Assembly: GCA_951799405.1 (NCBI GenBank)
Contig: OX637350.1
Location: 10,649,852 to 10,713,851, forward strand
Direction of reading: 5' to 3'
DNA from: Agapetus fuscipes
Lineage: Eukaryota; Arthropoda; Insecta; Trichoptera; Glossosomatidae
DNA length: 64,000 bases
The position numbers were made by a program, and so were the translations under genes. Below are positions 1 through 64,000 of the stretch, piece after piece (position 1 is the first letter of the stretch; each line of letters starts with the position of its first letter). The notes under the pieces were generated by a model, which was given only the letters and a program-made list of their open reading frames with translations, had not been told where the DNA came from and searched no databases.

Positions 1-686
1 TGTATGCACCATGGATATATAGAACTGGATGGGCTAAGAAATCAATTCTTTGAGAATTAGAAATACGCTACCCCACTCATCACACAAAAATCCAAATTCA
101 GTCTATCGGTAACCTTCCAACTGTCAACAGGTGTGTTACCTAATTGGGAAAAAATCTATATAAATGTCAAACTGGGTATTTTCTAAACGGGCCAACAAAA
201 TAGAGTAAATGTGTTGTAGAACATGGAATGATATTTCACTTTAATTACTATTCTATATGATTATGTTGATAAAATTTATTTTTCGTTTGTCGAAATATTT
301 TGTTCGCGAAAATGACAGCCATTTCTAGAACTAGTGATGTTAAAATATAATGGTACTTGCTGCTTCAAGTATGTAACTTCTATGCTCGCGGTAATAGATA
401 CTTGTGGAAATCATCCCGTACACAATGAGGTGGGAACATTTTTGAATTCGGAATTTATCAGATATCTTCATACTTGCAACAAAACTACTAACAAATCCGT
501 TACCATAGTAATTTCATGTGTTTCCTTGGTGATTTGTAAATAGATTGAAGACGGAGTAGAGACACATAACATATGTTGAACCAGGGTCAAAGTTATGGTC
601 AAATTACCAAGATCAGCCCACTTGGCCCCCTCGGCCATAACACCGACCGTTTTGTTTTTACATTATTAATTGTCGTGTTTGTTCTT
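1..686. other. Unassigned AT-rich flank
   Basis: I see no gene or recognisable repeat here. The short open frames have no domain signature and no codon bias, so I do not call them genes. Confidence 0.5.
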
Positions 687-1052
687 TGACTTATAGGTTG
701 GTATGCGGCTGACCACCCATGCTGTAAAAATGGTTCACTTTTGCCAATGTCACCCCAGTTTCAGGGAAGGACGGCAAGAGTTGCAGGGTGTGTTTCTATT
801 TGAGATTTGGTTTTTATGTTTTTTTTTTTTAAGAAATCCTGTGCAGGAGACTCCCTAGATTCTAGAGACTCTAGGGGTCTATGACACTTGTTGTAGTGCC
901 GCAGAGGTGTACGAGCTTGGTCGTCGCTACAAAGCGCCAATACTCTAGCAAGACCCAGTTGCTGTAAGGCTGGATGGACCTTGTAGGTGTTGTAGGTTCG
1001 CGTGCATGTAATGTGAATCTTCAATGTAACATATCTTTGCAACTTAGATTAC
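687..1052 (+). repeat. RepA copy, split by a SINE-2 fragment
   Basis: The copy begins GACTTATAGGTTGGTATG and keeps the central CAGTTTCAGGGAAGG block. At about 820 it breaks in a T-run and resumes near 980 with GTAGGTTCGCGTGCATG, ending CAACTTAGATTA. The interrupting DNA is a reverse-oriented SINE-2 3' part. RepA is unclassified: no ORF, no clear terminal inverted repeats, and a TTAGA-type microsatellite at one end, which would suit a SINE-like or LINE-3'-derived element. Confidence 0.8.
821..979 (-). mobile_element. SINE-2 3' fragment (poly-A type)
   Basis: Read on the minus strand, this runs from the AGCAACTGGGTCTTGCT block through GGCGCTTTGTAGCGACGACC to a GGGAGTCTCC hairpin region and an A-rich tail, seen as a T-run on the plus strand at 821-830. 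The tRNA-like head is missing, so the copy is 5' truncated. It lies inside the RepA copy 687-1052. Confidence 0.8.
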
Positions 1053-2189
1053 ATTAGAATTTAAAATGAATCTTCACAATTTCAATACACAAACTCTCAA
1101 ACTTTTAGATTACATTTTTGATGGAAAAGCATTCTGAATAGAAACATTCTAGAAAATTTCTTTCACGAAAAACTGTAATATTCACATATTAACACGAGCA
1201 CGGTAACCACTTTTCAGCTTCACATTTCTCTCACATTGCAATTAAATATTTTTCATGCATTAAGTTCTCTCCAGGTCCCTGACATATGTATGTACATACA
1301 CACATACACAACGTAGCTGCATTCGACAAAGTGCCGTTTCTGCCTTTGGCGAGCGTATTTAAATTCCTCTGACGTTTAACCATACCCACAGTATAAACCA
1401 CTCCGTTTTAACTCAACAACAAAAAATGTACATCAAATTAAACGTCTGCTAGATGTACTATTTAACTTTCCATACATTTTTAAGCTAACCTCTACGGTCG
1501 AGCTTAAACGTAAAGTTTCTTACTTGTGGCACCATAGAGCTCTCGGGGCACATTTCACCGTGAGACAAGGACCTCCTTCTTCCTCAGCTCCGTCCCTCAA
1601 AGGCATCTCTCCCCCTCCCTCTTGAGGTGGCTGAGCTTGCAGACGAACGAATTAATTAATTGCTGTCTCGTTCTTTCTTCACTCCAACTGCCTTGGGACT
1701 GCCTTGTGAAACATGCTGGAAAAAAAACAAGTTGGGCCGTGAAAATATAATATACAAGCTTGTGTGGCAACATTGTATAAGACATTTACACGTGTCGTAC
1801 TTATGTAATTTATTTTAAATTTATCTATGTACCATCAAGTTTTATCTTTTGACGATGAAACTTTTATGACAAGTATTTCATGTGTGAAGATTCATTTTAA
1901 ATTAATTATTTAAAAATGAAAATGAAAAGCAATGTTTTTCTTCACTGGTTAATTTATTTCTTGGAGCGTTGACAATGGTGTGATGACACCGAAAGTGCTC
2001 GAGAAAATAAATCAACTCGTAAATAAAAACTTATTTATTTTTATTTTCACATAATTAAGGTTAATGTTACAAAATTGATGTAATATTAGTATCAATTTTA
2101 CTGAAGTGGTTTTGATATTCTGATGTTACGATTCTTTAGATCCACTCCCCTGAAATGGATTTCTATAAATATCTGAAAAAATTAAGCTA
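1053..2189. other. Unassigned; contains a family-D repeat trace
   Basis: There is no gene. Around 1370-1480 the sequence resembles a short ~100 bp repeat (family D, core similar to ACAGCGTTTACCAAAA) that recurs at 5195-5275, 7495-7600, 14025-14130, 42545-42650, 45880-45960 and 62560-62680. Nothing else is recognised. Confidence 0.4.
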
Positions 2190-2216
2190 TCTAATCTAAT
2201 CTAATCTAAGTTGCAA

Positions 2217-2708
2217 AGATATGATGTTAATCCACGGCATTTTGCACAACAAGATTGATAACCCTGATATCTTGTGTATGTTATCCCTCAACATTCCAAC
2301 TCGCAGAACCAGGCACACGGTAGACCAACTCTTTCATCTCCCTGTGTGTCGCACTAACTATGCTCAGAGCGCGCCAATTTACCGGGTGTGTGAAACTTAT
2401 AACAAGTGTTTCAGTAGCATTGATATTTTTCATTTAGAGACGGCGCACTTTCGCAAAGCGGTGGGTGCTTCACTCAGGGAGAACTGATTTTCTTTATTTT
2501 TAAATTTACATCATATTCTGTTTTGAGAGCAGTATTTTTTTTTCTTGTAATTAGTTACTTGTAATTAACATCTTGTAATTATTTCCAACTTCCTAAATTT
2601 GATATCCGTGGCAACATATAATTGGCCATGTTTTTTTTTGTAATTGCAACTATTATATTTCTTATGTAACGCTGTTTGTTGTCCTATTAAAATAAAATAA
2701 AATAAATA
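2217..2708 (+). mobile_element. 5'-truncated Jockey-like LINE, 3' end
   Basis: An insertion of about 490 bp carries the end of an RT ORF, then a T-rich 3' UTR and an AAATAAAATAAAAT-type tail at 2685-2708. Flanking bases AAAGATATG on the left and AAAAATATG on the right look like a target duplication with one mismatch. Heavy 5' truncation and a simple-sequence tail are typical of target-primed reverse transcription. Confidence 0.75.
2221..2487 (+). pseudogene. C-terminal fragment of a LINE reverse transcriptase ORF
   Basis: This 88-codon reading frame lies downstream of the RT catalytic core and has no catalytic residues of its own. It resembles the C-terminal tail of Jockey/CR1-type ORF2 proteins: the RRTRHTVDQLFHLPVCRTNY segment (residues 28-47), then YRVCETYNKCFSSIDIFH, then a stop and a short 3' UTR. 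The ATG at 2221 is probably accidental because the 5' boundary of the truncated element is right there. The fragment cannot be functional alone. Family assignment is by pattern recall. Confidence 0.65.
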
Positions 2709-2934
2709 AAAATATGTTACATTGGAGATTCACATTACATGTATTCCCACAACCAGACACGTACAAGTTCGCGCTTGCACATGCCTCATGTGAACCTACA
2801 ACATAAAAAATCTAAAATGGACATACACCCTGCAACTCTTGCTGTCCTTCCCTGAAACAGGGGTCACATTGGCAAAGTGAAACCATTTTTACAGCATGGG
2901 TGGTCAGCCGCATACCAACCTATAAGTCAAGGAT

Positions 2935-3985
2935 CAAATTTAGCTAAATGGCGACTAAAAACTTTTTTTACATTATTGATATACAATTGTTACAGAAGTG
3001 GTTTTTTGTCTTGTAGAAATAGTCTAAATTGCAAGTTGCGAGTTCGCAAGCCTATCGAATAAAAAAACATCAAAAAGAAAACCAAGTTCTATACATACTC
3101 GTATATATATTACTTTTTTATTGACAAACGTGACATTCGCTTCTTCATTTAGCATCAGGTATTATTTTGGTCACATATTCTCTATTTATTTATCTGTCCT
3201 TGTCTCCTCAGGTATAGGTGTTCTTGTCTTCTCCTTCTGTTCCACGATGGGGATGTGAATGGAAACGTTACATAGATGGAAACCCGGTCGTGCGCAAAGA
3301 TTGTTGCCTTTTACAAAAATCGTTTTAGAATATTGTGAAGCAGACTACACAGGAAAGACTCGTATCGGTACGGTATGTACAATAGTATAACAGTGTGTAC
3401 ACACTTGTTGACCTATTTTCTACAATTTCATCAAAAGCATTGTACCCTCTACCGTTTTTATTTTATTTTTAATGTTAAGGGATGTACGAGTACAGTTCAC
3501 AAATATGTATTGTAATGTTTTTGGGTTCGAAAAGTCTCTAAATTAAAACATACAGGTCTTCTTTCAGGATCTTTATTTATACTTAATTTATTTTTATAAT
3601 TTATATTTATTTTTAACACTTTTGGTAACACAAATTTATTTTCACAGTTCAGTATCGCTTACACTCTTAAAATCAAAGGCAACTATCTCACTGTCTTAGT
3701 GCACTCAATTTCACGCCTTATATACTTCACAGACAGAAGTCTCCAGTGACTTATTTTACCAGGACATTCGCGAGCATTCTACCAACTTCAAGAGTACAAA
3801 AGGATCATTTAATTTCTAGATTTCTTAGGCCTATAATTATTGCTACCTACGGTGTACACCTATTTAACAAATATGATTATAATTATTAAACTGCCTATCT
3901 ATAGTCTATCATCTAAGTTGCAGAGATTGATTGATATTTAAGGCTCATAATAAATGCTCGCCCTCAAGCAGTTACATGTAAGTAT
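2935..3985. other. Unassigned AT-rich stretch
   Basis: No gene is seen. The sequence is T-rich with many short A/T runs, and no long repeat is recognised. Confidence 0.45.
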
Positions 3986-4335
3986 CTATCTAAATCTAAA
4001 TCTAAGCTGCAAAGATATGTATCGTTTGAGATTCATATCAAAGGCATTCCCACAAGCAGACATGCATAATTTCGCGCTTACACATGCCGCATGTGGACCT
4101 ACAATATAAAAAACCCAATCTCAATAAATCTATAATAAATAAAAAATCGCTTGCAAAAATAATTTGACATTTAAGTTACACGTTCACAAGCATCTTGTTT
4201 GTTTGCGCTTGCACACGCTTCATGTGTACCTACTCACAAAATAAACACCCAAATATCAAATGCACATAAACCATGCAACTCTTTCAGCTCTTCTCTAAAA
4301 CAGGAGTTGCACTGCCAATTTCAACTCATTCCGTT
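3986..4335 (-). repeat. Two partial RepA copies in tandem
   Basis: The first copy (about 3986-4120) starts with TCTAAATCTAAATCTAAGCTG and runs to the CCTACAATATAAAAA block. A second, more diverged copy (about 4137-4335) resumes at GCTTGCAAAAATAATTTG, passes GCGCTTGCACACGCTTCATG and ends near the TTTCAACTCATT degenerate terminus. Neither is complete. Confidence 0.7.
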
Positions 4336-4639
4336 GATCTTCATTTTCATACCCATTTCCTTGGAGTAGGTAAATATATTTTTAAAAATCGCCAAAGCTC
4401 ATGAGGTTTATGGATATGAATTAGTTGGAAGAAGTGTGCTAGGGTAGGAAGAAACTGAGGCAAATCTGCAGAGGCTGTACCCCAAGGGGAATGACAGAAA
4501 GAATACCAGTTACTCGTACTTTGCTCTTCATGGCGTAATACAATAAGAAAGTAAAAAATATCGTGACGTCATGATCCTCGTCTTCCTTATTACTTTCCTC
4601 CGCTCGGCTGGAGTGAGCGTTCCCGCCATTTTCTTCGTG

Positions 4640-5165
4640 AGGTAACGGGGTCACAAGACTGCGATGATTTACCCTCGGACTGTTAAATCTACCCCATCGA
4701 GTTATAATATAAAGGAGTAGAGACTAGCTCACAGCATTGATACATACTTTGGAGCACATGTCTCCAGTCCTGTCAAAAACAACAAGTTAAAAATCATGTT
4801 CTTACATGTGAAATCCTGTATTTTCTTGCATTTTCCATTATGTTTTTCGACACCCAATAATTACACATGCCATAATGTCTTCAAATAATGCATTTTACGT
4901 TTAAAAAATGACAAAATTAGTGATCAAAAGATTTACGCGTGCGCACAATGTTCGCGCCGGAATGAATATCAATGCTGCCAACATTCTGGAAATATTTCTT
5001 GGTTTCATCCAATTTTTTTTGTATCCAAATAAAATGACACAGTGAAGAATTTTTTGTTCTCTTCGTTACTAAAGACCATTTTCGTAAGTAAGTTGAAAGA
5101 GATATATTATAATGTCTATTTTCGTTGAAATAATTTCTAGTCCACAGATATCATAAGTCAGTGAA
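4640..5165 (-). repeat. Family-E repeat, inverted relative to 11050-12190
   Basis: Blocks here match the opposite strand of 11050-12190 in order: a TTATAATATAAAGGAGTAGA block near 4703, GACACCCAATAATTACACATG near 4850, ATCAAAAGATTTACGCGTGC near 4924 and TCTAGTCCACAGATATCATA near 5137. No terminal repeats or ORF are seen. It may be a decayed DNA transposon or an inverted segmental copy. Confidence 0.55.
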
Positions 5166-5463
5166 TACCCTCAGTTAGCCACAAGTATATAACTTCACGT
5201 TTAAAGTCAACCACAGTATAACCATAAATGTATACTAACGAAGACACTCACGGGGTGTGCTATTTAAATTTCATACATATTTTTTTGGTTTATGCTGAAG
5301 TTTTATACCTACTTGAATTACTCCAGTCGCTTCTAGAAATTATTATTAAACCTGTATCTTGGCGAGCTTTTAGAATTATTAAAAACCTTCCTCCTTTCTT
5401 TTTCGCTAACGGTTCTCACTTTATTTATTAATTTTCCAGGTTTCTCAAGAAAATACACCCATC
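5166..5463. other. Unassigned; family-D repeat trace at 5193-5275
   Basis: The open frame at 5228-5431 has no recognisable domain. The first ~80 bases resemble the short family-D repeat. Confidence 0.35.
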
Positions 5464-5464
5464 T

Positions 5465-5692
5465 CTTATCTATAATCTAAGTTGCAAGGATATTTTTACA
5501 TTTGAAATTCATATTAAATGCATGCCCACAAACAGACACGTTTTAGTTTGCACTGAAATGTACCTACTTACAAATTATAATCCAAAACTCAAATTAATGT
5601 AAAACCCGCGTAATTTACCGACCTTCCCTGAAACAGGGTGACATTGAAAAAGTGAACCATTTTGTACAGTTTGGGTGATAAGTCTGTACAAT
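5465..5692 (-). repeat. RepA copy
   Basis: A near-complete reverse copy starting ATCTAAGTTGCAAGGATATT. It contains CCCTGAAACAGGG and ends in a degenerate GGGTGATAAGTCTGTACA terminus. Confidence 0.75.
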
Positions 5693-5765
5693 AATCTATA
5701 ATCTAAGTTGCAAAGATACACTAACATTTAAAAATCATATAAAATGCATGCCAACAAACAGAGAT

Positions 5766-5869
5766 GTTTAATATTAATTAAATAATCACAGTTTTAATTC
5801 ACTTTTATAATTTTTATTTTTTTATTTTTGTCAAGTACTTTCGCCTAAAGCATCATCAGGACAATCAAG
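5766..5869 (-). mobile_element. Small T-rich insert with hammerhead-like motif
   Basis: About 100 bp of A/T-rich sequence is flanked by AGATGTTTA and AGACGTTTA, a plausible 9 bp target duplication with one difference. The minus strand contains the three-helix motif at 5828-5864. There is no ORF. The insert resembles a short 5'-truncated retroelement copy. Confidence 0.55.
5828..5864 (-). ncRNA. Hammerhead-ribozyme-like motif 1
   Basis: On the minus strand the core is CTGATGA (5859-5853), one extra T (5852), stem II of GCT/GGC with loop TTA, then GAAA (5842-5839). The palindrome AGTACT follows, with T as the cleavage-site base (5833). The bases before CTGATGA (TTGTC) pair perfectly over 5 bp with those after the cleavage site (GACAA). 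The palindrome could serve as stem III in a dimer. The extra base after CTGATGA is not in the textbook core, so activity is uncertain. Confidence 0.55.
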
Positions 5870-6260
5870 AGACGTTTAAGTTCGCGCTAACAAATGTTGC
5901 ATGTGTAATTACAAATTAAAATCCATACCTCAAATAAACGTACACCCTGCTTGTTGCATTAAATATGAATCTTAAATGTGTAAGTATATTTTTGCAACTT
6001 AGATTATAGACTTATGCATGGGTACTGACATATTTTCACGGTAATTGTAACAAGTAAATGGAGTTTTCATTTGTAAAAAGCTTTTGTAAAATTTATTACA
6101 AAACAAATAGTTTAATTTAATTACTTAGGTACATGTATTCTCTAACGAGCCATTAGTTATTTTGACACAGAATACGTCTGCGTTATATTTTACGTTCTGA
6201 GAGAAACTTTTCTTCAATGTTACTTTACAATTAAGCTCAACCTTAGAAATTCCGAAAATT

Positions 6261-6356
6261 AGAGCTTGTATGAAAAAGGTTATGACTCTGGATGAAATGA
6301 AAGAAGTATTCAAGGACAGGAAGAAGTGGCGGCTAATCTGCAATGCTGATTTGTAA
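6261..6356 (+). pseudogene. LINE reverse transcriptase C-terminal scrap
   Basis: Thirty-one codons read RACMKKVMTLDEMKEVF, then KDRKKWRLICNADL, then TAA. The same ending pattern (CMKKVM ... KDRKKWR.LC) appears on the minus strand at 21673-22346 and on the plus strand at 63245-63340, so three remnants of one non-LTR element family lie in the window. There is no catalytic region. The clade cannot be settled from this tail. Confidence 0.6.
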
Positions 6357-6477
6357 TGTTGGTTTATTAGTTTGCTACATTTTTTTGCATAGGAAATTTT
6401 TGACTTTTTTTGTATAGATTTCTTTTTAAGGTTTTGTTGTTTTTATACTTAAATGTTATTTATTACTCGTATTCCTT

Positions 6478-6718
6478 AACTTATAGGTTGGTATGAGACT
6501 GACCACCCATACTGTAAAAAATGGTTCACTTTGCCAATGTCAACCCTGTTTCAGGGAATGTCGGCAAGAGTTGCCGGGCTTATGTTCATTTGAGGTTTGG
6601 ATTTTATTTGTAAGTACACAATCAGCATTTGTAAGCGCGAACTACACGTGTTTGTTTGTGGGCATACATCTGAGAGCTTTGAATGAATATATCCTTGCAA
6701 CTTAGATTATAGATTACA
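6478..6718 (+). repeat. RepA copy, near complete
   Basis: It begins AACTTATAGGTTGGTATGAG, contains CCCTGTTTCAGGG, and ends CAACTTAGATTATAGATTA. Confidence 0.85.
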
Positions 6719-6805
6719 AACATGAGCCCAATGTACTGCATATGATTTTTTTTCTTCAAAAGCTACACTGATTCTTTCACCAATAAAAACTAATACGTTC
6801 TACAC

Positions 6806-6868
6806 ATGCAACCCCTCCAGGGAAAACGCAGTAAAAAGAAGCACTATATTTGCAACTAAGTTGCGTCG
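6806..6868 (+). mobile_element. SINE-1 3' fragment
   Basis: This short piece matches the SINE-1 3' end: CAACCCCTCCAGGGAAAACG, a degenerate GAAGCACTATATTTGC, then AACTAAGTTGCGT. It is a 5'-truncated copy. Confidence 0.55.
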
Positions 6869-7056
6869 CGTTTGCATTTAAAATAGAGGAGCACTTCGAT
6901 TAATTAATTTGACACAAACAAATAAAAGAGAACCATGTTACAGGACTTGCAAGTAATAAGTAATAAAGTTCGATTTGTTAATTAATTATCTTTAAGTACA
7001 AAGTACGAGAAAGGTAGATATTACCTATTGTTTTTACGCTTTTTTTTCCCTCTATT

Positions 7057-7390
7057 ACGGTCGATAGACAAATCGGTAGAGTGCTTGCATTTCATGCCGT
7101 GAGCTCGGGTTCGAATCCCACCGAGGTTGTCAGAAATGATTTCCCGTTTCGTTGTTTATTTCTAACCCAAAATAAATACCAGCAAGGTTTACTCAACCTT
7201 TACAAAAAATGAGTAGCACTACCCTCGGGACCTGGGAAACCCCACTTCAACTGAAGTGGTTTGCGTAAGACTGGTCCTTGCCCTTGCCACATGCCCTTGG
7301 TTACCCTTGCCACATGCGACCCTTCTGGGGAAAACGCGGAAAGAAGTTACACTATATCTGTAGCTTTGAAACGTTAGCGTTTGCTTGTTT
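7057..7390 (+). mobile_element. SINE-1, near full length
   Basis: The tRNA-like head (CGATAGACAAATCGGTAGAG, GGGTTCGAATCCC) carries recognisable A-box and B-box positions of an internal Pol III promoter. The body has TGTCAGAAATGATTTCCCG, a CCCTCGGGACCTGGG hairpin, CTTCAACTGAAGTGG, and the end AGTTACACTATATCTGTAGC. A duplicated CCCTTGCCACATG stretch sits near 7275-7320. Confidence 0.85.
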
Positions 7391-7925
7391 TTTCTGAACA
7401 TTGTAATGTCAAGAACAGTCAATAGGCCATTCTGTAACCAGTACCTCGTAGTATAAAACTTGAACGTAGCCGTCTCATTTACCAAAAAAATGTATGAATA
7501 CCAAAACAGCGCTTCTAGAGAGCGTTTAAGTTTTCATCCGCTTTTGGTAAAACGCAATGGTTGAGTTTAATCTTAAAGTTGTGTCCTCGGGGTACAGAGT
7601 AAAGCTTTAATTAAACTTTTTCAAGATTAAACAAGAAAAAAACAACGAAGCACCGACTCGCTACTTTTTGTTTAAGAAAAGTTTATGCAGTATTCTAATG
7701 GATTCAAACCACTTGAGAGCTGGATACGAGAGATAAGTTAGACAGTAGCTTAAAGTTAAACAATGTAAAGTAAATTACCGTTTAAAGTTAACTATTTGTT
7801 CATGCTAATCATCCTGCAAATTGTTGCGATAAGCACATCATTTATTAAATTAATGCAAAATGTGAATCAACCGATAATGCAAAAGATTTTTTTGGTTTTC
7901 CTGATTTTTTTTTATGATGATAGAC
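7391..7925. other. Unassigned; family-D repeat at 7495-7600 (minus)
   Basis: The reverse strand of 7495-7600 matches the family-D core (CTCAACCATTGCGTTTTACC). No gene is seen. Confidence 0.4.
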
Positions 7926-8178
7926 TTTCAATCTATAATCTTTAATCTATGTTGCAAAGATATATAAACATTTAAAATTAATATTAAATGCATGCCCGCA
8001 AACAGACACGGGTACGTTCGCGCTTACAAATGCAGCATGTGTACTTGAAAATTAACATCTAAGCCTAAAGTGAACATAAACCTTGCTACTTTTGCCGACC
8101 TTCCCTGAAACAGGGGTGACATTGGCAAAGTGAACCGTTTTTTTACAGTATGGTTGGTCAGCCTCATACCAACCTAAA
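7926..8178 (-). repeat. RepA copy, near complete
   Basis: Starts CTATAATCTTTAATCTATG, contains CCCTGAAACAGGG, and ends CCTCATACCAACCTAAAGG. Confidence 0.8.
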
Positions 8179-8286
8179 GGAAAATATCAGTAGAATAAAG
8201 CAGTGTTTAGTTTCCATTTTTTTAAAGCATATACAGGTATACATTGCTTGAAAAAGTAAAGGTCAAGAATGCTATTATTATTGTTG

Positions 8287-8340
8287 ACATGCGGCATGCG
8301 TAAACGCGAACTTGTACGTGTCTGCTAATGCGAATGAATA
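8287..8340 (+). repeat. RepA fragment
   Basis: Only the internal segment GCGGCATGCGTAAACGCGAA through TACGTGTCTGCT is present. Confidence 0.5.
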
Positions 8341-9190
8341 AGTGAATCAACACTTATTATTCATTAATAATTTGTTAATTTTTAAGATTTAATTGATAAC
8401 ATTTTGAAGTGAAAATAAGACAGTGTTTGATTTGAATCTTAAAAATTAAAAAAAATATTATTAATCAATATGAATTTTCACAGTGTTAATACACAAACAA
8501 TGCAAAATATACTTATTATTCAATTTAACCTTTAAGGTGGCGATTCTATAAATTCGACTTGAGCAGTATTTATTTTGTATTTCCAAATCAAATATATTAT
8601 GTACTCGTACATCAAAGTTCAAAATCATCCTCACGGTTCGTATTATTAAGTATATCCTAACACATTGAAAGATTTAATATCTAGAAGATGTTTATTTTCG
8701 CTTAGGTGATATTTATTTCACAAAAATTACCTACTTTCTTGTCTAAAGTGTAAGTAACGGCGGCATTGTGTTCAATAAACCGTGAAGGCTGGATAAACCG
8801 TTATTGATGTGCCGCCTGCATCTCCAGGGACATCTTAGTTACCCGGTAATGCCGGCATTGCTCGCTCACTCTCCTGTAGATAATAAAGCAAGCAACGAGA
8901 CGGGCTTGGGATTGTTTATGCTCTTGCTAATTAACTGTAAGCTGCTTATACAAGTTCGAAGACGAGTGTACACAGCTTTTTGTTCTACTTACATACATAC
9001 TGTAACAAATGTGTGATTTTAATTTAAAAAACTGTTTTTATAACATAGTTTAATTTTTACATTTTTTTAGTTTACAATGCCTAAGCGATATCGGACTTTA
9101 TCCGTCCATCTTGAGAGGCTAACTGAGGTTAAAAACAAATTGGGTCAAAATTCAAGGTAGGAAAGAGAAAGTGGATGGGGTTTTTCGGGC
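8341..9190. other. Unassigned; small A/T-rich inverted repeat
   Basis: Two A/T-rich arms (about 8364-8391 and 8433-8466, TTTTTAAGATT against AATCTTAAAAA) could form a hairpin. The open frame at 8804-9016 shows no domain. Nothing else is recognised. Confidence 0.4.
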
Positions 9191-9194
9191 AGGT

Positions 9195-9435
9195 ACTGTT
9201 ATAAATTTTTAAGGAATGTGTGATTGTGTATTTTTACTTGTGTGAGTGTGTCTCTAGATATAGGTGATTGGATAATTGTACTAGTGTTTGTTCAAAGGTT
9301 CTGGCGAAGTCTCACATTCTCCAGTACGCCATGTTTCAAGAACCGTCCTTATCTCATACTACAAAAGGGGCTAAAACCGTCTGTGACGCGGACTTCTTAG
9401 TACCAGAGCCGCTGAGCAAGACAGTAGGTACGAAA
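9195..9435 (+). mobile_element. LTR fragment, family of 45058-45403
   Basis: It shares AATGTGTGATTGTGTATTTT, CTCTAGATATAGGTG, TCCAGTACGCCATGTTTC, AAGAACCGTCCTTA and GAGCAAGACAG with the solo LTR at 45058-45403. The ends are not clear and there is no internal region. Confidence 0.55.
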
Positions 9436-9439
9436 GTTA

Positions 9440-9570
9440 GCTGTGAACATCTCTTAGTACGAGTTGTAAAACTAGAGAAAAGTAAAGTTTACGGAAAATA
9501 TTAAAGCGTGATATCTCCCAAAATCTGCCGTTTTTGTTTTATACACTTTTTGGTCTTAGCAAAAGAGTTA
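9440..9570 (+). repeat. Half of a foldback repeat, related to 57914-58156
   Basis: The blocks TTAGTACGAGTTGTAAAACT, AGTAAAGTTTACGG and CCCAAAATCTGCCG match one arm plus part of the loop (CTTAGCAAAAGAGTT) of the palindromic element at 57914-58156. The opposite arm is absent. Confidence 0.55.
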
Positions 9571-9615
9571 AAATAAATTTTTCGGATATTAGACAAACTG
9601 TTGAACTTGCATCAT

Positions 9616-9660
9616 TTTCTACGTTTTGTTGGCGACGTAGCCAACGTCTTCAGGAGACAC
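9616..9660 (-). ncRNA. Decayed hammerhead-like motif
   Basis: On the minus strand CTGAAGA is followed by C, a 6 bp stem GTTGGC/GCCAAC with loop TACGTC, then AAAA in place of GAAA, and ACGT. The conserved G is replaced by A and stem I is short, so I read it as an inactive relative of the better copies at 57492-57675. Confidence 0.4.
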
Positions 9661-9691
9661 CCTCATTAGATCCTTACTTATATTTAATGAA

Positions 9692-9873
9692 ATGATTAGA
9701 TTACCTTTCAATCTATTTTTAATTGTGTTTTTATATTCAGCTACTTCTAATTTCTGCTTACTATTTATACATTCACAAACTGTCTTTTCTCTTGTTTTAC
9801 CTACTTATGTAATCATTATTTTGTTTTTTGTTACTTTTTTATCCCGGATAGTTTTCAATTGTCAACGTCATTT
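9692..9873. other. Unassigned AT-rich spacer
   Basis: No feature is supported. The hydrophobic open frame from 9692 is a by-product of T-rich sequence. Confidence 0.35.
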
Positions 9874-9998
9874 GTCAACGACGTTAGCCATGTTGAAAGC
9901 ACCGGTTCCCATAGATCACCGAAGTTAAGCAACATTGGGCGTGGTCAGCGTTTGGATGGGTAACCGCTCAGGTACTCGTACACCGCGTGTCGTTGGCA
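9874..9998 (+). pseudogene. 5S rRNA-derived sequence (pseudogene or SINE head)
   Basis: The sequence follows the arthropod 5S rRNA pattern almost end to end: GTCAACGACGTTAGCC at the start, TGTTGAAAGCACCGGTTC, GATCACCGAAGTTAAGCAAC (box A region), TTGGATGGGTAACCGC (box C region) and CACCGCGTGTCGTTGGCA at the end. Compared with a normal 5S there is a deletion in the first helix region and a few extra bases before CACCGCG (GGTACTCGTA). A SINE-2 tRNA-like head begins 8 bp downstream. It is therefore either a 5S pseudogene next to a SINE or a 5S-tRNA composite SINE. Confidence 0.75.
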
Positions 9999-10004
9999 TC
10001 TTGG

Positions 10005-10309
10005 ACCGGTCCGTAGTCCGTAGTGGCAACACTTCGGACTCGTAAATGGAAGGTTGTGGATTCGGATCCCGGCGGAGCACAAAAATATACCATTTATATT
10101 TCGAATATGCTCTTCGCTGGGTTGAAAAAATTCATAAGCCTTTACCAATGACCGGTCACCAAAGGCCCATCCAGCCTCACAGCAACTGGGTCTTGCTTGA
10201 GTATTGGCGCTTTGTAGCGACGACCAAGCTCGTACACCTCTGCGGCACTACAACAAGTGTCATAGACCTCTAGAGTCTTTAGAATCTAGGGAGTCTCCCG
10301 CACAGGATT

Positions 10310-10389
<80 letters not shown>
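10005..10389 (+). mobile_element. SINE-2, full length with 76-base poly-A tail
   Basis: The tRNA-like head (CCGGTCCGTAGTCCGTAGTG, then GGATTCGGATCCC as a degenerate B box) leads into CTTCGCTGGGTTGAAAAA, GACCGGTCACCAAAGGCCCA, GCAACTGGGTCTTGCTTGAG, GGCGCTTTGTAGCGACGACC and a GACTCTAGAG-type palindromic region. It ends in an uninterrupted A-run at 10314-10389. The long pure tail suggests recent retrotransposition. The 3' end is the poly-A subtype. Confidence 0.9.
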
Positions 10390-10392
<3 letters not shown>

Positions 10393-10516
10393 TAGTTCTG
10401 ATATATTTGTTGTTTCATTTTATACTTTTTACTTACTCTTGTATTTATAACACTATTTTTAGTATGTATTGTAAAAGGCACTAAGTGTCGTGAATTTATA
10501 AATAAATAAATAAATT
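10390..10516 (+). mobile_element. LINE 3' end fragment
   Basis: The block GTAAAAGGCACTAAGTGTCG followed by a TAAATAAATAAATAAA tail matches the 3' end of the 59.6-61.6 kb LINE, which has GGCACTAAGTGCC near 61530. It is a heavily 5'-truncated copy directly abutting the SINE-2 poly-A tail. Confidence 0.65.
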
Positions 10517-10599
10517 ACCTAATCAATAGATCACTTTTAAATGTGCGATCATTAACTATTAATATTATGCCTTAATAATTTGACTGAAAATCAATTGAG

Positions 10600-10900
10600 C
10601 CGGTCCGTAGTCTAGTGGTAGCGCTTTGCACTCGTAAATGGAAGGTCGTGGGTTCGAATCCCAGCGTAGCACAAAAAATACACTATTAGAGTTTTCCAAT
10701 ATACTCTTCGCTGGGTTAAAAAAAACATAAAACTTTACCAAACACCGGTCACCAATGGTCCATCCCGCCTTTCAGCAACTGAGTCTTGCTTGAGAATTGG
10801 CGCTTTCTATATAGCGACGACCCAACTTGCAGAGGTATGATTCACACAAAAACAGCGCTCACCAAATAAATCATTCGAATATTATTTATTATTATAACAT
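10600..10900 (+). mobile_element. SINE-2, hairpin-ended subtype
   Basis: It has the tRNA-like head CCGGTCCGTAGTCTAGTGG and a perfect B-box-like GGTTCGAATCC, then the shared body. The 3' end differs from 10005-10389: GTATGATTCACACAAAAACA, GCGCTCACCAAATAAATCAT, then an ATTATT run. Confidence 0.85.
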
Positions 10901-11049
10901 GTACGATACTCTTAATGTTGTTTTAATGTACAAATTACATTCTGTCAATTTGATGAACTACAACTTGAGTTTGTGTCGATCAAACATCAAATATTTCCGA
11001 TATCTCTGCACGTCGTTTACGTAGTTTAGCTTTGTAATATTGGCTTTGC

Positions 11050-12190
11050 TTGTATCATTGACTTATGTTATCTGTGGACTAGAAACTATTTTAACGAAAA
11101 TAAACACTATATCCGTTTCAACTTACTTAACCGCAAATTGTCATTAGTTAGAAAGAGATTAAAGATCTTCACAGTGGCATTTCGCTGTAAACAAAAAAAC
11201 AATAAAATCTTTATAGAAATAAAATAGAGTTTAAGCTTTTACTTTCACTTTCATGGCCGCTGTTTATAATTAACAAATCGTTTTTGTGTTCTTTCGGGTT
11301 TGACCATTTTCTATTTGCAGCTCCTACATCTGCCGACGTTTCGCTTTTACGAGCAGAAAGCATATTCAAGGCGAGTTATCAAAGCGCAGTAGCGGGCTTC
11401 GTTGTCTTCGCGGACGTGCGTTGGTTCTACCTGTTGGTGTTCTTTCCAGAAAGTTGGTAGTTTTAAAACTCACGCCTGCGCGAATATTGTGCGCACGCGT
11501 TATAAATCTTTTGATCGGTGAATTGAACAAGTTGTAAAGGAAAAAAATCGTTATTTAAGACATTATGCATGTGTAGTTATTGAGTGTCGAAACAGAAAAT
11601 GGAGAAAGCAACAAAACATAGAATTTCACAGGTGAAAATATGTCTCGTATGACTACACCACTGCTGTGTTTGACAGGACTGGGGAAACTTGTATCCCATA
11701 GTATTTTGGGGGTATGGGGTTTTGACGGTCTTTTAAGTCGGAATCACTACCCGGTATTCCCAAAATAATGTTCTATTAATAAGATTTCGAAATAAAACAT
11801 TTATGATATTGAGAACACTTGGATTTTTGTTTAATGAAGTTACACAGTTACATATTCGATTTCGAAATTGATAATTATGTAAGTAGAGAAGAATGAATTT
11901 ACAAATAATTGTTACAACGTAAAAATCTAGACCAGAAACAACGGCGGACGAACGACGCGACGGTCAGCGAGACGTGCTGTTAGCAAGGTAGTCAGGCACG
12001 GAAGAGATCGTCATCAAGTCTTCGTGGAAGGACATCCGAGATGGCGTTCTTGAGCCACGTCTCAAGTCAGGGCGTCATTTGGTGGCTGTGAACAGAACTA
12101 ATAAATGGCGGAATGATTTGAATTTTCCCGCCACAGGACATATCAATGGCGTAAGTATGTTTCTACTCCTTTATAATATAACTCAATGGC
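11050..12190 (+). repeat. Family-E repeat with ribozyme-like segment
   Basis: This is the inverted counterpart of 4640-5165 (ATCTGTGGACTAGAAAC near 11070, GTGCGCACGCGTTATAAATC near 11492, TTATAATATAACTCAATGG near 12172). Within it, 11220-11420 resembles the opposite strand of 14333-14590, with CTGCCGACGTTTCGCTTTTA and GAGCAGAAAGCAT shared. The minus strand at 11331-11385 reads GCTTTCTGCTCGTAAAAGC then GAAACGTC, a degenerate version of the stem-GAAA-palindrome layout. Confidence 0.5.
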
Positions 12191-13228
12191 TTATATTGAA
12201 GTATTCCGCTTTTCTGAAGATGCGAAGTGAGTTGGAAGCGTAAACAAAACTACCCGAGCGCAAACAGCAATAATATCTCCTCCCTGAATAAACAAAGGGA
12301 AAAATATCAAACTACCGGCAAAATTAACATGTAATGAACTGTACTACTTGTACCATGGAGTCGGCACAAAGTTACGGAATTGAAATTTCTCTCGGTGGAG
12401 TGACGTCACATGTCTAGATGCCTAGGGTCCTTAGCAACTATTATCTTTAATCTAAGTTGCAGTTCAGAGTAAATGTTATCTAACTATTTAAAACTTTTTA
12501 GAATTTGTGTATTTACACAGGGAAAATTAATTTATTTACCTCGGGGGTGATATATAATAAATGCTCTACTTGTGAAAATAAAACTCTGGGATTTTTAAAC
12601 ATTATTATACTTTCTTATCATACATTTTACATGAATCCGAATGTTTATGTCTTTGCACTTTGCAAAATCGATTATGAATTACTACGTTGCAATTTTATCT
12701 CAAACAGTACAAAAATACACAATTTGTACATCAATTTTATCTTACCAAAAACAACATTATTTATTTGTAAAAAAAAAAACAAGAAATTGTATTAAAGCTG
12801 GTCGTAAATTTCATTAAGTACATTGGAAAGGACATAATGTGGATCCCAGAATTGCCGACAAGGTTTCAAAATAAACTTTAACGTCCCCTCGGGGGGTGAT
12901 CACCTCCCCCCCAGTACACCTGCCCGCCCCGCACCCTCCCCCCACAGGAGGAATCAAAGACTACATGGCCGGAAGTAAATTGACCGAGTCGGAAGACCCT
13001 TTCGTTGCTTTGGCGACAACATTCGCAACGACTAGTGTCGGTGAATACGAAATGTATCTGATCCTCTTCCAGGAATGATTTTTACTACAATTTTGCTTTA
13101 CTTTGCTCATTATTTAGTTTTTATCTTTCTAATAATTCCTTGACTAGAATTTGGTATTCCGTTTTAGTTTTGATGTCCACATATATTATTATTTGTTTAT
13201 TTTAAAAATGTAAGTTTTTTTGTACGTT
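12191..13228. other. Mostly unassigned; GC-rich block and orphan ORF
   Basis: A RepA scrap (ATCTTTAATCTAAGTTGCAG) lies near 12441-12462. A C/G-rich block at 12880-12960 ends in CTCCCCCCACAG, which looks like a splice acceptor. The frame after it (to TGA at 13076-13078) has balanced, coding-like composition including KDYMAGSKLTESEDPFVAL. I do not recognise the product. Confidence 0.3.
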
Positions 13229-13480
13229 CTTTGAATTATAGGTTGTTATGAGCCTGTTTACTTATACTATAAAAAATGGTTCACTTTGCGAATGTCACCT
13301 TTGTTTCAGGGAAGGTCGCCAAAAGGTGCAGGGTTTATGTTCATTTGAGGTTTGGATTCTAATTTGTAAGTAGACATGCAGCATTTGGAAGCACGAACTT
13401 ACACGTGTCTATTTTTGGGCATTCATTTATATAAATTTTAAATGTTGATATATCTTTGCAACTTAGATTATAGATTATAC
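13229..13480 (+). repeat. RepA copy, near complete
   Basis: It begins GAATTATAGGTTGTTATGAG, carries a TTTGTTTCAGGGAAGG centre and ends CAACTTAGATTATAGATTAT. It abuts a SINE-1 copy. Confidence 0.8.
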
Positions 13481-13482
13481 TG

Positions 13483-13700
13483 CGCAGTTGATAGCTGAGC
13501 TGGTAGAATGCTTGCGTCGTTCCCCACCAAGGGTGTCAGAAATGATTTTCCCGTTTCCGTGTTCACTTCAAGCCCGAAATCCAAATACCTTGAAGGCTTA
13601 CTCAGCGCTCACAAGAAATGTGAATCTGTTTCATCTTGAACTGGATAACACCCAGTTCAAATGATGAAGTTGGCATAAGATTTTAGACCTTACCTCCGAA
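13483..13700 (+). mobile_element. SINE-1, degenerate
   Basis: The A-box region GATAGCTGAGCTGGTAGAAT is intact, but the part that should hold the B box is deleted: TGCTTGCGTCGTTCCCCACC runs straight into GGGTGTCAGAAATGA. The body continues through ATACCTTGAAGGCTTACTCA and a diverged 3' half. Confidence 0.7.
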
Positions 13701-14332
13701 AATAAATAGGGTCCGTGCCATTTCGATTCCTTCAACGCGGCAAGTAATTTTTATTGCATCTGGTTTGTCAGACGTCCGTAATTTCAATTTCAATTTAAAT
13801 TCAATAAGAATCATGTTTTTCACTGTATTCGTTCAAATATACATCCGTTACAAATGTATCCGTTACTTCAATACTTATTCATCCCCATTCATTTTGCTCT
13901 GAAGTTCTACAGCATTTGTACCTACCACATATCATGAAGTAATTTGGTACAAAAGTGAAACAACCTTCCGCCGAAATAAAAAGGAGATAATACGTGTAAC
14001 ATGCACGAGTACAACACAGATATTACTACACGTTCAAACTCAGCCACAGCGTTTACCAAAAGATGCATAAAAACTGAAATAACTCATCTAGTGAGTGTCA
14101 TAGTTTTCAACCATACGCTTTGGTTACGTTTAAACGGTTTCTTTATACTTGGAGTAGTACTGATGTCGGCCACATAATGGTATCCGTAACTTTCTTTACG
14201 AAATCAATTATTATATCGGAAATACGGATAAAGGTCAAGGGGAAAATTGGGCTTTTTCGTATGAAGAAAGACATTGAACAAATTGTTTTTGTGCTTTTTT
14301 ATGTTAGACCATGGTCTGTCTATTGCGGATTT
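13701..14332. other. Unassigned; family-D repeat near 14025-14130
   Basis: The block CTCAGCCACAGCGTTTACCA and its continuation match the family-D repeats at 7495 and 62560. No gene is recognised. Confidence 0.35.
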
Positions 14333-14590
14333 TTATTATCTGCCGACGTTCCGCTTTAACGAGCAGAAAGCATTCTCAAAGCGAGTTATCAAAGTGACGT
14401 GGTGGTTTTCGTTGTCTTCGCGTACGAGATTGCTTTCTGCTCGTGAAAACGAAATGTTAATAGATAAAAAAACTTAAAATAGACTTTGGTCTAGCGTGAA
14501 AAGCAACAAAAACAATATGTTAAATATCTCCGGCCATGAAAGTGGAAGTGAAATTTTCAAACTTTATTTCAACAAAAACATTGTTAGATT
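14333..14590. repeat. Inverted-repeat element with degenerate ribozyme-like arms
   Basis: The segment CTGCCGACGTTCCGCTTTAA (14340) and its opposite-strand partner GCTTTCTGCTCGTGAAAACG (14431) form imperfect arms around about 60 bp. The right flank CTCCGGCCATGAAAGTGGAA matches the reverse strand of 11245-11265. The minus strand at 14341-14385 has stem GCTTT/AAAGC, then GGAACGTC. No ORF is supported. Confidence 0.45.
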
Positions 14591-14619
14591 ATGAAGATAA
14601 TGAATATAACTCTGGCATT

Positions 14620-14822
14620 TTAATCTAATCTAATCTAATCTAATCTAAGCTGCAAGGATATATACCATTTAAAATTTATATCAAATGCATTTCCACAAGC
14701 AGACATGTATAATTTCGCGCTAACACATGCCGCATGTGGACCTACATTATAAGAACCCATCTCAAATTAACATAAGCCCTGCAACTCTTGCCGTCCTTCC
14801 CTGAGACAGGGGTGACATTGCT
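14620..14822 (-). repeat. RepA copy, truncated at its outer end
   Basis: It begins with four CTAAT units and AAGCTGCAAGGATAT, keeps CCCTGAGACAGGG, and stops after GGGTGACATTG instead of reaching the CATACCAACC end. Confidence 0.75.
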
Positions 14823-15223
14823 TTGATTTCTTTTTTAACGAAGACAATCAGGTAAATGTCAAGAGCATTGAATTCGGTGATATAATTAATTGTTTAAGTG
14901 TCATTGTGAACAAAGATTTCAAAGACATAAATTATAATTTGAAATGAAAGGGTTTCTTTTAAAGGAGATAATAATTTAATAAGAAATCGAATTCATCATC
15001 ATCATTATCACTGAAACGATAACCTGGGTAGATCTTGGCTTCCTTGATTAACCGCCGCCACCACAGCCTATTTATTTTATGATGATCTATCGCATAGATC
15101 AATACAAGAAAAATAAATTAATTATCACTCACAATTTACGGGAAAGAACTCACATATTATGTCATCTATATATATTTTATATTGATCGATGAAATAACGT
15201 AATAAATCATTACTACTAATTCA
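14823..15223. other. Unassigned AT-rich stretch
   Basis: Contains a short (ATC)n-like run near 14992-15010. No gene or repeat family is recognised. Confidence 0.35.
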
Positions 15224-15224
15224 G

Positions 15225-15395
15225 AGAACGTCGGCTAAAGTCGCAGGGTGTATGTTCATTTAAGGTTTGGATTTTAATTAATAAGTACACACGCAGCATT
15301 TGTAAGCGCAAACTGACACGTGTCTGTTTGTGGGCATGGATTTAATAAGAATTTAAATGTTAATACTTTATCTTTGCAACTTAGATTAAAGATTG
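15225..15395 (+). repeat. RepA, 3' two-thirds
   Basis: It starts abruptly at GAACGTCGGCTAAAGTCGCA and runs to CAACTTAGATTAAAGATT. Confidence 0.7.
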
Positions 15396-16202
15396 AAGAG
15401 CATGGTCTATTTACAGCTTTTCGTTTCGTTTCCACTGTGGGAAAAACTAAAGCAATTATAACTGAAGATGACAGTCAGCTATCGAAAACGTTATTGCAAT
15501 GTACTCATATAAAATGGTTAAAACAACGTATAATTTTGTTTGTTTTTCTGAAAATAGTTGTGTATTTTTTTAAATATATTAATTAATTATTTTCGAAAAA
15601 ATAAACGTGTATTTTAAGCAATCTCTATTTTCTATGTTGGTCGTGGATATAACGTCATTAATTATTACCATTGTCATTACTGCAGCATCCTCAATTGTTT
15701 TAAACTATTGCATATAATATATATTGTACGTTTACTTTTAATAAAGTTTTCCTTGAAATAAAGAAAATAATCAAATTTTTACTGCCTCTCCTCGAAATAT
15801 CTTTTTTTATCTGTTTAAGGCCTCTAAAAACTACCCCGTTATCTTAAGGGGGTTCATTGTTTAACAGCTGAGCTGAAATGACAGCGCGCTCCTTCAGGGA
15901 AAATGTCTCAGAACGACTTACGAGATTTAAACTTTTGCACTCGTCCGACAAAGCCTCCACTTCGCAAGTGCCGTATTTTTCAAAGCTCACAAAAATAACC
16001 ACAAACTCCGGCACTTGAATTTTTTTAGCACAAAAATGTTACCTCATTATGCCTAAACGCTTACTCGCCGTAACTTACTTAAAAAGTTGTATCCTTATTA
16101 TAAAAGTTATAAAAAATAAACATAAAATATGAAGTATCAACTTTCTTCAAGTACCAACCATTCATAACAAATGAAGTATTTTTTTTTTATTATTAAAAAG
16201 AC
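15396..16202. other. Unassigned
   Basis: No gene is supported. A GC-richer patch at 15860-15960 has no recognisable coding signature. Confidence 0.35.
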
Positions 16203-16205
16203 TAA

Positions 16206-16333
16206 GGCCCAGTATTTTCAAAGTTAGCATAGCGACTTTATTCTGAGAGAAAAGGATGCACTTATGTCAATCGTGTGGGTAGTTTTTTTTGTCAGTTTAA
16301 AGTCACATAAGCTAACGTTGAAAATACCGGGCC
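16206..16333. mobile_element. PIF/Harbinger-like MITE (128 bp)
   Basis: Terminal inverted repeats of about 37 bp with a few mismatches begin GGCCCAGTATTTTCAAAGTT on the left and GGCCCGGTATTTTCAACGTT on the reversed right. The flanking TAA triplets at 16203-16205 and 16334-16336 fit a TWA-type target duplication. There is no ORF, so it is non-autonomous. A lone matching end (TTCAAAATACCGGGACTAAG) lies near 19516-19535. Confidence 0.75.
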
Positions 16334-16545
16334 TAACAGGGTTATTCACAACTAATTTGATTCATAGCTGATCCATTGATAATCGTTTTTTCGTAAAGAA
16401 AATTAAAGTTAGTTGGCGGTTGAGCCATGGATTTTCTGTGTGAATAACACCATAAGATATATCTACTTAAATTAAACTAAAGCTATTTTTCTTACAACAT
16501 TATCATCAACAATAACAACAATATTATTTGAACAAATCAACATTA

Positions 16546-16729
16546 TCATAATTTGATGAGGCATTCACTTTGTAACCTTTCATTTTTTTTAAATTAAAAA
16601 TAAAAATACAAATTGTAATATTTTGTACCTGACGATGGAAATTGTTTCCGAAACCGGTCATACATTATTGAATTTTACTCGCCCCGTAACCTAATACAAT
16701 TTGTTTTTTATTTTTAATTTTAATTTTTT
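16546..16729 (+). mobile_element. 184 bp hairpin element with hammerhead-like core
   Basis: The element is flanked by the 12 bp direct repeat AAATCAACATTA (16534-16545 and 16730-16741). It has a left tail with GAGGCATTCACTTTGTAACC, then an A/T-rich left arm (about 16591-16617), a 77 bp loop carrying the ribozyme-like motif, and a complementary right arm (about 16695-16720, one indel). The same tail and design occur at 43686-43879. A one-sided tail, inverted arms and variable-length target duplications recall Penelope-like retroelements. That class is an inference. Confidence 0.65.
16624..16664 (+). ncRNA. Hammerhead-ribozyme-like motif 2
   Basis: Core CTGACGA (16629-16635), extra T (16636), perfect 5 bp stem II GGAAA/TTTCC with loop TTG, GAAA (16650-16653), then CCGG, T, and C (16659) as the putative cleavage base. 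TGTA (16624-16627) pairs with TACA (16661-16664) as stem I, with one C-A mismatch next to the core. The position that differs from motif 1 (CUGACGA against CUGAUGA) is N7, which is free in known hammerheads. Confidence 0.6.
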
Positions 16730-17043
16730 AAATCAACATTAGTTTAAAAATATGTTACGCTACTAATCTATACATGTAGTGTAACTTTTTTGTGTTCAAT
16801 TAAGGTTGTGACAGAAATCATGAATGGTAGGGATTCCGTTTTTTCGTGTTCTTGTATTCAATAAATGAAATCTTTGAGCTCAAAAAATTCTCTTGTTAAT
16901 TTCAATGATATAAAAATGATATAGAACAGAAACACATCCATATTATGTTAAACTTTTACCACGGTTCAAAAGATTCCTCAATATTTCAAATTCTTTAAGA
17001 GTATTGCTATTAAGGTTTTTCTATTTCATTTTTTTATTTTTTC

Positions 17044-17312
17044 GACTAATCGGTTGGCATGAGACTGACCCCTCATGCTGTAAAAACATGGTTTACTTTT
17101 GCCAATGCCACCCCGGTTTCAGGAGTGCTTCAAGAGCTTGAGAGTTTCAAGGCAGCAGGGGTTGCAAAGTTTATGTTCATGTGAGGTCTGGTTTACTTTG
17201 TAAGTACACATGCAGCATGTGTAAACATGTGCCTGCTTGTGGGCATGCATTTAATATGAGCCTTAAATGCCAACATATCTACGAGTATGCAACTTGGTTT
17301 ATATATTATAGA
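17044..17312 (+). repeat. RepA copy, diverged
   Basis: It begins ACTAATCGGTTGGCATGAGA and ends CAACTTGGTTTATATATTAT, with an extra segment (CTTCAAGAGCTTGAGAG) inserted in the centre. Confidence 0.75.
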
Positions 17313-17759
17313 CATTGTGTACGACCTTATTTGTATGAGAGTTCTAAGATGCTTTAGTTATTTACTCCCCCTACTTTCTGTTTACGATGCATCGGTTATT
17401 ATATTTTTCTTTAAGGCATAATCAATTTCCGGGCTTGTCTAGTTAGTACTTACGTCACGTCCAATATCCAATATCGTATTGAATATTTTTCTTATTAAAG
17501 TAAGTCGACTTAAGCAAATCCTACATACATGCTATCCAAGATTAAGTAGAAGCTATCGACTGCACTTAACGCAAGTAAAACCGTTGCATTTACCGAAAAA
17601 ATATGGCAATTAAAACAGCGCCTGAAGTGAGAGATTAAGTTTCCATACATATTTGGGAATCTGGGGACCGATTCACATTTTTTGTGAAGGATAACTTTAC
17701 CTTGATTGACATAAACACCAATAAGGGGAATCATTTCTAAGGTAACTAAATCGTTTTCG

Positions 17760-17933
17760 AGGATCAAAGTGAGTGTTCTACTGTATGCAGATGATGCAGT
17801 TCTTGTATCTGATTCAGCAGTAGAATTGCAAACAGTGCTCTCTATATTGAACGAAGCTTTGAAAGGTGATCGTTTGAAGTTGAATGCAAGTAAGACGAAA
17901 GTTTTGATTTTTAAAAGAGATGATACACAATAG
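17760..17933 (+). pseudogene. Reverse transcriptase fragment with YADD box
   Basis: A 57-codon frame reads VSVLLYADDAVLVSDSAVEL, then a leucine-rich helix and LKLNASKTKVLIF, ending at TAG. YADD is the catalytic box holding two of the three metal-binding aspartates of a reverse transcriptase (motif C), and the NASKTKVLIF segment is typical of what follows it in RTE/CR1-type LINEs. Sequence on both sides does not continue the domain, so it is a small remnant. The minus-strand frame over the same region is a shadow. Confidence 0.75.
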
Positions 17934-17949
17934 TCTATCATACAGTCTA

Positions 17950-18195
17950 ACTTCTTGCCGCGTTTCATGTGGTGAATAGAACCCTTATTTTTACAGCTCA
18001 GCGAGCCGGCCTTACGCGAACTGCTTCAGCTGACACTCATTTCTTGTGAAGGCTGAGTATACCTTGCCGGCATTTTATTTTGGGTTTGAAATAAACACCG
18101 AAACGGGAAATCATTTCTGAAACCCTCGATGGGAGTTGAACTCAAGCTCTCGGCATAGAATGCAAGCACTCTACCAATTGAGCTATAAATCGCAA
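17950..18195 (-). mobile_element. SINE-1, near full length
   Basis: On the minus strand the head (GCGATTTATAGCTCAATTGG, TAGAGTGCTTGCATTC) leads through TGATTTCCCGTTTCGGTG to the 3' part ending near CTTGCCGCG at the left. The B box is degenerate (GAGTTCAACTCCC). Confidence 0.8.
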
Positions 18196-18876
18196 TATTT
18201 GTAAATCAATTTGTAGAAATCTAATTGCGTTTTAAAAACAACAGTTTTACGCTTAATAATTTTGTAGGAAATCAATGACATCGTAAAATTATTGTACAAC
18301 ATATTTTATCTATAAATCAATAAGTAGAACACATACAAAACTTATAGAGGGAAGGAAATATCACAGCTTATACGAGTGGTACCTACAATCAAGAGGGAAA
18401 AAATATTTTCGCCAAGTAATATTTCTGACCTCTCAGATATTTCCAGCCGGGATGAAAAGGCTCGTCTTTTATACATTTTACGAATGACGGTCCGCCATAA
18501 AAAGTCATAAAAGTGACATCGGCGAAAACATGGCGCGGCTCCCGTTATCCTATCATTTGCGGGCCGATGAGTAAAAACCCCTGAGTACCTACCCCAAGTA
18601 TAAAATATTCAAAGACAGCTTTTCACCAAAGACATATGAAAACTAAAACACTCGCGACAGTCTCTTTTTTCGTGTCTGTGTTATTTAGGGAAACGCTTCA
18701 GTTGAGTTTAAATGGAAAGCTTTATATCTGAGGTAAAGGAGGCAGTTGTCGACAGATTGAATAAAAATGTCCTCGCACAATAATATTTTTATGTTTGCGT
18801 GACGAATATGTGACAATTTAATGTTTTCCTTTGTATTTTCACTTGAATTGAAAAGAAAGAAAAATACGGAAAAAAT
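18196..18876. other. Unassigned
   Basis: No gene is supported. GC-richer patches around 18500-18600 show no domain or repeat that I recognise. Confidence 0.35.
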
Positions 18877-19145
18877 ACTCGGTAAGTGAAAAATACTCTG
18901 CGAGTGAAAAATGATCGGAGTGAAAAAAAATACTAAGAAAACAATTGCTCACTTCGTAAGTTAAAAACAACTTATAAACAGTGACTGTAAAACTAACTCG
19001 GTAAGTAAAAAATACTCTGTACCTAAGTGAAAATTACTCTGAGTGAAAAATATACTGATAAAATAATTACTCATTTCATTTCGTATTAAAACAAAAACTA
19101 AGTAGTGACAGCAAAACTTACTCAGTAAGTGAAAGATACTCGTTA
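18877..19145. repeat. Degenerate tandem repeat, about 120 bp unit
   Basis: The phrase ACTCGGTAAGTGAAAAATAC recurs in altered form at 18877, 18996 and 19120, giving spacings of 119 and 124 bp. Inside each unit shorter GAGTGAAAAAT-type sub-repeats occur. About 2.2 units are present. Confidence 0.6.
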
Positions 19146-19344
19146 TCATACGCGCTACAAGTCGTGAAAATACTTGGTGAGTTAAAGAAATAATCTCAAC
19201 TCGTCCCAACTCATTGCCTTGGTAGGCAAAGGCCTTAATCGATATCTTCGTCTTTTAAGGGTGTCACTTTCATATCTATTTATACGCAGAATCCTGTTTA
19301 TTTAAGTTATCCAGGAGAGTCTTCCTTGTTTCAAAAAATAATTA

Positions 19345-19512
19345 AAAATTTGTAAGTACACATGCAACATTTGTCAGCGCGAAATTACACGTGGCGTTTT
19401 ATGTGCATGCATTTTAATGCATGCACATAAAACGCATTTATATTAACTTCATATTTATATTAACTTCAAATATTTCAAGTGTTTATACATCTTTGCAACT
19501 TAGATCATAGAC
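19345..19512 (+). repeat. RepA 3' part with an internal palindrome
   Basis: It starts near AATTTGTAAGTACACATGC and ends CAACTTAGATCATAGAC. In the middle the normal GTGGGCATGCATTTAATATG region is replaced by the 42 bp perfect palindrome at 19394-19435. Confidence 0.7.
19394..19435. repeat. Perfect 20 bp inverted repeat with TT loop
   Basis: The arm GCGTTTTATGTGCATGCATT is followed by TT and its exact reverse complement. This would extrude as a cruciform. It probably arose by a palindromic duplication of RepA sequence. Confidence 0.9.
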
Positions 19513-19876
19513 AGTTCAAAATACCGGGACTAAGTGAAAAAATATTCTGGATTGAATGTACCGACACGTGTCTTTTCTGTTTGTTTTGGTTTATGTTACA
19601 TTTTCTTTGTTCAGTGTGTAAATAAATACATAAGTTTACCTGGAAGTAGGATACGTTTATTCAGTGGATAAAGTTGTGCTGCAAAGTTCTCTTACGAGGA
19701 ATTCTATCGCCACAACATTATATGTTTTCAGTTTAGTGAAAAAGTATCGTCTCACGTTTAGACTTTACTAAAATTTACATGAATTGTGATCCGTCACCTG
19801 AATTCCGTGCATTTTTTTAGAATGTATTTTTATTAACTTAACATTTTAAAATGCCATTACTTTTGTAAAACGACAT

Positions 19877-19946
19877 ACCTTATCTATAATTTATATGTTG
19901 CAAAGATATATTAACATTGAAAATACATATTAAATGCATGCCCTTC
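19877..19946 (-). repeat. RepA end fragment
   Basis: The sequence from TATAATTTATATGTTGCAAA to AAATGCATGCCC matches the reversed terminal 70 bp of RepA. Confidence 0.6.
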
Positions 19947-19949
19947 AAC

Positions 19950-20112
19950 TGTCCAGCTCAACGGATCTAATACTCGTAGCTGAAGTCATTTTCGCTACAG
20001 ACGACTTCAGGCCTTTATATAGTAAAACATAAGGACGGTTCTCGAAACAAACATACACTCACGCACGAAAAAAAAACACACAGACACACAATCACACATT
20101 CGTAACAATAAT
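19950..20112 (-). mobile_element. LTR fragment, family of 45058-45403
   Basis: On the minus strand it begins TTGTTACGAATGTGTGATTG and continues through a GTGTGTCTGTGTG region to CGAGAACCGTCCTTATG and a TATA-like TACTATATAAAGG. These match the upstream (U3-like) half of the solo LTR family. The downstream half is missing. Confidence 0.6.
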
Positions 20113-20614
20113 TTAATTTAACTACGTCTTATTCCACTGTTTTCGAGCGTATGTAACTCTTTCCATACAGAGAGAAAAAGATAACTCCAGAGTGTATCTA
20201 TTTTCCCTGCCATTCTCTCAGTTGAGGATTGCAAGGCACAGTCCTCAGGGCTGTCCTTTGCCCACAAATGGCATTTCCTTGTCTTTGTGGATGTGGAGAG
20301 TCTTCAGCAACGAAGAGCGAGCAACTGGCAGAGGCATTTGCATTCCTCGAGCCTCATTTGCAATTCCTTTGATATTGAAACAACGCTTAATGAAAATTAT
20401 TCGAAGAGATTTTAACAATGCTCAAAGAGGTAAATGAAAGTTCGTTTATTCAAATGAAGCTTTGTTGTATTTTAATATTTCTAATTCGTACCAATAAATG
20501 ATTTTATTCGGGATGATAAAATAAGTTTTGTTTAAACAATAAATAAGAACAATTAAAAGTCGGTACAATTTCGAACATCACTAAAGAGAAACATTTGTTG
20601 TAACGTTGATGTTG
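20113..20614. other. Unassigned
   Basis: The open frame at 20192-20437 shows no recognised domain. No repeat is assigned. Confidence 0.35.
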
Positions 20615-20860
20615 TTAGGGCCTGTTGCACCAACCTCCAATCAATATTTGATTGAAACATCAAATTTGATTGCTTAGTTCTGGTAAGGACCTCGGTTAAA
20701 TATTTCTCGAAAGTTGGTAAAAATGTGATGGAATTTGAACAGGAAATATGATTCACATCAGCTGACTTACGTATATGCAATCAATTGTTTGATTTGAAAG
20801 GGAGAAATCACACTTAATTTTGATTTCCGTCTGATTGGAGTTTGGTGCAACAGGCCCTAA
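20615..20860. mobile_element. MITE, 246 bp with TTAGGGCCTGTTGCACC ends
   Basis: The left end TTAGGGCCTGTTGCACCA and the reversed right end match over about 29 bp with one mismatch, up to CTCCAATCA. The interior has no valid ORF. The outermost TTA/TAA may be part of the target duplication, as in PIF/Harbinger-type elements. Confidence 0.75.
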
Positions 20861-21487
20861 TTAATGTTGCTTTTTAAACCGACTTTCCAACAGTTTCACG
20901 AATATTCTCCCAAGAATATAAATTATTTGTGTGTAACGTATTGTCGGTGACCAAACCACGTACTCATTCATTACGAAATTTAAGGCATCAAACTATAGAC
21001 CAGCTAATATAAAGCTCCAAAACATTTCTGGTTTTGTATTGCTATTATTCACATAGAAAAAAACATGTTGGAAGGCTGTAACTTTTAAGTGAAGAATTTT
21101 ACGGATCCAAGAAAGACATTTTCTCACAGGCATGTTTAGGTGCTTTGCTCCCATTTTTATAAACATGTCGGCGCTACGAGCTCGCTCATATGTCCAAGCA
21201 AGACGAAAATTTCGCCAGTTAGCCGGAAACTTTGACTCTGGTTCAACATATGTCATGAGGCACTTATGGATTAATAATTCATGAAAAATAAATTGCACAG
21301 AATCTGTACTCGACTTTCTTGCAAAAATTAACCCACTGTATGACGTATGTAAAGCTAGAATCATCTACCAGCTTATGCAGTTTCAATGAAAATATAATAT
21401 ATCGATAATAAATCAATTTTATTCCACCGCGGTGTGTACCTGCATGCTCGTACAATATGGATAAAGCCATTAAAATTATTAAGTGAA
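20861..21487. other. Unassigned
   Basis: The minus-strand frame at 20993-21364 is moderately long but shows no motif I recognise, and its codon use is AT-driven. I do not call it a gene. Confidence 0.3.
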
Positions 21488-21592
21488 TAAAAAATATTTG
21501 GATGATTTATTTGGTGAGCGCCGTTTTGTGTGAATCACAACTCAAGAGCCCTCTGCAAGGTTGGTCTTCTCTGGAAAAAGCGCCAATTACAC
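21488..21592 (-). mobile_element. SINE-2 3' fragment (hairpin-ended subtype)
   Basis: It starts at the element 3' end (GGATGATTTATTTGGTGAGC), passes GTGTGAATCACAACTCAAG and the CCCTCTGCAAGGTTGGTC block, and is cut off after GCGCCAATT. Confidence 0.7.
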
Positions 21593-21600
21593 AAGAAAGA

Positions 21601-22560
21601 TCCTTGACTTATAGGTTGGTATGAAGCTGACCTCTGTACTGTACTGTACTGTATCCTGCCGCCGTTCCACTAGGGGTGACCGGTACCTCTGCAGATGCGC
21701 CTCCACTTTTTTCTGCCCTAACAAACCACTTTTATTTCCTCAATATTCATCACCTTTTTCATACACACTCTTCTCTTATTCTCACTCTGCAGAATCCATT
21801 CTTTCGCAATCTCACCTATTTGGTCTAACCATTCTTTCCTCAGCCTTCCCCTTCCGCGCTTTCCTCTGACATTTCCTTTGTACACTTTCTTCGTTAGTTG
21901 TTCATCATCCTTTCTTTCAAGATGTCTGAACCATCTCATTGTACTTTTTTGTACTTTCATTCTCATATTCTCTTTTATACCACACTCGTTCATCACTCAA
22001 GCATTACGTACTCTATCACTCAGTGTCTTTCCAGCCATTGCTCTCAGGTAAGCCATTTCAACCGTACTTTACTCAGCTCACATTCATTAAGCCTCACTTC
22101 CACCAACCAATATGCCATTGTGGACCGCCGATCTCTTATTCTTCGTAAGTTTCCTATTTCTTGCAATTCTTCCAATCGTTTCCATCACACTTCTTCCTCT
22201 ACTAGCGCGCTTTTCCAATTATTTCGTCAATTTCGCATTCGACTCAAACTTGCTTCCCAGATAATCAAATTCTTTCACGACCTCCACTCTTTTTTCATTC
22301 AGTCTTATCTCAATTTTCTCGCATTTCTCAGTCCTCCCAAAGTGTAAAAAATAATTCACTTTGTCAATGTCACCCCTGTTTCAAGGAAGGTCGGCATGAG
22401 TTGCAGGTTTTATGTTCATTTGAGATTTGGTTTTAATTTGTAAGTACAAATTCAGCATTCGTAAGCGCGAACTTACACGTACCTGTTTGTGGGCATGCAT
22501 TTCATATTAGTTTTGAATGTTTATATTTCATTGCAACTTATATTCTAGATTATTATAGAT
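21601..22560 (+). repeat. RepA copy, split by an RT fragment
   Basis: The first ~50 bp (CTTGACTTATAGGTTGGTAT) end in a TACTG pentamer run at 21637-21652. The copy resumes at about 22347 with GTAAAAAATAATTCACTTTG and ends CAACTTATATTCTAGATTA. The inserted ~690 bp carries LINE-derived coding remains on the opposite strand. Confidence 0.8.
21673..22346 (-). pseudogene. LINE reverse transcriptase C-terminal region, frameshifted
   Basis: The minus strand reads through a thumb-like segment with VKEFDYLGSKFE near 22270. Frame breaks follow, then STMRWFRHLERKDDEQLTKK and VRGKRGRGRLRKEWLDQIGE (21718-21996), then MKKVMNIEEIKVVC, an in-frame TAG, and GRKKWRRICRGTGHP. The RGRGRLRKEW motif followed by a Cys/Trp-containing tail is characteristic of the C-terminus of many insect non-LTR ORF2 proteins. 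Stops and frameshifts make it dead. It shares its tail with 6261-6356 and 63245-63340. Confidence 0.75.
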
Positions 22561-22681
22561 GGTCATTAAACCCTTCTGTATGCAAACTAGGACTTTGTAT
22601 GGTGGGTACACTTTTTAGTTATATTTTGAAAAAGTAACGACTGATTATTATTGGTATTTATAAAATTTCAAGAATCGCAGC

Positions 22682-23520
22682 CTTTTATCTATTTTTAACC
22701 CTTTGACTACCAAGAAAATTGCTAATACATTTTGTATGGAAAATTTTCACTTTGTATGGCGGCTATACTTTTGATTCACTTTTTGGAAAAAATAATGATG
22801 GCAATATATAGGTTATTATTATTGATTTACATTTGTGCTACATTATTTTTTTATCAACCCTCTAACTGCCGAGAATTTTTCCATTATTTTTTTCTTTTAT
22901 ATGGCAACTCCCTAAACCGAGATTATGATGAAGAAATGATTATAATTATTAGATAGCACTATTATAAAAATGGATTCACAAAAAATTTAAGAAAAATCGT
23001 CGGAGCCGTTTTTGAGAAAATCGCATTTTAAATTTTCAGCTCTTCGGAAGCCATCTTGAATTCTCAAAAAAGTAAAAAAAAAATGATTACGAATTAAATT
23101 AATAAGCTTGTTCTTTCTATCAAATCTAAAACAAATTTAAATATCTTGCATTTTAATAGGTTTTTGTAATATTTTCGATTTAAAATTTCAGGTCGTGTAA
23201 ACGGTGCTTTATATTTATTTTTTCAAAAATTTTTTTTTGTAAATTTGTGCAAATTTATGTTGTCCATAATATTGTAGAACATTATATTTTTGTTGACCCC
23301 TTAACTTTCGAGAAAATCACAATCGTTTGTTTTTTTCATATGGCAGCCCATAGACACAGATTAGTAAGAGTGTTGTCATAACTAATTTATTAAGTTAAAA
23401 ATTAATTAGTGGCAACTCTGAAAATTTAAGAAAAATTCTTGGAGTCGTTTATGAGAAAAGTGCAATTTTATGTTTTTTTTGTATGGCAGCCATCTTGAAT
23501 TTTCAAGTTGGTGTAATGCC
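22682..23520 (+). repeat. Degenerate tandem duplication, about 440 bp unit
   Basis: A paragraph of sequence recurs about every 440 bp: ACCCTCTAACTGCCGAGAA near 22856 and ACCCCTTAACTTTCGAGAA near 23295. Each is followed by a CATATGGCA-type motif, AATTTAAGAAAAAT, GGAGTCGTTTATGAGAAAA and GCCATCTTGAATT. A partial earlier unit starts near 22682. No ORF is supported. Confidence 0.6.
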
Positions 23521-23604
23521 ATGTTATTCATACTTAATACATGTCCAAAAAAGTTGATGTAGCCAAAATTTGGTATCTCTAGGTCTTATACTTTGGAAAG
23601 TGAC

Positions 23605-23650
23605 ACACACACATACATACATACATACATACATACATACATACATACAG
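23605..23650 (+). repeat. (CATA)n microsatellite
   Basis: CACACACA leads into about ten CATA units. The open frame across it (poly-VCMY) is an artefact of the repeat. Downstream, CTTTCTTTATAGCCTTCGGC and GCAAGAAAGTAAAAATC form the end of the same larger repeat unit. Confidence 0.9.
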
Positions 23651-23790
23651 ACGGACGTTTTTAAAAGATAGTGTTTTTTGGCATGTCCTGCACCAGGACA
23701 ACTCATTTCCGTGAAAACCTCGAAATTTTTTTTTCACACCAAATCATAACTTTCTTTATAGCCTTCGGCTATAGCAAGAAAGTAAAAATC

Positions 23791-24112
23791 ACTAATGAAT
23801 ACCTGTTTCTGGCCAGGCAAAAATAGGTTGGTGAATAATTGTATTCTTCTTTACAAATTTATTTAAAAACGCATCCTATTCTTCTATTTGTATTAGATCT
23901 AATATCGGTTTTTGTGGAACTCTTTCTGATGCAAAAGACTAGCTGTTCTACCATATTTTGAGTGGGCATCCTGGTAGACGCTGGCCGTCCGGTATTTCCT
24001 GTGTCACGGTTCGTGTTAACCTACTTTCGCTCATGTTGTCTACATGGTTCTGTCTCCTCTTCCTACTTCTTAATTAGACTGTATCTATCATATTATTGTT
24101 TCCATGTTGCAG
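23791..24112 (+). other. Intron 3' part upstream of the Elk exon
   Basis: The sequence is non-repetitive with a pyrimidine-rich run (CTGTCTCCTCTTCCTACTTC) about 55 bp before the exon, a TTGTTTCCATGTTGCAG acceptor and possible branch points. The in-frame stretch upstream of the AG is not conserved with the channel. Confidence 0.6.
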
Positions 24113-24346
24113 ACAGCAACTTCGTGCTGGGCAACGCGCAGGTGCCCAAGGTGTACCCCATCGTGTACTGCTCGGATGGCTTCTGCGAGCTGACGGGCTT
24201 CACGCGCGCGCAGATCATGCAGAAGGGCTGCGCGTGCAAGTTCCTGTACGGGGAGGACACCATGCCGGACCACAAGGCGCAGATCGACAGCTCGCTGGAC
24301 AACAAGCAAGAGCTCAAACTGGAGGTCATCTTCTACAAAAAGAGCG
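24113..24346 (+). CDS. Elk: Elk-type voltage-gated K+ channel, PAS-domain exon
   Basis: This single internal exon encodes 78 residues of the N-terminal PAS domain of an ether-a-go-go family channel. It starts SNFVLGNAQVPKVYPIVYCS, continues DGFCELTGFTRAQIMQKGCA, and ends QELKLEVIFYKKSG. VYPIVYC.DGFC and QIMQKGCACKFLYG are hallmarks of the Elk subgroup rather than Eag or Erg. The acceptor TGTTGCAG precedes 24113 and the donor GTGAGT begins at 24347. The exon starts at the second base of a codon and ends after the first base of a glycine codon. In the channel this cytoplasmic domain modulates gating. The short first exon and the following PAS, membrane and cyclic-nucleotide-homology exons are not in the window, so flanking introns exceed 24 and 39 kb unless the scaffold is broken. 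GC content far exceeds the surroundings. Confidence 0.93.
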
Positions 24347-24414
24347 GTGAGTTCATTCTCATTCTAAGATCTGATCTTGACCAATATACTGTTACAAACG
24401 TATGGGTACGTACG

Positions 24415-24735
24415 TCAGCCTTAACACGCAAGTGTGTGTCAAACAATCTAGTTCTAGTATGATCTATTATAGGAGTATTCGCACGTGAGTCGCAGCGTGC
24501 TACTGTGTGTCGAACAGTCTGGCTCTAGTATGATCCATTATAGGAGTATTCGTACGTGAGTCACAGCGTGCTACTGTTTGTCGAACAATCTGGCTCTAGT
24601 ATGATCCATTATAGGAGTATTCGTACGTGAATCTAAGCGTGCTAGTGTGTGTCGAACAATCTGGCTCTAGTATGATCCATTATAGGAGTATTCGTACGTG
24701 AGCGTAAGCAGGCTGGTCGGTGTGCGTGTGGAACA
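24415..24735. repeat. 71 bp tandem repeat, about 4 copies
   Basis: TCTAGTATGAT recurs at 24453, 24524, 24595 and 24666, exactly 71 bp apart. Each unit contains CATTATAGGAGTATTCGTAC and GTGTGTCGAACAATCTGG. Units 2-4 are nearly identical. The array begins about 70 bp after the Elk exon donor site. Confidence 0.9.
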
Positions 24736-26095
24736 ATCCACTTTAGAAGAATCTGGAATACACGAGAAACGTCCATATAAGCTGTATAAATATGAACCGC
24801 AATGGTGCGCAGAGCCAGAGTTTCTTGAAATATTGTGACGCGTAGTCGATATAGACAGAGCAAGAAAAGTAATCAGTACATTGTAAACCGATATTGTGAA
24901 AAATAAATCTTGTTATATAAATAAATCGCAGTTTAATTAAAAGAACCCAAGTAAAATCATAACAATACTGGCCAAATAGGCTCACTTGCCAAGTTGTACA
25001 ATACGGGTAACTTACCTGCGTTACGACCAAAAAGTTGATGATGATAAGTTAATGATTGTTTATAGCGCCGTTTCGTGATGTAGTCACTCCAAGGGCGCTT
25101 GTGCAAATGATGCCAGAAATTGTCTGCATGAATGCATGCTTACTTACAGAGCGTCGTTTTGTGACGTACCTTTATATCACTTCGAAGGCACTTTTTGCGT
25201 AGAATTGGCAATACTATTTGTATTCCCTTTCATAAAAAAGATTGATGAAAAGGAATTAATTTATACGTAACAAAATGAAATAAAAAAACGGTCCGCCCAT
25301 CCGGCGCCAGAGGATTTTATCCCAGATTTTAACACTCTCAGCCATTTCACACTACACGCATTTTGTCACCATTCTGACCGGATTGAGTATGTTTTTTTCT
25401 ACGTGGCGCCGGGTCAGAAGTCACTCACGTATGGAGATGTATGAAAGCTTTCACTCAGTTTGTCTGGTAATCCATTTATAATAAGGGTAGAATACGTTCT
25501 GTTAAGCTCGGTACAAGTAGCTATAAATACATCCATGTGTGACTTGAATAAACTCGTATTTCGTGTCTGCTTATTGTAACTGAGTAAACCTAGGTGAAGC
25601 TCCCAAAAACATTGTTGAAGTATGGATTAATCCGAGAGAGCAAGAGTCTCGGCAGTTGAAGACGGCGATGACTTAAGTCTGTAAAACTTCGTGATACTCG
25701 GCGAAAGTTTTCATAGCTATTCGCTGAAATAGCTCGCAACAGTTGTGTCTGAAGAGCCGGCTGTACTTTATGTAGCTAGTTACTTGTTTTGTATCAAACT
25801 TTGAAGCAAACTGCAAGCGAAACAATACCAACACCAAAGATAAACTGAGATGCTTGAATTTTAAATTAATATTTGATTTTCCAACGTTGTTTTCAAAGTG
25901 CATTTGCGGATTTGTATTGGAGCATTTAGGGAAGAGGATCTTACATTCTTAAATAATATGATAAGGTTTCAATTAACAGTGAAAGAAATAGTCCCGAATT
26001 TCCATCATCATCATCTTGTAAAGGCAGTACCTTGCAATGTTTGATTTTTTTTCTCTTTCTTCTTCTATCTTATTTTATCAGCTGTATATCTCCTA
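24736..26095. other. Intron, mostly unassigned; possible LTR remnant
   Basis: Between about 25270 and 25600 there is a GC-richer block, then AGCTATAAATACATCC and GAATAAACTCGTATTTCG, which look like a TATA box and a polyadenylation signal of an LTR. No ends could be fixed. The rest is unassigned. Confidence 0.3.
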
Positions 26096-26097
26096 AC

Positions 26098-26350
26098 TAT
26101 AGCAGAGAGGTATGAGGCTTACAACCTTTACTCTGTATAATAGCTCACTTTTGCCAATATACCATCCCCTTTTTGAGTGAACGGCAATGAGAGTTGCAAA
26201 TTTTTATATCATTTCGGTTTTGGGTTTGCTTTTGTAACACTAAATACGCAAGCAACATATTGTATTCACGAACTTACAGCTTTTTTTTTGGGGTGTAATT
26301 TAATGTGAATCTTTAATGATAATATTTTTGTCCTACTTAGATTATAGAAT
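26098..26350 (+). repeat. RepA copy, strongly diverged
   Basis: The order of blocks is kept (GAGAGGTATGAGGCTTACAA, AGCTCACTTTTGCCAATAT, GCAACATATTGTATTCACGA, CTACTTAGATTATAG), but the central hairpin is lost. Confidence 0.65.
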
Positions 26351-27294
26351 GTAGAGTCTACATTGTAGACCGTCTCAACGCTTGCTTGTTTACCGCAAAA
26401 CAAAGGGCGCACCACTTTCCTTCCACAAATTTCCGAAAAACAACTGATTTTATTTTTTATTTGATAAAAAAAACGCAATTTGAAAAATAATCAAAATTTC
26501 ATTAAACTGGGATGCGTTAATTCGCTTAAAATAATATTCAATAAATTCGTATAACTCAATTAAAGTACATCATATTCTATGAAACATTACCCTGATTGCA
26601 AAAAAATTCGTAAAAACTCAGCCATCTTTTTTACAGAACAATATATGAAATATACAACGGTACCTCATTTGAATATTTTAAATTTCATGCCTGTTTGTGT
26701 TTACTTGATGTTTGAGTGTTTACGCAATGCTTTATACTCGCAGTACAACTAAGAATATAATACATTGTATTTATTGTGGTTTGTCTCGTTGTTGATTCGC
26801 CGCACTAAGATGTTTCCGAGTACAGACAGTCACAAAGAGAGCAGACCCGATCCATTCTTTGAACTAGAAATCTCCTCTGCTTTCAAGGAACCGCCCACAT
26901 TTCAAAAATACGAAAATACCTCCGTTTGTAGCCCACATTAAGGCCACCATTATTCTTGTACTTACATTTAACGACTATTATTATTATAGATGTCTACATC
27001 TGTATGAAACTTTTAAGGCTTTCCCGGGATTACATTTCTGCGAACAGGTACGGGCTACCTTACAAGGGACAAACTATGTAATAACTTCATTCTGTGTAAT
27101 GGTTGTATGATATAGTGGAATATGCAGGCCTGGAATAAGGGGGGCTTGAGCGGTGTGACGTCACCATGCCCTCCTCGAAGGAGCCTCTTCAATATTTAAT
27201 CGAAGTCAAATGAATAATAAACATGTTTTTAAACATACATCACTCAGGGTTGGGCTAGATTTGGCGTGGAGGTCCTTTATTATTAGTTTTGTTG
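26351..27294. other. Unassigned
   Basis: No gene or repeat family is recognised. A GC-richer patch at 27120-27190 has no coding signature. Confidence 0.35.
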
Positions 27295-27605
27295 TAAGAA
27301 AATCCTGTGCGGGAGACTCTCTAGATTTCAGAGACTCTAGGGGTCTATGACACTTGTTGAAGTGCCGCAGAGGTGTTTACGAGCTTGGTCGTCGCTACAA
27401 AGCGCCAATTCTCAAGCAAGACCCAGTTGCTGTAAGGCTAGATGGACCTTTAGTGACCGGTCTTTGGTAAAGGTGTATGATTTTTTTTACCCAGCGAAGA
27501 GCATATTTGAAAGTGTAAATGGTATTTTTTGTGCTCCTCCAGAATTCAAACCCACAACCTTCCATTTACGTGTCCGAAGTGTAACCACTGGACTATGGAC
27601 CGGCC
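27295..27605 (-). mobile_element. SINE-2, full length (poly-A subtype)
   Basis: The minus strand starts at a tRNA-like head (GGGCCGGTCCATAGTCCAGT, GTGGGTTTGAATTC as a degenerate B box) and ends in the CACAGGATTTTCTTAC 3' end, with the poly-A reduced. Confidence 0.85.
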
Positions 27606-28555
27606 CAAATTATTGAAATCCGCACATAATTTTTGAAACCAAAAATTGTGACGTCACACAGCTTGATAGAGAAAAGTAAAACAAATATTATGTTGCTAAA
27701 GACCGTGATTCCGTACAAGTTTGACGTTTTTCCTGTGGAAAAAAAATCTAAATTCAGATTTGTGCTGAGGTCATTATTTATTAACAAAAAAAACATTATA
27801 AAATATTCATCTTTTTTGGTAGTACGTAGATGTTTCAAAAGCTTTTAAAAATTTTCAAAAAAAAGTGTTCAATATAAATTTGTTTACTTTTACTTAATTT
27901 AATTAATATAACTAAACAACAAACGTATTTATTATTTTTTAATTAAAATAATTAAATTGGGTTATTATTTTTTAAGTAATAAAATTATAAGGGGTTTTTT
28001 TTTATTCTTAGGGCATAGTCGTGGGAGCCCCACAAATCATTCATGTGTGCATGATATCAAATGCATCTAGTATTGCATTACAAAAAAATTATATAGGGGT
28101 CTAAAGTTTTTACCCGTACCAGGACCTCTAGAGGTCTTTATCCGGGCATGGAAACATGACTACATATACTGTATGTGAGCCATTATCCTGTAAGTACGTA
28201 ACTTTGGATGGTACTTTGTGTTTTGATGGCCGCATTGTTAATTTTGACCGGAAAGTACCAAATCGTGCCGTTTTCCTCATGGTTACATACAGTCTAGATT
28301 GTGGGCCCGTGATACGGTGATCCTTTGATCTGCTACGGTTTAATTTTATTCCCTTTTGTCTATTCCCGCAACAAGATAAGCTTAGTGATGGACTATTATT
28401 TTGAATATACCTGTTGCTAGACAAATGGAGCTATGAATATAATAGGTGTGATAATAAAATAGATGTCTGCCTTTGTAGTTGGATTACTAAAATTAGTGAA
28501 ATACTAAACTAAATTCTAATATAATTTAATACTGAACAGATTATTGTTTATTATT
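27606..28555. other. Unassigned
   Basis: Very AT-rich to about 28010, then mixed composition. No gene is supported. The minus-strand frame at 28128-28424 shows no known domain. Confidence 0.35.
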
Positions 28556-28559
28556 TTAG

Positions 28560-28745
28560 TCCGTTCAACTTCATAAATGTCCGTTCACTAACAAAAATCC
28601 CGCACAAAAAAAAAAGCACAAAAATATATAGAAATTTAGTTACAAAAATGCCCGTTCAATCCCGCAAATGCCCTTTTAGTCGAAAAATTCCCCATTCAGC
28701 CACAATAATGCCCATTCAATCACAAACAAACCCGTTCAGAAAACA
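28560..28745. repeat. Degenerate short tandem repeat (about 23-27 bp unit)
   Basis: The phrases TGTCCGTTCACTAACAAAAA, TGCCCGTTCAATCCCGCAAA, TTCCCCATTCAGCCACAATA and TGCCCATTCAATCACAAACA follow one another, giving about seven diverged units. Confidence 0.6.
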
Positions 28746-28884
28746 AAGCTTGCTCTGAAATATCCATTTGAAATAAACCTCCATCAAGGTGGAAAAATAG
28801 ACGTAGGTAATGCAAGGAAGTAAGAGGAAGGGTAGCCACATCTGGATGTTTCCAGAAATATAATTTTACTTTACTTTCTTCGGC

Positions 28885-29030
28885 TCATAAGTCTTGAAAG
28901 TTCAGGGCCTCCCGCACCACAATCCTCCAGGACTCTCTGTCTTGTGCTGCTTTCCTCCATGGTCCCCTCACTCCCAGAACTTCAGCGTCGGCTTCAACGT
29001 TGTCTGCCCACCGTAAACTGGGACGTCAGA
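28885..29030 (-). pseudogene. LINE ORF2 C-terminal scrap (a)
   Basis: The minus strand reads RPSLRWADNVEADAEVLGVR, then GPWRKAAQDRESWRIVVREA and LNFQDL, then a stop. This WADNVEADA...LGVR..W...AQDR..WR pattern is the usual ending of one class of insect non-LTR ORF2 proteins. Upstream sequence does not continue the frame. It differs from the scraps at 6261 and 63245. Confidence 0.65.
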
Positions 29031-29114
29031 GTGGTCTAACACCTGAGGGGGCACCATCCAAGACAGCTCCAGAAATATAAAGGTAGTTTTAATTTTGGTC
29101 GTGCACAAAAAATA

Positions 29115-29300
29115 TTCCTCTATCATTAGTCATTTACTAAGTCAATCAATCTCGTCCACAGGTGAACACAGGCCTCCCCCATATCTCTCCAGGCATCTCT
29201 ATCCTTGGCCTTCTGCATTCATTAACCAGCAATCTTCTTAATGTCGTCTGACCATCATATTAGAGGTCTTCCTCTACTTCTTTTGTAATCACGAAGTCTT
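29115..29300 (-). pseudogene. LINE ORF2 C-terminal scrap (b)
   Basis: Across frame breaks, the minus strand carries WSDDIKKIAG-like and WRDMGEACVHLWTRLIDL-like segments. This is another common C-terminal signature of insect LINEs. It lies about 85 bp from scrap (a) and probably comes from a different insertion. Confidence 0.5.
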
Positions 29301-29964
29301 CACTCCACTATTTCAATCTTTGATCATTGAATCTGGCAAAATGCCCTACCCACGACCTCTTCTGCTTTGCGATTATTTTTATGAAACATGTACGAGTATC
29401 AGTAACTCCATCAAAAGTCTATCATAAAAATCTCAATTATTCTGCTATCTTTTGTGCGTTCCCTCTGCATTATACTATTATGATTAACCAAAACTCAGAT
29501 GATTCATTTGATTGATTAAAAATTCCCAAATTTGAACAAATGATGCTACAGTGTGCTGCTGTAAAAGTCAGTAAATGTCACGAAGACAGCCTTTCTCAAT
29601 AATTGGAATGCGCCAACAAAGGGATCAAATATTTATCCAGAGACAATATTTTATCACTTGATTGGAATGTTTAAAGCAAAGGCCGATATAAATTGCTTAA
29701 GGATCCGCTCCGCAGACTCCTTTTAAAGAGATTTCAATACAGAATCCAAGATGAGGTGAATCTTGACGTTGAACGCACATCAGTAAATATCCGCTTCAAA
29801 TGTATTTCATTATTTAATCGGTACTTAACTTAAACTAGGGGCGTTGCCCCTGGCTGCTACGCAGCCCAACCCCTTAACATTTGGTGAATGTGTATATTGC
29901 GCATAGTTTCCTCGCGTTAAAATTCGGAAAACATGTAAAATAAAAACATGCAGCCTTTGTAAAA
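29301..29964. other. Unassigned; two small hairpins at 29836-29875
   Basis: AGGGGCGTTGCCCCT and GGCTGCTACGCAGCC are adjacent small perfect hairpins followed by CAACCCCTTA. No gene is seen. Confidence 0.35.
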
Positions 29965-30446
29965 GAAAATCGACCACCCATAGTTTAAAAAATGGTTCAC
30001 TTTGAAGATTTCAGCTGTGTTTCAGGGAAGATTGGCAAGAGTTGCAGGGCTTATATTAATTTGAGATTGGGTTTTTATGTTGTAAGTCAACATGCATTAT
30101 GTGTAAGCGTGAACTTATAAATGTCTGCTTGTGGGAATGCATTTAATATGAATCTCGATTGGTATGTATCTTTGCAACTTAGATTATAGAACTTAACAAA
30201 ATAATTTCCTTGACTTATAGGTTAGTATGTGGCTGACCACCCATACTGTAAGAATGGTGTACCATGAAAATTTTATCTCTGTTTGAGGAAAAGTCGGCAA
30301 GAGTTGCAGGGCTTATGTTCATTTGAGATTAGTTTTTTATTTTATAAGTCCACATGGGGCATTTGTAAGCGCGAACTTATACCTGTCTGCTAGTGGGAAT
30401 GCATTTAATATGAATCTCAAATGGTATGTATCTTGCAACTTAGATT
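29965..30446 (+). repeat. RepA tandem units 1-2, left of the LINE
   Basis: Unit 1 (about 29965-30186) begins CGACCACCCATAGTTTAAAA. Unit 2 begins GAACTTAACAAAATAATTTC and ends CAACTTAGATTA at the LINE junction. They belong to the same array as 38223-39880. Confidence 0.85.
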
Positions 30447-30986
30447 ATTTATTTTTTTTATTTTATTTATTTATTCTTAAAGACACCAACAGAACAAAGG
30501 AGTAGCACATACACAAAAAAAAAACACAATAATACAAACACATAAGTATCTCCAATGCTCCAATAATAGGTGCCTATCGCATAATCTTATTTTAACAATA
30601 ATTAATTAGCGGGAGTAGGTATTATGAGTTGGAATAGGTAAATACACTATGCCGGGCCCGGGGCGCTGAGCTTCAACGCACATATACAGCATACAATGCT
30701 GTACAGCGATAACCAACGCACACACGCACAATGCATCAGATTCATAAAACGTCACCGGCAATGTCTATAAAATGCTTGCGTTGAAATTTCAGGCATTTAA
30801 TAAATTAAAATAAGAATACTGAACACCATGTCAGCCATGCAAACAGAAATAAAAACATACATGAAAATTGTTTACAAATATAAACAAAAATAGAATAGAA
30901 TAGAATATTCAAACCATGATTTAGGGTTGTTTAAAGATTAGCTTAGGTATGATTCATTAACAGGATAAAATATAAATTTAAAATTA
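30447..30986 (-). other. LINE 3' UTR and tail
   Basis: It lies between the ORF2 stop and the A/T-rich tail, with no ORF. It includes a GCCGGGCCCGGGGC-type GC-rich spot near 30653. Confidence 0.7.
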
Positions 30987-32841
30987 TCAATCTCGACAAA
31001 AATTACCCCTTATCGCAGTTTTAAGTGATTCAATTGAACTGGAAAATATATCAATATCGGGAAGAACTCTCTCTAAAGCATTGTAGGACCTCATCATTCG
31101 ATCAATAGGTCGAAAATGACCAACGTTGGAATTGTATTTCCTGATTCTAAACGTTTCACTATTTCTTAATCGTACATTTCCATGAAAATGCAAACTTTCA
31201 ATATCTGTTGTGTGCAAATCTCCACGTATGAGCTTACAAAGATATACAAGTTCAGCAATATTGCGCCTATCATACAACGTATCCATCTTAAAGTGACGAA
31301 GTCTCTCAGGGTAAGCTTTTCCCCTTCCTAAACCTGCTCTGTAAGAGAGTACCCTCGTGAAACACTTTTGAACACGTTCAATGTTATCTTTATGAACGGC
31401 ATAGTGGGGTGACCATATAAAGGACTGGTACTCGAGTATGCTACGGACTAATGAGTAATACAATGCTATCAGGCTACTTGGGTTTTTGAAGGGTTTCGTA
31501 ATTCTGAAGATGAAACCCAGAGTCCTATATGATTTCTGTGTAATGATTTCGTAATGTTTCCTAAACGTAAGTTCTGCATCGAGTGTTATGCCTAAGTCCT
31601 TGACCGCGGTGACCCTGTCAATGCACACGCTGTTGATTTTATAGTCATATTTTGTAACCTTTCTATTACGGGTGAACGTGATAGAATAACACTTACTTGT
31701 ATTCAACAGCATGTTGTTAGTAGAGCACCAAGCAGTCAAAGCACTCAAGTCAGTCTGCAATTTATGGCAGTCGCCCATGTCTTTTACCTGAATGAATAAT
31801 TTTAGGTCGTCAGCGTACATCAGATAACTGCAAGCGAGATTCGAGCCAAGATCATTCATAAATATTAAAAACAATAGGGGACCCAAGTGCGAACCCTGTG
31901 GCACACCAGAGGTGACCACCATTGGACCAGAGTCGTGTCCTCCTACAGAGACATACTGCACCCTGTCACTAAGATAAGAGCTGAACCAGTTTAGCAAACC
32001 ACGCCCAATGCCCATCCCATGCAATTTCCTCAGAAGAATACTGTGATCAACCCGGTCAAACGCCTTGCTGAGATCGGTATAGATAGCGTCCACCTGGACC
32101 CTGGAATCAAGACTTTCGCTCAGGTAGTTCACGAACTCCATCAGATTGGTATTCGTGGATTTTTTGGAGACGAAACCATGCTGGTTTTTGTCTAGCAGCG
32201 GACCGACGTGGTGATAGACGTACGCGTACACGACCTTCTCGAAAATTTTCGAGAAGACAGGCAATAGACTGATGGGCCTATAGTTTTTTACGTCCGCTCT
32301 GTTGCCGGATTTAAAAATAGGAACAATTCTCGAGACCTTCCACAAAACCGGAAAGACACCGCTGTCAAGCGATCGCTGAAAAATAGTAAACAAAGGATCA
32401 ATCAATTCGTCAGCGCATTCCTTTACAAATAAATTCGGTATATCGTCACTTCCAATGCCCTTGTTAATATCTAAACTATTGATAATTTTTAATATTTCGT
32501 ACTTACTTAGAGACAAGCGACAAAGAGAAAGGTGAGATACAAAAGAGGAGTTTTCTGAGTGTTCGTCAATTATAGAGGAGTCGACAAAGACAGAAGAAAA
32601 GAATTCTGCAAATAAATTGCTGACACCCTCACCACCATTAGCTGTGACTCCTTCGTAACTCACCTCCCGTGGTATGGAACTTGAGTGTTTGTGTGAGTTT
32701 ACATAACTCCAAAAGGGTTTAGCGGAGTGCTTGAGCGAGGCCTCGATGGAGGCTACATATGATTTGTGACAATTTTTAATTGACTTCTTCACCCTATTTC
32801 GCAAGACAGCAAAGGCCTTCTTATCCGTTTCGTTACCATAT
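30987..32841 (-). pseudogene. LINE ORF2, reverse transcriptase half
   Basis: This open frame (605 codons from its first ATG at 32804, and open further to the LTR at 32841) is the downstream part of ORF2. Counting from that ATG, RT motifs include YTDLSKAFDRVDH (242-254, first catalytic Asp), SGVPQGSHLGPLLFLIFMND (299-318) and YLMYADDLKLF (327-337, YADD). A thumb/C-terminal region to residue 605 follows, with LGITLDAELTFRKHYE. The RT copies LINE RNA at the nick made by the endonuclease. The first ~50 residues continue the endonuclease-RT linker. It is separated from its endonuclease half by the LTR element, so the joint protein cannot be made, although each half is open. Confidence 0.9.
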
Positions 32842-33296
32842 TGTTACGTTTTTCCTTTGGGTTCTTTTAATTAAAACACAAGTTTAACACAAGTTAGCCA
32901 TACAGTTTATTTACACAGACTTTCTTACAATAGATTTATTTTAACAGACTTATTCTAACAGATTTATTTTAACACACTTATTTATTTCGTACAGATTACA
33001 TTTATTTTACACCTTATTGGTCGCCCTGGCAACTAGATACTCCTCTGTGTGAGTGCTTCGAAGACTGACTCGCTTCAGCCCATTGTCGCCCTTCTTATAG
33101 CGGAACCTAGGGGCCATTCCAGCCTGCCCTAGAAACTTCCACTACCACAGTTGTATAGACGATTCTGGACATATTTATTTCATGAAGAGTCCATTTCCTA
33201 CCTACATACACACCTTACAATTACAATCGTCTGGGCCAGAACATTCTCTCAAAACACACGTACACCAATAAACATCTACCAGTGTATTTCGTTACA
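32842..33296 (-). repeat. LTR (3' LTR on the minus strand)
   Basis: 455 bp, TG...CA type. It contains a TATA-like TATAAG on the minus strand near 33095-33100 followed by an initiator-like TCAGTC. Several AATAAA signals and a three-fold ~17 bp sub-repeat (TCTGTTAAAATAAA-like) lie near 32925-32985. Confidence 0.92.
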
Positions 33297-33310
33297 TTAT
33301 CCCCCCCTTA
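33297..33310 (-). promoter_or_regulatory. Polypurine tract
   Basis: On the minus strand TAAGGGGGGGATAA lies directly against the 3' LTR. Such a tract primes plus-strand DNA synthesis in LTR elements. Confidence 0.8.
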
Positions 33311-33312
33311 GG

Positions 33313-33331
33313 CTGTTCCGCCCCGGAACAG
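33313..33331 (-). repeat. Hairpin next to the polypurine tract
   Basis: CTGTTCCG and CGGAACAG form a perfect 8 bp stem around a 3-base loop, between the ORF stop and the polypurine tract. It may be a conserved element of the parental retroelement 3' end. Confidence 0.7.
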
Positions 33332-33339
33332 TCTTTACT

Positions 33340-34998
33340 TTAAGAAGGTACGGGCAGTTTGACCCACAGTTGCATCCAGTGGTCAGGAAAAATGACGTTC
33401 CACGGAATTTTCCCCTTAGGGTTTTGCCCGTCATTGCTGGCTGGTGTGGGGGGGGGGTGCTTTCCTCTTGGCGGCCGGCATGGGCGCCTTTCCTTGGCTG
33501 GGGGCACCGCTTTGCGTCCCCGGGCGGCCACCGCTCCTCGGCCCCGCTTGCTCGCCGGCGTCAAAGGATCAGAATCCTTGGTCGTCGGAGCCGCTCTCCT
33601 GCTCGGAAGCGAAGTTCTCACTCTCGCTCTCGTCCTCTGACTCGCTGAGTTGCTTCCTGCCGCGCCATGCTTGGGTCGTCGCTTCTGCTTGCTCTGCTTG
33701 GCTGAGCCCCTGCGGGCGGGGGCGCGGCGCCTGCGGGAGGGAGCGCCCCCCTCCCCCACTGACGGGTCAAAGTCAGAGTCCGCCTCCTGTCCGGAGCCAC
33801 TCGGGTTGTACGAGCCATCTGAATCCCCTAATTCATCCCTGCTGACTTTGGGTCCCCGCACTTTGGTTTCCGGATCTCTTTCATACTCCTCGTTAGAGTA
33901 ACCTCTCTTGACAATAGCAGCAGCGGACCTTCTGGGCCTGCCTCCCGTGGCCTCGCCGCGGTCAGTCACCGGCCTCTCCTTCATCAGCCCCCTGGCGTGC
34001 GAGGAGACCTGCTTTGGCAGCAGCAGGAAGCCCATTACCCTGCTGACCAGCTCCGTGGGCGCGCCCCTCTTGTCCAAGCCCAGCTTCTCGCACAGCGTCC
34101 GCAGCTGCTTGGGCTCCAGCTTCTGCACCTCCTCCAGCTTGGCCTTGTGCTCAGGCGTGTCCTTCTCAAACTCGTAGCCCTTGAACTTCTTTTTGTTGCG
34201 CTTGATGAGGTTCGTGCGGCACAATTGATTGTACCGGAACTTGAGGTCCTCCATCTTGAACCTGGAGATGGCCACCTCCACGTCGGGGATGTGGTCGATG
34301 GGGATGCCCCGGCCCGCGGGCACGGGCACCGGCGGCTCCACGGCCTTCTTCTTCTTGGGAGCCTCCTCCACGGCCTCCTCCGCCTTCTTCTTGGGCGCGG
34401 GCTTCTTCTTCACACTGTTGGCCTTCTTGGCCTTGCCCTTCTTGTCCTTGGCGTCCTCCTCCTTGGCGTCCGTCTCCTCCTTCGCATCCTTGTCAGCCTT
34501 CACCTCGGCCGAGTCACTCTTGCCGTTTTCAGCCGACTTGACATCATCTTTGTCATCTTTGCTGTCAGCTGCGTCCTCAGCCTTGAGCTGGCCGTTGTTT
34601 TTGGCCTTCAGGTCTCCCTTCCCCAGTTTCTGAGACGACTCATCCTCAGTTGACATATCGGCCTTTTTGTCATCCTGATTATCACTTAATTTTACACTAT
34701 CAGTGTCCTCCGACATTTTTAAGGCTAGGTTTTTAGCCCTCTCCTCCTTCCAACCAGCTAGGTCTTCCCTCAAGCTCTTGAAGTTGGCAGCCATCTTTGT
34801 TTTAAACTCTTCCACGGCTCGCTCGCGGTCCCCTCCAGACGCCATGACAAAATATGCCGGGTCTTCGCCTGCCTGTTCCAAGGCCTCTATGAGGCGTGCT
34901 TGTAAGGCTGCCTTTCCTCCTGAGGTCTCCAGGTCCCTCTCCAGAAGCTCATTCTTAAGCTCATAGGCTTTGAGGTCCTTGATGTTCACCTTAGCCAT
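33340..34998 (-). CDS. SAP-domain/DEK-like protein captured in an LTR element
   Basis: 552 residues. Residues 5-42 form a SAP motif (IKDLKAYELKNELLERDLET, then SGGKAALQARLIEAL), followed by a short helix (EEFKTKMAANFKSLREDL) that looks gag-like. From Met95 (MSEDTDSVKL) the protein is DEK-like: an acidic/lysine-rich stretch (96-225), then a DEK core at 230-329 (RGIPIDHIPDVEVAISRFK, FKGYEFEKDTPEHKAKLEE, LCEKLGLDKRGAPTELVSRV). A Ser/Arg/acidic tail follows. DEK proteins bind structured DNA and chromatin. The C-terminal DEK-C domain is absent, and the last ~30 residues (GKIPWNVIFPDHWMQLWVKL) look element-derived. There are no introns, as expected for a cDNA copy. High GC contrasts with the flanks. 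Alternative: a host DEK retrogene flanked by LTRs by chance, which the PBS, PPT and target duplication make unlikely. Confidence 0.85.
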   Translation of the reverse strand: MAKVNIKDLKAYELKNELLERDLETSGGKAALQARLIEALEQAGEDPAYFVMASGGDRERAVEEFKTKMAANFKSLREDLAGWKEERAKNLALKMSEDTDSVKLSDNQDDKKADMSTEDESSQKLGKGDLKAKNNGQLKAEDAADSKDDKDDVKSAENGKSDSAEVKADKDAKEETDAKEEDAKDKKGKAKKANSVKKKPAPKKKAEEAVEEAPKKKKAVEPPVPVPAGRGIPIDHIPDVEVAISRFKMEDLKFRYNQLCRTNLIKRNKKKFKGYEFEKDTPEHKAKLEEVQKLEPKQLRTLCEKLGLDKRGAPTELVSRVMGFLLLPKQVSSHARGLMKERPVTDRGEATGGRPRRSAAAIVKRGYSNEEYERDPETKVRGPKVSRDELGDSDGSYNPSGSGQEADSDFDPSVGEGGAPSRRRRAPARRGSAKQSKQKRRPKHGAAGSNSASQRTRARVRTSLPSRRAAPTTKDSDPLTPASKRGRGAVAARGRKAVPPAKERRPCRPPRGKHPPPTPASNDGQNPKGKIPWNVIFPDHWMQLWVKLPVPS

Positions 34999-35350
34999 TT
35001 TTTATTTTAACAAAAATTTAAATTTACTTCAAAATAATTTACTTCAAAACAAATTATTTTACAAAAAAATATATTTTTAAATTTCAAATAATGATATTAG
35101 ATAATGATTATTTACTTTGCTTCGCCAGATCGGCTAATGAGTATTTACTAACACTATCACAATATTATTAACACGTTATTTATGTACACTTCAATCAAAT
35201 TTTTAGCGGGTAACCACACGATCGTTTTTAATTCAAGTTTAACCAGTTTTATTTAAAACTTTTTTTTTTTTATTCATCAGTTTTTATTATGTTGTCCACA
35301 TATATTTTTCAAAAGTCTCAAGCACAGTTTTTACTTGGTACTTGGTTTTA
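34999..35350 (-). other. Leader of the LTR element
   Basis: About 350 bp of A/T-rich sequence between the primer-binding-like site and the ATG, with no ORF. It could hold packaging signals. None can be identified by eye. Confidence 0.6.
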
Positions 35351-35368
35351 AACTTCACACCGACACCA
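35351..35368 (-). promoter_or_regulatory. Primer-binding-site-like sequence
   Basis: On the minus strand, one base after the 5' LTR, TGGTGTCGGTGTGAAGTT begins with TGG, which would pair with the CCA end of a tRNA. I cannot assign the tRNA. Confidence 0.65.
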
Positions 35369-35369
35369 T

Positions 35370-35824
35370 TGTTACGTTTTTCCTTTGGGTTCTTTTAATT
35401 AAAACACAAGTTTAACACAAGTTAGCCATACAGTTTATTTACACAGACTTTCTTACAATAGATTTATTTTAACAGACTTATTCTAACAGATTTATTTTAA
35501 CACACTTATTTATTTCGTACAGATTACATTTATTTTACACCTTATTGGTCGCCCTGGCAACTAGATACTCCTCTGTGTGAGTGCTTCGAAGACTGACTCG
35601 CTTCAGCCCATTGTCGCCCTTCTTATAGCGGAACCTAGGGGCCATTCCAGCCTGCCCTAGAAACTTCCACTACCACAGTTGTATAGACGATTCTGGACAT
35701 ATTTATTTCATGAAGAGTCCATTTCCTACCTACATACACACCTTACAATTACAATCGTCTGGGCCAGAACATTCTCTCAAAACACACGTACACCAATAAA
35801 CATCTACCAGTGTATTTCGTTACA
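35370..35824 (-). repeat. LTR (5' LTR on the minus strand)
   Basis: 455 bp. I found no difference from 32842-33296 in a side-by-side reading. It would supply the promoter for the DEK-like ORF. Confidence 0.92.
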
Positions 35825-36820
35825 ATATATTTTAAATCTTTTGTGAACTTTGTCTTTTTCCCTAATCATATGGATAAGGGAAGCGCTGTACCATGAAGGG
35901 TATTTGTGAGACTTAGGTCTCATTTTTGGGGTATGATGTTCAATTACTCGCCAAACTGAGTTGTAAAAAAGCTGCAGAGCATCGTTAACATCAAGATCTT
36001 CGAGGAACGACCAATCGATCTCGGAGAGTTCCATCTTACACGACGTAAAGTTGGTTTTGCGAAAATTATAACGAACACGCTCGGCATTGCAGCTCAGACC
36101 AATCGGGACAAGAGAAGGAGCAATACTCACGACCAATGGAGGGTGATAACCGTCCGCCCGCACCAATCCTACGGTCGAAGACACCTTCATTGGAGCATTG
36201 GAGAGAACAAGGTCTAATATACCAGAATTAATACTATTGTATACTGAATTGAACTGCTTGAAATCGGTCAGAGACAACATGTCCTCCAGAAGCTGAGCCT
36301 TCGCACCACTCTTAGAGGTAATATTCAGATAATCATCAGAGTAAGGTGACCAGACAATAGATGGTAAGTTATAATCTCCTAATATTATATTTGTGGTTCC
36401 TGGTGGAGAGTCAAGGCAAATCTCACTGCATTTATTTAGATGGTTGTGGAGCTGGTCGGTTTTAGCGTCTGGAGGGATATAGACAACACATATGTTAATG
36501 TCAGGGCGACCATCACTATTCCTTATTGTTAGCCATAGATCTTCCATCCCAGAGCGCCATTCACGCCTAGTTCTAACATTGAGATTCTTTTTGACCGCAA
36601 CCAGAACTCCGCCGCCCATTGATCTACTTGAAAAATCTGTATCTTCACGGTCCCGTCTAAAAACAATATATCTGTCATCGAATAATTCCTCGTTAGTTAT
36701 GTCTTTGTGTAGCCAGGTTTCAGTTAAGCAAATAATATCAAAATCTTCATTAAGAGTTTCTATATAAATTTCATTGGTTTTCGTTCTTAGTCCTCTGACG
36801 TTTTGATAAAAAATTGACAT
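35825..36820 (-). pseudogene. LINE ORF2, endonuclease half
   Basis: An APE-type endonuclease domain, open from ATG 36820 to the LTR. Recognisable residues are QNVRGL (6-11), the catalytic Glu in CLTETWL (Glu34), VYIPP (113-117), GDYNLP (148-153, with catalytic Asp and Asn), and ADGYHPPLVV (222-231), where the usual SDH triad is altered to D-x-x-H. After residue 332 the frame runs into LTR sequence and stops at 35804. The LTR element and one ATAT copy can be removed conceptually without breaking the reading frame into the RT half. ORF1 ends 63 bp upstream. Confidence 0.9.
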
Positions 36821-36883
36821 AATGAAAAAAAAAGTATGAAACAGATTTAATCTTGATTTCAGAAGACTGACCAGGATAGTGCA

Positions 36884-37825
36884 TTACAATTTGTCCAATG
36901 AGCCGTAATCCATCATTTCTATTATCGGGGATGCGTCGTTTTTCCTTGTTAATATTTTTCCGTTTTGTATCCACACATATCTTATTTGTTTTTCCTTAGC
37001 TAACATCCTGGTCCTTGCATGCAGTTGTTTGAAGTACGGTGATAGGTGTTCACCAATGTAGAAGGAGTCATTTGAATTAAAGCCAATCATTTTCAATTTC
37101 AATTTTTCTGTCTTGTTGCTCCTGTTAAATTGTTTAACTGATTGAAGGAAGTTGTCACGGTAACGGCCATTTGGGAGTTCGACAATAATGTTTCTTGGAC
37201 GATTTGTAGAGTTAGTTTGATGCTGGACTCTATGGCATGCTATGATATCATCCTTTTTGATAGGAAAACCTATTACATCGCCAGTTATTTTTAAAACTTC
37301 TAGTAAGTTTTCCCCCTTTCTTTCAGGTACCTGTTGGATTTCTATGTTCGCTCTTCTCTGCCTCTGTTCCATTAAGTTAATTCGGTGTTCCAAAGTCTTG
37401 TTTTTATCGATCAGATTCAGATTGTCAGCCCTGATTTTTTCCATTAGGCCTTCATTCCTTTTCAATACTTTGTTCATTCTGTCGTATTCATCGGATAGAA
37501 ATTGGATTGAGTTTTTGATTTCCTCAAATTGTGTGACTTTTTCTTTGATTGCCGTTAAATCCTTTGCTAGATCCATTTGAATAAACTGGGTGATTGGATC
37601 TAGTTTTTCCATAAGATATTTTTCTAATTTTGGCCACAAGTCGTCGTTTGCAGACGAATTTAGTTTGCAATCAGGGCATCTCCATTTGTTTTTGTTCATT
37701 TTCAGCATACTTTTAAAAGCTTTCTCGCCCATACCCACACAGAAGAAATGATATCCAACTAAACACCTGGCGCAGGTGATTGAGTCCTCCTCACACAGTG
37801 TGTCTTGGCATTTGATACAGTTCAT
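36884..37825 (-). CDS. LINE ORF1: PHD-type zinc finger, coiled coil, nucleic-acid-binding domain
   Basis: 313 residues. Residues 3-53 hold a Cys/His pattern fitting a PHD finger (CIKC, CARCLVGYHFFC, WRCPDC). Residues 60-160 are heptad-rich and probably form a coiled coil (EEIKNSIQFLSDEYDRMNKV). Residues 160-300 resemble the L1-type ORF1 RNA-binding and C-terminal region (RRANIEIQQVPERKGENLLE, RPRNIIVELPNGRYRDNFLQ). ORF1 proteins coat LINE RNA and form the RNP used in retrotransposition. PHD-bearing ORF1s are known in Jockey/CR1-type insect LINEs. The frame is intact. ORF2 starts 63 bp after its stop. Confidence 0.85.
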   Translation of the reverse strand: MNCIKCQDTLCEEDSITCARCLVGYHFFCVGMGEKAFKSMLKMNKNKWRCPDCKLNSSANDDLWPKLEKYLMEKLDPITQFIQMDLAKDLTAIKEKVTQFEEIKNSIQFLSDEYDRMNKVLKRNEGLMEKIRADNLNLIDKNKTLEHRINLMEQRQRRANIEIQQVPERKGENLLEVLKITGDVIGFPIKKDDIIACHRVQHQTNSTNRPRNIIVELPNGRYRDNFLQSVKQFNRSNKTEKLKLKMIGFNSNDSFYIGEHLSPYFKQLHARTRMLAKEKQIRYVWIQNGKILTRKNDASPIIEMMDYGSLDKL

Positions 37826-38222
37826 TATGATATTTACCGAATAGACGGATTTGACTGCAACACTAAGACTTGCTATGAGCGTGTGTCAACCCTGTTTCCG
37901 CTTGCTTTGTTTATACCTCGTCAGCGATTGTGAATTATTATGATTGGGTAATGTCTGCCCAATAAAAGGCGTATTGTATATTTTTTGCTAATATCGTCCT
38001 TATTGACGTGTGAGGTATTTGAGAAATATCAATGTTTTTTACAGAGTTTATGGGACACTCACCGCTGCTCTCGTGTTGCATTCAATATCACCTCCAGTTT
38101 TAGAATTAGCGTATCAGTTGCGTGTATTATTATTAATATTAGATAACTATATACAAAGATATTGTGATTTATTCAACGCAGCAAATTTAGACAACCAGCA
38201 AAAATAACTGTTTTTGTATAGA
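37826..38222 (-). other. LINE 5' untranslated region
   Basis: About 400 bp upstream of ORF1 to the RepA junction, with no ORF. It presumably carries an internal promoter. The presence of a full 5' region supports a full-length insertion. Confidence 0.65.
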
Positions 38223-39880
38223 TTAATGAACTAAACAAAATAATTTCCTTGACTAAAAGGTTAGTATGTGGCTGACCACCCATACTATAAGCAATGGTTC
38301 ACAATGCAAATTTTATCTCTGTTTGAGGAAAAGTCGGCAAGAGTTGCAGGGCTTATGTTCATTTGAGATTAGTTTTTTTTATTTTGCAAGTCCACATTGG
38401 GCATTTGTAAGCGTGAACTTGTACCTGTCTGCTTATGGGAATGCATTTTATATGAATCTCAAATGGTATGTATCTTTGCAACTTAGATTATAGAACTAAA
38501 CAAAATAATTTCCTTGACTTATAGGTTAGTATGTGGCTGACCACCCATACTGTAAGATTGTTTTACAATGAAAATTTTATCTCTGTTTGAGGAAAAGTCG
38601 GCAAGAGTTGCAGGGCTTATGTTCATTTAAGATTAGTTTTTTATTTTATAAGTCCACATGGGGCATTTGTAAGCGCGAACTTATACCTGTCTGCTTGTGG
38701 GAATGCATTTAATATGAATCTCAAATGGTATGTATCTTTGCAACTTAGATTAATGAACTAAACAAATTAATTTCCTTGACTAAAAGGTTAGTATGTGGCT
38801 GACCACCCATACTGTAAGCAATGGTTCACAATGCAAATTTTATCTCTGTTTGAGGAAAAGTCGGTTCATTTGAGATTAGTTTTTTTTATTTTGCAAGTCC
38901 ACATTGGGCATTTGTAAGCGTGAACTTGTACCTGTCTGCTTGTGGGAATGCATTTAATATGAATCTCAAATGGTATGTATCTTTGCAACTTAGATTAATG
39001 AACTAAACAAATTAATTTCCTTGACTAAAAGGTTAGTATGTGGCTGACCACCCATACTGTAAGCAATGGTTCACAATGCAAATTTTATCTCTGTTTGAGG
39101 AAAAGTCGGCAAGAGTTGCAGGGCTTATGTTCATTTGAGATTAGTTTTTTTTATTTTGCAAGTCCACATTGGGCATTTGTAAGCGTGAACTTGTACCTGT
39201 CTGCTTGTGGGAATGCATTTAATATGAATCTCAAATGGTATGTATCTTTGCAACTTAGATTATAGAACTAAACAAAATAATTTCCTTGACTAAAAGGTTA
39301 GTATGTGGCTGACCACCCATACTGTAAGCAATGGTTTACCATGCAAATTTTATCTCTGTTTGAGGAAAAGTCGGCAAAAGTTGCAGGGCTTATGTTCATT
39401 TGAGATTAGTTTTTTTATTTTGCAAGTCCACATTGGGCATTTGTAAGCGTGAACTTGTACCTGTCTGCGTGTGGGAATGCATTTAATATGAATCTTAAAT
39501 GGTATGTATCTTTGCAACTTAGATTATGTAAAGAAATACACAAAATAATTTTCTTGACTTATAGGTTGGTATGAGGCTGACCACCCATACTTTAAAAAAT
39601 GGTTTACTTTGCAAATTCACCTTTGTTTCAGGGAAGGTTGGCAAGAGTTGCAGGGCTTATGTTCATTTGGAATGGGCTGTTATGTTGTAAGTACACATGC
39701 AGCATATGTAAGCGGGAACTTATACATATCTGCTTGTGGGAATGCATTTAATATAAATCTTAAATGATATATATCTTTGCAGCTTAGATTAGATTAGATT
39801 AGAACTTATACATGTCTGCTCGTAAGAATGCATGTAATATGAATCTCAAATGTTATATATGTTTGCAACTTAGATTACAG
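38223..39880 (+). repeat. RepA tandem array, units 3-8 and a partial
   Basis: Head-to-tail units start near 38229, 38493, 38755, 39000, 39265 and 39529, with lengths of 264, 262, 245, 265 and about 264 bp. Each begins GAACTAAACAAAATAATTTC and ends CAACTTAGATTA. Units 3, 5, 6 and 7 are very similar. The unit at 38755 lacks CAAGAGTTGCAGGGCTTATG. The last full unit (39529) is more diverged and is followed by a partial end (39803-39880). With 29965-30446 this is an eight-unit array. Confidence 0.93.
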
Positions 39881-40271
39881 ATTGAAATCCATTTTTATTT
39901 GGCTTTTTTTTTATTTTTAATTTGCATGAAATAAAAGAAAATGTAAAAAAAACTTTTACGTTTTGCCGCTAGATGTCAATATTGTTCCATACATTTTTAG
40001 TATGAACAAACAGATTAATTCCTAAAAGTTTTCATACATTTGTAAACACACACGCGTAAGCTCGCCGCATTGCAGCATATATACAAAAATTAATTTGCTA
40101 TAGAGCATGAATGTGTTTCATCTGCTGTGATGGCATTGATTTTGAAAATCGAAACTCGACGACGAATGACGACGACGAAGGGTAATATAATAAAGGATTT
40201 TATTTATAATCTTAAAAGAGAGAAAAACACCAACGTTGAATTCAAAAGAGAGTGATAAACAGTTCGGTATA
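39881..40271. other. Unassigned
   Basis: AT-rich with no recognised feature. ACGACGAATGACGACGACGA near 40160 is a short imperfect repeat. Confidence 0.35.
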
Positions 40272-40528
40272 TCTAATCTAAATCTAAGCTGCAAGGATAT
40301 GTATCATTTGAGATTCATATCAAATGCATTCCCACAAGCGGACACACATAATTTCGCGCTCACACATGCCGCATGTAGACCTACAATATAAAAAACCCAA
40401 TTCTCTCACATAAGCCCTGCAACTCTTTTTTTTTACCTTCCCTGAAACAGGGGTGACATTGGCAAAGTGAACCATTTTTTACAGTATGGGTGGTCAGCCT
40501 CATACCAACCTATAAGTCAAAGAATACA
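40272..40528 (-). repeat. RepA copy, near complete
   Basis: It starts TCTAATCTAAATCTAAGCTG and ends CCTCATACCAACCTATAAGT. A T-run replaces the usual GCCGTCC before CTTCCCTGAAACAGGG. Confidence 0.85.
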
Positions 40529-41640
40529 AGTAATTAATTATATTTGATATTCTCAGTCTAATCTAGTATCGTTTTGAAATGAACGAACAATCGACAAACT
40601 CGTCTTGTACAATTTCTCTTAAAATTTATTATGAATGTTTGCTAGTGCGTAAGTTGTGTACAGAGCCGTTTCTCTAATTTTTTGGATTCTTATCAACAAG
40701 ATCACCAGTCGCAACTTGAACGAATAATGTTTTGTTTTGTATTCCTTCAAGTGAAACGGTCCACCTTCACTGGATATTTTCAGGAATTCGAAATAGCTTC
40801 CAGTTGGCTGGTAATGCAGCCTTATTGCTTACTTCAAAAATCACGACACGGTTGATTTACTTCAGATGGATAAAGTTAGTCTGTAGCTAATGCTGGGTTT
40901 AGACGAGGTGATCTATTTAGTAGCGAGTAATAGGTAGCGCGTGATAAGAAGTGCTCTAAAATGTCCAGACAGCAACAGGCAAGTAGCCTACATAAAACTA
41001 TAATCGATAGTTTCAGTTACTTGTAGGAAATAACACGAAAGTAATAAACTTATATTGTGCATTAGAATTCCTTAAAACATAGCAACGAATTTATTTAAAA
41101 GGAAGTAGTTGAGAAAAATAAATAATTGTTTGGTACTTCGTAGAAAGTATTGAATTAAACGCATTAAAAAATCATAAGTGTTTATTTTACAACTGAGTTA
41201 TATTTTTAGACTAGAATTACTTTTTAAAAAATGTATTTAAAAAAAATATTTAGTCCCCGCACATTATTTGTTTATTTTTAATGCTGGTAACGTACACTCG
41301 TCTGAAAGATAGGATCAGTGCGTGCGTACAAACCACACATGGTTGCTCACACCCACACCTACCTACTAATGCACTATTACTCGATCCGTGTGAACTCCCC
41401 ATGAACCGTGGACTAACTTTCAGGCTCGAGGCTTATCCCGAGCTCTGTGCTGTAGGGAATCATTTGCAACAAGTTTAATGTACTTGTAAGTTACTAATAG
41501 GCTTTCACGTGAGCGCAAATAGCTTGTTGCATTTCCTAGACAAAAGAGCCAGTGGAACTAGGCCTTAGAGAAAGTTCACATGATGAAATTGGCCACATTT
41601 TCACTGAAAGGCGGTAAGAGTTGTACAGCTTTCAATCATT
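40529..41640. other. Unassigned
   Basis: No gene or repeat family is recognised. The frame at 41281-41478 shows no domain. Confidence 0.35.
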
Positions 41641-41654
41641 CACAAACCTTCTGA

Positions 41655-41890
41655 AAGCTGATGTACTTCGGTCACGTTATGAGAAATGAGAAATACCGCT
41701 TTCTCCATCTTATCACATAGGGTGAGGTTTGGGAGAGAAGAACTTAAAGGCGTCTAAGGGCATCATAGCTGAAAATCTGCGACAGTTGTTCAACAAAAGC
41801 GCCACGTCCCAATTTTAAGCCGCAGCATCCAAGTTGAAAATAGCGATGATGATCGCCGATCTTCAATAGAAGTGACACCAAAATAAGAAG
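41655..41890 (+). pseudogene. RT C-terminal scrap (GHVMR type)
   Basis: The plus strand reads KLMYFGHVMRNEKYRFLHLI then a stop at 41718. Beyond several frame breaks, segments such as RRLRAS and LKI.C follow the order of the better copy at 45676-45849. It is a decayed LINE ORF2 end. Confidence 0.55.
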
Positions 41891-41899
41891 AAGTTCAGA

Positions 41900-43273
41900 T
41901 TTCCGTACACTGCTTCTGTACCTACATATCGCCACCTTAAAGGTAAAATGTAACATAGGTTGTAACTTATCTTTGTCAGTGAACTAATTACAAGGAAGTG
42001 CTCAAGTTTAAGGTATCGTTATATTATATTTATTTTAGTCGCTAACTGTACAACTTGAATTTATATATTAACTAAATTTTAGTTCCTTTAGTATGTCTTT
42101 TTGTGTGGGCGCTATGGATTTCTGTGATTTGTCTTGTGGTAATTTTTCAATCCTATAAAAACAAGGAAAATTAATGAAAATCATTTTCAAATAACATACA
42201 TATTAATTATTTAATGACAAGTAAAATTATTTTTGATGGGTAGGTACGTAATTATTCGGAATATATTAGACCCTTGAATACTTACATTTTAATCAGCATA
42301 AATAATATTTGTATAAGTTTAGGAGTCGGCATTTCGTGAGTGGAGACCCTTAGCCCAAATCTCACTTCGATTGCGTAAATCAAAAATGTTTGGAATATAC
42401 GACGCCACTCCTGCAGAGTGATTTAGCCTTCATAGATTTTTTCGAATTACGCAACCGAGGTGAGTCTACACAAGGTTGTATACTAGGGGCACTGGAGAAA
42501 TTTACATTTTCAGAAAGTCAATATTCAAAGTATCCAATTTCAAGTTTAAACTTAGCCATGACGATTTACCAAAATAATGTGAAAACGGAAACAGCACGCT
42601 TAGTAAACGTTTTGCTTTTCAAACATTTTTGATGAAACGCTGTGGTTTAATTTTTTTCATAATTCATAATTCATAAGGTCTTTATTGTTTTTATCAATAT
42701 GTACAAAGTATTACAATAAAAATAAATTTTAAAAATCTAATTACAATAAATACTCCCCAAAGTAAGCATAGCTTGTGTTTTGGGGAGGATTCCAACTTAT
42801 CTTAACTTAAAATTAATCACTTAATAGATAAAAATCATAAAAAAACAATATATACACCATTTAGTCATTTACTTAGCAAAAACAGGAAGACAAAAAAAAT
42901 AAAATAAAATAACAGAAAGAGGTAACATGTTAACATTTAGTTTGAATGGAATGTTTTATACTTGGGGTAGTGGATTCAACACGTGGTAGGTAAGCGGGAA
43001 GGAGAGACAGCAAGGGGTGAAGTTGGAAGGAAAATGTATATGCAGCAATGTAGGGAAGACTCGAAGCGGAAAATTGTCCACGTGGCAAATGTTGGAGAAT
43101 GAAACCAAAACAGCGGAAGGGCAATTATCATTTGAATAAAGAGAAAATCGATATCCATTTACCATTCAGACACGAATCGGTTTCACTTGAGATGAGTTAC
43201 AGTGTAATTCCATTTCAATATTAAAGTATAATTCAATTTAAAAAAAAAACATATTTTGGTTTTCAATAACCCA
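41900..43273. other. Unassigned; family-D repeat at 42545-42650
   Basis: ACGCTTAGTAAACGTTTTGC near 42597 resembles family D. The rest is AT-rich without recognised features. Confidence 0.35.
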
Positions 43274-43345
43274 ACCGGTCCGTAAACTAAGGCTTCGGAC
43301 TCGTAAACGCAAGGTCGTGAGTTCGATTCCAGGCGGAGCAAACAT
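43274..43345 (+). mobile_element. SINE-2 tRNA-like head
   Basis: Only the head is present: CCGGTCCGTAAACTAAGG, CTTCGGACTCGTAAACG, GAGTTCGATTCCAGGCGG. It lies 40 bp before a foldback element. Confidence 0.65.
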
Positions 43346-43460
43346 AAATATTTATATTTTCATTTTTTTATTTTTCTTATTTAAAAAAATGAAAATAACC
43401 TTTGTTTTATTCTACTATTATTTTTTTTTTAATTTGTTACAAAAACAAACAATATAAACG

Positions 43461-43500
43461 AGTTAACCGATTTCGGCCTCTAGGCCATCTTCAGAGTAAC
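43461..43500 (-). ncRNA. Hammerhead-like motif 3 (left arm)
   Basis: The minus strand has CTGAAGA, extra T, stem GGCC/GGCC with loop TAGA, then GAAA and ATCGGT. The palindrome is broken by one change from ACCGGT. The other arm (43969-43992) keeps GGCCTAGAGGCC, GAAA and ACCGGT but has lost CTGANGA. Confidence 0.5.
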
Positions 43501-43685
43501 TAAAGTCTTAAAAATAGTGCGAGGCTATATAAAGCAAAAGGAAATATTAATACCTAAAGTAGAATTAGGAGAAAAATGAAAATCTACCAAGACTCTCATA
43601 TAAATTAGTGAAAAGTAGGAGATTTACTAGGGATAGATTAAGTAAATTTAACCAGTACATATTCAAAAACAATTTAAATTATGAA

Positions 43686-43879
43686 TTTTTTATTGATTGT
43701 AGAGGCATTAACTTTGTAATCGTTCATCATTAATGATAAAAGAAAAACAGTTTTGTTTTCGATTACGTGAGTATATTTTTATATACCACAACCGGTTTCG
43801 CAAACATCCGTTCGCATCATCAGGTGGATAAATATTAATTCTCACGTAATCGAAAACAAAACTGTTTTTCTTTTATCAT
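43686..43879. mobile_element. 194 bp hairpin element nested in the foldback
   Basis: It is flanked by the 11 bp direct repeat TAAATTATGAA (43675-43685 and 43880-43890). A left tail with GAGGCATTAACTTTGTAATC matches the 16546-16729 element. A perfect 42 bp inverted repeat (43730-43771 and 43841-43882, overlapping the duplication by 3 bp) surrounds a 69 bp loop with the ribozyme-like motif. The arm sequence is unrelated to the arms at 16.6 kb, although tail and core are shared. Confidence 0.75.
43786..43827 (-). ncRNA. Hammerhead-ribozyme-like motif 4
   Basis: On the minus strand: CCAC (stem I), CTGATGA (43823-43817), extra T, stem II GCGAAC/GTTTGC (6 bp, one G-T) with loop GGAT, GAAA, CCGG, T, T (cleavage base), GTGG (stem I, 4 perfect pairs with CCAC). 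All three helices and the invariant core positions are present. Confidence 0.65.
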
Positions 43880-44151
43880 TAAATTATGAAAGCTTACCAA
43901 GTGAATTTTTAAAAAACTATATAAGAAAATGAGACATTAAGAGGATAAACAAACGAATGAATTAATGTATGGCCTAGAGGCCGAAACCGGTCAACTCGTT
44001 TATTTTGTTTGTTTTTGTAACAAATTTTAATAAAAATAATGGTAGAATAAAATAAAGGCTATTTTCATTTTTTAAATTAAAATGAAGTTCTACAAAGTTT
44101 CCGCTGAAACATTTAAAAATTGTTATTTTTGTTATTTTCATACATTATGCT

Positions 44152-44424
44152 CCTTGACTGATAGGTACTCCTTGACTGATAGGTTGGTATGCGGCTGACC
44201 ACCCATACTGTAAAAAATGGTTCACTTTGCCAATGTCACCCCTGCTTCAGGGAAGGTCGGCAAGAGTTGCAGGGCTTATGTTCATTTGAGATTGGAGTTT
44301 TTATATTGTAGGTCCACATGCAGCATGTGTAAGCGCAAAATTATGCATGTCTGCTTGTGGGAATGCATTTAATATGAATCTCAAATGATTCATATCTTTG
44401 CAGCTTAGATTTAGATTTAGATTA
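44152..44424 (+). repeat. RepA copy with a duplicated start
   Basis: The first bases are duplicated (CTCCTTGACTGATAGGTA twice, at about 44151 and 44168). The rest is near consensus and ends CAGCTTAGATTTAGATTTAG. Confidence 0.85.
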
Positions 44425-44429
44425 GATGC

Positions 44430-44612
44430 TCTCTGCTTGGTTGGAAAATTCATCTGCTTTTACCAAAAGACCGGTTACCAAAGGTTCATCCAGATTTACA
44501 GGAACTGGGTCTTGCTTGAACGATTGGCACTGACTGGTGATTAGCAAGCATGAAGAGGGCTCTTGAAGTGTGATTCACACAAAAATATCGCTCATTAAAT
44601 AAACCATCCATA
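44430..44612 (+). mobile_element. SINE-2 3' part (hairpin-ended subtype)
   Basis: It starts at CTGCTTGGTTGGAAAATTC, passes GGAACTGGGTCTTGCTTGA and ends GTGTGATTCACACAAAAATA, CGCTCATTAAATAAACCATC. The head is missing. Confidence 0.75.
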
Positions 44613-45057
44613 TGGATTTGATACCACAGCTCAATATGTACCTAAAGCTTATTTTTTCTTTGGTTGTTCAACAATGGGCAAATATCCGACGGGCACACGT
44701 TACAATTGTATATAAGTACTCCTTAGCAACCAATTACATTTTTTGCCTTTTCCTTAGCAACCAGAAGTGTGACGTCACCTTTTTTCTAAGTCAATTCATG
44801 GGCGGAGCACATTGGTTATTAAAAAAGTGAAATCGCGTCGAAATGTAGCGATGCGATCTTACTTATGTGTCGTAACTATGCATTCAGATTTTCATCTGTA
44901 ATTAATCTGGAGGAGTGATCAATCGACCCAGTTACGCAATTACAATCAGAGGATATTCACTAAGTGGATTTCATCCGCGTACATCATGTGCTCACAAACA
45001 CCAACTATAGAACATTGCGTATAAACTCAAACGTGGAGTTTTAATTAAAGATTGCAT
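44613..45057. other. Unassigned
   Basis: No feature is recognised. The frame at 44612-44830 has no known domain. Confidence 0.35.
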
Positions 45058-45403
45058 TGTTAAAAATGTGTGATTCTGTGTTGTGTATTTTTACTTGTGG
45101 CAGTGTGTCTGTGTTTCTAGAAGTATGTGTTTAAATAATTGTACCTACTTGTATTTGTTCGATGCTATGAGTATTCGCTCGACTATTCTAAATAGAATAT
45201 TCTGTCAAAATCACGCATGTTCCAGTTCCCAAAGAACCATCCTTATGACGTGCTATAAAAGGGCCAAAGCTGTATGACTTGTATCGGAGCTGGCGAGCAA
45301 TACAGGACTCTGTGAACGAACCAAATGTGAACGGAATCTTAAAATAAATGTGTGAAACAAATCAACCGAAGTTTTTATTAAATTGAACCCATAAATTGTA
45401 ACA
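45058..45403 (+). mobile_element. Solo LTR, 346 bp
   Basis: It begins TGTTAAAAATGTGTG and ends AATTGTAACA, so TGTTA/TAACA form matching LTR termini. It contains a TATA-like GCTATAAAAGGGCC (about 45250) and AATAAA (about 45344). No internal region or partner LTR is nearby, and I see no clear target duplication. Related fragments are at 9195, 19950 and 53157. Confidence 0.7.
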
Positions 45404-45675
45404 GTGTGCTACAAAATTCCCGGATGGGTCGAGTCACAAATGCCAAGGTTCTTTTCTGTTCTACCGAAACAAAGTTTAGCCAGATAGTGAAAAAGATGGA
45501 TAGAAAATACAAAAACATTCGTAGTTACTTATTTATTTTTCATACATTTTGAACGAGCAAGGGGAATTCAAAATTACTTGAGGTACTGAAGTCCGTCAAA
45601 AGGCGAAAATTGGTTTCTTTTGGCTATATAAGGAGAAATAACTGAATATTTGCTCCTACATCTCATTATCACCGA

Positions 45676-45849
45676 AGAATTGAGGGACGACGAGTTCCAG
45701 GTCGGAGGAGAATATCTTGGTTGAAAAACATGAGGCAGCGGTTTGACAGACGCACAATATCACTATTTCGTCCAACAGTAATGGAGGTGTGTATTGCCAT
45801 AATGATCACGAATCTTCGCTCTAGAGGAATAAAAAGAAGAAGAGAAAGG
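45676..45849 (+). pseudogene. RT C-terminal scrap (GRRRISWLKN type)
   Basis: One open stretch reads RIEGRRVPGRRRISWLKNMR, then QRFDRRTISLFRPTVMEV, then IAIMITNLRSR. This is the standard C-terminal tail of a class of insect non-LTR ORF2 proteins, downstream of the RT core. It is the better preserved relative of 41655-41890. Confidence 0.7.
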
Positions 45850-46361
45850 TCTTTCGCTACAAAAAAAAACAAATCTTAAACGTTTACTGCAAAGTTTCCA
45901 CACATTGTTTGGTAAACGCTTTGGTTGAGATTAAACGTGCAGTTTTATACTTTAGGTGTTGTGCTCCATATCGATTGATTAACGGTGCAGACGTTTAATG
46001 AAACAAGTTTTCAAAGCTGCCAAGTTCCTTTTCTCCTCCAGCATTTTCTATCATCCGCCAGCGCCCTCTGAACTTTATTCTACGAAATTGCAGGTCTAAC
46101 TTTTATAAATGCAAAAGTCGTTCAATGAGATCCTTTGAATCGCTGATATTCAATAGTTTCAGCAAGGAATAAAATTGTGACAGAAAGTTGAGGATTTCTT
46201 CCATAAGTTCGTGTAATGCAATTTCAACATCTTTCGTTTGGTTACTATAGCTTTCAAATCTGTTATTAGTTGTTAATTTTCATCTGCTTGCGTGGTAGCT
46301 ATGTCGTTATACAACATGAAGCAGCACCGGAGAAGAATACGGAAATTTCGACTACTTTATA
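45850..46361. other. Unassigned; family-D repeat at 45880-45960 (minus)
   Basis: The opposite strand matches family D (AACCAAAGCGTTTACCAAAC). No gene is seen. Confidence 0.35.
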
Positions 46362-46688
46362 ATGTCCGGCCGATGGCTCAGTTGATAGAGTGCTTGCATT
46401 CCATGCCGAGAGCTAAGTTTCGAGTCCCACTGAGGGTGTCAGAAATGATTTCCTGTTTCGGTGTTGATTTTAAGCCCAAAAATAAAAAATCGGAAGGTTT
46501 ATTCAGCCTTTTTGAGAAATCAGTACCTGCCCCCTTCGGGAGCTGGAAAATCCCCACATCAAATGAAGTGGTTGGCATGAGGCCGGCCCATTTACCAGAA
46601 AAAAAAGGTTACACTCACCACATGCAGTCCCTTCGGGGGAAACGCGGCCACAAGTATAACTATATGTGCAGCTTAGTAACGTAGCGTT
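46362..46688 (+). mobile_element. SINE-1, full length
   Basis: The head CCGATGGCTCAGTTGATAGA has a good A box (TGGCTCAGTTG). The B-box region is AGTTTCGAGTCCC. The body includes CCCTTCGGGAGCTGG and TTCGGGGGAAACGCGG, and the end is TATATGTGCAGCTTAGTAAC. Confidence 0.87.
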
Positions 46689-47494
46689 TTATGAAAATAA
46701 AATAAAACTCTTTGAAAGTGTGTTTAAATATCTATATACGGTTGTGAAAATACCTTAAGGGGGATTTGAGACCCAAAACAACTTTGGCTGTTCAAAAAAA
46801 AATATATATGGTCATCTTCCTGTATATTTAAACGAAATGAAAATATTTTTTTTTTTGCCTTCCAATCAGCTGGAAATATGCAAAAAACTATTTAAAAAAG
46901 GCTCATTTTCCAATGCAACTCACGTTTCTTTTATTAATATTTCAAATCCAAATATTCAATTTAATGATAGAGTATGTATTCAGCTAAATTACCAGGATTT
47001 CCGAAAATTCATTATTTACTTAGTTACTGAGTTATTAATTTTTTTGAAAATGTATTTACGTAATTTTTTTTCGTACGCGTTTTAAGTTCCTCCGAGTAAT
47101 TTTCCGAAAAAATCACATCGTGATTAAATTAAAGAAATATTTTTAATTATTTTCGTAAATTTTTCATTTGTTTAACTTAATCAGCTAATTTTATATTTTT
47201 GTACTGTTTTATTTTTTGCACAGATGGCGGTTTCTTCCCCGTTTGGGTATTTTGCCGATTGCAATGGCGGACGGAATATAAAACGGCGACCGAACCGCTA
47301 ATGTATCATTATGATACTGCATAAACAATATATGTATGAGTATTTATGTATAAAAAAAACTCCGAGCCATGGAAAAGAGTAATAATAGGAATTCCAATGG
47401 AATTAATAATATTGCGGCAGCCGGCGAAACACACTTTACTATCTCGTTTCATGCATTACTCTTCATAAATCTATTTTAAAAACACATCCTTAAC
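46689..47494. other. Unassigned AT-rich stretch
   Basis: No gene is supported. A GC-richer patch near 47225-47300 has no coding signature. Confidence 0.35.
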
Positions 47495-47735
47495 ACAGCC
47501 TTACACCAACTGGGTCTTGCTTGAGAATTGCCGCTTATGATTTTAGCTGATTATTGAGTTCGTTGACAAAATATAGGTTTCTATTTAAGGCTGACCCCCT
47601 ATGCTATACAAACTTAATTCACTTTTGCCAATCACACCACGTATTAGGGAATGGCAGCAGAGGGCCTTTCCTAATGGGCAAGAGAGAGGGCGGTGGTGGA
47701 GGTGGCCTTGCGTCAACCACTTAGGTTTCCAAGCT
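47495..47735 (+). repeat. Mosaic of SINE-2, RepA and SINE-1 scraps
   Basis: AACTGGGTCTTGCTTGAGAA (about 47508) is SINE-2, AAGGCTGACCCCCTATGC (about 47588) is RepA, and a reversed SINE-1 piece follows (CAACCACTTAGGTTTCCAAG, about 47714). Confidence 0.55.
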
Positions 47736-47943
47736 CCCAATGGGCCTGAATGGAAGGTTGTGAGTTCGAATCCCGGCGGAGCACAAAAAATATTGCATTT
47801 ATATTTTCAAATTTGCTCTTCGCTGGGTTGAAAAATTCATACACCTTTACCAATGACCGGTCACCAAAGGTCTATCCAGCTTTACAGCAACTGGGTCTTG
47901 CTTGACAATTGGCGCTTTGTAGCGACGACGACCAAGCTCGTAA
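47736..47943 (+). mobile_element. SINE-2, missing the first bases of its head
   Basis: It begins within the tRNA-like part (CCTGAATGGAAGGTTGTG, AGTTCGAATCCCGG) and runs to GCGACGACGACCAAGCTCG, where SINE-1 sequence begins. Confidence 0.8.
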
Positions 47944-48188
47944 AAAGTTCGATAGCTCAATTGGTAGAATGCTTGCATTCCATGCCGAGAGCAAGGGTTC
48001 GATCTCAAGGTTTACTCAGACTTCACAACAAATGAGAACCAGCCCCCTCGGGAGCTGGAAAACCCCCACTTCAACTGAAGTGGTTGGTGTAAATCTGGTC
48101 CCCTTACCTGTAAAAATAAAAAGGCTCGGAATCGCCCCATGGGACAACGCAGGCAAGAAGTTACACAATATGTGTAGCTTAGTTGCGT
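47944..48188 (+). mobile_element. SINE-1 with an internal deletion
   Basis: The head TCGATAGCTCAATTGGTAGA and B-box region GGGTTCGATCTC are followed directly by AAGGTTTACTCAGAC, so the TGTCAGAAATGATTTCC block is lost. The 3' end is normal (ATATGTGTAGCTTAGTTGCG). Confidence 0.8.
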
Positions 48189-48189
48189 T

Positions 48190-48268
48190 CTGTGCTCCAC
48201 CGGGAATTGAACTTACGACCTTCCGATTATGAGTTGGAAGCGTAACCACTAGACTACGGACCGATCTT
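48190..48268 (-). mobile_element. SINE-2 tRNA-like head, reversed
   Basis: The minus strand reads GATCGGTCCGTAGTCTAGTG, GGAAGGTCGTAAGTTCAATT, CCCGGTGGAGCACAGA. It abuts the SINE-1 3' end. Confidence 0.75.
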
Positions 48269-48671
48269 TAGCACGCATTAGGAAAAAAATCACGAATTCT
48301 AAGATTATAATATTATTAATGAGATTATAATAAAAATGGAATTCAAGTTTTTACCCGAACAAATAAGAAATATTATTACGTAGGTATTATATAACAAGTA
48401 GGTAGGTACCTTTTGTAGTATTTTGGCAGTTTCTTCGAGTTTCTGGGTCTCCATACTATTATTATTTGAAATGCACGTGTTCAACCATTTAATGCGTTAG
48501 GGCTGTCAAAAATATATTGTCTTCATGCGTGAAATAAATTTAAAAATATTTTTTCGTTACTTTGGCTTAGCTTAAAATCTATAATCTATAAAGCCCTATT
48601 GCCATTTAAGTACGGCATATATTTAATGCATAACCTCACATGTTGTACAATAATAGTAAAAAATATAATAT
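48269..48671. other. Unassigned
   Basis: AT-rich. No feature is recognised beyond a weak RepA-like AAATCTATAATCTATAAAG near 48576. Confidence 0.35.
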
Positions 48672-48962
48672 TAGGATGATTTATTCGATGAGCGCTGTTT
48701 TAGTGTCAATCCAACCCTTTCTCCCTCGAGCCCTCTGCGAGCTTGGTCGTCGCTGTAGAAAGCTCCAATTCTCATGCAAGACCCAGTTGTTGAAAGGCCG
48801 GATCGATCTATTGTGACCGACCTTTGACAGAGACATTAATTTTGCAACCCAACGAAGCGCCAATTTTAAAAATGAAACCTTTTTTTGTGCTCCGCCAGAA
48901 TTCGAACCCACTTCCTTCCAATCTGGATTCAAAGTTTTGACCACTAGACTGCGGACCGGTGT
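48672..48962 (-). mobile_element. SINE-2, full length (hairpin-ended subtype)
   Basis: The minus strand begins CACACCGGTCCGCAGTCTAG, with GTGGGTTCGAATTC as B box, and ends GCTCATCGAATAAATCATCC. Confidence 0.85.
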
Positions 48963-49115
48963 GCCTTTTTATGTGTAGGTTCCTACAAAATAAATAAAAT
49001 CTCACATGGACATGAACATAGCAACTCTTAACGCCGTGTTTTGAAATCGGGGTGGCAATTGCAAAAGTGAACCAAGTTTTTTTCAGTACGGGGGTAAGCC
49101 TCATACCAAACAAAT
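48963..49115 (-). repeat. RepA copy, partial and diverged
   Basis: It runs from GTAGGTTCCTACAAAATAAA to CCTCATACCAAACAAATAG. The inner end is cut by the neighbouring SINE-2. Confidence 0.65.
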
Positions 49116-49118
49116 AGT

Positions 49119-49372
49119 TAATCTAATCTAATCTAAGTTGCAAATATATGTTACATTGGAGATTCACATTACATGCATTCTCACAACCAGACATGTACAA
49201 GTTCGCGCTTGCACATGCCTCATGTGAGCCTACAACATAAAAACCAAATCTCAAATGGACATACACCCTGCAACTCTTGCCGTCCTTCCCTGTAACAGGG
49301 GTGACATTGGCAAAGTGAACCATTTTTACAGCATGGGTGGTCAGCCGCATACCAACCTATAAGTCAAGGAAC
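49119..49372 (-). repeat. RepA copy, complete
   Basis: It starts with three CTAAT units and ends CGCATACCAACCTATAAGTC. It serves as the reference for the interrupted copy at 2190-2934. Confidence 0.9.
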
Positions 49373-49703
49373 AGTTAAGATTAATAAATAAAGGCATTAT
49401 TTTCTGTAAACTTAACTCCTCTTGATATCTCTTTAAATATTAATTTATCTTGACAGACTGCATTTGCGTCAACCCTCGTATAGTAGGAGGCAAGGACAGA
49501 GTGAAAAAAAATATGTGGATGTGTTAGTTTGTGCAGCGGTGTGAGAAGAAATATTTTATAAATTCTCTATTTTATTATTATTATTGTCATGTCCATCTGT
49601 GGGAGACTGATGACATTAATATTAGCAAAACAATGCTTACTTTTTTTAGTTTTCGACATTTACCAACAGATCTAGCCTTTTACGAATTTCGTGTATCTAT
49701 AAC
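49373..49703. other. Unassigned
   Basis: No feature is recognised. The open frame at 49531-49752 runs into the TIR and is not a gene. Confidence 0.35.
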
Positions 49704-51674
49704 TCGACCCCTTAGAATAACAAGGTTCCATCTGACACTGACCCTGTTTTGAGATAATGAGCTCCAAAGTTTTGGAGGTTCGTATTTCATAAAGTATTAA
49801 TGTTTTTTTTAGTTTTGAGTATGCAAATATGTTCAGATTTTAGGCCTTTACTTATTTTCAGCAAAATATAAGTTCCAAATAGGTTGGAAATGGGTAATCT
49901 GGAAAAGTCACTTTATCAGTTGGAACCTTGTTACGCAATCTGTTGATAAAAAGTAAGTGAACAAGGTTCCATCATAAAAATATGACTTTAAACTTACTTT
50001 GCGCAAATAATACTTACACAATTTTGCTATTTTCTGCAACAATATTTTTTGTATGTATGGATTAAAGAATAAAAGACAAAAAAAACATTATTATTTTATT
50101 ATATTAACATTATTATATTAACAGATGAAGCATGGTAAATATAAAAAAACTTAAACACATTAAAACTACGATAATTTTATGTAAAAAACGCCAACAATCA
50201 TTATTCCTTCTAAAATGGATAATAACATAATAGTATAGCATTTTGTAATACTATGGTGCTTAAAATTTTAACAATGATTGATAATATTTGCGATCTTGCA
50301 AAGGCATGGTATCAAACATATCTTTTATTTTTAAATCAGACACATTTTTGTCAATATTAATCAATATTTTTTTTGGTATTAGTAAACTATTTCTCCTGTT
50401 GGGAGTTCCCCTTTTATCCCCCTTGGGTATGTTGTTTGATTCTTTGCCTTGGTGGGCATTGTAAATCGGTTTCTGTGAGATACCTACAGAGTGTTCCAAG
50501 ATAAAATTTCTTACATACTTTGATCCTCTCGTTATTTATTTTAAACCCGTACTTGTAGGAATATTTTTTAATTGGTGCTGTATTTTCAGTGGTTATTTTA
50601 GGACGAATTGGAGTTATTCTATCCGTTGTGGTAACGTAAAAAGTTTTTTTCATTTTGCGTCAACTTGCAAAAACTTTTGAAAATATTTTGTCGTTCGTCA
50701 CTTTTTTTTTTTGCACATTTCAATTTACATTTATTCATGCAATCTTTCAAATTTTTGCCTTTTTTCTCTGATGCAGTTTTACTACGCCTATGTGTATATG
50801 CCTGGCCAGCTTGGTGTTTTGAGCACGTTTGTTTTCCACAACTTTCGGTTGGACACGGTTTTTCTCACTTTATTTTTCTGTGGATTTGGTGAAGACACTA
50901 ATGGGCTTTCTGAATTGAAAGTAGGAGCCAAAGCAGAATGATTGAGCTGTACAGTATCTTGAGCATGAGATGTAGGTAACAATGTTTCAATAGCAGTACA
51001 TGTTTAAATGTTCTGCTCGACAGCTAAAACCATTTCTGAAACTGAAGCTAAAGCTGTTGAAGTGCTTGGCACAGGATGGGCTCTGCTATATGTCTTCATA
51101 TTGGTGAATTGCCTTCTTACTGGTCCCCTAAAAGAAAAAAAACATAGTTTTTAAGAACATTCATTTCTAGTTAACATTTTTTCGAAACAAGTAAGACTGA
51201 ATCATAACCTAAAAATGTTCGAAATTTTGATTTACCTTAAGCTGTTGACAGATGAATCCGAATCACTATCAGGTGGTTTATAAGATGATGTAGAGTACTA
51301 AAGTCTTTGTTTTCATACATTTTGATATAAAAATCACAAAAAAACACTTTTTGTAACAGTAAACAGGCCGGTGAAAGTTTGACAGCTCAGCAGATGGAAC
51401 CGTCTTGCTGACTGGTGTGAAGTTAGGAACAAAATAGTTTTTTTTATTAATAAGAGTAATAAAGTTCCATGCGCAGTTGGAACTCTGTTCACCAAATGAC
51501 ATGAAATATATGATTCAGTTGGAACTTTTTGCACTACTTAATTCCTTAATTAGCCATCAGATCATGATGGCATGTATGGACGAAATAAAGATCTATGAAA
51601 ATTAAATCATTTTATCGCGCTAACTCAAATCAGCTCAAATTGTTAGTTGGAACCTTGTTATTCTAAGGGGTCGA
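49704..51674. mobile_element. 1.97 kb DNA transposon with perfect 27 bp TIRs
   Basis: The terminal inverted repeats at 49704-49730 and 51648-51674 are identical over 27 bp (TCGACCCCTTAGAATAAC then AAGGTTCCA). The outermost TCGA is palindromic and may be a 4 bp target duplication outside a CCCC...GGGG end. The motif AAGGTTCCA or its complement recurs subterminally (near 49920, 49965, 51390, 51475, 51520), like transposase-binding repeats. The interior carries broken coding fragments on the minus strand. Superfamily is not resolved. Confidence 0.75.
50260..50653 (-). pseudogene. Frameshifted transposon protein fragment
   Basis: Two overlapping minus-strand frames appear to be parts of one protein. 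The first (50653-50414) includes KYGFKINNERIKVCKKFYLG. The second (50499-50260) includes VGISQKPIYNAHQGKESNNI and PKGDKRGTPNRRNSL. The pattern VCKKFYL.TL..S...I..A...K....KGDKRG resembles the N-terminal part of a widespread insect transposase-like protein. A one-base change near 50490 separates the frames. No catalytic DDE triad is seen. Confidence 0.5.
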
Positions 51675-52030
51675 ACTATGAATATTCATCGTTTATTTTT
51701 TCTACCTATCTTTTAAAAGGTTTTTAGCTACGAAAACCACGATTTCTGGATGCCACGGGCGTTTTTATACCTAAAAATTACTTATTTGTTAAAAAGATTA
51801 AAATTTAAATGAATTTGATTCCTACAGCCTTATTACTGAACCTGAAATCAGGTTTTAACTTTCTTTTTGCACTAATAAAAAAAATTAGGATTAAATACAA
51901 CCTTTTTACGCATTTACGCAAAATTTCCCGAACTCATTTCAAATTAATTTCACATTACCAACTTAATCAAAACATAACATTTCGCCGCACACGAAATTAG
52001 CAGGTTCCTCTTGGAAACATTTAGACCGCT
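51675..52030. other. Unassigned AT-rich stretch
   Basis: No feature is recognised. The frame at 51809-52000 is AT-driven. Confidence 0.35.
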
Positions 52031-52330
52031 GAGCATATATTAGCATATGCTACGAAGGTGCCGGTACCCCGGTAAACCCGGGTGGGTTTGCTGACCACTC
52101 TACCATAATTCCTCGCTTCGCCTCTTCGTGTAGGGAGGACGGGAACCTTGAATCTCTCATCCCTAGCGGCCAGTTCCAAAACCACCCCGATCTGATGACT
52201 TTACAAACTTTCGTCTCAAGCCAACCACTCGAGATGCGAAATTTCTTTTGATCCAGGATTTGAGGGGAATATGGGGCTAAGATATTATAAACGCCCATAT
52301 GGTTACTATAGTATGTTACAAGGTGTTATA
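52031..52330. other. GC-richer block, possibly an old repeat
   Basis: A 300 bp stretch (GTGCCGGTACCCCGGTAAAC, GGGTTTGCTGACCACTC, CTTCGTGTAGGGAGGACGGG) stands out from its AT-rich surroundings. The minus-strand frame (82 codons) has no domain I recognise. It could be the 3' end of a retroelement. Confidence 0.3.
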
Positions 52331-53156
52331 AAATGGCACTTGCACAAATAATAATAATAATCTAAGCTGCAAAAATGTGTTTAAAAAATCACATATAAAA
52401 ATCAACTTATCTGCCATGCGAGCCTGGTGTTTTATTACCATTTTTTCAATACAATTTAACTGTGTTTTGACATTGCCGATTGTGAACAGCTGATCTCGTA
52501 GTCAAATGTTGTAATTTGTATACTATTTGTATGGAAAAAAAATTGTCAGCCTGATCGATTTCTATCTACCTATATGATCGGTAGGTGTGTCGAGACTTAT
52601 ATCGAACATACCTACTCGTATTTAGACAAAATTCGATTTTTTGTATACTAATTCTCGTATTTTTTACAATTTTATGGACGAATAAATGAGTACAGAAAGT
52701 TTTTTGTTTGCTCCTTAACATGACCGACAATAAATGAACTAAGAAATTAGAGTAAAATTTACTCATCTTTTAAAAAAGCTGTAATACAACCACACAAGCT
52801 TCATATATCTAAATTATGTTGTGATTTTCATCCAAACAATTTTCCGATCCTATATTGGGTAGCAAAGCAGGTTGGTGAGTGGTCCGCTCAACTAATCAAC
52901 ACACTTTTAGATGGAAATCAGTTTATATTTACGATGAATTTTCTCAAAGTTCCAGAAACAATCGGTAATTTGATTGGCGATGAATTTGGAGTTGTGATTG
53001 GTTGTTTAAATTTATGCGAAAACTTTTTAATCAAAAGTTGTGTTACCCAATAGCGTTCCATGCTGAAAAAAATCTTAAATGAAATGAAATTCTTATCTGT
53101 GATAATAATCGGGATTCATTGATTTTCATTTATAACAATTTTCCTTTTATCTGATC
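52331..53156. other. Unassigned; RepA scrap at 52358-52400
   Basis: AATCTAAGCTGCAAAAATGT is a short RepA end. The rest is unassigned. Confidence 0.35.
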
Positions 53157-53780
53157 TTGTTATTACGAATGTGTGTCTGTGTGTTTTACTTGTGTAAGTG
53201 TGTCTGTGTCTCTAGATGTAGGTGTTTAAATAATTATACTTGTATTTGTTCGATGGTGTAAGCATTTACTCAAATCTTCTAAATAAGAATATTCTAGCGG
53301 GGTCTCGCGTGTGCCATAACCCTTATAATCTTATCTTATCTAATCTAATCTTAGCTGCAAAGATATTTATCATTTAAGATTTATATTAAATGCATTCCCA
53401 CATGCAGTCATGTATAATTTCGCGCTAACACATGCCGCATGTGGACCTACATTATAAAAACCCAATCTCAAATGAACATAAGCCCTGCAACTCTTGCCGT
53501 CCTGCCCTGAAACAGGGGTGACATTGGCAAAGTGAACCATTTTTTACAGTATGGGTGGTCAGCCTCATACCAACCTATAAGTCAAGGAACGATACGTGAA
53601 CGATATATGAACGATATATACCTGTAAATAGGGATCGAGATGCTTTAAAGGAAGACTTGTATGGGAGTTGGCGAGCAATACAGTAAAAAAGTGCTATACA
53701 GTATGAACGGAATCTTAAAAAAAATGTGTGAAATAAATCAACCAAAGTTTTTATTAAATTGAACTCGTAAATTGTAAAAT
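53157..53780 (+). mobile_element. Solo LTR split by a RepA copy
   Basis: The left part (53157-53328) matches the first half of the LTR at 45058 (TGTTATTACGAATGTGTG, TGTTTAAATAATTATACTTG). The right part (about 53640-53780) matches its second half (GGAGTTGGCGAGCAATACAG, GAACGGAATCTTAAAAAA, TTTTTATTAAATTGAA). RepA sits between them. Confidence 0.65.
53329..53593 (-). repeat. RepA copy inserted in an LTR
   Basis: Complete reverse copy from CTTATCTTATCTAATCTAAT to CCTCATACCAACCTATAAGT. The host LTR sequence resumes downstream after a short GAACGATA repeat run. Confidence 0.85.
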
Positions 53781-54285
53781 TATTTTATCTCTTTTATATT
53801 CTACTCGCGGTAACCTTTATTGGGTAGTATGTAAAAAACTTTACTGTATTTTGATGACACATTTTGTTGTCTATATTAGACAAATTTAAGAGCTTTATAC
53901 TCCGAGCTACAGGGTGTTGCACCACGACATCAGTACGGCTTTTCGGTACATTAAATAAGTCATATCCTTGCCCTCGGTTTTAGTCCTCAGGCACATACAA
54001 CCTGTAGCTCTCCAACAGGGTGGGTTCTGCGACGTACAGCTGTGGAGGTATTGGGCACTGGCCACCCCTAGCGGAATAGTGGCTGTATACAAGAACAAAA
54101 GCCCAGTTTAGTGACGTCACAATAAATTCCCAGTGGATACACTGTTGACTCCATTTATTTCCCACAATCTTATAGAATTAAATTCAAAATTGTATTGTAC
54201 CCATTTGATCTGTGATTGTACCTTTACGTTTTCACGGTTTACAATTAAGAGTTGTTTTTCGGGATCTTTTTCCGTAGTCCCTTGG
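53781..54285. other. Unassigned
   Basis: No feature is supported. The GC-richer frames at 53907-54165 show no domain. Confidence 0.35.
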
Positions 54286-54289
54286 AACT

Positions 54290-54338
54290 TAAGCTAACGT
54301 TTCGTCCATGTCTTTGATGGGCTTTTCCAGCTGAACAT
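54290..54338 (-). ncRNA. Decayed hammerhead-like motif
   Basis: The minus strand has CAGCTGGAAAAG where CTGANGAT is expected, stem GCCCAT/ATGGAC with one mismatch and loop CAAAGAC, then GAAACGTT. The order and the stem sequence match the 57.5 kb copies, but the core is damaged. Confidence 0.4.
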
Positions 54339-54756
54339 TTGTAGTGTTACTGCTTTTCAAATTGTTAAATTCATTTGGCCAGACATCAAAGTTAATCTCA
54401 AGTTCAATATCAACTGTGAGAGGTAATTTGTATAGATGATATCGCATCAATATTTATCATTCACAATTCACGGCCGATGCGGAAGCTTGGAGTTCCTGCT
54501 CTCAAAGGCCACTAATGTTACAGCTAATGAATGACCTTCCCATCAGCGAAACTCTCCGATGATTATTAGGTTCAATATTTGGCTGAAGCTCCGCCAAAGA
54601 TAAACACGACTATTGGGAAAATGCAGCGAAGCTAATTGCCAATATTTTGAGTTTTTTCGATTTTTTATTTATTTTAATTTCTGTTCAGAACATGATTTTT
54701 CATTTTTTTGATAACCATTTGACTACATTAACATTATTCAATTTTATTTATCATAT
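54339..54756. other. Unassigned
   Basis: No feature is recognised. Confidence 0.35.
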
Positions 54757-54950
54757 ATTGCTAATGTCAGTCCTGTTTCAGGGAAGGTCAGCAAAAGTTG
54801 AAGGTCTTATGTTCATTTGAGGATTGGTTTTTTAATTGTAAGTAAATACTCAGCGTTTGTAAGCGTGAACTTACAAGTGTGAGCGTGCATTTAATATGAA
54901 CTTTAAATGTTGCTATACCTTTGTAACTCAGATTAGATTAGATATCAGAT
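54757..54950 (+). repeat. RepA, 3' three-quarters
   Basis: It begins in the centre (AATGTCAGTCCTGTTTCAGG) and ends TAACTCAGATTAGATTAGAT. Confidence 0.75.
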
Positions 54951-55054
54951 TTTTTTTTTTTGGCCTTTTCCTATTTTGTTCATAACAAAGTTATCCCGAT
55001 ATTTTATCGAAAGCTCGTTTTACATAGAATTAAGCTTCAGTACGGGTTTAAAAT

Positions 55055-55368
55055 TAAAATTAAATTAGGCTGATTTATTTGGTGAGCGCTGTTTTTGTGT
55101 GTATCACACCTCAAGAGCCCTCTGCGAGCTTGGTCGTCGCTGTAGAAAGCGCCAATTCTCAAGCAAGACCCAGTTGTTGTTAGGGTGGGATGGACCTTTT
55201 GATGACCGGTCTTTGGTAAAGGTATATGAATTTTCCAACCCAGCGAAGAGCATATTTGAAAATATATATATTTTTTTTTTTTTTTTTTGCTCTGTCGGGG
55301 TTTGAACTCACAACCTTCCATTAACGAGTCCGAAGCGTTACCACTAGACTACGGACCGGTCTGGAATA
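55055..55368 (-). mobile_element. SINE-2, full length (hairpin-ended subtype)
   Basis: The minus strand head is CCGGTCCGTAGTCTAGTGGT with B box GAGTTCAAACCCC. A long A-run lies at the end of the tRNA-related part (T-run at 55266-55288). The end is GCTCACCAAATAAATCAGCC. Confidence 0.88.
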
Positions 55369-55689
55369 CATTAAACTCACAGTTAATTACAAAAAAGTTT
55401 TTTTTTACATTCATAAAAATGCACTTTCACAAAGGAACTGCCGAAAATGTAGATAACACAATTTTTTTTTTTCATTTTTACTTTATGCGATTTAACCGAT
55501 GCGCAAATTCTTGTTGCAAAACACAAGCTAATGGATTGAAGCAGCATTCGTCGGATAACATTCTAGCATATTCTGTTTCTACCAATGGAGGTATTTATGC
55601 ATCCATTCAACGCATTAGTGTTCTCTAATGACTTCAATACCGACCACGCGGGTTTATGGCTCGTCAAATCCGAGTGCTCAAAAATAATC
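55369..55689. other. Unassigned
   Basis: The open frame at 55287-55628 starts inside the SINE and shows no domain. Confidence 0.35.
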
Positions 55690-56335
55690 ATAATGGTGCT
55701 GCACGGGCCCGGATTAACTCTTCTGGGGGCCCTGGTGCAAATAAAAGCTTGGGGCCCCTATATGCTTCCCCAACATAAAATATTACCCCTCAACTCCTCC
55801 TATTTTTACACAACCCAAAAGATGCATAGCATTTCCGGAAAAAAATGTTTAAATGTTTTCTACGCAATATTTAGCCTTTAGGAAGCTCTCTGGGCACTTG
55901 TTTTTTTTTTTTTTTTGTAGCAAATTTTGCTAATTAAGTAAATACTATTTGTATATATCCAGTTATGTCATGTCACTGGCACTGTGTAGTGTGCGCGTAT
56001 GAACTTGATGACTCTTTCCTTGAATTTATAAATGACTACTACTCTTAATTTCTGTTGGTAATTTATTATATTCATCAAATTCTCTATGCATAACGCCTCT
56101 GCCATATTTATGCCTCATAAGACTTGAGCCCTAAAAAAACTTTTAATGTTATCCATTTTTAAATAAAAAGTCCGTAATCGGCCTCTTGGTCGCAAATGCC
56201 TGCAAAAACTTGGGCATTGAAAAAAAATGCGAGTTTCTTTGGCTTTTTGGGGGACTCCTGGGTGGGGGGGGCCAGGTTTGGTCGCGCCGCTCGAACCACC
56301 CTTAATGCGGACCTGATTCTGCACTACGATGAAAC
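55690..56335. mobile_element. Possible non-autonomous hAT-like element
   Basis: The left end (GTGCTGCACGGGCCCGGATT) and reversed right end (GTAGTGCAGAATCAGGTCCG) are imperfect inverted repeats, each followed by ATTAA-like bases. GGGGGCCCTGGTGCAAATAA next to the end resembles many hAT-type non-autonomous elements. Target duplication is not resolved and there is no ORF. Confidence 0.4.
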
Positions 56336-56547
56336 GTAAAACTGAAAACTGCGGCTAATCAAAGCACCGATTTTATTTTACGCTTGTTCATTCTTGCATA
56401 CAGCTGGCCAGAAATTCAGTGTGGGTTTTCACATTTAATAATACTTGTAAACATCATGAAAAATACCTGTAGTATGTATTGGATTTTTTCAACATTTTTT
56501 TGTTCAAGTTGTAGGGTTTGTTTATTCATATTGCGAGGCTTAATTAT

Positions 56548-56862
56548 AATTAAATCTATAATCTAAGTGGTTGGCGTAAGGCCGGCCCCCTTACCTGTAA
56601 AAATAAATAGGTTCCACTCGCCATATGCGAAACCCTTCGGGGATAACGCGGCAAGAAGTTACACTAGATGTGTAGCTTATTTGCGTTGCAAAGATATATT
56701 ACATTAAAAAATCATATTCATGCATTTCCACAAGCAGACATGTGCAAGTTCACGCTTACACATGCCGAATATGGACTTACAAAATAAAAACAATCTCAAA
56801 TGAACACCTTCTCTGAAACAGAAGTGACATTGGCGCATTGAACTGTTTTTGCCAGAACCAGA
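56548..56862 (-). repeat. RepA copy, split by a SINE-1 fragment
   Basis: AAATCTATAATCTAAGTGG is followed by SINE-1 sequence, then GTTGCAAAGATATATTACAT resumes RepA, which continues to GACATTGGCGCATTGAACTG. Confidence 0.8.
56567..56693 (+). mobile_element. SINE-1 3' fragment inside RepA
   Basis: It runs from AGTGGTTGGCGTAAGGCCGG to AGATGTGTAGCTTATTTGCG. The tRNA-like head is absent. Confidence 0.8.
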
Positions 56863-56934
56863 AATCAAAACGTCACAATGCTGTATACAACATGCACAAT
56901 AAATGAGAACCAAAAGGGTAACAAATGATTTAAC

Positions 56935-57232
56935 GCTACTTAGCTTAAGATGCAGTGTAACTTCTTGTAGTTTTCCGCAAAGGGGTCGCATATTGGGAGT
57001 GAAACTTATTTATTTTAAAGTTAAGGGGGGCGTCCTTGCGCCAATCACTTCAGTTGAAGTGTAGGTTTCCCTACTCCCGATAGGGGCTGGTAATCATTTC
57101 TTGTGAAGGCTAAGTAAACCTTGTCGGTATTATATTTTTGGGTTCATTTCTGACACCCTAGATGGGATTCAAACCCGGGCTCTCGGCAAGGAATGCAAGC
57201 ACTCTGCCAACAGAGCTATCAACCGGACACGA
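56935..57232 (-). mobile_element. SINE-1, full length
   Basis: On the minus strand: head GTCCGGTTGATAGCTCTGTT, B box CCCGGGTTTGAATCCC, body, and 3' end near CTTAAGCTAAGTAGCG. Confidence 0.85.
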
Positions 57233-57435
57233 GTGGAAAATATATCTAGGTGTAAGGCTGAGAAGTAGGTACTCTATCTTAAAGATAAAACTGAATAAGT
57301 ACTGATTCACTGATTTGAGAAACTGTGGGTTAAACACTTTATTGGGTCACTGGGTGCAACTTCTCATAATAAGTAAACTAACCATAAAAAAAATCTCTTG
57401 ACAAACTAAGAGTTTTAGGCTTACACGGCCGGCTG
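57233..57435. other. Unassigned
   Basis: Nothing is recognised. Confidence 0.35.
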
Positions 57436-57491
57436 ATGATGCTGGAGTGATGCTTTCCGGGATCTGTTGCCGTGGTCTGTGGGAGCTGGAG

Positions 57492-57539
57492 CTTCCGGAC
57501 GTTTCGCCCATTTCTACGATGGACATCTTCAGCGTGAAG
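57492..57539 (-). ncRNA. Hammerhead-ribozyme-like motif 5a
   Basis: Mirror of motif 5b. Stem II is GTCCAT/ATGGGC: relative to 5b, one C-to-T change leaves a T-G wobble pair, so the stem is preserved. Confidence 0.6.
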
Positions 57540-57627
57540 TATGATGATGATGATGATCTTGATGAGAACTGTGATGACAGTTCTGACAAGACTCACAGTT
57601 CTCATCAAGATCATCATCATCATCATA

Positions 57628-57675
57628 CTTCACGCTGAAGATGCCCATCGTAGAAATGGGCGAAACGTCCGGAAG
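57628..57675 (+). ncRNA. Hammerhead-ribozyme-like motif 5b
   Basis: Core CTGAAGA (57635-57641), extra T, perfect 6 bp stem II GCCCAT/ATGGGC with loop CGTAGAA, GAAA (57662-57665), CG, T, and C (57669) as cleavage base. Stem I is CTTCACG with CGGAAG, 6 pairs with a bulged A. This is the best-preserved example in the window. Confidence 0.65.
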
Positions 57676-57913
57676 CTCCAGCTCCCACAGACCACGGCAA
57701 CAGGTCCCGGAAATCATCACTCCAGCATCATGACAAACTCCTAAACTAGGCAGGATTTTCCCACTTTTTTGTGTTTTCTATCGTAGAAGACAGGATAAAT
57801 GTGCATGTTATTAAGAAGCCTCCGTTAGCTTAATATGACACTTATTCAGTTCTACCTTAAAGGTGTCGATGTACATAGTTAGAAGTATTTGTGCATTGTA
57901 CAAACGTGACCCG

Positions 57914-58156
57914 TACCCTTAGTACGAGTTGCAAAACTTGAGTAATGTAAAGTTTACGGCAATTATTAAAGAGGGATTTTCCCCAAAATCTGCCGTTTTT
58001 GTTTGTTTGAACATGATTTTCTTCATCACTGTAACTCTTTCGCTAAGACCATTAAGTGTAAGAAACAAAAAAGGCAGATTTTGGGAGAAATCACTCTTTA
58101 ATTTTTTCCGTAAACTTTACTTTTCTCAAGTTTTACAACTCATACTAAGGGTACAG
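57914..58156. mobile_element. Foldback element, about 90 bp arms
   Basis: The left arm (TACCCTTAGTACGAGTTGCA to ATCTGCCGTTTTTGTTT) and right arm (58062-58156) are reverse complements with about one mismatch per ten bases, around a ~57 bp loop containing CTTTCGCTAAGACC. One arm and part of the loop also occur at 9440-9570. Confidence 0.75.
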
Positions 58157-58496
58157 ATCATCCCCGTTACAGCAAACAGGAGATCAGCTGACAGCCAGAT
58201 GGACTCGCCCCGTAGCTAATGAAAATGGAAGGCGTAGCACAAAACGTCACGGGATGACATTTCACATTTAACAATGATGAATTAGCAGAGCTTATAGCCC
58301 AAGCATGATTATACAATGATGTTTCTGAATTCAAGAGCGAGCACTCCACAAAGGCAAGCGTAGACAAAACAGATAGGATAGCGCGAAATTTTTTACAAAT
58401 CAGAAGGGATACCTACATTAATTGCGTTTTGTCCTTCCAGAAATAATGACAATCTTAAATGTAAGTATCTCATGTACACGTTGATTTACAATATTA
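58157..58496. other. Unassigned
   Basis: No feature is supported. Confidence 0.35.
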
Positions 58497-58650
58497 CAGT
58501 CCAGTTGATAGCTCAGCTAGTAGAGTGCTTGCATTCCATGCCGAGAACTTCGTTCTAATTCCACCGAGGGTATCAGAAATCATTTCACGTTTCGGTTTTT
58601 ATTTTAAGCCCAATATAAAATAACGGCAAGAATTACTCAAACGCAACGCA
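58497..58650 (+). mobile_element. SINE-1 5' half
   Basis: The head TTGATAGCTCAGCTAGTAGA and CATGCCGAGAACTTCG are present, with a damaged B box (GTTCTAATTCC). It runs to ACGGCAAGAATTACTCA, then meets the next copy head-to-tail in reverse. Confidence 0.8.
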
Positions 58651-58977
58651 ACTAAACGCAACTAAGCTACACATTTTAGTGTAACTTCTTGCCGCGTTAT
58701 CCCCGAAGGGGTCGCATGTGGCGAGTTGAACCTATTTATTTTTACAGGTAAGGGGGCCGGCCTTACGCCAACCACTTCAGTTGAAGTGGAGGTTTCCCAG
58801 CTCCCGAGAGTGCTGGTACTCATTTCTTGTGAAGGCTGAGTAAACCTTGCCGGTATTTATTTTGGGGTTTGAAATAAACACCGAAAGGGAAATCATTTCT
58901 GACACCCTCGGTGAGATTCGAACCAGAGCTTTCGGCATGGAATGCAAGCACTCTACCACTTGAGCTATCGACCGGAC
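58651..58977 (-). mobile_element. SINE-1, full length
   Basis: The minus strand starts GTCCGGTCGATAGCTCAAGT with B box GGTTCGAATCTC and ends with TAGCTTAGTTGCGTTTAG at the left. Confidence 0.9.
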
Positions 58978-59160
58978 AACCTTTACAATAAAATAGAACC
59001 AGCTCCCTCGGAAGCCGGGAAACCCCCCCTTTAACTGAAGTGGTTGGCACAAGGCCAGTCCCCTTACCTGTAATAATAAATTGGTTCCACTCGCCATATG
59101 CAACCCCTTAACGGAAAACGCGGCAGAAATCTACACTAACCGTGTAACTTAGTAGCGCTA
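58978..59160 (+). mobile_element. SINE-1 3' half
   Basis: It runs from AACCAGCTCCCTCGGAAGCC to CGTGTAACTTAGTAGCGC. It directly abuts the head of the previous reversed copy. Confidence 0.8.
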
Positions 59161-59194
59161 ATTCATTGGTTACCTTTTGTAGTTTTTCATTGAT

Positions 59195-59372
59195 GGTTCT
59201 TGGCTGGTTCTTATTTTTCGTGAAGGCTTAGTGTACCTACCTTTCTGGTATTTTGATTTTTGTTTCAAAATAAACACCAAAACGAAAAACCATTCCTGAC
59301 AGCCTCGGTGAGGATCTAGCCCCAGCTCTCTGGTATGGAACGCAAGCATTTTATCAACTGAACTATACTGAT
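59195..59372 (-). mobile_element. SINE-1 5' half, diverged
   Basis: The minus strand carries CAGTATAGTTCAGTTGATAA and TGTCAGGAATGGTTTTTCG, with a poor B box. The 3' half is missing. Confidence 0.7.
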
Positions 59373-59591
59373 TAACTCACTGAAAATAACATTTCGTTTT
59401 TTACCATTAATTCTCCAACAATGATAATCTCTTACATTCAATACTAATTGGAATAACAGCTTTTATAACGCTGGAGCATCCTATATCGACTGCTTCAAGG
59501 AAGACAGCACTAAGTCAAAAAAGATAGTTTTGCAGGAGAGCCAATTGAATGTTATTTATTCCATGGAAAACAATGCCTTAACTTTTTTTAC

Positions 59592-61550
59592 ATTCATCTA
59601 TTAACAAATATAAAAGAGATAGAGACACGGCTGTCATCTTGGAATGAAGATAATATCTAATAATAATGTGGGAGAAGTACCAAACCTATTTGCTACGTTT
59701 TTTAAAAGTGTTTTTACTACTGATAATACTGGTCAGTCCTTTGATTTCTCATCTCACATTGATTTTCAGCTCTCGAGCTTGTCATTTGAAGTGTCTGATG
59801 TTACATCAGGTATAAAATTAATGAAACCTTTAACTTGTCCTGGCCCTGATGGGGTTCCGGCATTTTTTTTAAAGAATTGTGCTTCTAGTTTGACACAACC
59901 TTTGTGCACTATTTTTAATTTATCTATATCTTCTGGATGCTTTCCACTTATCTGGAAGACATCCTACATCACTCCAATATTCAAAGGTAAGGATAGGAAG
60001 GATGTCACAAACTACAGACCTATTAACTTGCTCTCGGCTATTCCCAAACTGCTTGAAAAACTGATTTTATCGAAAATTGGATTTGTGGTCACTAGATCTT
60101 TAACTAATTGTCAACATGGCTTTTTACCCAATAGATCTACGACCACTAATCTCATGTCTTATGAGAATTTTTTGTCGGGGGCTCTTGGTAGACGTAAACA
60201 GATCGATGTTATTTACACAGATTTCGCTAAAGCTTTTGATAGAGTTTCTCACAATATCTTGCTTACGAAACTGGAAGCAATGGGAGTATCTGGTAGCTTT
60301 TTGTTGTGGATTAGGAGTTATATTATGAATCGTTCCCTGATCGTGAAAATAAATAACTCTGAGTCTGATCCTTTTACACAAACTAGTGGTGTCCCACAGG
60401 GATCTCATCTTGGTCCGCTGCTATTTTTATTATTCATTGACGATATTGTTAATGTTGTCCAGGACTGTAATGTACTTTTGTTTGCGGATGACATTAAAAT
60501 TTTTCGTGAGATCGACTCAATCAACGATTGTATTAAACTACAATCGACACTTGATAGATTAAATAACTGGTGTTCACTTAATCATCTTAATCTTAATATA
60601 TCCAAATGTCAAGTGATGCGTTTTTATAGATTAAAAAACCCATTGATTAAAGATTATGTTATTAATCATAACTTATTAAATAATGTTTTAGTCATCTCTG
60701 ACTTGGGGGTTCTGTTTGATCATAAACTCTCATTTGTCGCCCACATTAACGATATCCGCGCTAAAAGTATGAAAATGCTTGGCTTTGTTTTCCGAATTAC
60801 CAAAGATTTCCGTGATTTACAAACAATAAAAATTCTTTATACTTCACTGGTCCGTAGCGTTTTAGAATACTGTTCTACCATCTGGTCTCCTCACTTCTCG
60901 GTCCATATTGACAATATTGAAAAAGTTCATACTAAATTTTTAAAAATCGTTAATTTTAAACTAAATATTCCTATTGCTAATTTTGACCCCATCTTCCTTA
61001 ACTCCTTACTTAATTTAACTAGTTTGTCTAATAGGAGAAAAATTATTGATTTACTCACACTCTATAAAATTAAGAATGGTCTAATAGATTGCCCGATGTT
61101 GCTTGAAACTATTAATTTTTTTGTTCCGCGACAGGGATCTCGTCAGATAGTTCCTTATCGCCCTGTAGCTTCCAATACAAATGCACATTATAACAGTTGC
61201 ATAAATCGCCTTCAACGTAGTGGTAATACCTGTACACTGGACTTTGACCCACCCAACAATAACTTTGATAGGTATAGAGCTGCTCTGTTGAGGTACTTTT
61301 TGGATGAATAGTGTTTTTATTTCTGTTGCTTGTATATTTCATTTGATTTTTGATTTATATTTTTTGATTTATATTTTTTCTCTAGTTAGTAACTTTGATT
61401 TTTATTCTTATTTTTATATAGTTTTTGTTATTGTGTTTATTTGTTTCATTTTACTTTCATATACTTTACATCTTTTTGGTATTTTTATGTATTTGTGTTA
61501 TTTTTTAAACTATGTAACCATTTCATGTAAAAGGCACTAAGTGCCGTTAA

Positions 61551-61586
<36 letters not shown>
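59592..61586 (+). mobile_element. 5'-truncated Jockey-like LINE
   Basis: It contains the RT part of ORF2, a short T-rich 3' UTR with the palindrome GGCACTAAGTGCC (about 61530), and a TAAATAAATAAATAAA tail to 61586. TTTTTTAC before about 59592 and after the tail may be the target duplication. The endonuclease and ORF1 are missing. It differs in sequence from the 30-38 kb LINE. Confidence 0.8.
59644..61311 (+). CDS. LINE ORF2 reverse transcriptase, 5'-truncated but open
   Basis: 555 codons without a stop. RT motifs in order: TCPGPDGVPAFFLKN (64-78), NYRPINLLSAIPKLLEK (123-139), CQHGFLPNRSTTTNL (156-170), YTDFAKAFDRVSHN (191-204, catalytic Asp193), TSGVPQGSHLGPLLFLLF (247-264), LLFADDIKIF (278-287, Asp282/Asp283), LGVLFDHKLSFVAHI, then a Jockey-type C-terminal region. 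The catalytic box is FADD, normal for this clade. The ATG at 59644 is simply the first Met after an upstream stop, and the real protein would extend upstream into an endonuclease. Without that domain and a 5' promoter it is a dead-on-arrival copy, although the frame is intact and so probably young. Confidence 0.9.
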   Translation: MKIISNNNVGEVPNLFATFFKSVFTTDNTGQSFDFSSHIDFQLSSLSFEVSDVTSGIKLMKPLTCPGPDGVPAFFLKNCASSLTQPLCTIFNLSISSGCFPLIWKTSYITPIFKGKDRKDVTNYRPINLLSAIPKLLEKLILSKIGFVVTRSLTNCQHGFLPNRSTTTNLMSYENFLSGALGRRKQIDVIYTDFAKAFDRVSHNILLTKLEAMGVSGSFLLWIRSYIMNRSLIVKINNSESDPFTQTSGVPQGSHLGPLLFLLFIDDIVNVVQDCNVLLFADDIKIFREIDSINDCIKLQSTLDRLNNWCSLNHLNLNISKCQVMRFYRLKNPLIKDYVINHNLLNNVLVISDLGVLFDHKLSFVAHINDIRAKSMKMLGFVFRITKDFRDLQTIKILYTSLVRSVLEYCSTIWSPHFSVHIDNIEKVHTKFLKIVNFKLNIPIANFDPIFLNSLLNLTSLSNRRKIIDLLTLYKIKNGLIDCPMLLETINFFVPRQGSRQIVPYRPVASNTNAHYNSCINRLQRSGNTCTLDFDPPNNNFDRYRAALLRYFLDE

Positions 61587-63184
61587 GATTTTTTACCTTC
61601 AGAAATGGAAATAAGTCAAAAACCTCAATTTCGGAGTTACTTCCTTCTTCCTTGTAGCAGTCGATATGTTCTATAATAGATTGGTATGGTAAGTAACTAC
61701 GGTTTTAATACTCATTCTCTACGTTCACATTTCCAGCTCTCGTTCATTACACGAAAAACTTATTCATGCGTACTAATAACGCGTCCTTCAGCTGGGACAT
61801 CAGTTAGAGAGCCAGTGCGGAGAACTGACCGTTCTCTAGCGGCACAGTACGTAATTTCTCCCCCCTCTCAAATGAATTTAATATGTGTGCATAAACATGA
61901 AGTTTCGCCATGTACTAAGGTTGCCATCCATCCCAGGCGCGTGCATAGGGTATAGGAAAATACAGTTCAGAATAAATATTTTCTCCGATTCCTTTTAAAT
62001 AATTTATTTGAAATTGCTAACTATGCTAACGATTGCTCTAATCGAACTTAAATTTTAAAATTTAAATCTCAATATCAAGCTTAAATGCATTTTTTTTACC
62101 ATATAGTGCCTACCTATTAGGTGCATGTGCGTGTATGGGATGCACGCCCATGATCCATCCCGATATCTCACGACCGTTTTTTATCAGAAATTAATTCGTG
62201 AACAGAAATAAAATTCACCAACCTATTACATATATTGCAACGTGATCAATTAAAAATATATATATTATATTCTGACAAAAAGTATGTATTGAGCTTGAGG
62301 AAGACAAATACGCCGATATTTTATGTACGCAATATGGTAATCATCACTCAAAAATATCTAAATGAGAGGATAATCCGTAAGAAAAGGTGAAATTTTCCGA
62401 AAAAAACGGTTCAAAACTACAGATACCCACTACACTTAATACTTAATACAGATACTACACTTAATGTGTCCTTAATAAAAAAAATACATTTTTTAGTACA
62501 TGAAAAATACATAGTATGTACATGGTCCAAGCGAGAAATGGCGACTCCATTTTTATCTACAGTACGTTTTAACTCATCCAAAGCGTTAACCAAAAAATGT
62601 ACGCAAAATTACACAGTGCCGCTAGTGAACGTTTTACTTTCAATGCATTTTTGAAAAAAGCTGTCGTAGAGCCCTATACTTGGGGTAGTGAATCTTTGTG
62701 AAAGCCCACATATGACGCATAATGTGGATAACGTAATAATAATCATTATGAACGCCCGTGGTATTCAAGGGGAGACCAAGTTTACTCGAGGAAACTATTT
62801 GCAAAGCGAGCTGGATTCCTTGTAATTGAGATTTCAGATCTTGGGTAAACTTTGTAAAGAATGATCATCATAAGATACGAGGATGATGGAAGAGGGCTAG
62901 GAAGAGATGGGTAAAAGTTAACTTAATGAACAGGGAAAATCGTAGAATTGGTATTTGTAGGTATTTAAATACCAAAGGCGACCAATCAGGTAGGGAACAA
63001 TTTAATGATAATTATTTACAACAGTAAGTACAACAATTGATAAAATAACACGTATAAATAGAATGGAAATAAAACAATTGAAAGTGAAAAAAATGAAACC
63101 AATAAAAATATCTGGTACTGTTTTAACGCGAATTGACTGAGGACATGTTAAAGGGAAAAGAGTTAAAGAAAACCAAGAAAATAA
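61587..63184. other. Unassigned; family-D repeat at 62560-62680
   Basis: CATCCAAAGCGTTAACCAAA near 62575 is family D. Around 62875-62930, AGGATGATGGAAGAGGGCTA resembles LINE ORF2 tail sequence, but no frame can be followed. No gene is supported. Confidence 0.4.
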
Positions 63185-63340
63185 TGGCTTGATTGGATTG
63201 ATGAAGTTGTAAGAAAATGGGATACAGAGTGAATGTAAAAGGTGATGCATATAAATGAATTCAAAAAGGTATGCAAGGATATGAAGAAATGGAGGCAACT
63301 CTGCAGAAGTTCTGGGCACTCCTACCTAACGGAATGCTGA
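63185..63340 (+). pseudogene. LINE ORF2 C-terminal scrap
   Basis: WLDWIDEVVRKWDTE (63185-63232) and, in another frame, EFKKVCKDMKKWRQLCRSSG (from 63257) are consecutive parts of the same tail found at 6261-6356 and 21673-22346. One frameshift separates them. There is no catalytic region. Confidence 0.65.
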
Positions 63341-64000
63341 CAGAGCTAGAGATGAAAAAGGTGGAAAAAAAATATCTGAAAAAAAGGCAATTTTCTTCTA
63401 TTTCCAGAACTTTCCACACTTCGACTATTCATTGTTACTTGTACAACAAATTTAAATGCTTCACTGCGTTGCAGGCAAGTTTTCACACACTTGGAGTGTT
63501 TAGTTTCACATCATAAGCCCGGGTAAGACCTCCCCAGCGTCCTGGTCTGTAAGAGGAAGTGTGTCACGTGTGGAGGAGACGATTAAGCTCCCGGAGTGCG
63601 ACTCATTATTCATCACCCTATCTACAACATCTATGCTCAACCATCAACAACTCCCACCAACTAAATGCCATCGACATTTTCCTTTTTTCATCATTACTTG
63701 AGTTGATTTGGAGAGTGTGTGTATTAGAATTATTACAGACATTATAATACATTTTTATATTTAAAAAAAGTCAGAATCGTGTCAATCCACGGGAAATCAA
63801 CAAATTTGGATAAAACTTGACACTGACAACAATTCATCCATTTAATTTTTTATCTTTTATACAAAATCTTAGATTTGAAGACGGCCAACCAATTTTTTGA
63901 AACCATTTTTTTTGCGTCAATTTTGTGTAGGTGGGTGAGTGAAAGTTACATTTTTTAGACGATAACGACAATGTCCGTAACTTCTGTATCTTTTAAAGAA
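63341..64000. other. Unassigned
   Basis: No gene or repeat family is recognised. Confidence 0.4.

What the first reader, a model, noticed from the sequence alone, without database searches (positions are those of the whole stretch)
32842..35824. LTR retroelement whose only long gene is a captured DEK-like chromatin protein
Seen: two 455 bp LTRs, TG...CA ends, ATAT duplication, TGG-starting primer site, polypurine tract, and a single 552-codon intronless ORF with a SAP motif and a DEK core. No RT or integrase is present. Known: DEK is a conserved host DNA- and chromatin-binding protein, and retroviruses and some plant LTR elements can transduce host cDNAs. Inference: a non-autonomous element has captured DEK and may spread or express it from its LTR. 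An insect LTR element carrying DEK is not one I know of.
Basis: partly seen in the sequence, partly recalled or inferred. Interest (0 to 1): 0.88.

Follow-up and report, generated by a model that had tools for sequence, protein, structure and literature searches.

The report
Retrotransposon carrying a stolen chromatin gene
A small mobile element, apparently in a moth or butterfly, has fused the start of its own coat-protein gene to a stolen copy of the host's DEK chromatin gene and has spread to about 290 places in the genome, much as cancer-causing retroviruses carry stolen host genes.

Summary
In detail: a 2,983-bp LTR element (minus strand) with identical 455-bp LTRs, ATAT duplication, PBS, PPT and one 552-codon ORF. 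One correction: codons 1-94, SAP motif included, are the Gag N-terminus of a Ty3/gypsy element, not DEK; DEK follows in frame from its start codon. The parent is an intron-containing DEK gene on C11 of the same genome (five exon blocks 92-95% identical; acidic exons 74-82%). Four exon joints match its splice sites exactly, so a spliced mRNA was captured. The last two host exons found, with DEK_C, are missing; the tail comes from the 3' end of pol. A 30-mer across one spliced joint occurs 290 times (control 0). Of 31 elements measured, 24 have identical LTRs. Of 150 scored copies, 139 have an open frame of at least 520 aa. Autonomous Gag-Pol elements are present, and two longer elements with a gag share the LTR 30-mer. 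A gag breakpoint (nt 176-178) shows exchange with autonomous elements. Host-gene transduction is known (maize Bs1, retroviral oncogenes); a large, recently active animal family with a Gag-linked heterochromatin regulator is, in my searches, new. What Gag-DEK does is inferred.

The parts
35370..35824 (-). 5' LTR (455 bp)
   Evidence: identical to the other LTR over 455 bp
35353..35368 (-). primer-binding site TGGTGTCGGTGTGAAG; five other copies carry TGGTGTCAGGTGTGGGG, as does an autonomous element (L057)
34999..35369 (-). 5' untranslated leader (371 nt); only short stretches near its 3' end resemble the leaders of the autonomous elements read
33340..34998 (-). 552-codon Gag-DEK-tail ORF
34717..34998 (-). 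Gag N-terminus (codons 1-94: SAP motif and start of coiled coil); nt 7-175 (34824-34992) is 90.5-94.7% identical to 9 of 10 autonomous gag loci read
33441..34716 (-). captured DEK cDNA (ORF nt 283-1558), from the DEK start codon to the end of host exon H; exact splice joints at ORF nt 771/772, 1096/1097, 1182/1183, 1431/1432
33297..33440 (-). 3' tail homologous to the 3' end of autonomous pol; read in the pol frame in 11 of 31 copies measured, shifted by 1 nt in this copy
33297..33309 (-). polypurine tract AAGGGGGGGATAA
32842..33296 (-). 3' LTR (455 bp)
32838..32841 (.). target-site duplication ATAT
35825..35828 (.). target-site duplication ATAT

Best explanation
This is one copy of a non-autonomous Ty3/gypsy-type LTR family. 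It arose when reverse transcription of an autonomous SAP-Gag-Pol element switched onto a co-packaged, spliced DEK mRNA of the host and back. The result was LTR - gag N-terminus - DEK without its last exons - pol tail - LTR. SHOWN: Gag-DEK fusion, spliced origin, parental gene, tail origin, copy number, recency of the sampled insertions, presence of autonomous relatives, 5' exchange with them. INFERRED: enzymes and capsids come in trans from autonomous relatives; template switching in mixed particles made both the capture and the later gag swaps; the open Gag-DEK frame is translated. My most likely function (about 0.35, inference, level with passive cargo) is that Gag-DEK is a chromatin-bound Gag variant that loosens heterochromatic silencing and so helps the family be transcribed.
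For: Gag N-terminus: 44% over 96% of residues 1-95 to a SAP-bearing Gag; 90.5-94.7% DNA identity to 9 of 10 gag loci. Parent gene and splicing. Tail. Autonomous enzymes. Copies: 290 spliced joints and 1,033 LTR matches, both with control 0. LTR pairs 6.2-7.8 kb apart: 5 of 29 pairs in the first 100 of 1,033 places, two of them containing a listed gag hit. Recency: 24 of 31 LTR pairs identical, 3 with one mismatch, 4 not comparable; exact 4-bp duplication in 26 of 31. Exchange: the window copy matches autonomous gags up to nt 175 and old Gag-DEK copies from nt 179. Open frames: 139 of 150 scored (of 313 candidates) at least 520 aa; stops by substitution 2 counted against 8.7 expected in 38 copies. 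Function: Dek over-expression de-represses heterochromatic silencing in Drosophila (PMC2936522, passages); human DEK without its C-terminal domain still binds nucleosomes (PMC12263440, passages).
Against: No expression, protein or mobilisation data. The DEK core of the window copy, like 6 of the 10 copies aligned, lacks 4 residues; AlphaFold2 gives it pLDDT 60, with only the SAP half resembling DEK, against 76 (other models 57-70) and a full DEK match for L050. From codon 227 to 500 amino-acid changes are in excess (omega about 1.9), so DEK function is not clearly conserved. Some copies are broken: L050 and L052 by frameshift, L051 by a frameshift, an insertion and a stop, L037 in its tail. 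Against the anti-silencing idea: DEK compacts chromatin and stimulates PRC2 (PMC12263440) and has Su(var)-like activity (PMC10753498), so extra DEK might strengthen silencing.
Confidence: 0.9

Rival explanations
1. Passive cargo: the DEK stretch is filler of a suitable length between functional ends (packaging leader, PBS, PPT). The ORF stays open only because the copies are young or because translating the Gag start stabilises the RNA.
For: Sampled copies are very young. Codons 227-500 show no amino-acid constraint within the family. The 4-residue deletion weakens the predicted fold. The tail frame varies and the basic part is tandemly duplicated in L055 and L056.
Against: Stops by substitution are depleted (2 counted against 8.7, P about 0.008). 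Codons 1-226 show purifying selection (omega about 0.65, P about 0.02). Frames of at least 520 aa are open in 139 of 150 scored copies.
Confidence: 0.35
2. Chromatin-tether Gag: Gag-DEK enters mixed particles through the Gag N-terminus and holds the incoming complex on nucleosomes or directs integration.
For: The DEK SAP region binds nucleosomes (PMC12263440, passages). Foamy-virus Gag tethers to nucleosomes (recalled). The SAP half of the window core keeps a fairly confident fold (pLDDT 70-83).
Against: The fusion lacks the capsid and zinc-knuckle parts, so particle entry is unproven. No integration bias was tested beyond the 4-bp duplication.
Confidence: 0.15
3. RNA-level hostage: piRNAs against the family would also hit host DEK mRNA, which limits silencing of the element, or lets copies in piRNA clusters regulate DEK.
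For: Host and element are 92-95% identical in five exon blocks. Gag-linked PxyMasc retrocopies on the Plutella W make piRNAs against the parental gene (PMC9674220, passages).
Against: No small-RNA data. It does not explain the stop deficit.
Confidence: 0.15
4. Normal DEK locus flanked by unrelated LTRs, or a duplicated DEK gene.
For: None found beyond sequence similarity.
Against: The host DEK with introns and DEK_C lies within C11:945,900-955,899 and upstream. The window copy is intronless, inside a LINE, with an exact ATAT duplication.
Confidence: 0.01

Closest known systems
Maize Bs1 retroelement
   Same: LTR element with transduced host gene segments (PMC13317346, passages)
   Different: Plant; segments of three metabolic genes, none full-length. 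Here one chromatin gene, about 290 copies, a traced parental gene, and a genome that looks lepidopteran.
Acute transforming retroviruses (delta-gag-onc; recalled, no call)
   Same: N-terminal Gag fused in frame to a host cDNA, replacing gag-pol, dependent on a helper
   Different: Here an endogenous LTR retrotransposon family multiplied in the germline; cargo is DEK; the autonomous pol frame read runs nearly to the PPT, leaving no room for env after it.
LTR-mediated retroposition in metazoans (Tan et al. 2016; not held; seen through passages of PMC5408686 and PMC9674220)
   Same: Template switching between an LTR element and a cellular mRNA
   Different: The passages seen describe retrocopies and polymorphic cases; none describes a re-mobilised family of hundreds of copies.
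Pxyfem, the PxyMasc retrocopies of Plutella xylostella (PMC9674220, passages)
   Same: Lepidopteran host cDNA next to gag fragments of LTR elements
   Different: Partial cDNAs in W-linked clusters in a transposon graveyard, acting through piRNAs; the passages show no intact LTR-flanked mobile unit with an open fusion ORF.
DEK protein family
   Same: Host-derived N-terminal half with the pseudo-SAP/SAP region
   Different: Lacks DEK_C; Gag N-terminus added; pseudo-SAP shortened by 4 residues in the window copy and its close relatives.

Membership tests
LTR retrotransposon (Ty3/gypsy type, non-autonomous) | Paired LTRs with TG...CA ends and a target-site duplication | tested here: met
LTR retrotransposon (Ty3/gypsy type, non-autonomous) | tRNA-type PBS after the 5' LTR and PPT before the 3' LTR | tested here: met
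   the priming tRNA itself was not identified
LTR retrotransposon (Ty3/gypsy type, non-autonomous) | Related autonomous element with domain order protease-RT-RNase H-integrase | tested here: met
   on pieces L058 and L059 of one element; the integrase core was not read, its C-terminal domain was
LTR retrotransposon (Ty3/gypsy type, non-autonomous) | Own RT and integrase | tested here: not met
   no such frame between the LTRs, hence non-autonomous
Host-gene transduction by an LTR element | Intronless host cDNA inside the LTRs, with the parental gene in the same genome | tested here: met
Host-gene transduction by an LTR element | Re-mobilisation of the chimera | tested here: met
   290 spliced joints; exact 4-bp duplications at 26 of 31 elements
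Delta-gag-onc type fusion | In-frame Gag N-terminus | tested here: met
Delta-gag-onc type fusion | Trans-complementation by a helper | not testable with these tools
   supported only indirectly by the gag exchange and LTR sharing
DEK family | Pseudo-SAP/SAP core | tested here: inconclusive
   by sequence E 2.2e-12; the predicted fold is confident only for the SAP half in the window copy and complete in L050
DEK family | C-terminal DEK_C domain | tested here: not met
   not among the Pfam matches of the ORF; the only genomic match of a DEK_C query is in the host gene

The most novel reading that the evidence does not exclude
Gag-DEK is an anti-silencing weapon. The element turned the host's own heterochromatin regulator, stripped of its C-terminal domain, into a Gag-linked dominant interfering protein. 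Repeated swapping of gag ends and fast amino-acid change in the DEK part reflect an arms race with the germline silencing machinery.
Probability: 0.25. Interest if true: 0.95.

Novelty: new variant of a known kind. Interest (0 to 1): 0.82.

Why it matters
It shows that an endogenous animal retrotransposon, not only an infectious retrovirus, can take a host mRNA, fuse it to Gag and turn it into a family of hundreds of copies, the sampled ones recent. The parental gene, splice joints, exchange with autonomous relatives and several subfamilies all lie in one genome, so capture, helper use and selection on a transduced gene can be studied directly. The cargo is a heterochromatin regulator, which makes a self-serving effect on silencing plausible and testable.

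Tried and rejected
Normal DEK locus: rejected. Whole ORF as DEK: rejected for codons 1-94. Whole ORF as gag: rejected. Ancient capture, suggested at first by 43-47% identity to other insect DEKs: rejected, because the host's own DEK is similarly divergent from P0003 and P0007 in the core exons (49-59%) while 92-95% identical to the element in five blocks. A simple claim that DEK is conserved by selection: not supported, because codons 227-500 show an excess of amino-acid changes. That excess is itself approximate: parsimony on 38 copies, 30 picked from the score-ranked list and 7, recombination ignored; in the 33 young copies alone the lowest P of any segment is 0.049, and with CpG sites masked only codons 421-500 stand out (P 0.0008). 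One viral-contig scan found no relative. The last protein search found 3 lepidopteran DEKs and one unnamed DEK, none Gag-fused. Literature searches (and on DEK 100, 109) showed no DEK-bearing LTR element in the titles and abstract starts listed.

Most of the gag 3' half, the integrase core and the longer LTR-matching elements were not read. A search for the source of the older gag N-terminus did not complete.
Full report
What is there. On the minus strand of the window lies a 2,983-bp LTR element (32842-35824). Its LTRs are identical over 455 bp, with a TGG-starting PBS after the 5' LTR, a PPT before the 3' LTR and one 552-codon ORF at 33340-34998. It sits inside a LINE whose endonuclease and RT frames flank it. 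Joining the flanks and removing one ATAT gives 200 codons without a stop, so the insertion is clean.

The ORF is a fusion. Residues 6-41 are a SAP motif (Pfam E 2.3e-9). A search with residues 1-95 found one protein, P0001, 44% identical over 96% of the query. P0001 has a SAP domain and, just below the curated cut-offs, a PNMA-type capsid and a CCHC knuckle, so I read it as a Gag. The host genome holds many such Gags: of 1,672 first-look candidates 103 were scored, many with 420-450-aa open frames and five listed rows with frames above 1,800 aa. At the DNA level, ORF nt 7-175 is 90.5-94.7% identical to 9 of the 10 gag loci read. Residues 95 onward match DEK: PDB DEK chains at 227-331 (E 1.2e-11) and seven DEKs (five named lepidopterans, one unnamed, one damselfly; E down to 6e-64). 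The alignment starts at the DEK initiator Met. The DEK_C domain (PF08766), listed for all seven, is absent here.

The parent. A DEK_C query finds one place in the 618-Mb genome, at C11:946,574-946,732. The 10 kb around it (L062) holds a DEK gene with introns. ORF blocks match its exons at 93.6% (nt 772-1098), 94.1% (1183-1335), 95.0% (1440-1558), 92.9% (1333-1431) and 92.1% (1095-1183). The acidic region matches at only 82% and 74%, with indels. Four joints in the ORF coincide exactly with host splice sites: 771/772, 1096/1097, 1182/1183, 1431/1432. The 325-nt and 86-nt exons keep their length. DEK sequence ends at the 3' end of exon H. The two further exons found (7241-7453 and 9174-9326 of the reversed locus, the second with DEK_C) are missing. 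The first exons of the host gene lie outside the DNA read, so the 5' joint was not compared with the host 5' UTR.

The tail. The stretch from the end of DEK to the PPT aligns with the 3' end of pol in an autonomous element. In 11 of 31 copies measured the ORF reads the pol frame to the PPT (566-568 residues, ending FFLTTGC...CPYL...KTVPGRNSLRGG). The autonomous Pol ends in a CCCH-finger match just under its cut-off. Nineteen of 31, the window copy included, have the other tail, which differs by one base in a poly-C run; one (L037) stops earlier.

A family, not a curiosity. A 30-mer spanning the exon D/E joint (0-1 mismatches in 37 of 37 other copies read, 9 in the host gene) occurs 145 + 145 = 290 times with up to 3 mismatches; the reversed control gives 0. 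An LTR 30-mer with up to 2 mismatches occurs 530 + 503 = 1,033 times, control 0. In the 31 elements measured (the window copy and 30 of the 79 scored, which ranks by similarity to the window), 24 LTR pairs are identical, 3 differ at one base and 4 were not comparable; 26 of 31 have an exact 4-bp duplication. Three differences in 27 x 455 bp is 2.4e-4 per site. With a recalled lepidopteran rate of about 2.9e-9 per site and generation that means tens of thousands of generations on average, a rough figure for a sample biased to window-like copies. In one search, 78 of 79 scored matches had no stop inside. In the scan with a DEK-core query, 150 of 313 candidates were scored; none had a stop in the match and 139 of 150 had a stop-to-stop frame of at least 520 aa. 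Older copies do decay: L050 and L052 are frameshifted, L051 carries a frameshift, an insertion and a stop.

Autonomous relatives and exchange. Pieces of one autonomous element (C5:10.647-10.655 Mb) carry CCHC, aspartic protease, RT, RNase H and the integrase C-terminus. Its PBS begins TGGTGTCAGGTGTGGGG, as in five Gag-DEK copies (L018, L021, L022, L028, L036); its own LTR is different. Among the first 100 of the 1,033 LTR places, 29 successive same-strand pairs lie within 12 kb (one of them only 111 bp apart). Five are 6.2-7.8 kb apart, and two of these contain a gag hit, so longer elements share this LTR stretch. They could not be read. Older Gag-DEK copies (L050, L052, L054) differ from the window type in the first 58 codons (about 67-72% DNA identity where aligned) but match the window copy at 91-94.5% from nt 179 (L052, L054) or 202 (L050). 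The window copy matches autonomous gags up to nt 175 and, beyond nt 202, at only about 71-75% apart from one 38-nt piece at 84%. This is a recombination breakpoint near nt 176-178: the young subfamily has taken a gag end from an autonomous element. L053 carries yet another gag stretch, 77-83% identical to 9 of the 10 autonomous loci. Such exchange is expected if both RNAs meet in one particle (inference).

Selection. In 209 codons of DEK, 14 differences are fixed between the host and all 36 copies compared; all 14 are synonymous. Two of the 38 copies (L051, L053) lacked the complete stretch and were dropped. pS to the host is 0.14-0.16. The divergent copy L050 has 23 synonymous and 3 amino-acid differences. 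Within the family the picture changes. On 38 copies, codons 1-226 give omega about 0.65 (43 S, 64 N; P 0.02), while codons 227-500 give about 1.9 (27 S, 106 N; P 0.0008). Stops by substitution are rarer than expected: 2 counted against 8.7 (P 0.008). One of the two (L011, codon 97) is a two-change codon that in fact reads Leu; the other is in L051. In the 33 young copies 1 was counted against 3.7, not significant as counted, though that one is the L011 codon. I read this as an open frame kept for translation, with DEK itself relaxed or changing fast. These are approximate parsimony counts on a non-random sample with recombination ignored; in the young copies alone no segment falls below P 0.049.

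Fold. AlphaFold2 with 9 sequences gives best pLDDT 76 (five models 57-76) for the DEK core of L050, matching DEK-nucleosome structures along its length (TM 0.83, E 7.5e-6). The window core, which lacks 4 residues, gives 60; only its SAP half matches (about 50 residues, E 0.01). The alignment is shallow, so this is a hint, not proof, that the amplified copies carry a damaged pseudo-SAP.

How it probably works. Template switching onto a packaged cellular mRNA is the published model for LTR-linked retrocopies (PMC5408686, passages). Spread in trans follows from the lack of RT and integrase and the presence of autonomous relatives (inference). For the protein, four ideas were weighed: anti-silencing, passive cargo, chromatin tether and RNA hostage. 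For the first: over-expressed Dek de-represses heterochromatic silencing in Drosophila (PMC2936522, passages), and human DEK without its C-terminal domain still binds nucleosomes (PMC12263440, passages). Against it: DEK compacts chromatin and stimulates PRC2 and is described as Su(var)-like (PMC10753498, passages), so the direction of an effect is open; dominant interference by a fragment is possible. I put anti-silencing and passive cargo at equal odds, 0.35 each.

Known or new. Host-gene transduction by LTR elements is known (Bs1: PMC13317346, passages; Pxyfem: PMC9674220, passages). A survey of eight lepidopteran genomes holds retrocopies to be mainly non-LTR-mediated and does not contain the word DEK (PMC11675541, passages). 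I found no report of an animal LTR retrotransposon family of this size carrying a host gene fused to Gag, nor any DEK-bearing element, in the listings of searches; these cover open-licence papers only. I therefore file it as a new variant of a known kind.

Noticed in passing
30987-32843 and 35804-37885 (-): A LINE (RT, endonuclease and an ORF1-like frame with a Baculo_FP_2nd match and a sub-cut-off PHD match) with long open frames, split by the LTR element.
   Followed up: partly
59623-61311 (+): A second LINE-type RT frame of 562 codons (RVT_1 E 2e-33).
   Followed up: no
23962-24462 (+): PAS-domain exon (PAS_9 E 1.9e-10) that looks like an EAG/erg-type potassium channel (name recalled), perhaps the host gene here.
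   Followed up: no
9874-9998 (+): 5S rRNA-like sequence (Rfam 57.5 bits), possibly a 5S-derived SINE or dispersed copy.
   Followed up: no
38219-39791: Tandem repeats of about 265 bp, with a related stretch at 29972-30451.
   Followed up: no
L059:1-1042: The autonomous Pol ends near the PPT in a CCCH-type zinc-finger match just under the cut-off; its remnant forms the tail of Gag-DEK.
   Followed up: partly
L055, L056: Tandem duplication of the basic DEK tail, extending the open frame to 684-687 aa.
   Followed up: partly
L009-L038 and window: The 4-bp duplications are mostly ATAT, GTAT or ATAC, suggesting a target preference.
   Followed up: no
G000:C26:9184606 and 9187139: Two DEK-core matches 2.53 kb apart on the same strand, perhaps two elements sharing an LTR.
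   Followed up: no
window ORF nt 1333-1431: The acidic host exon (SESEDESESE...) is read in a shifted frame in Gag-DEK, giving an Arg/Ser-rich stretch, while L053 keeps the original frame.
   Followed up: partly
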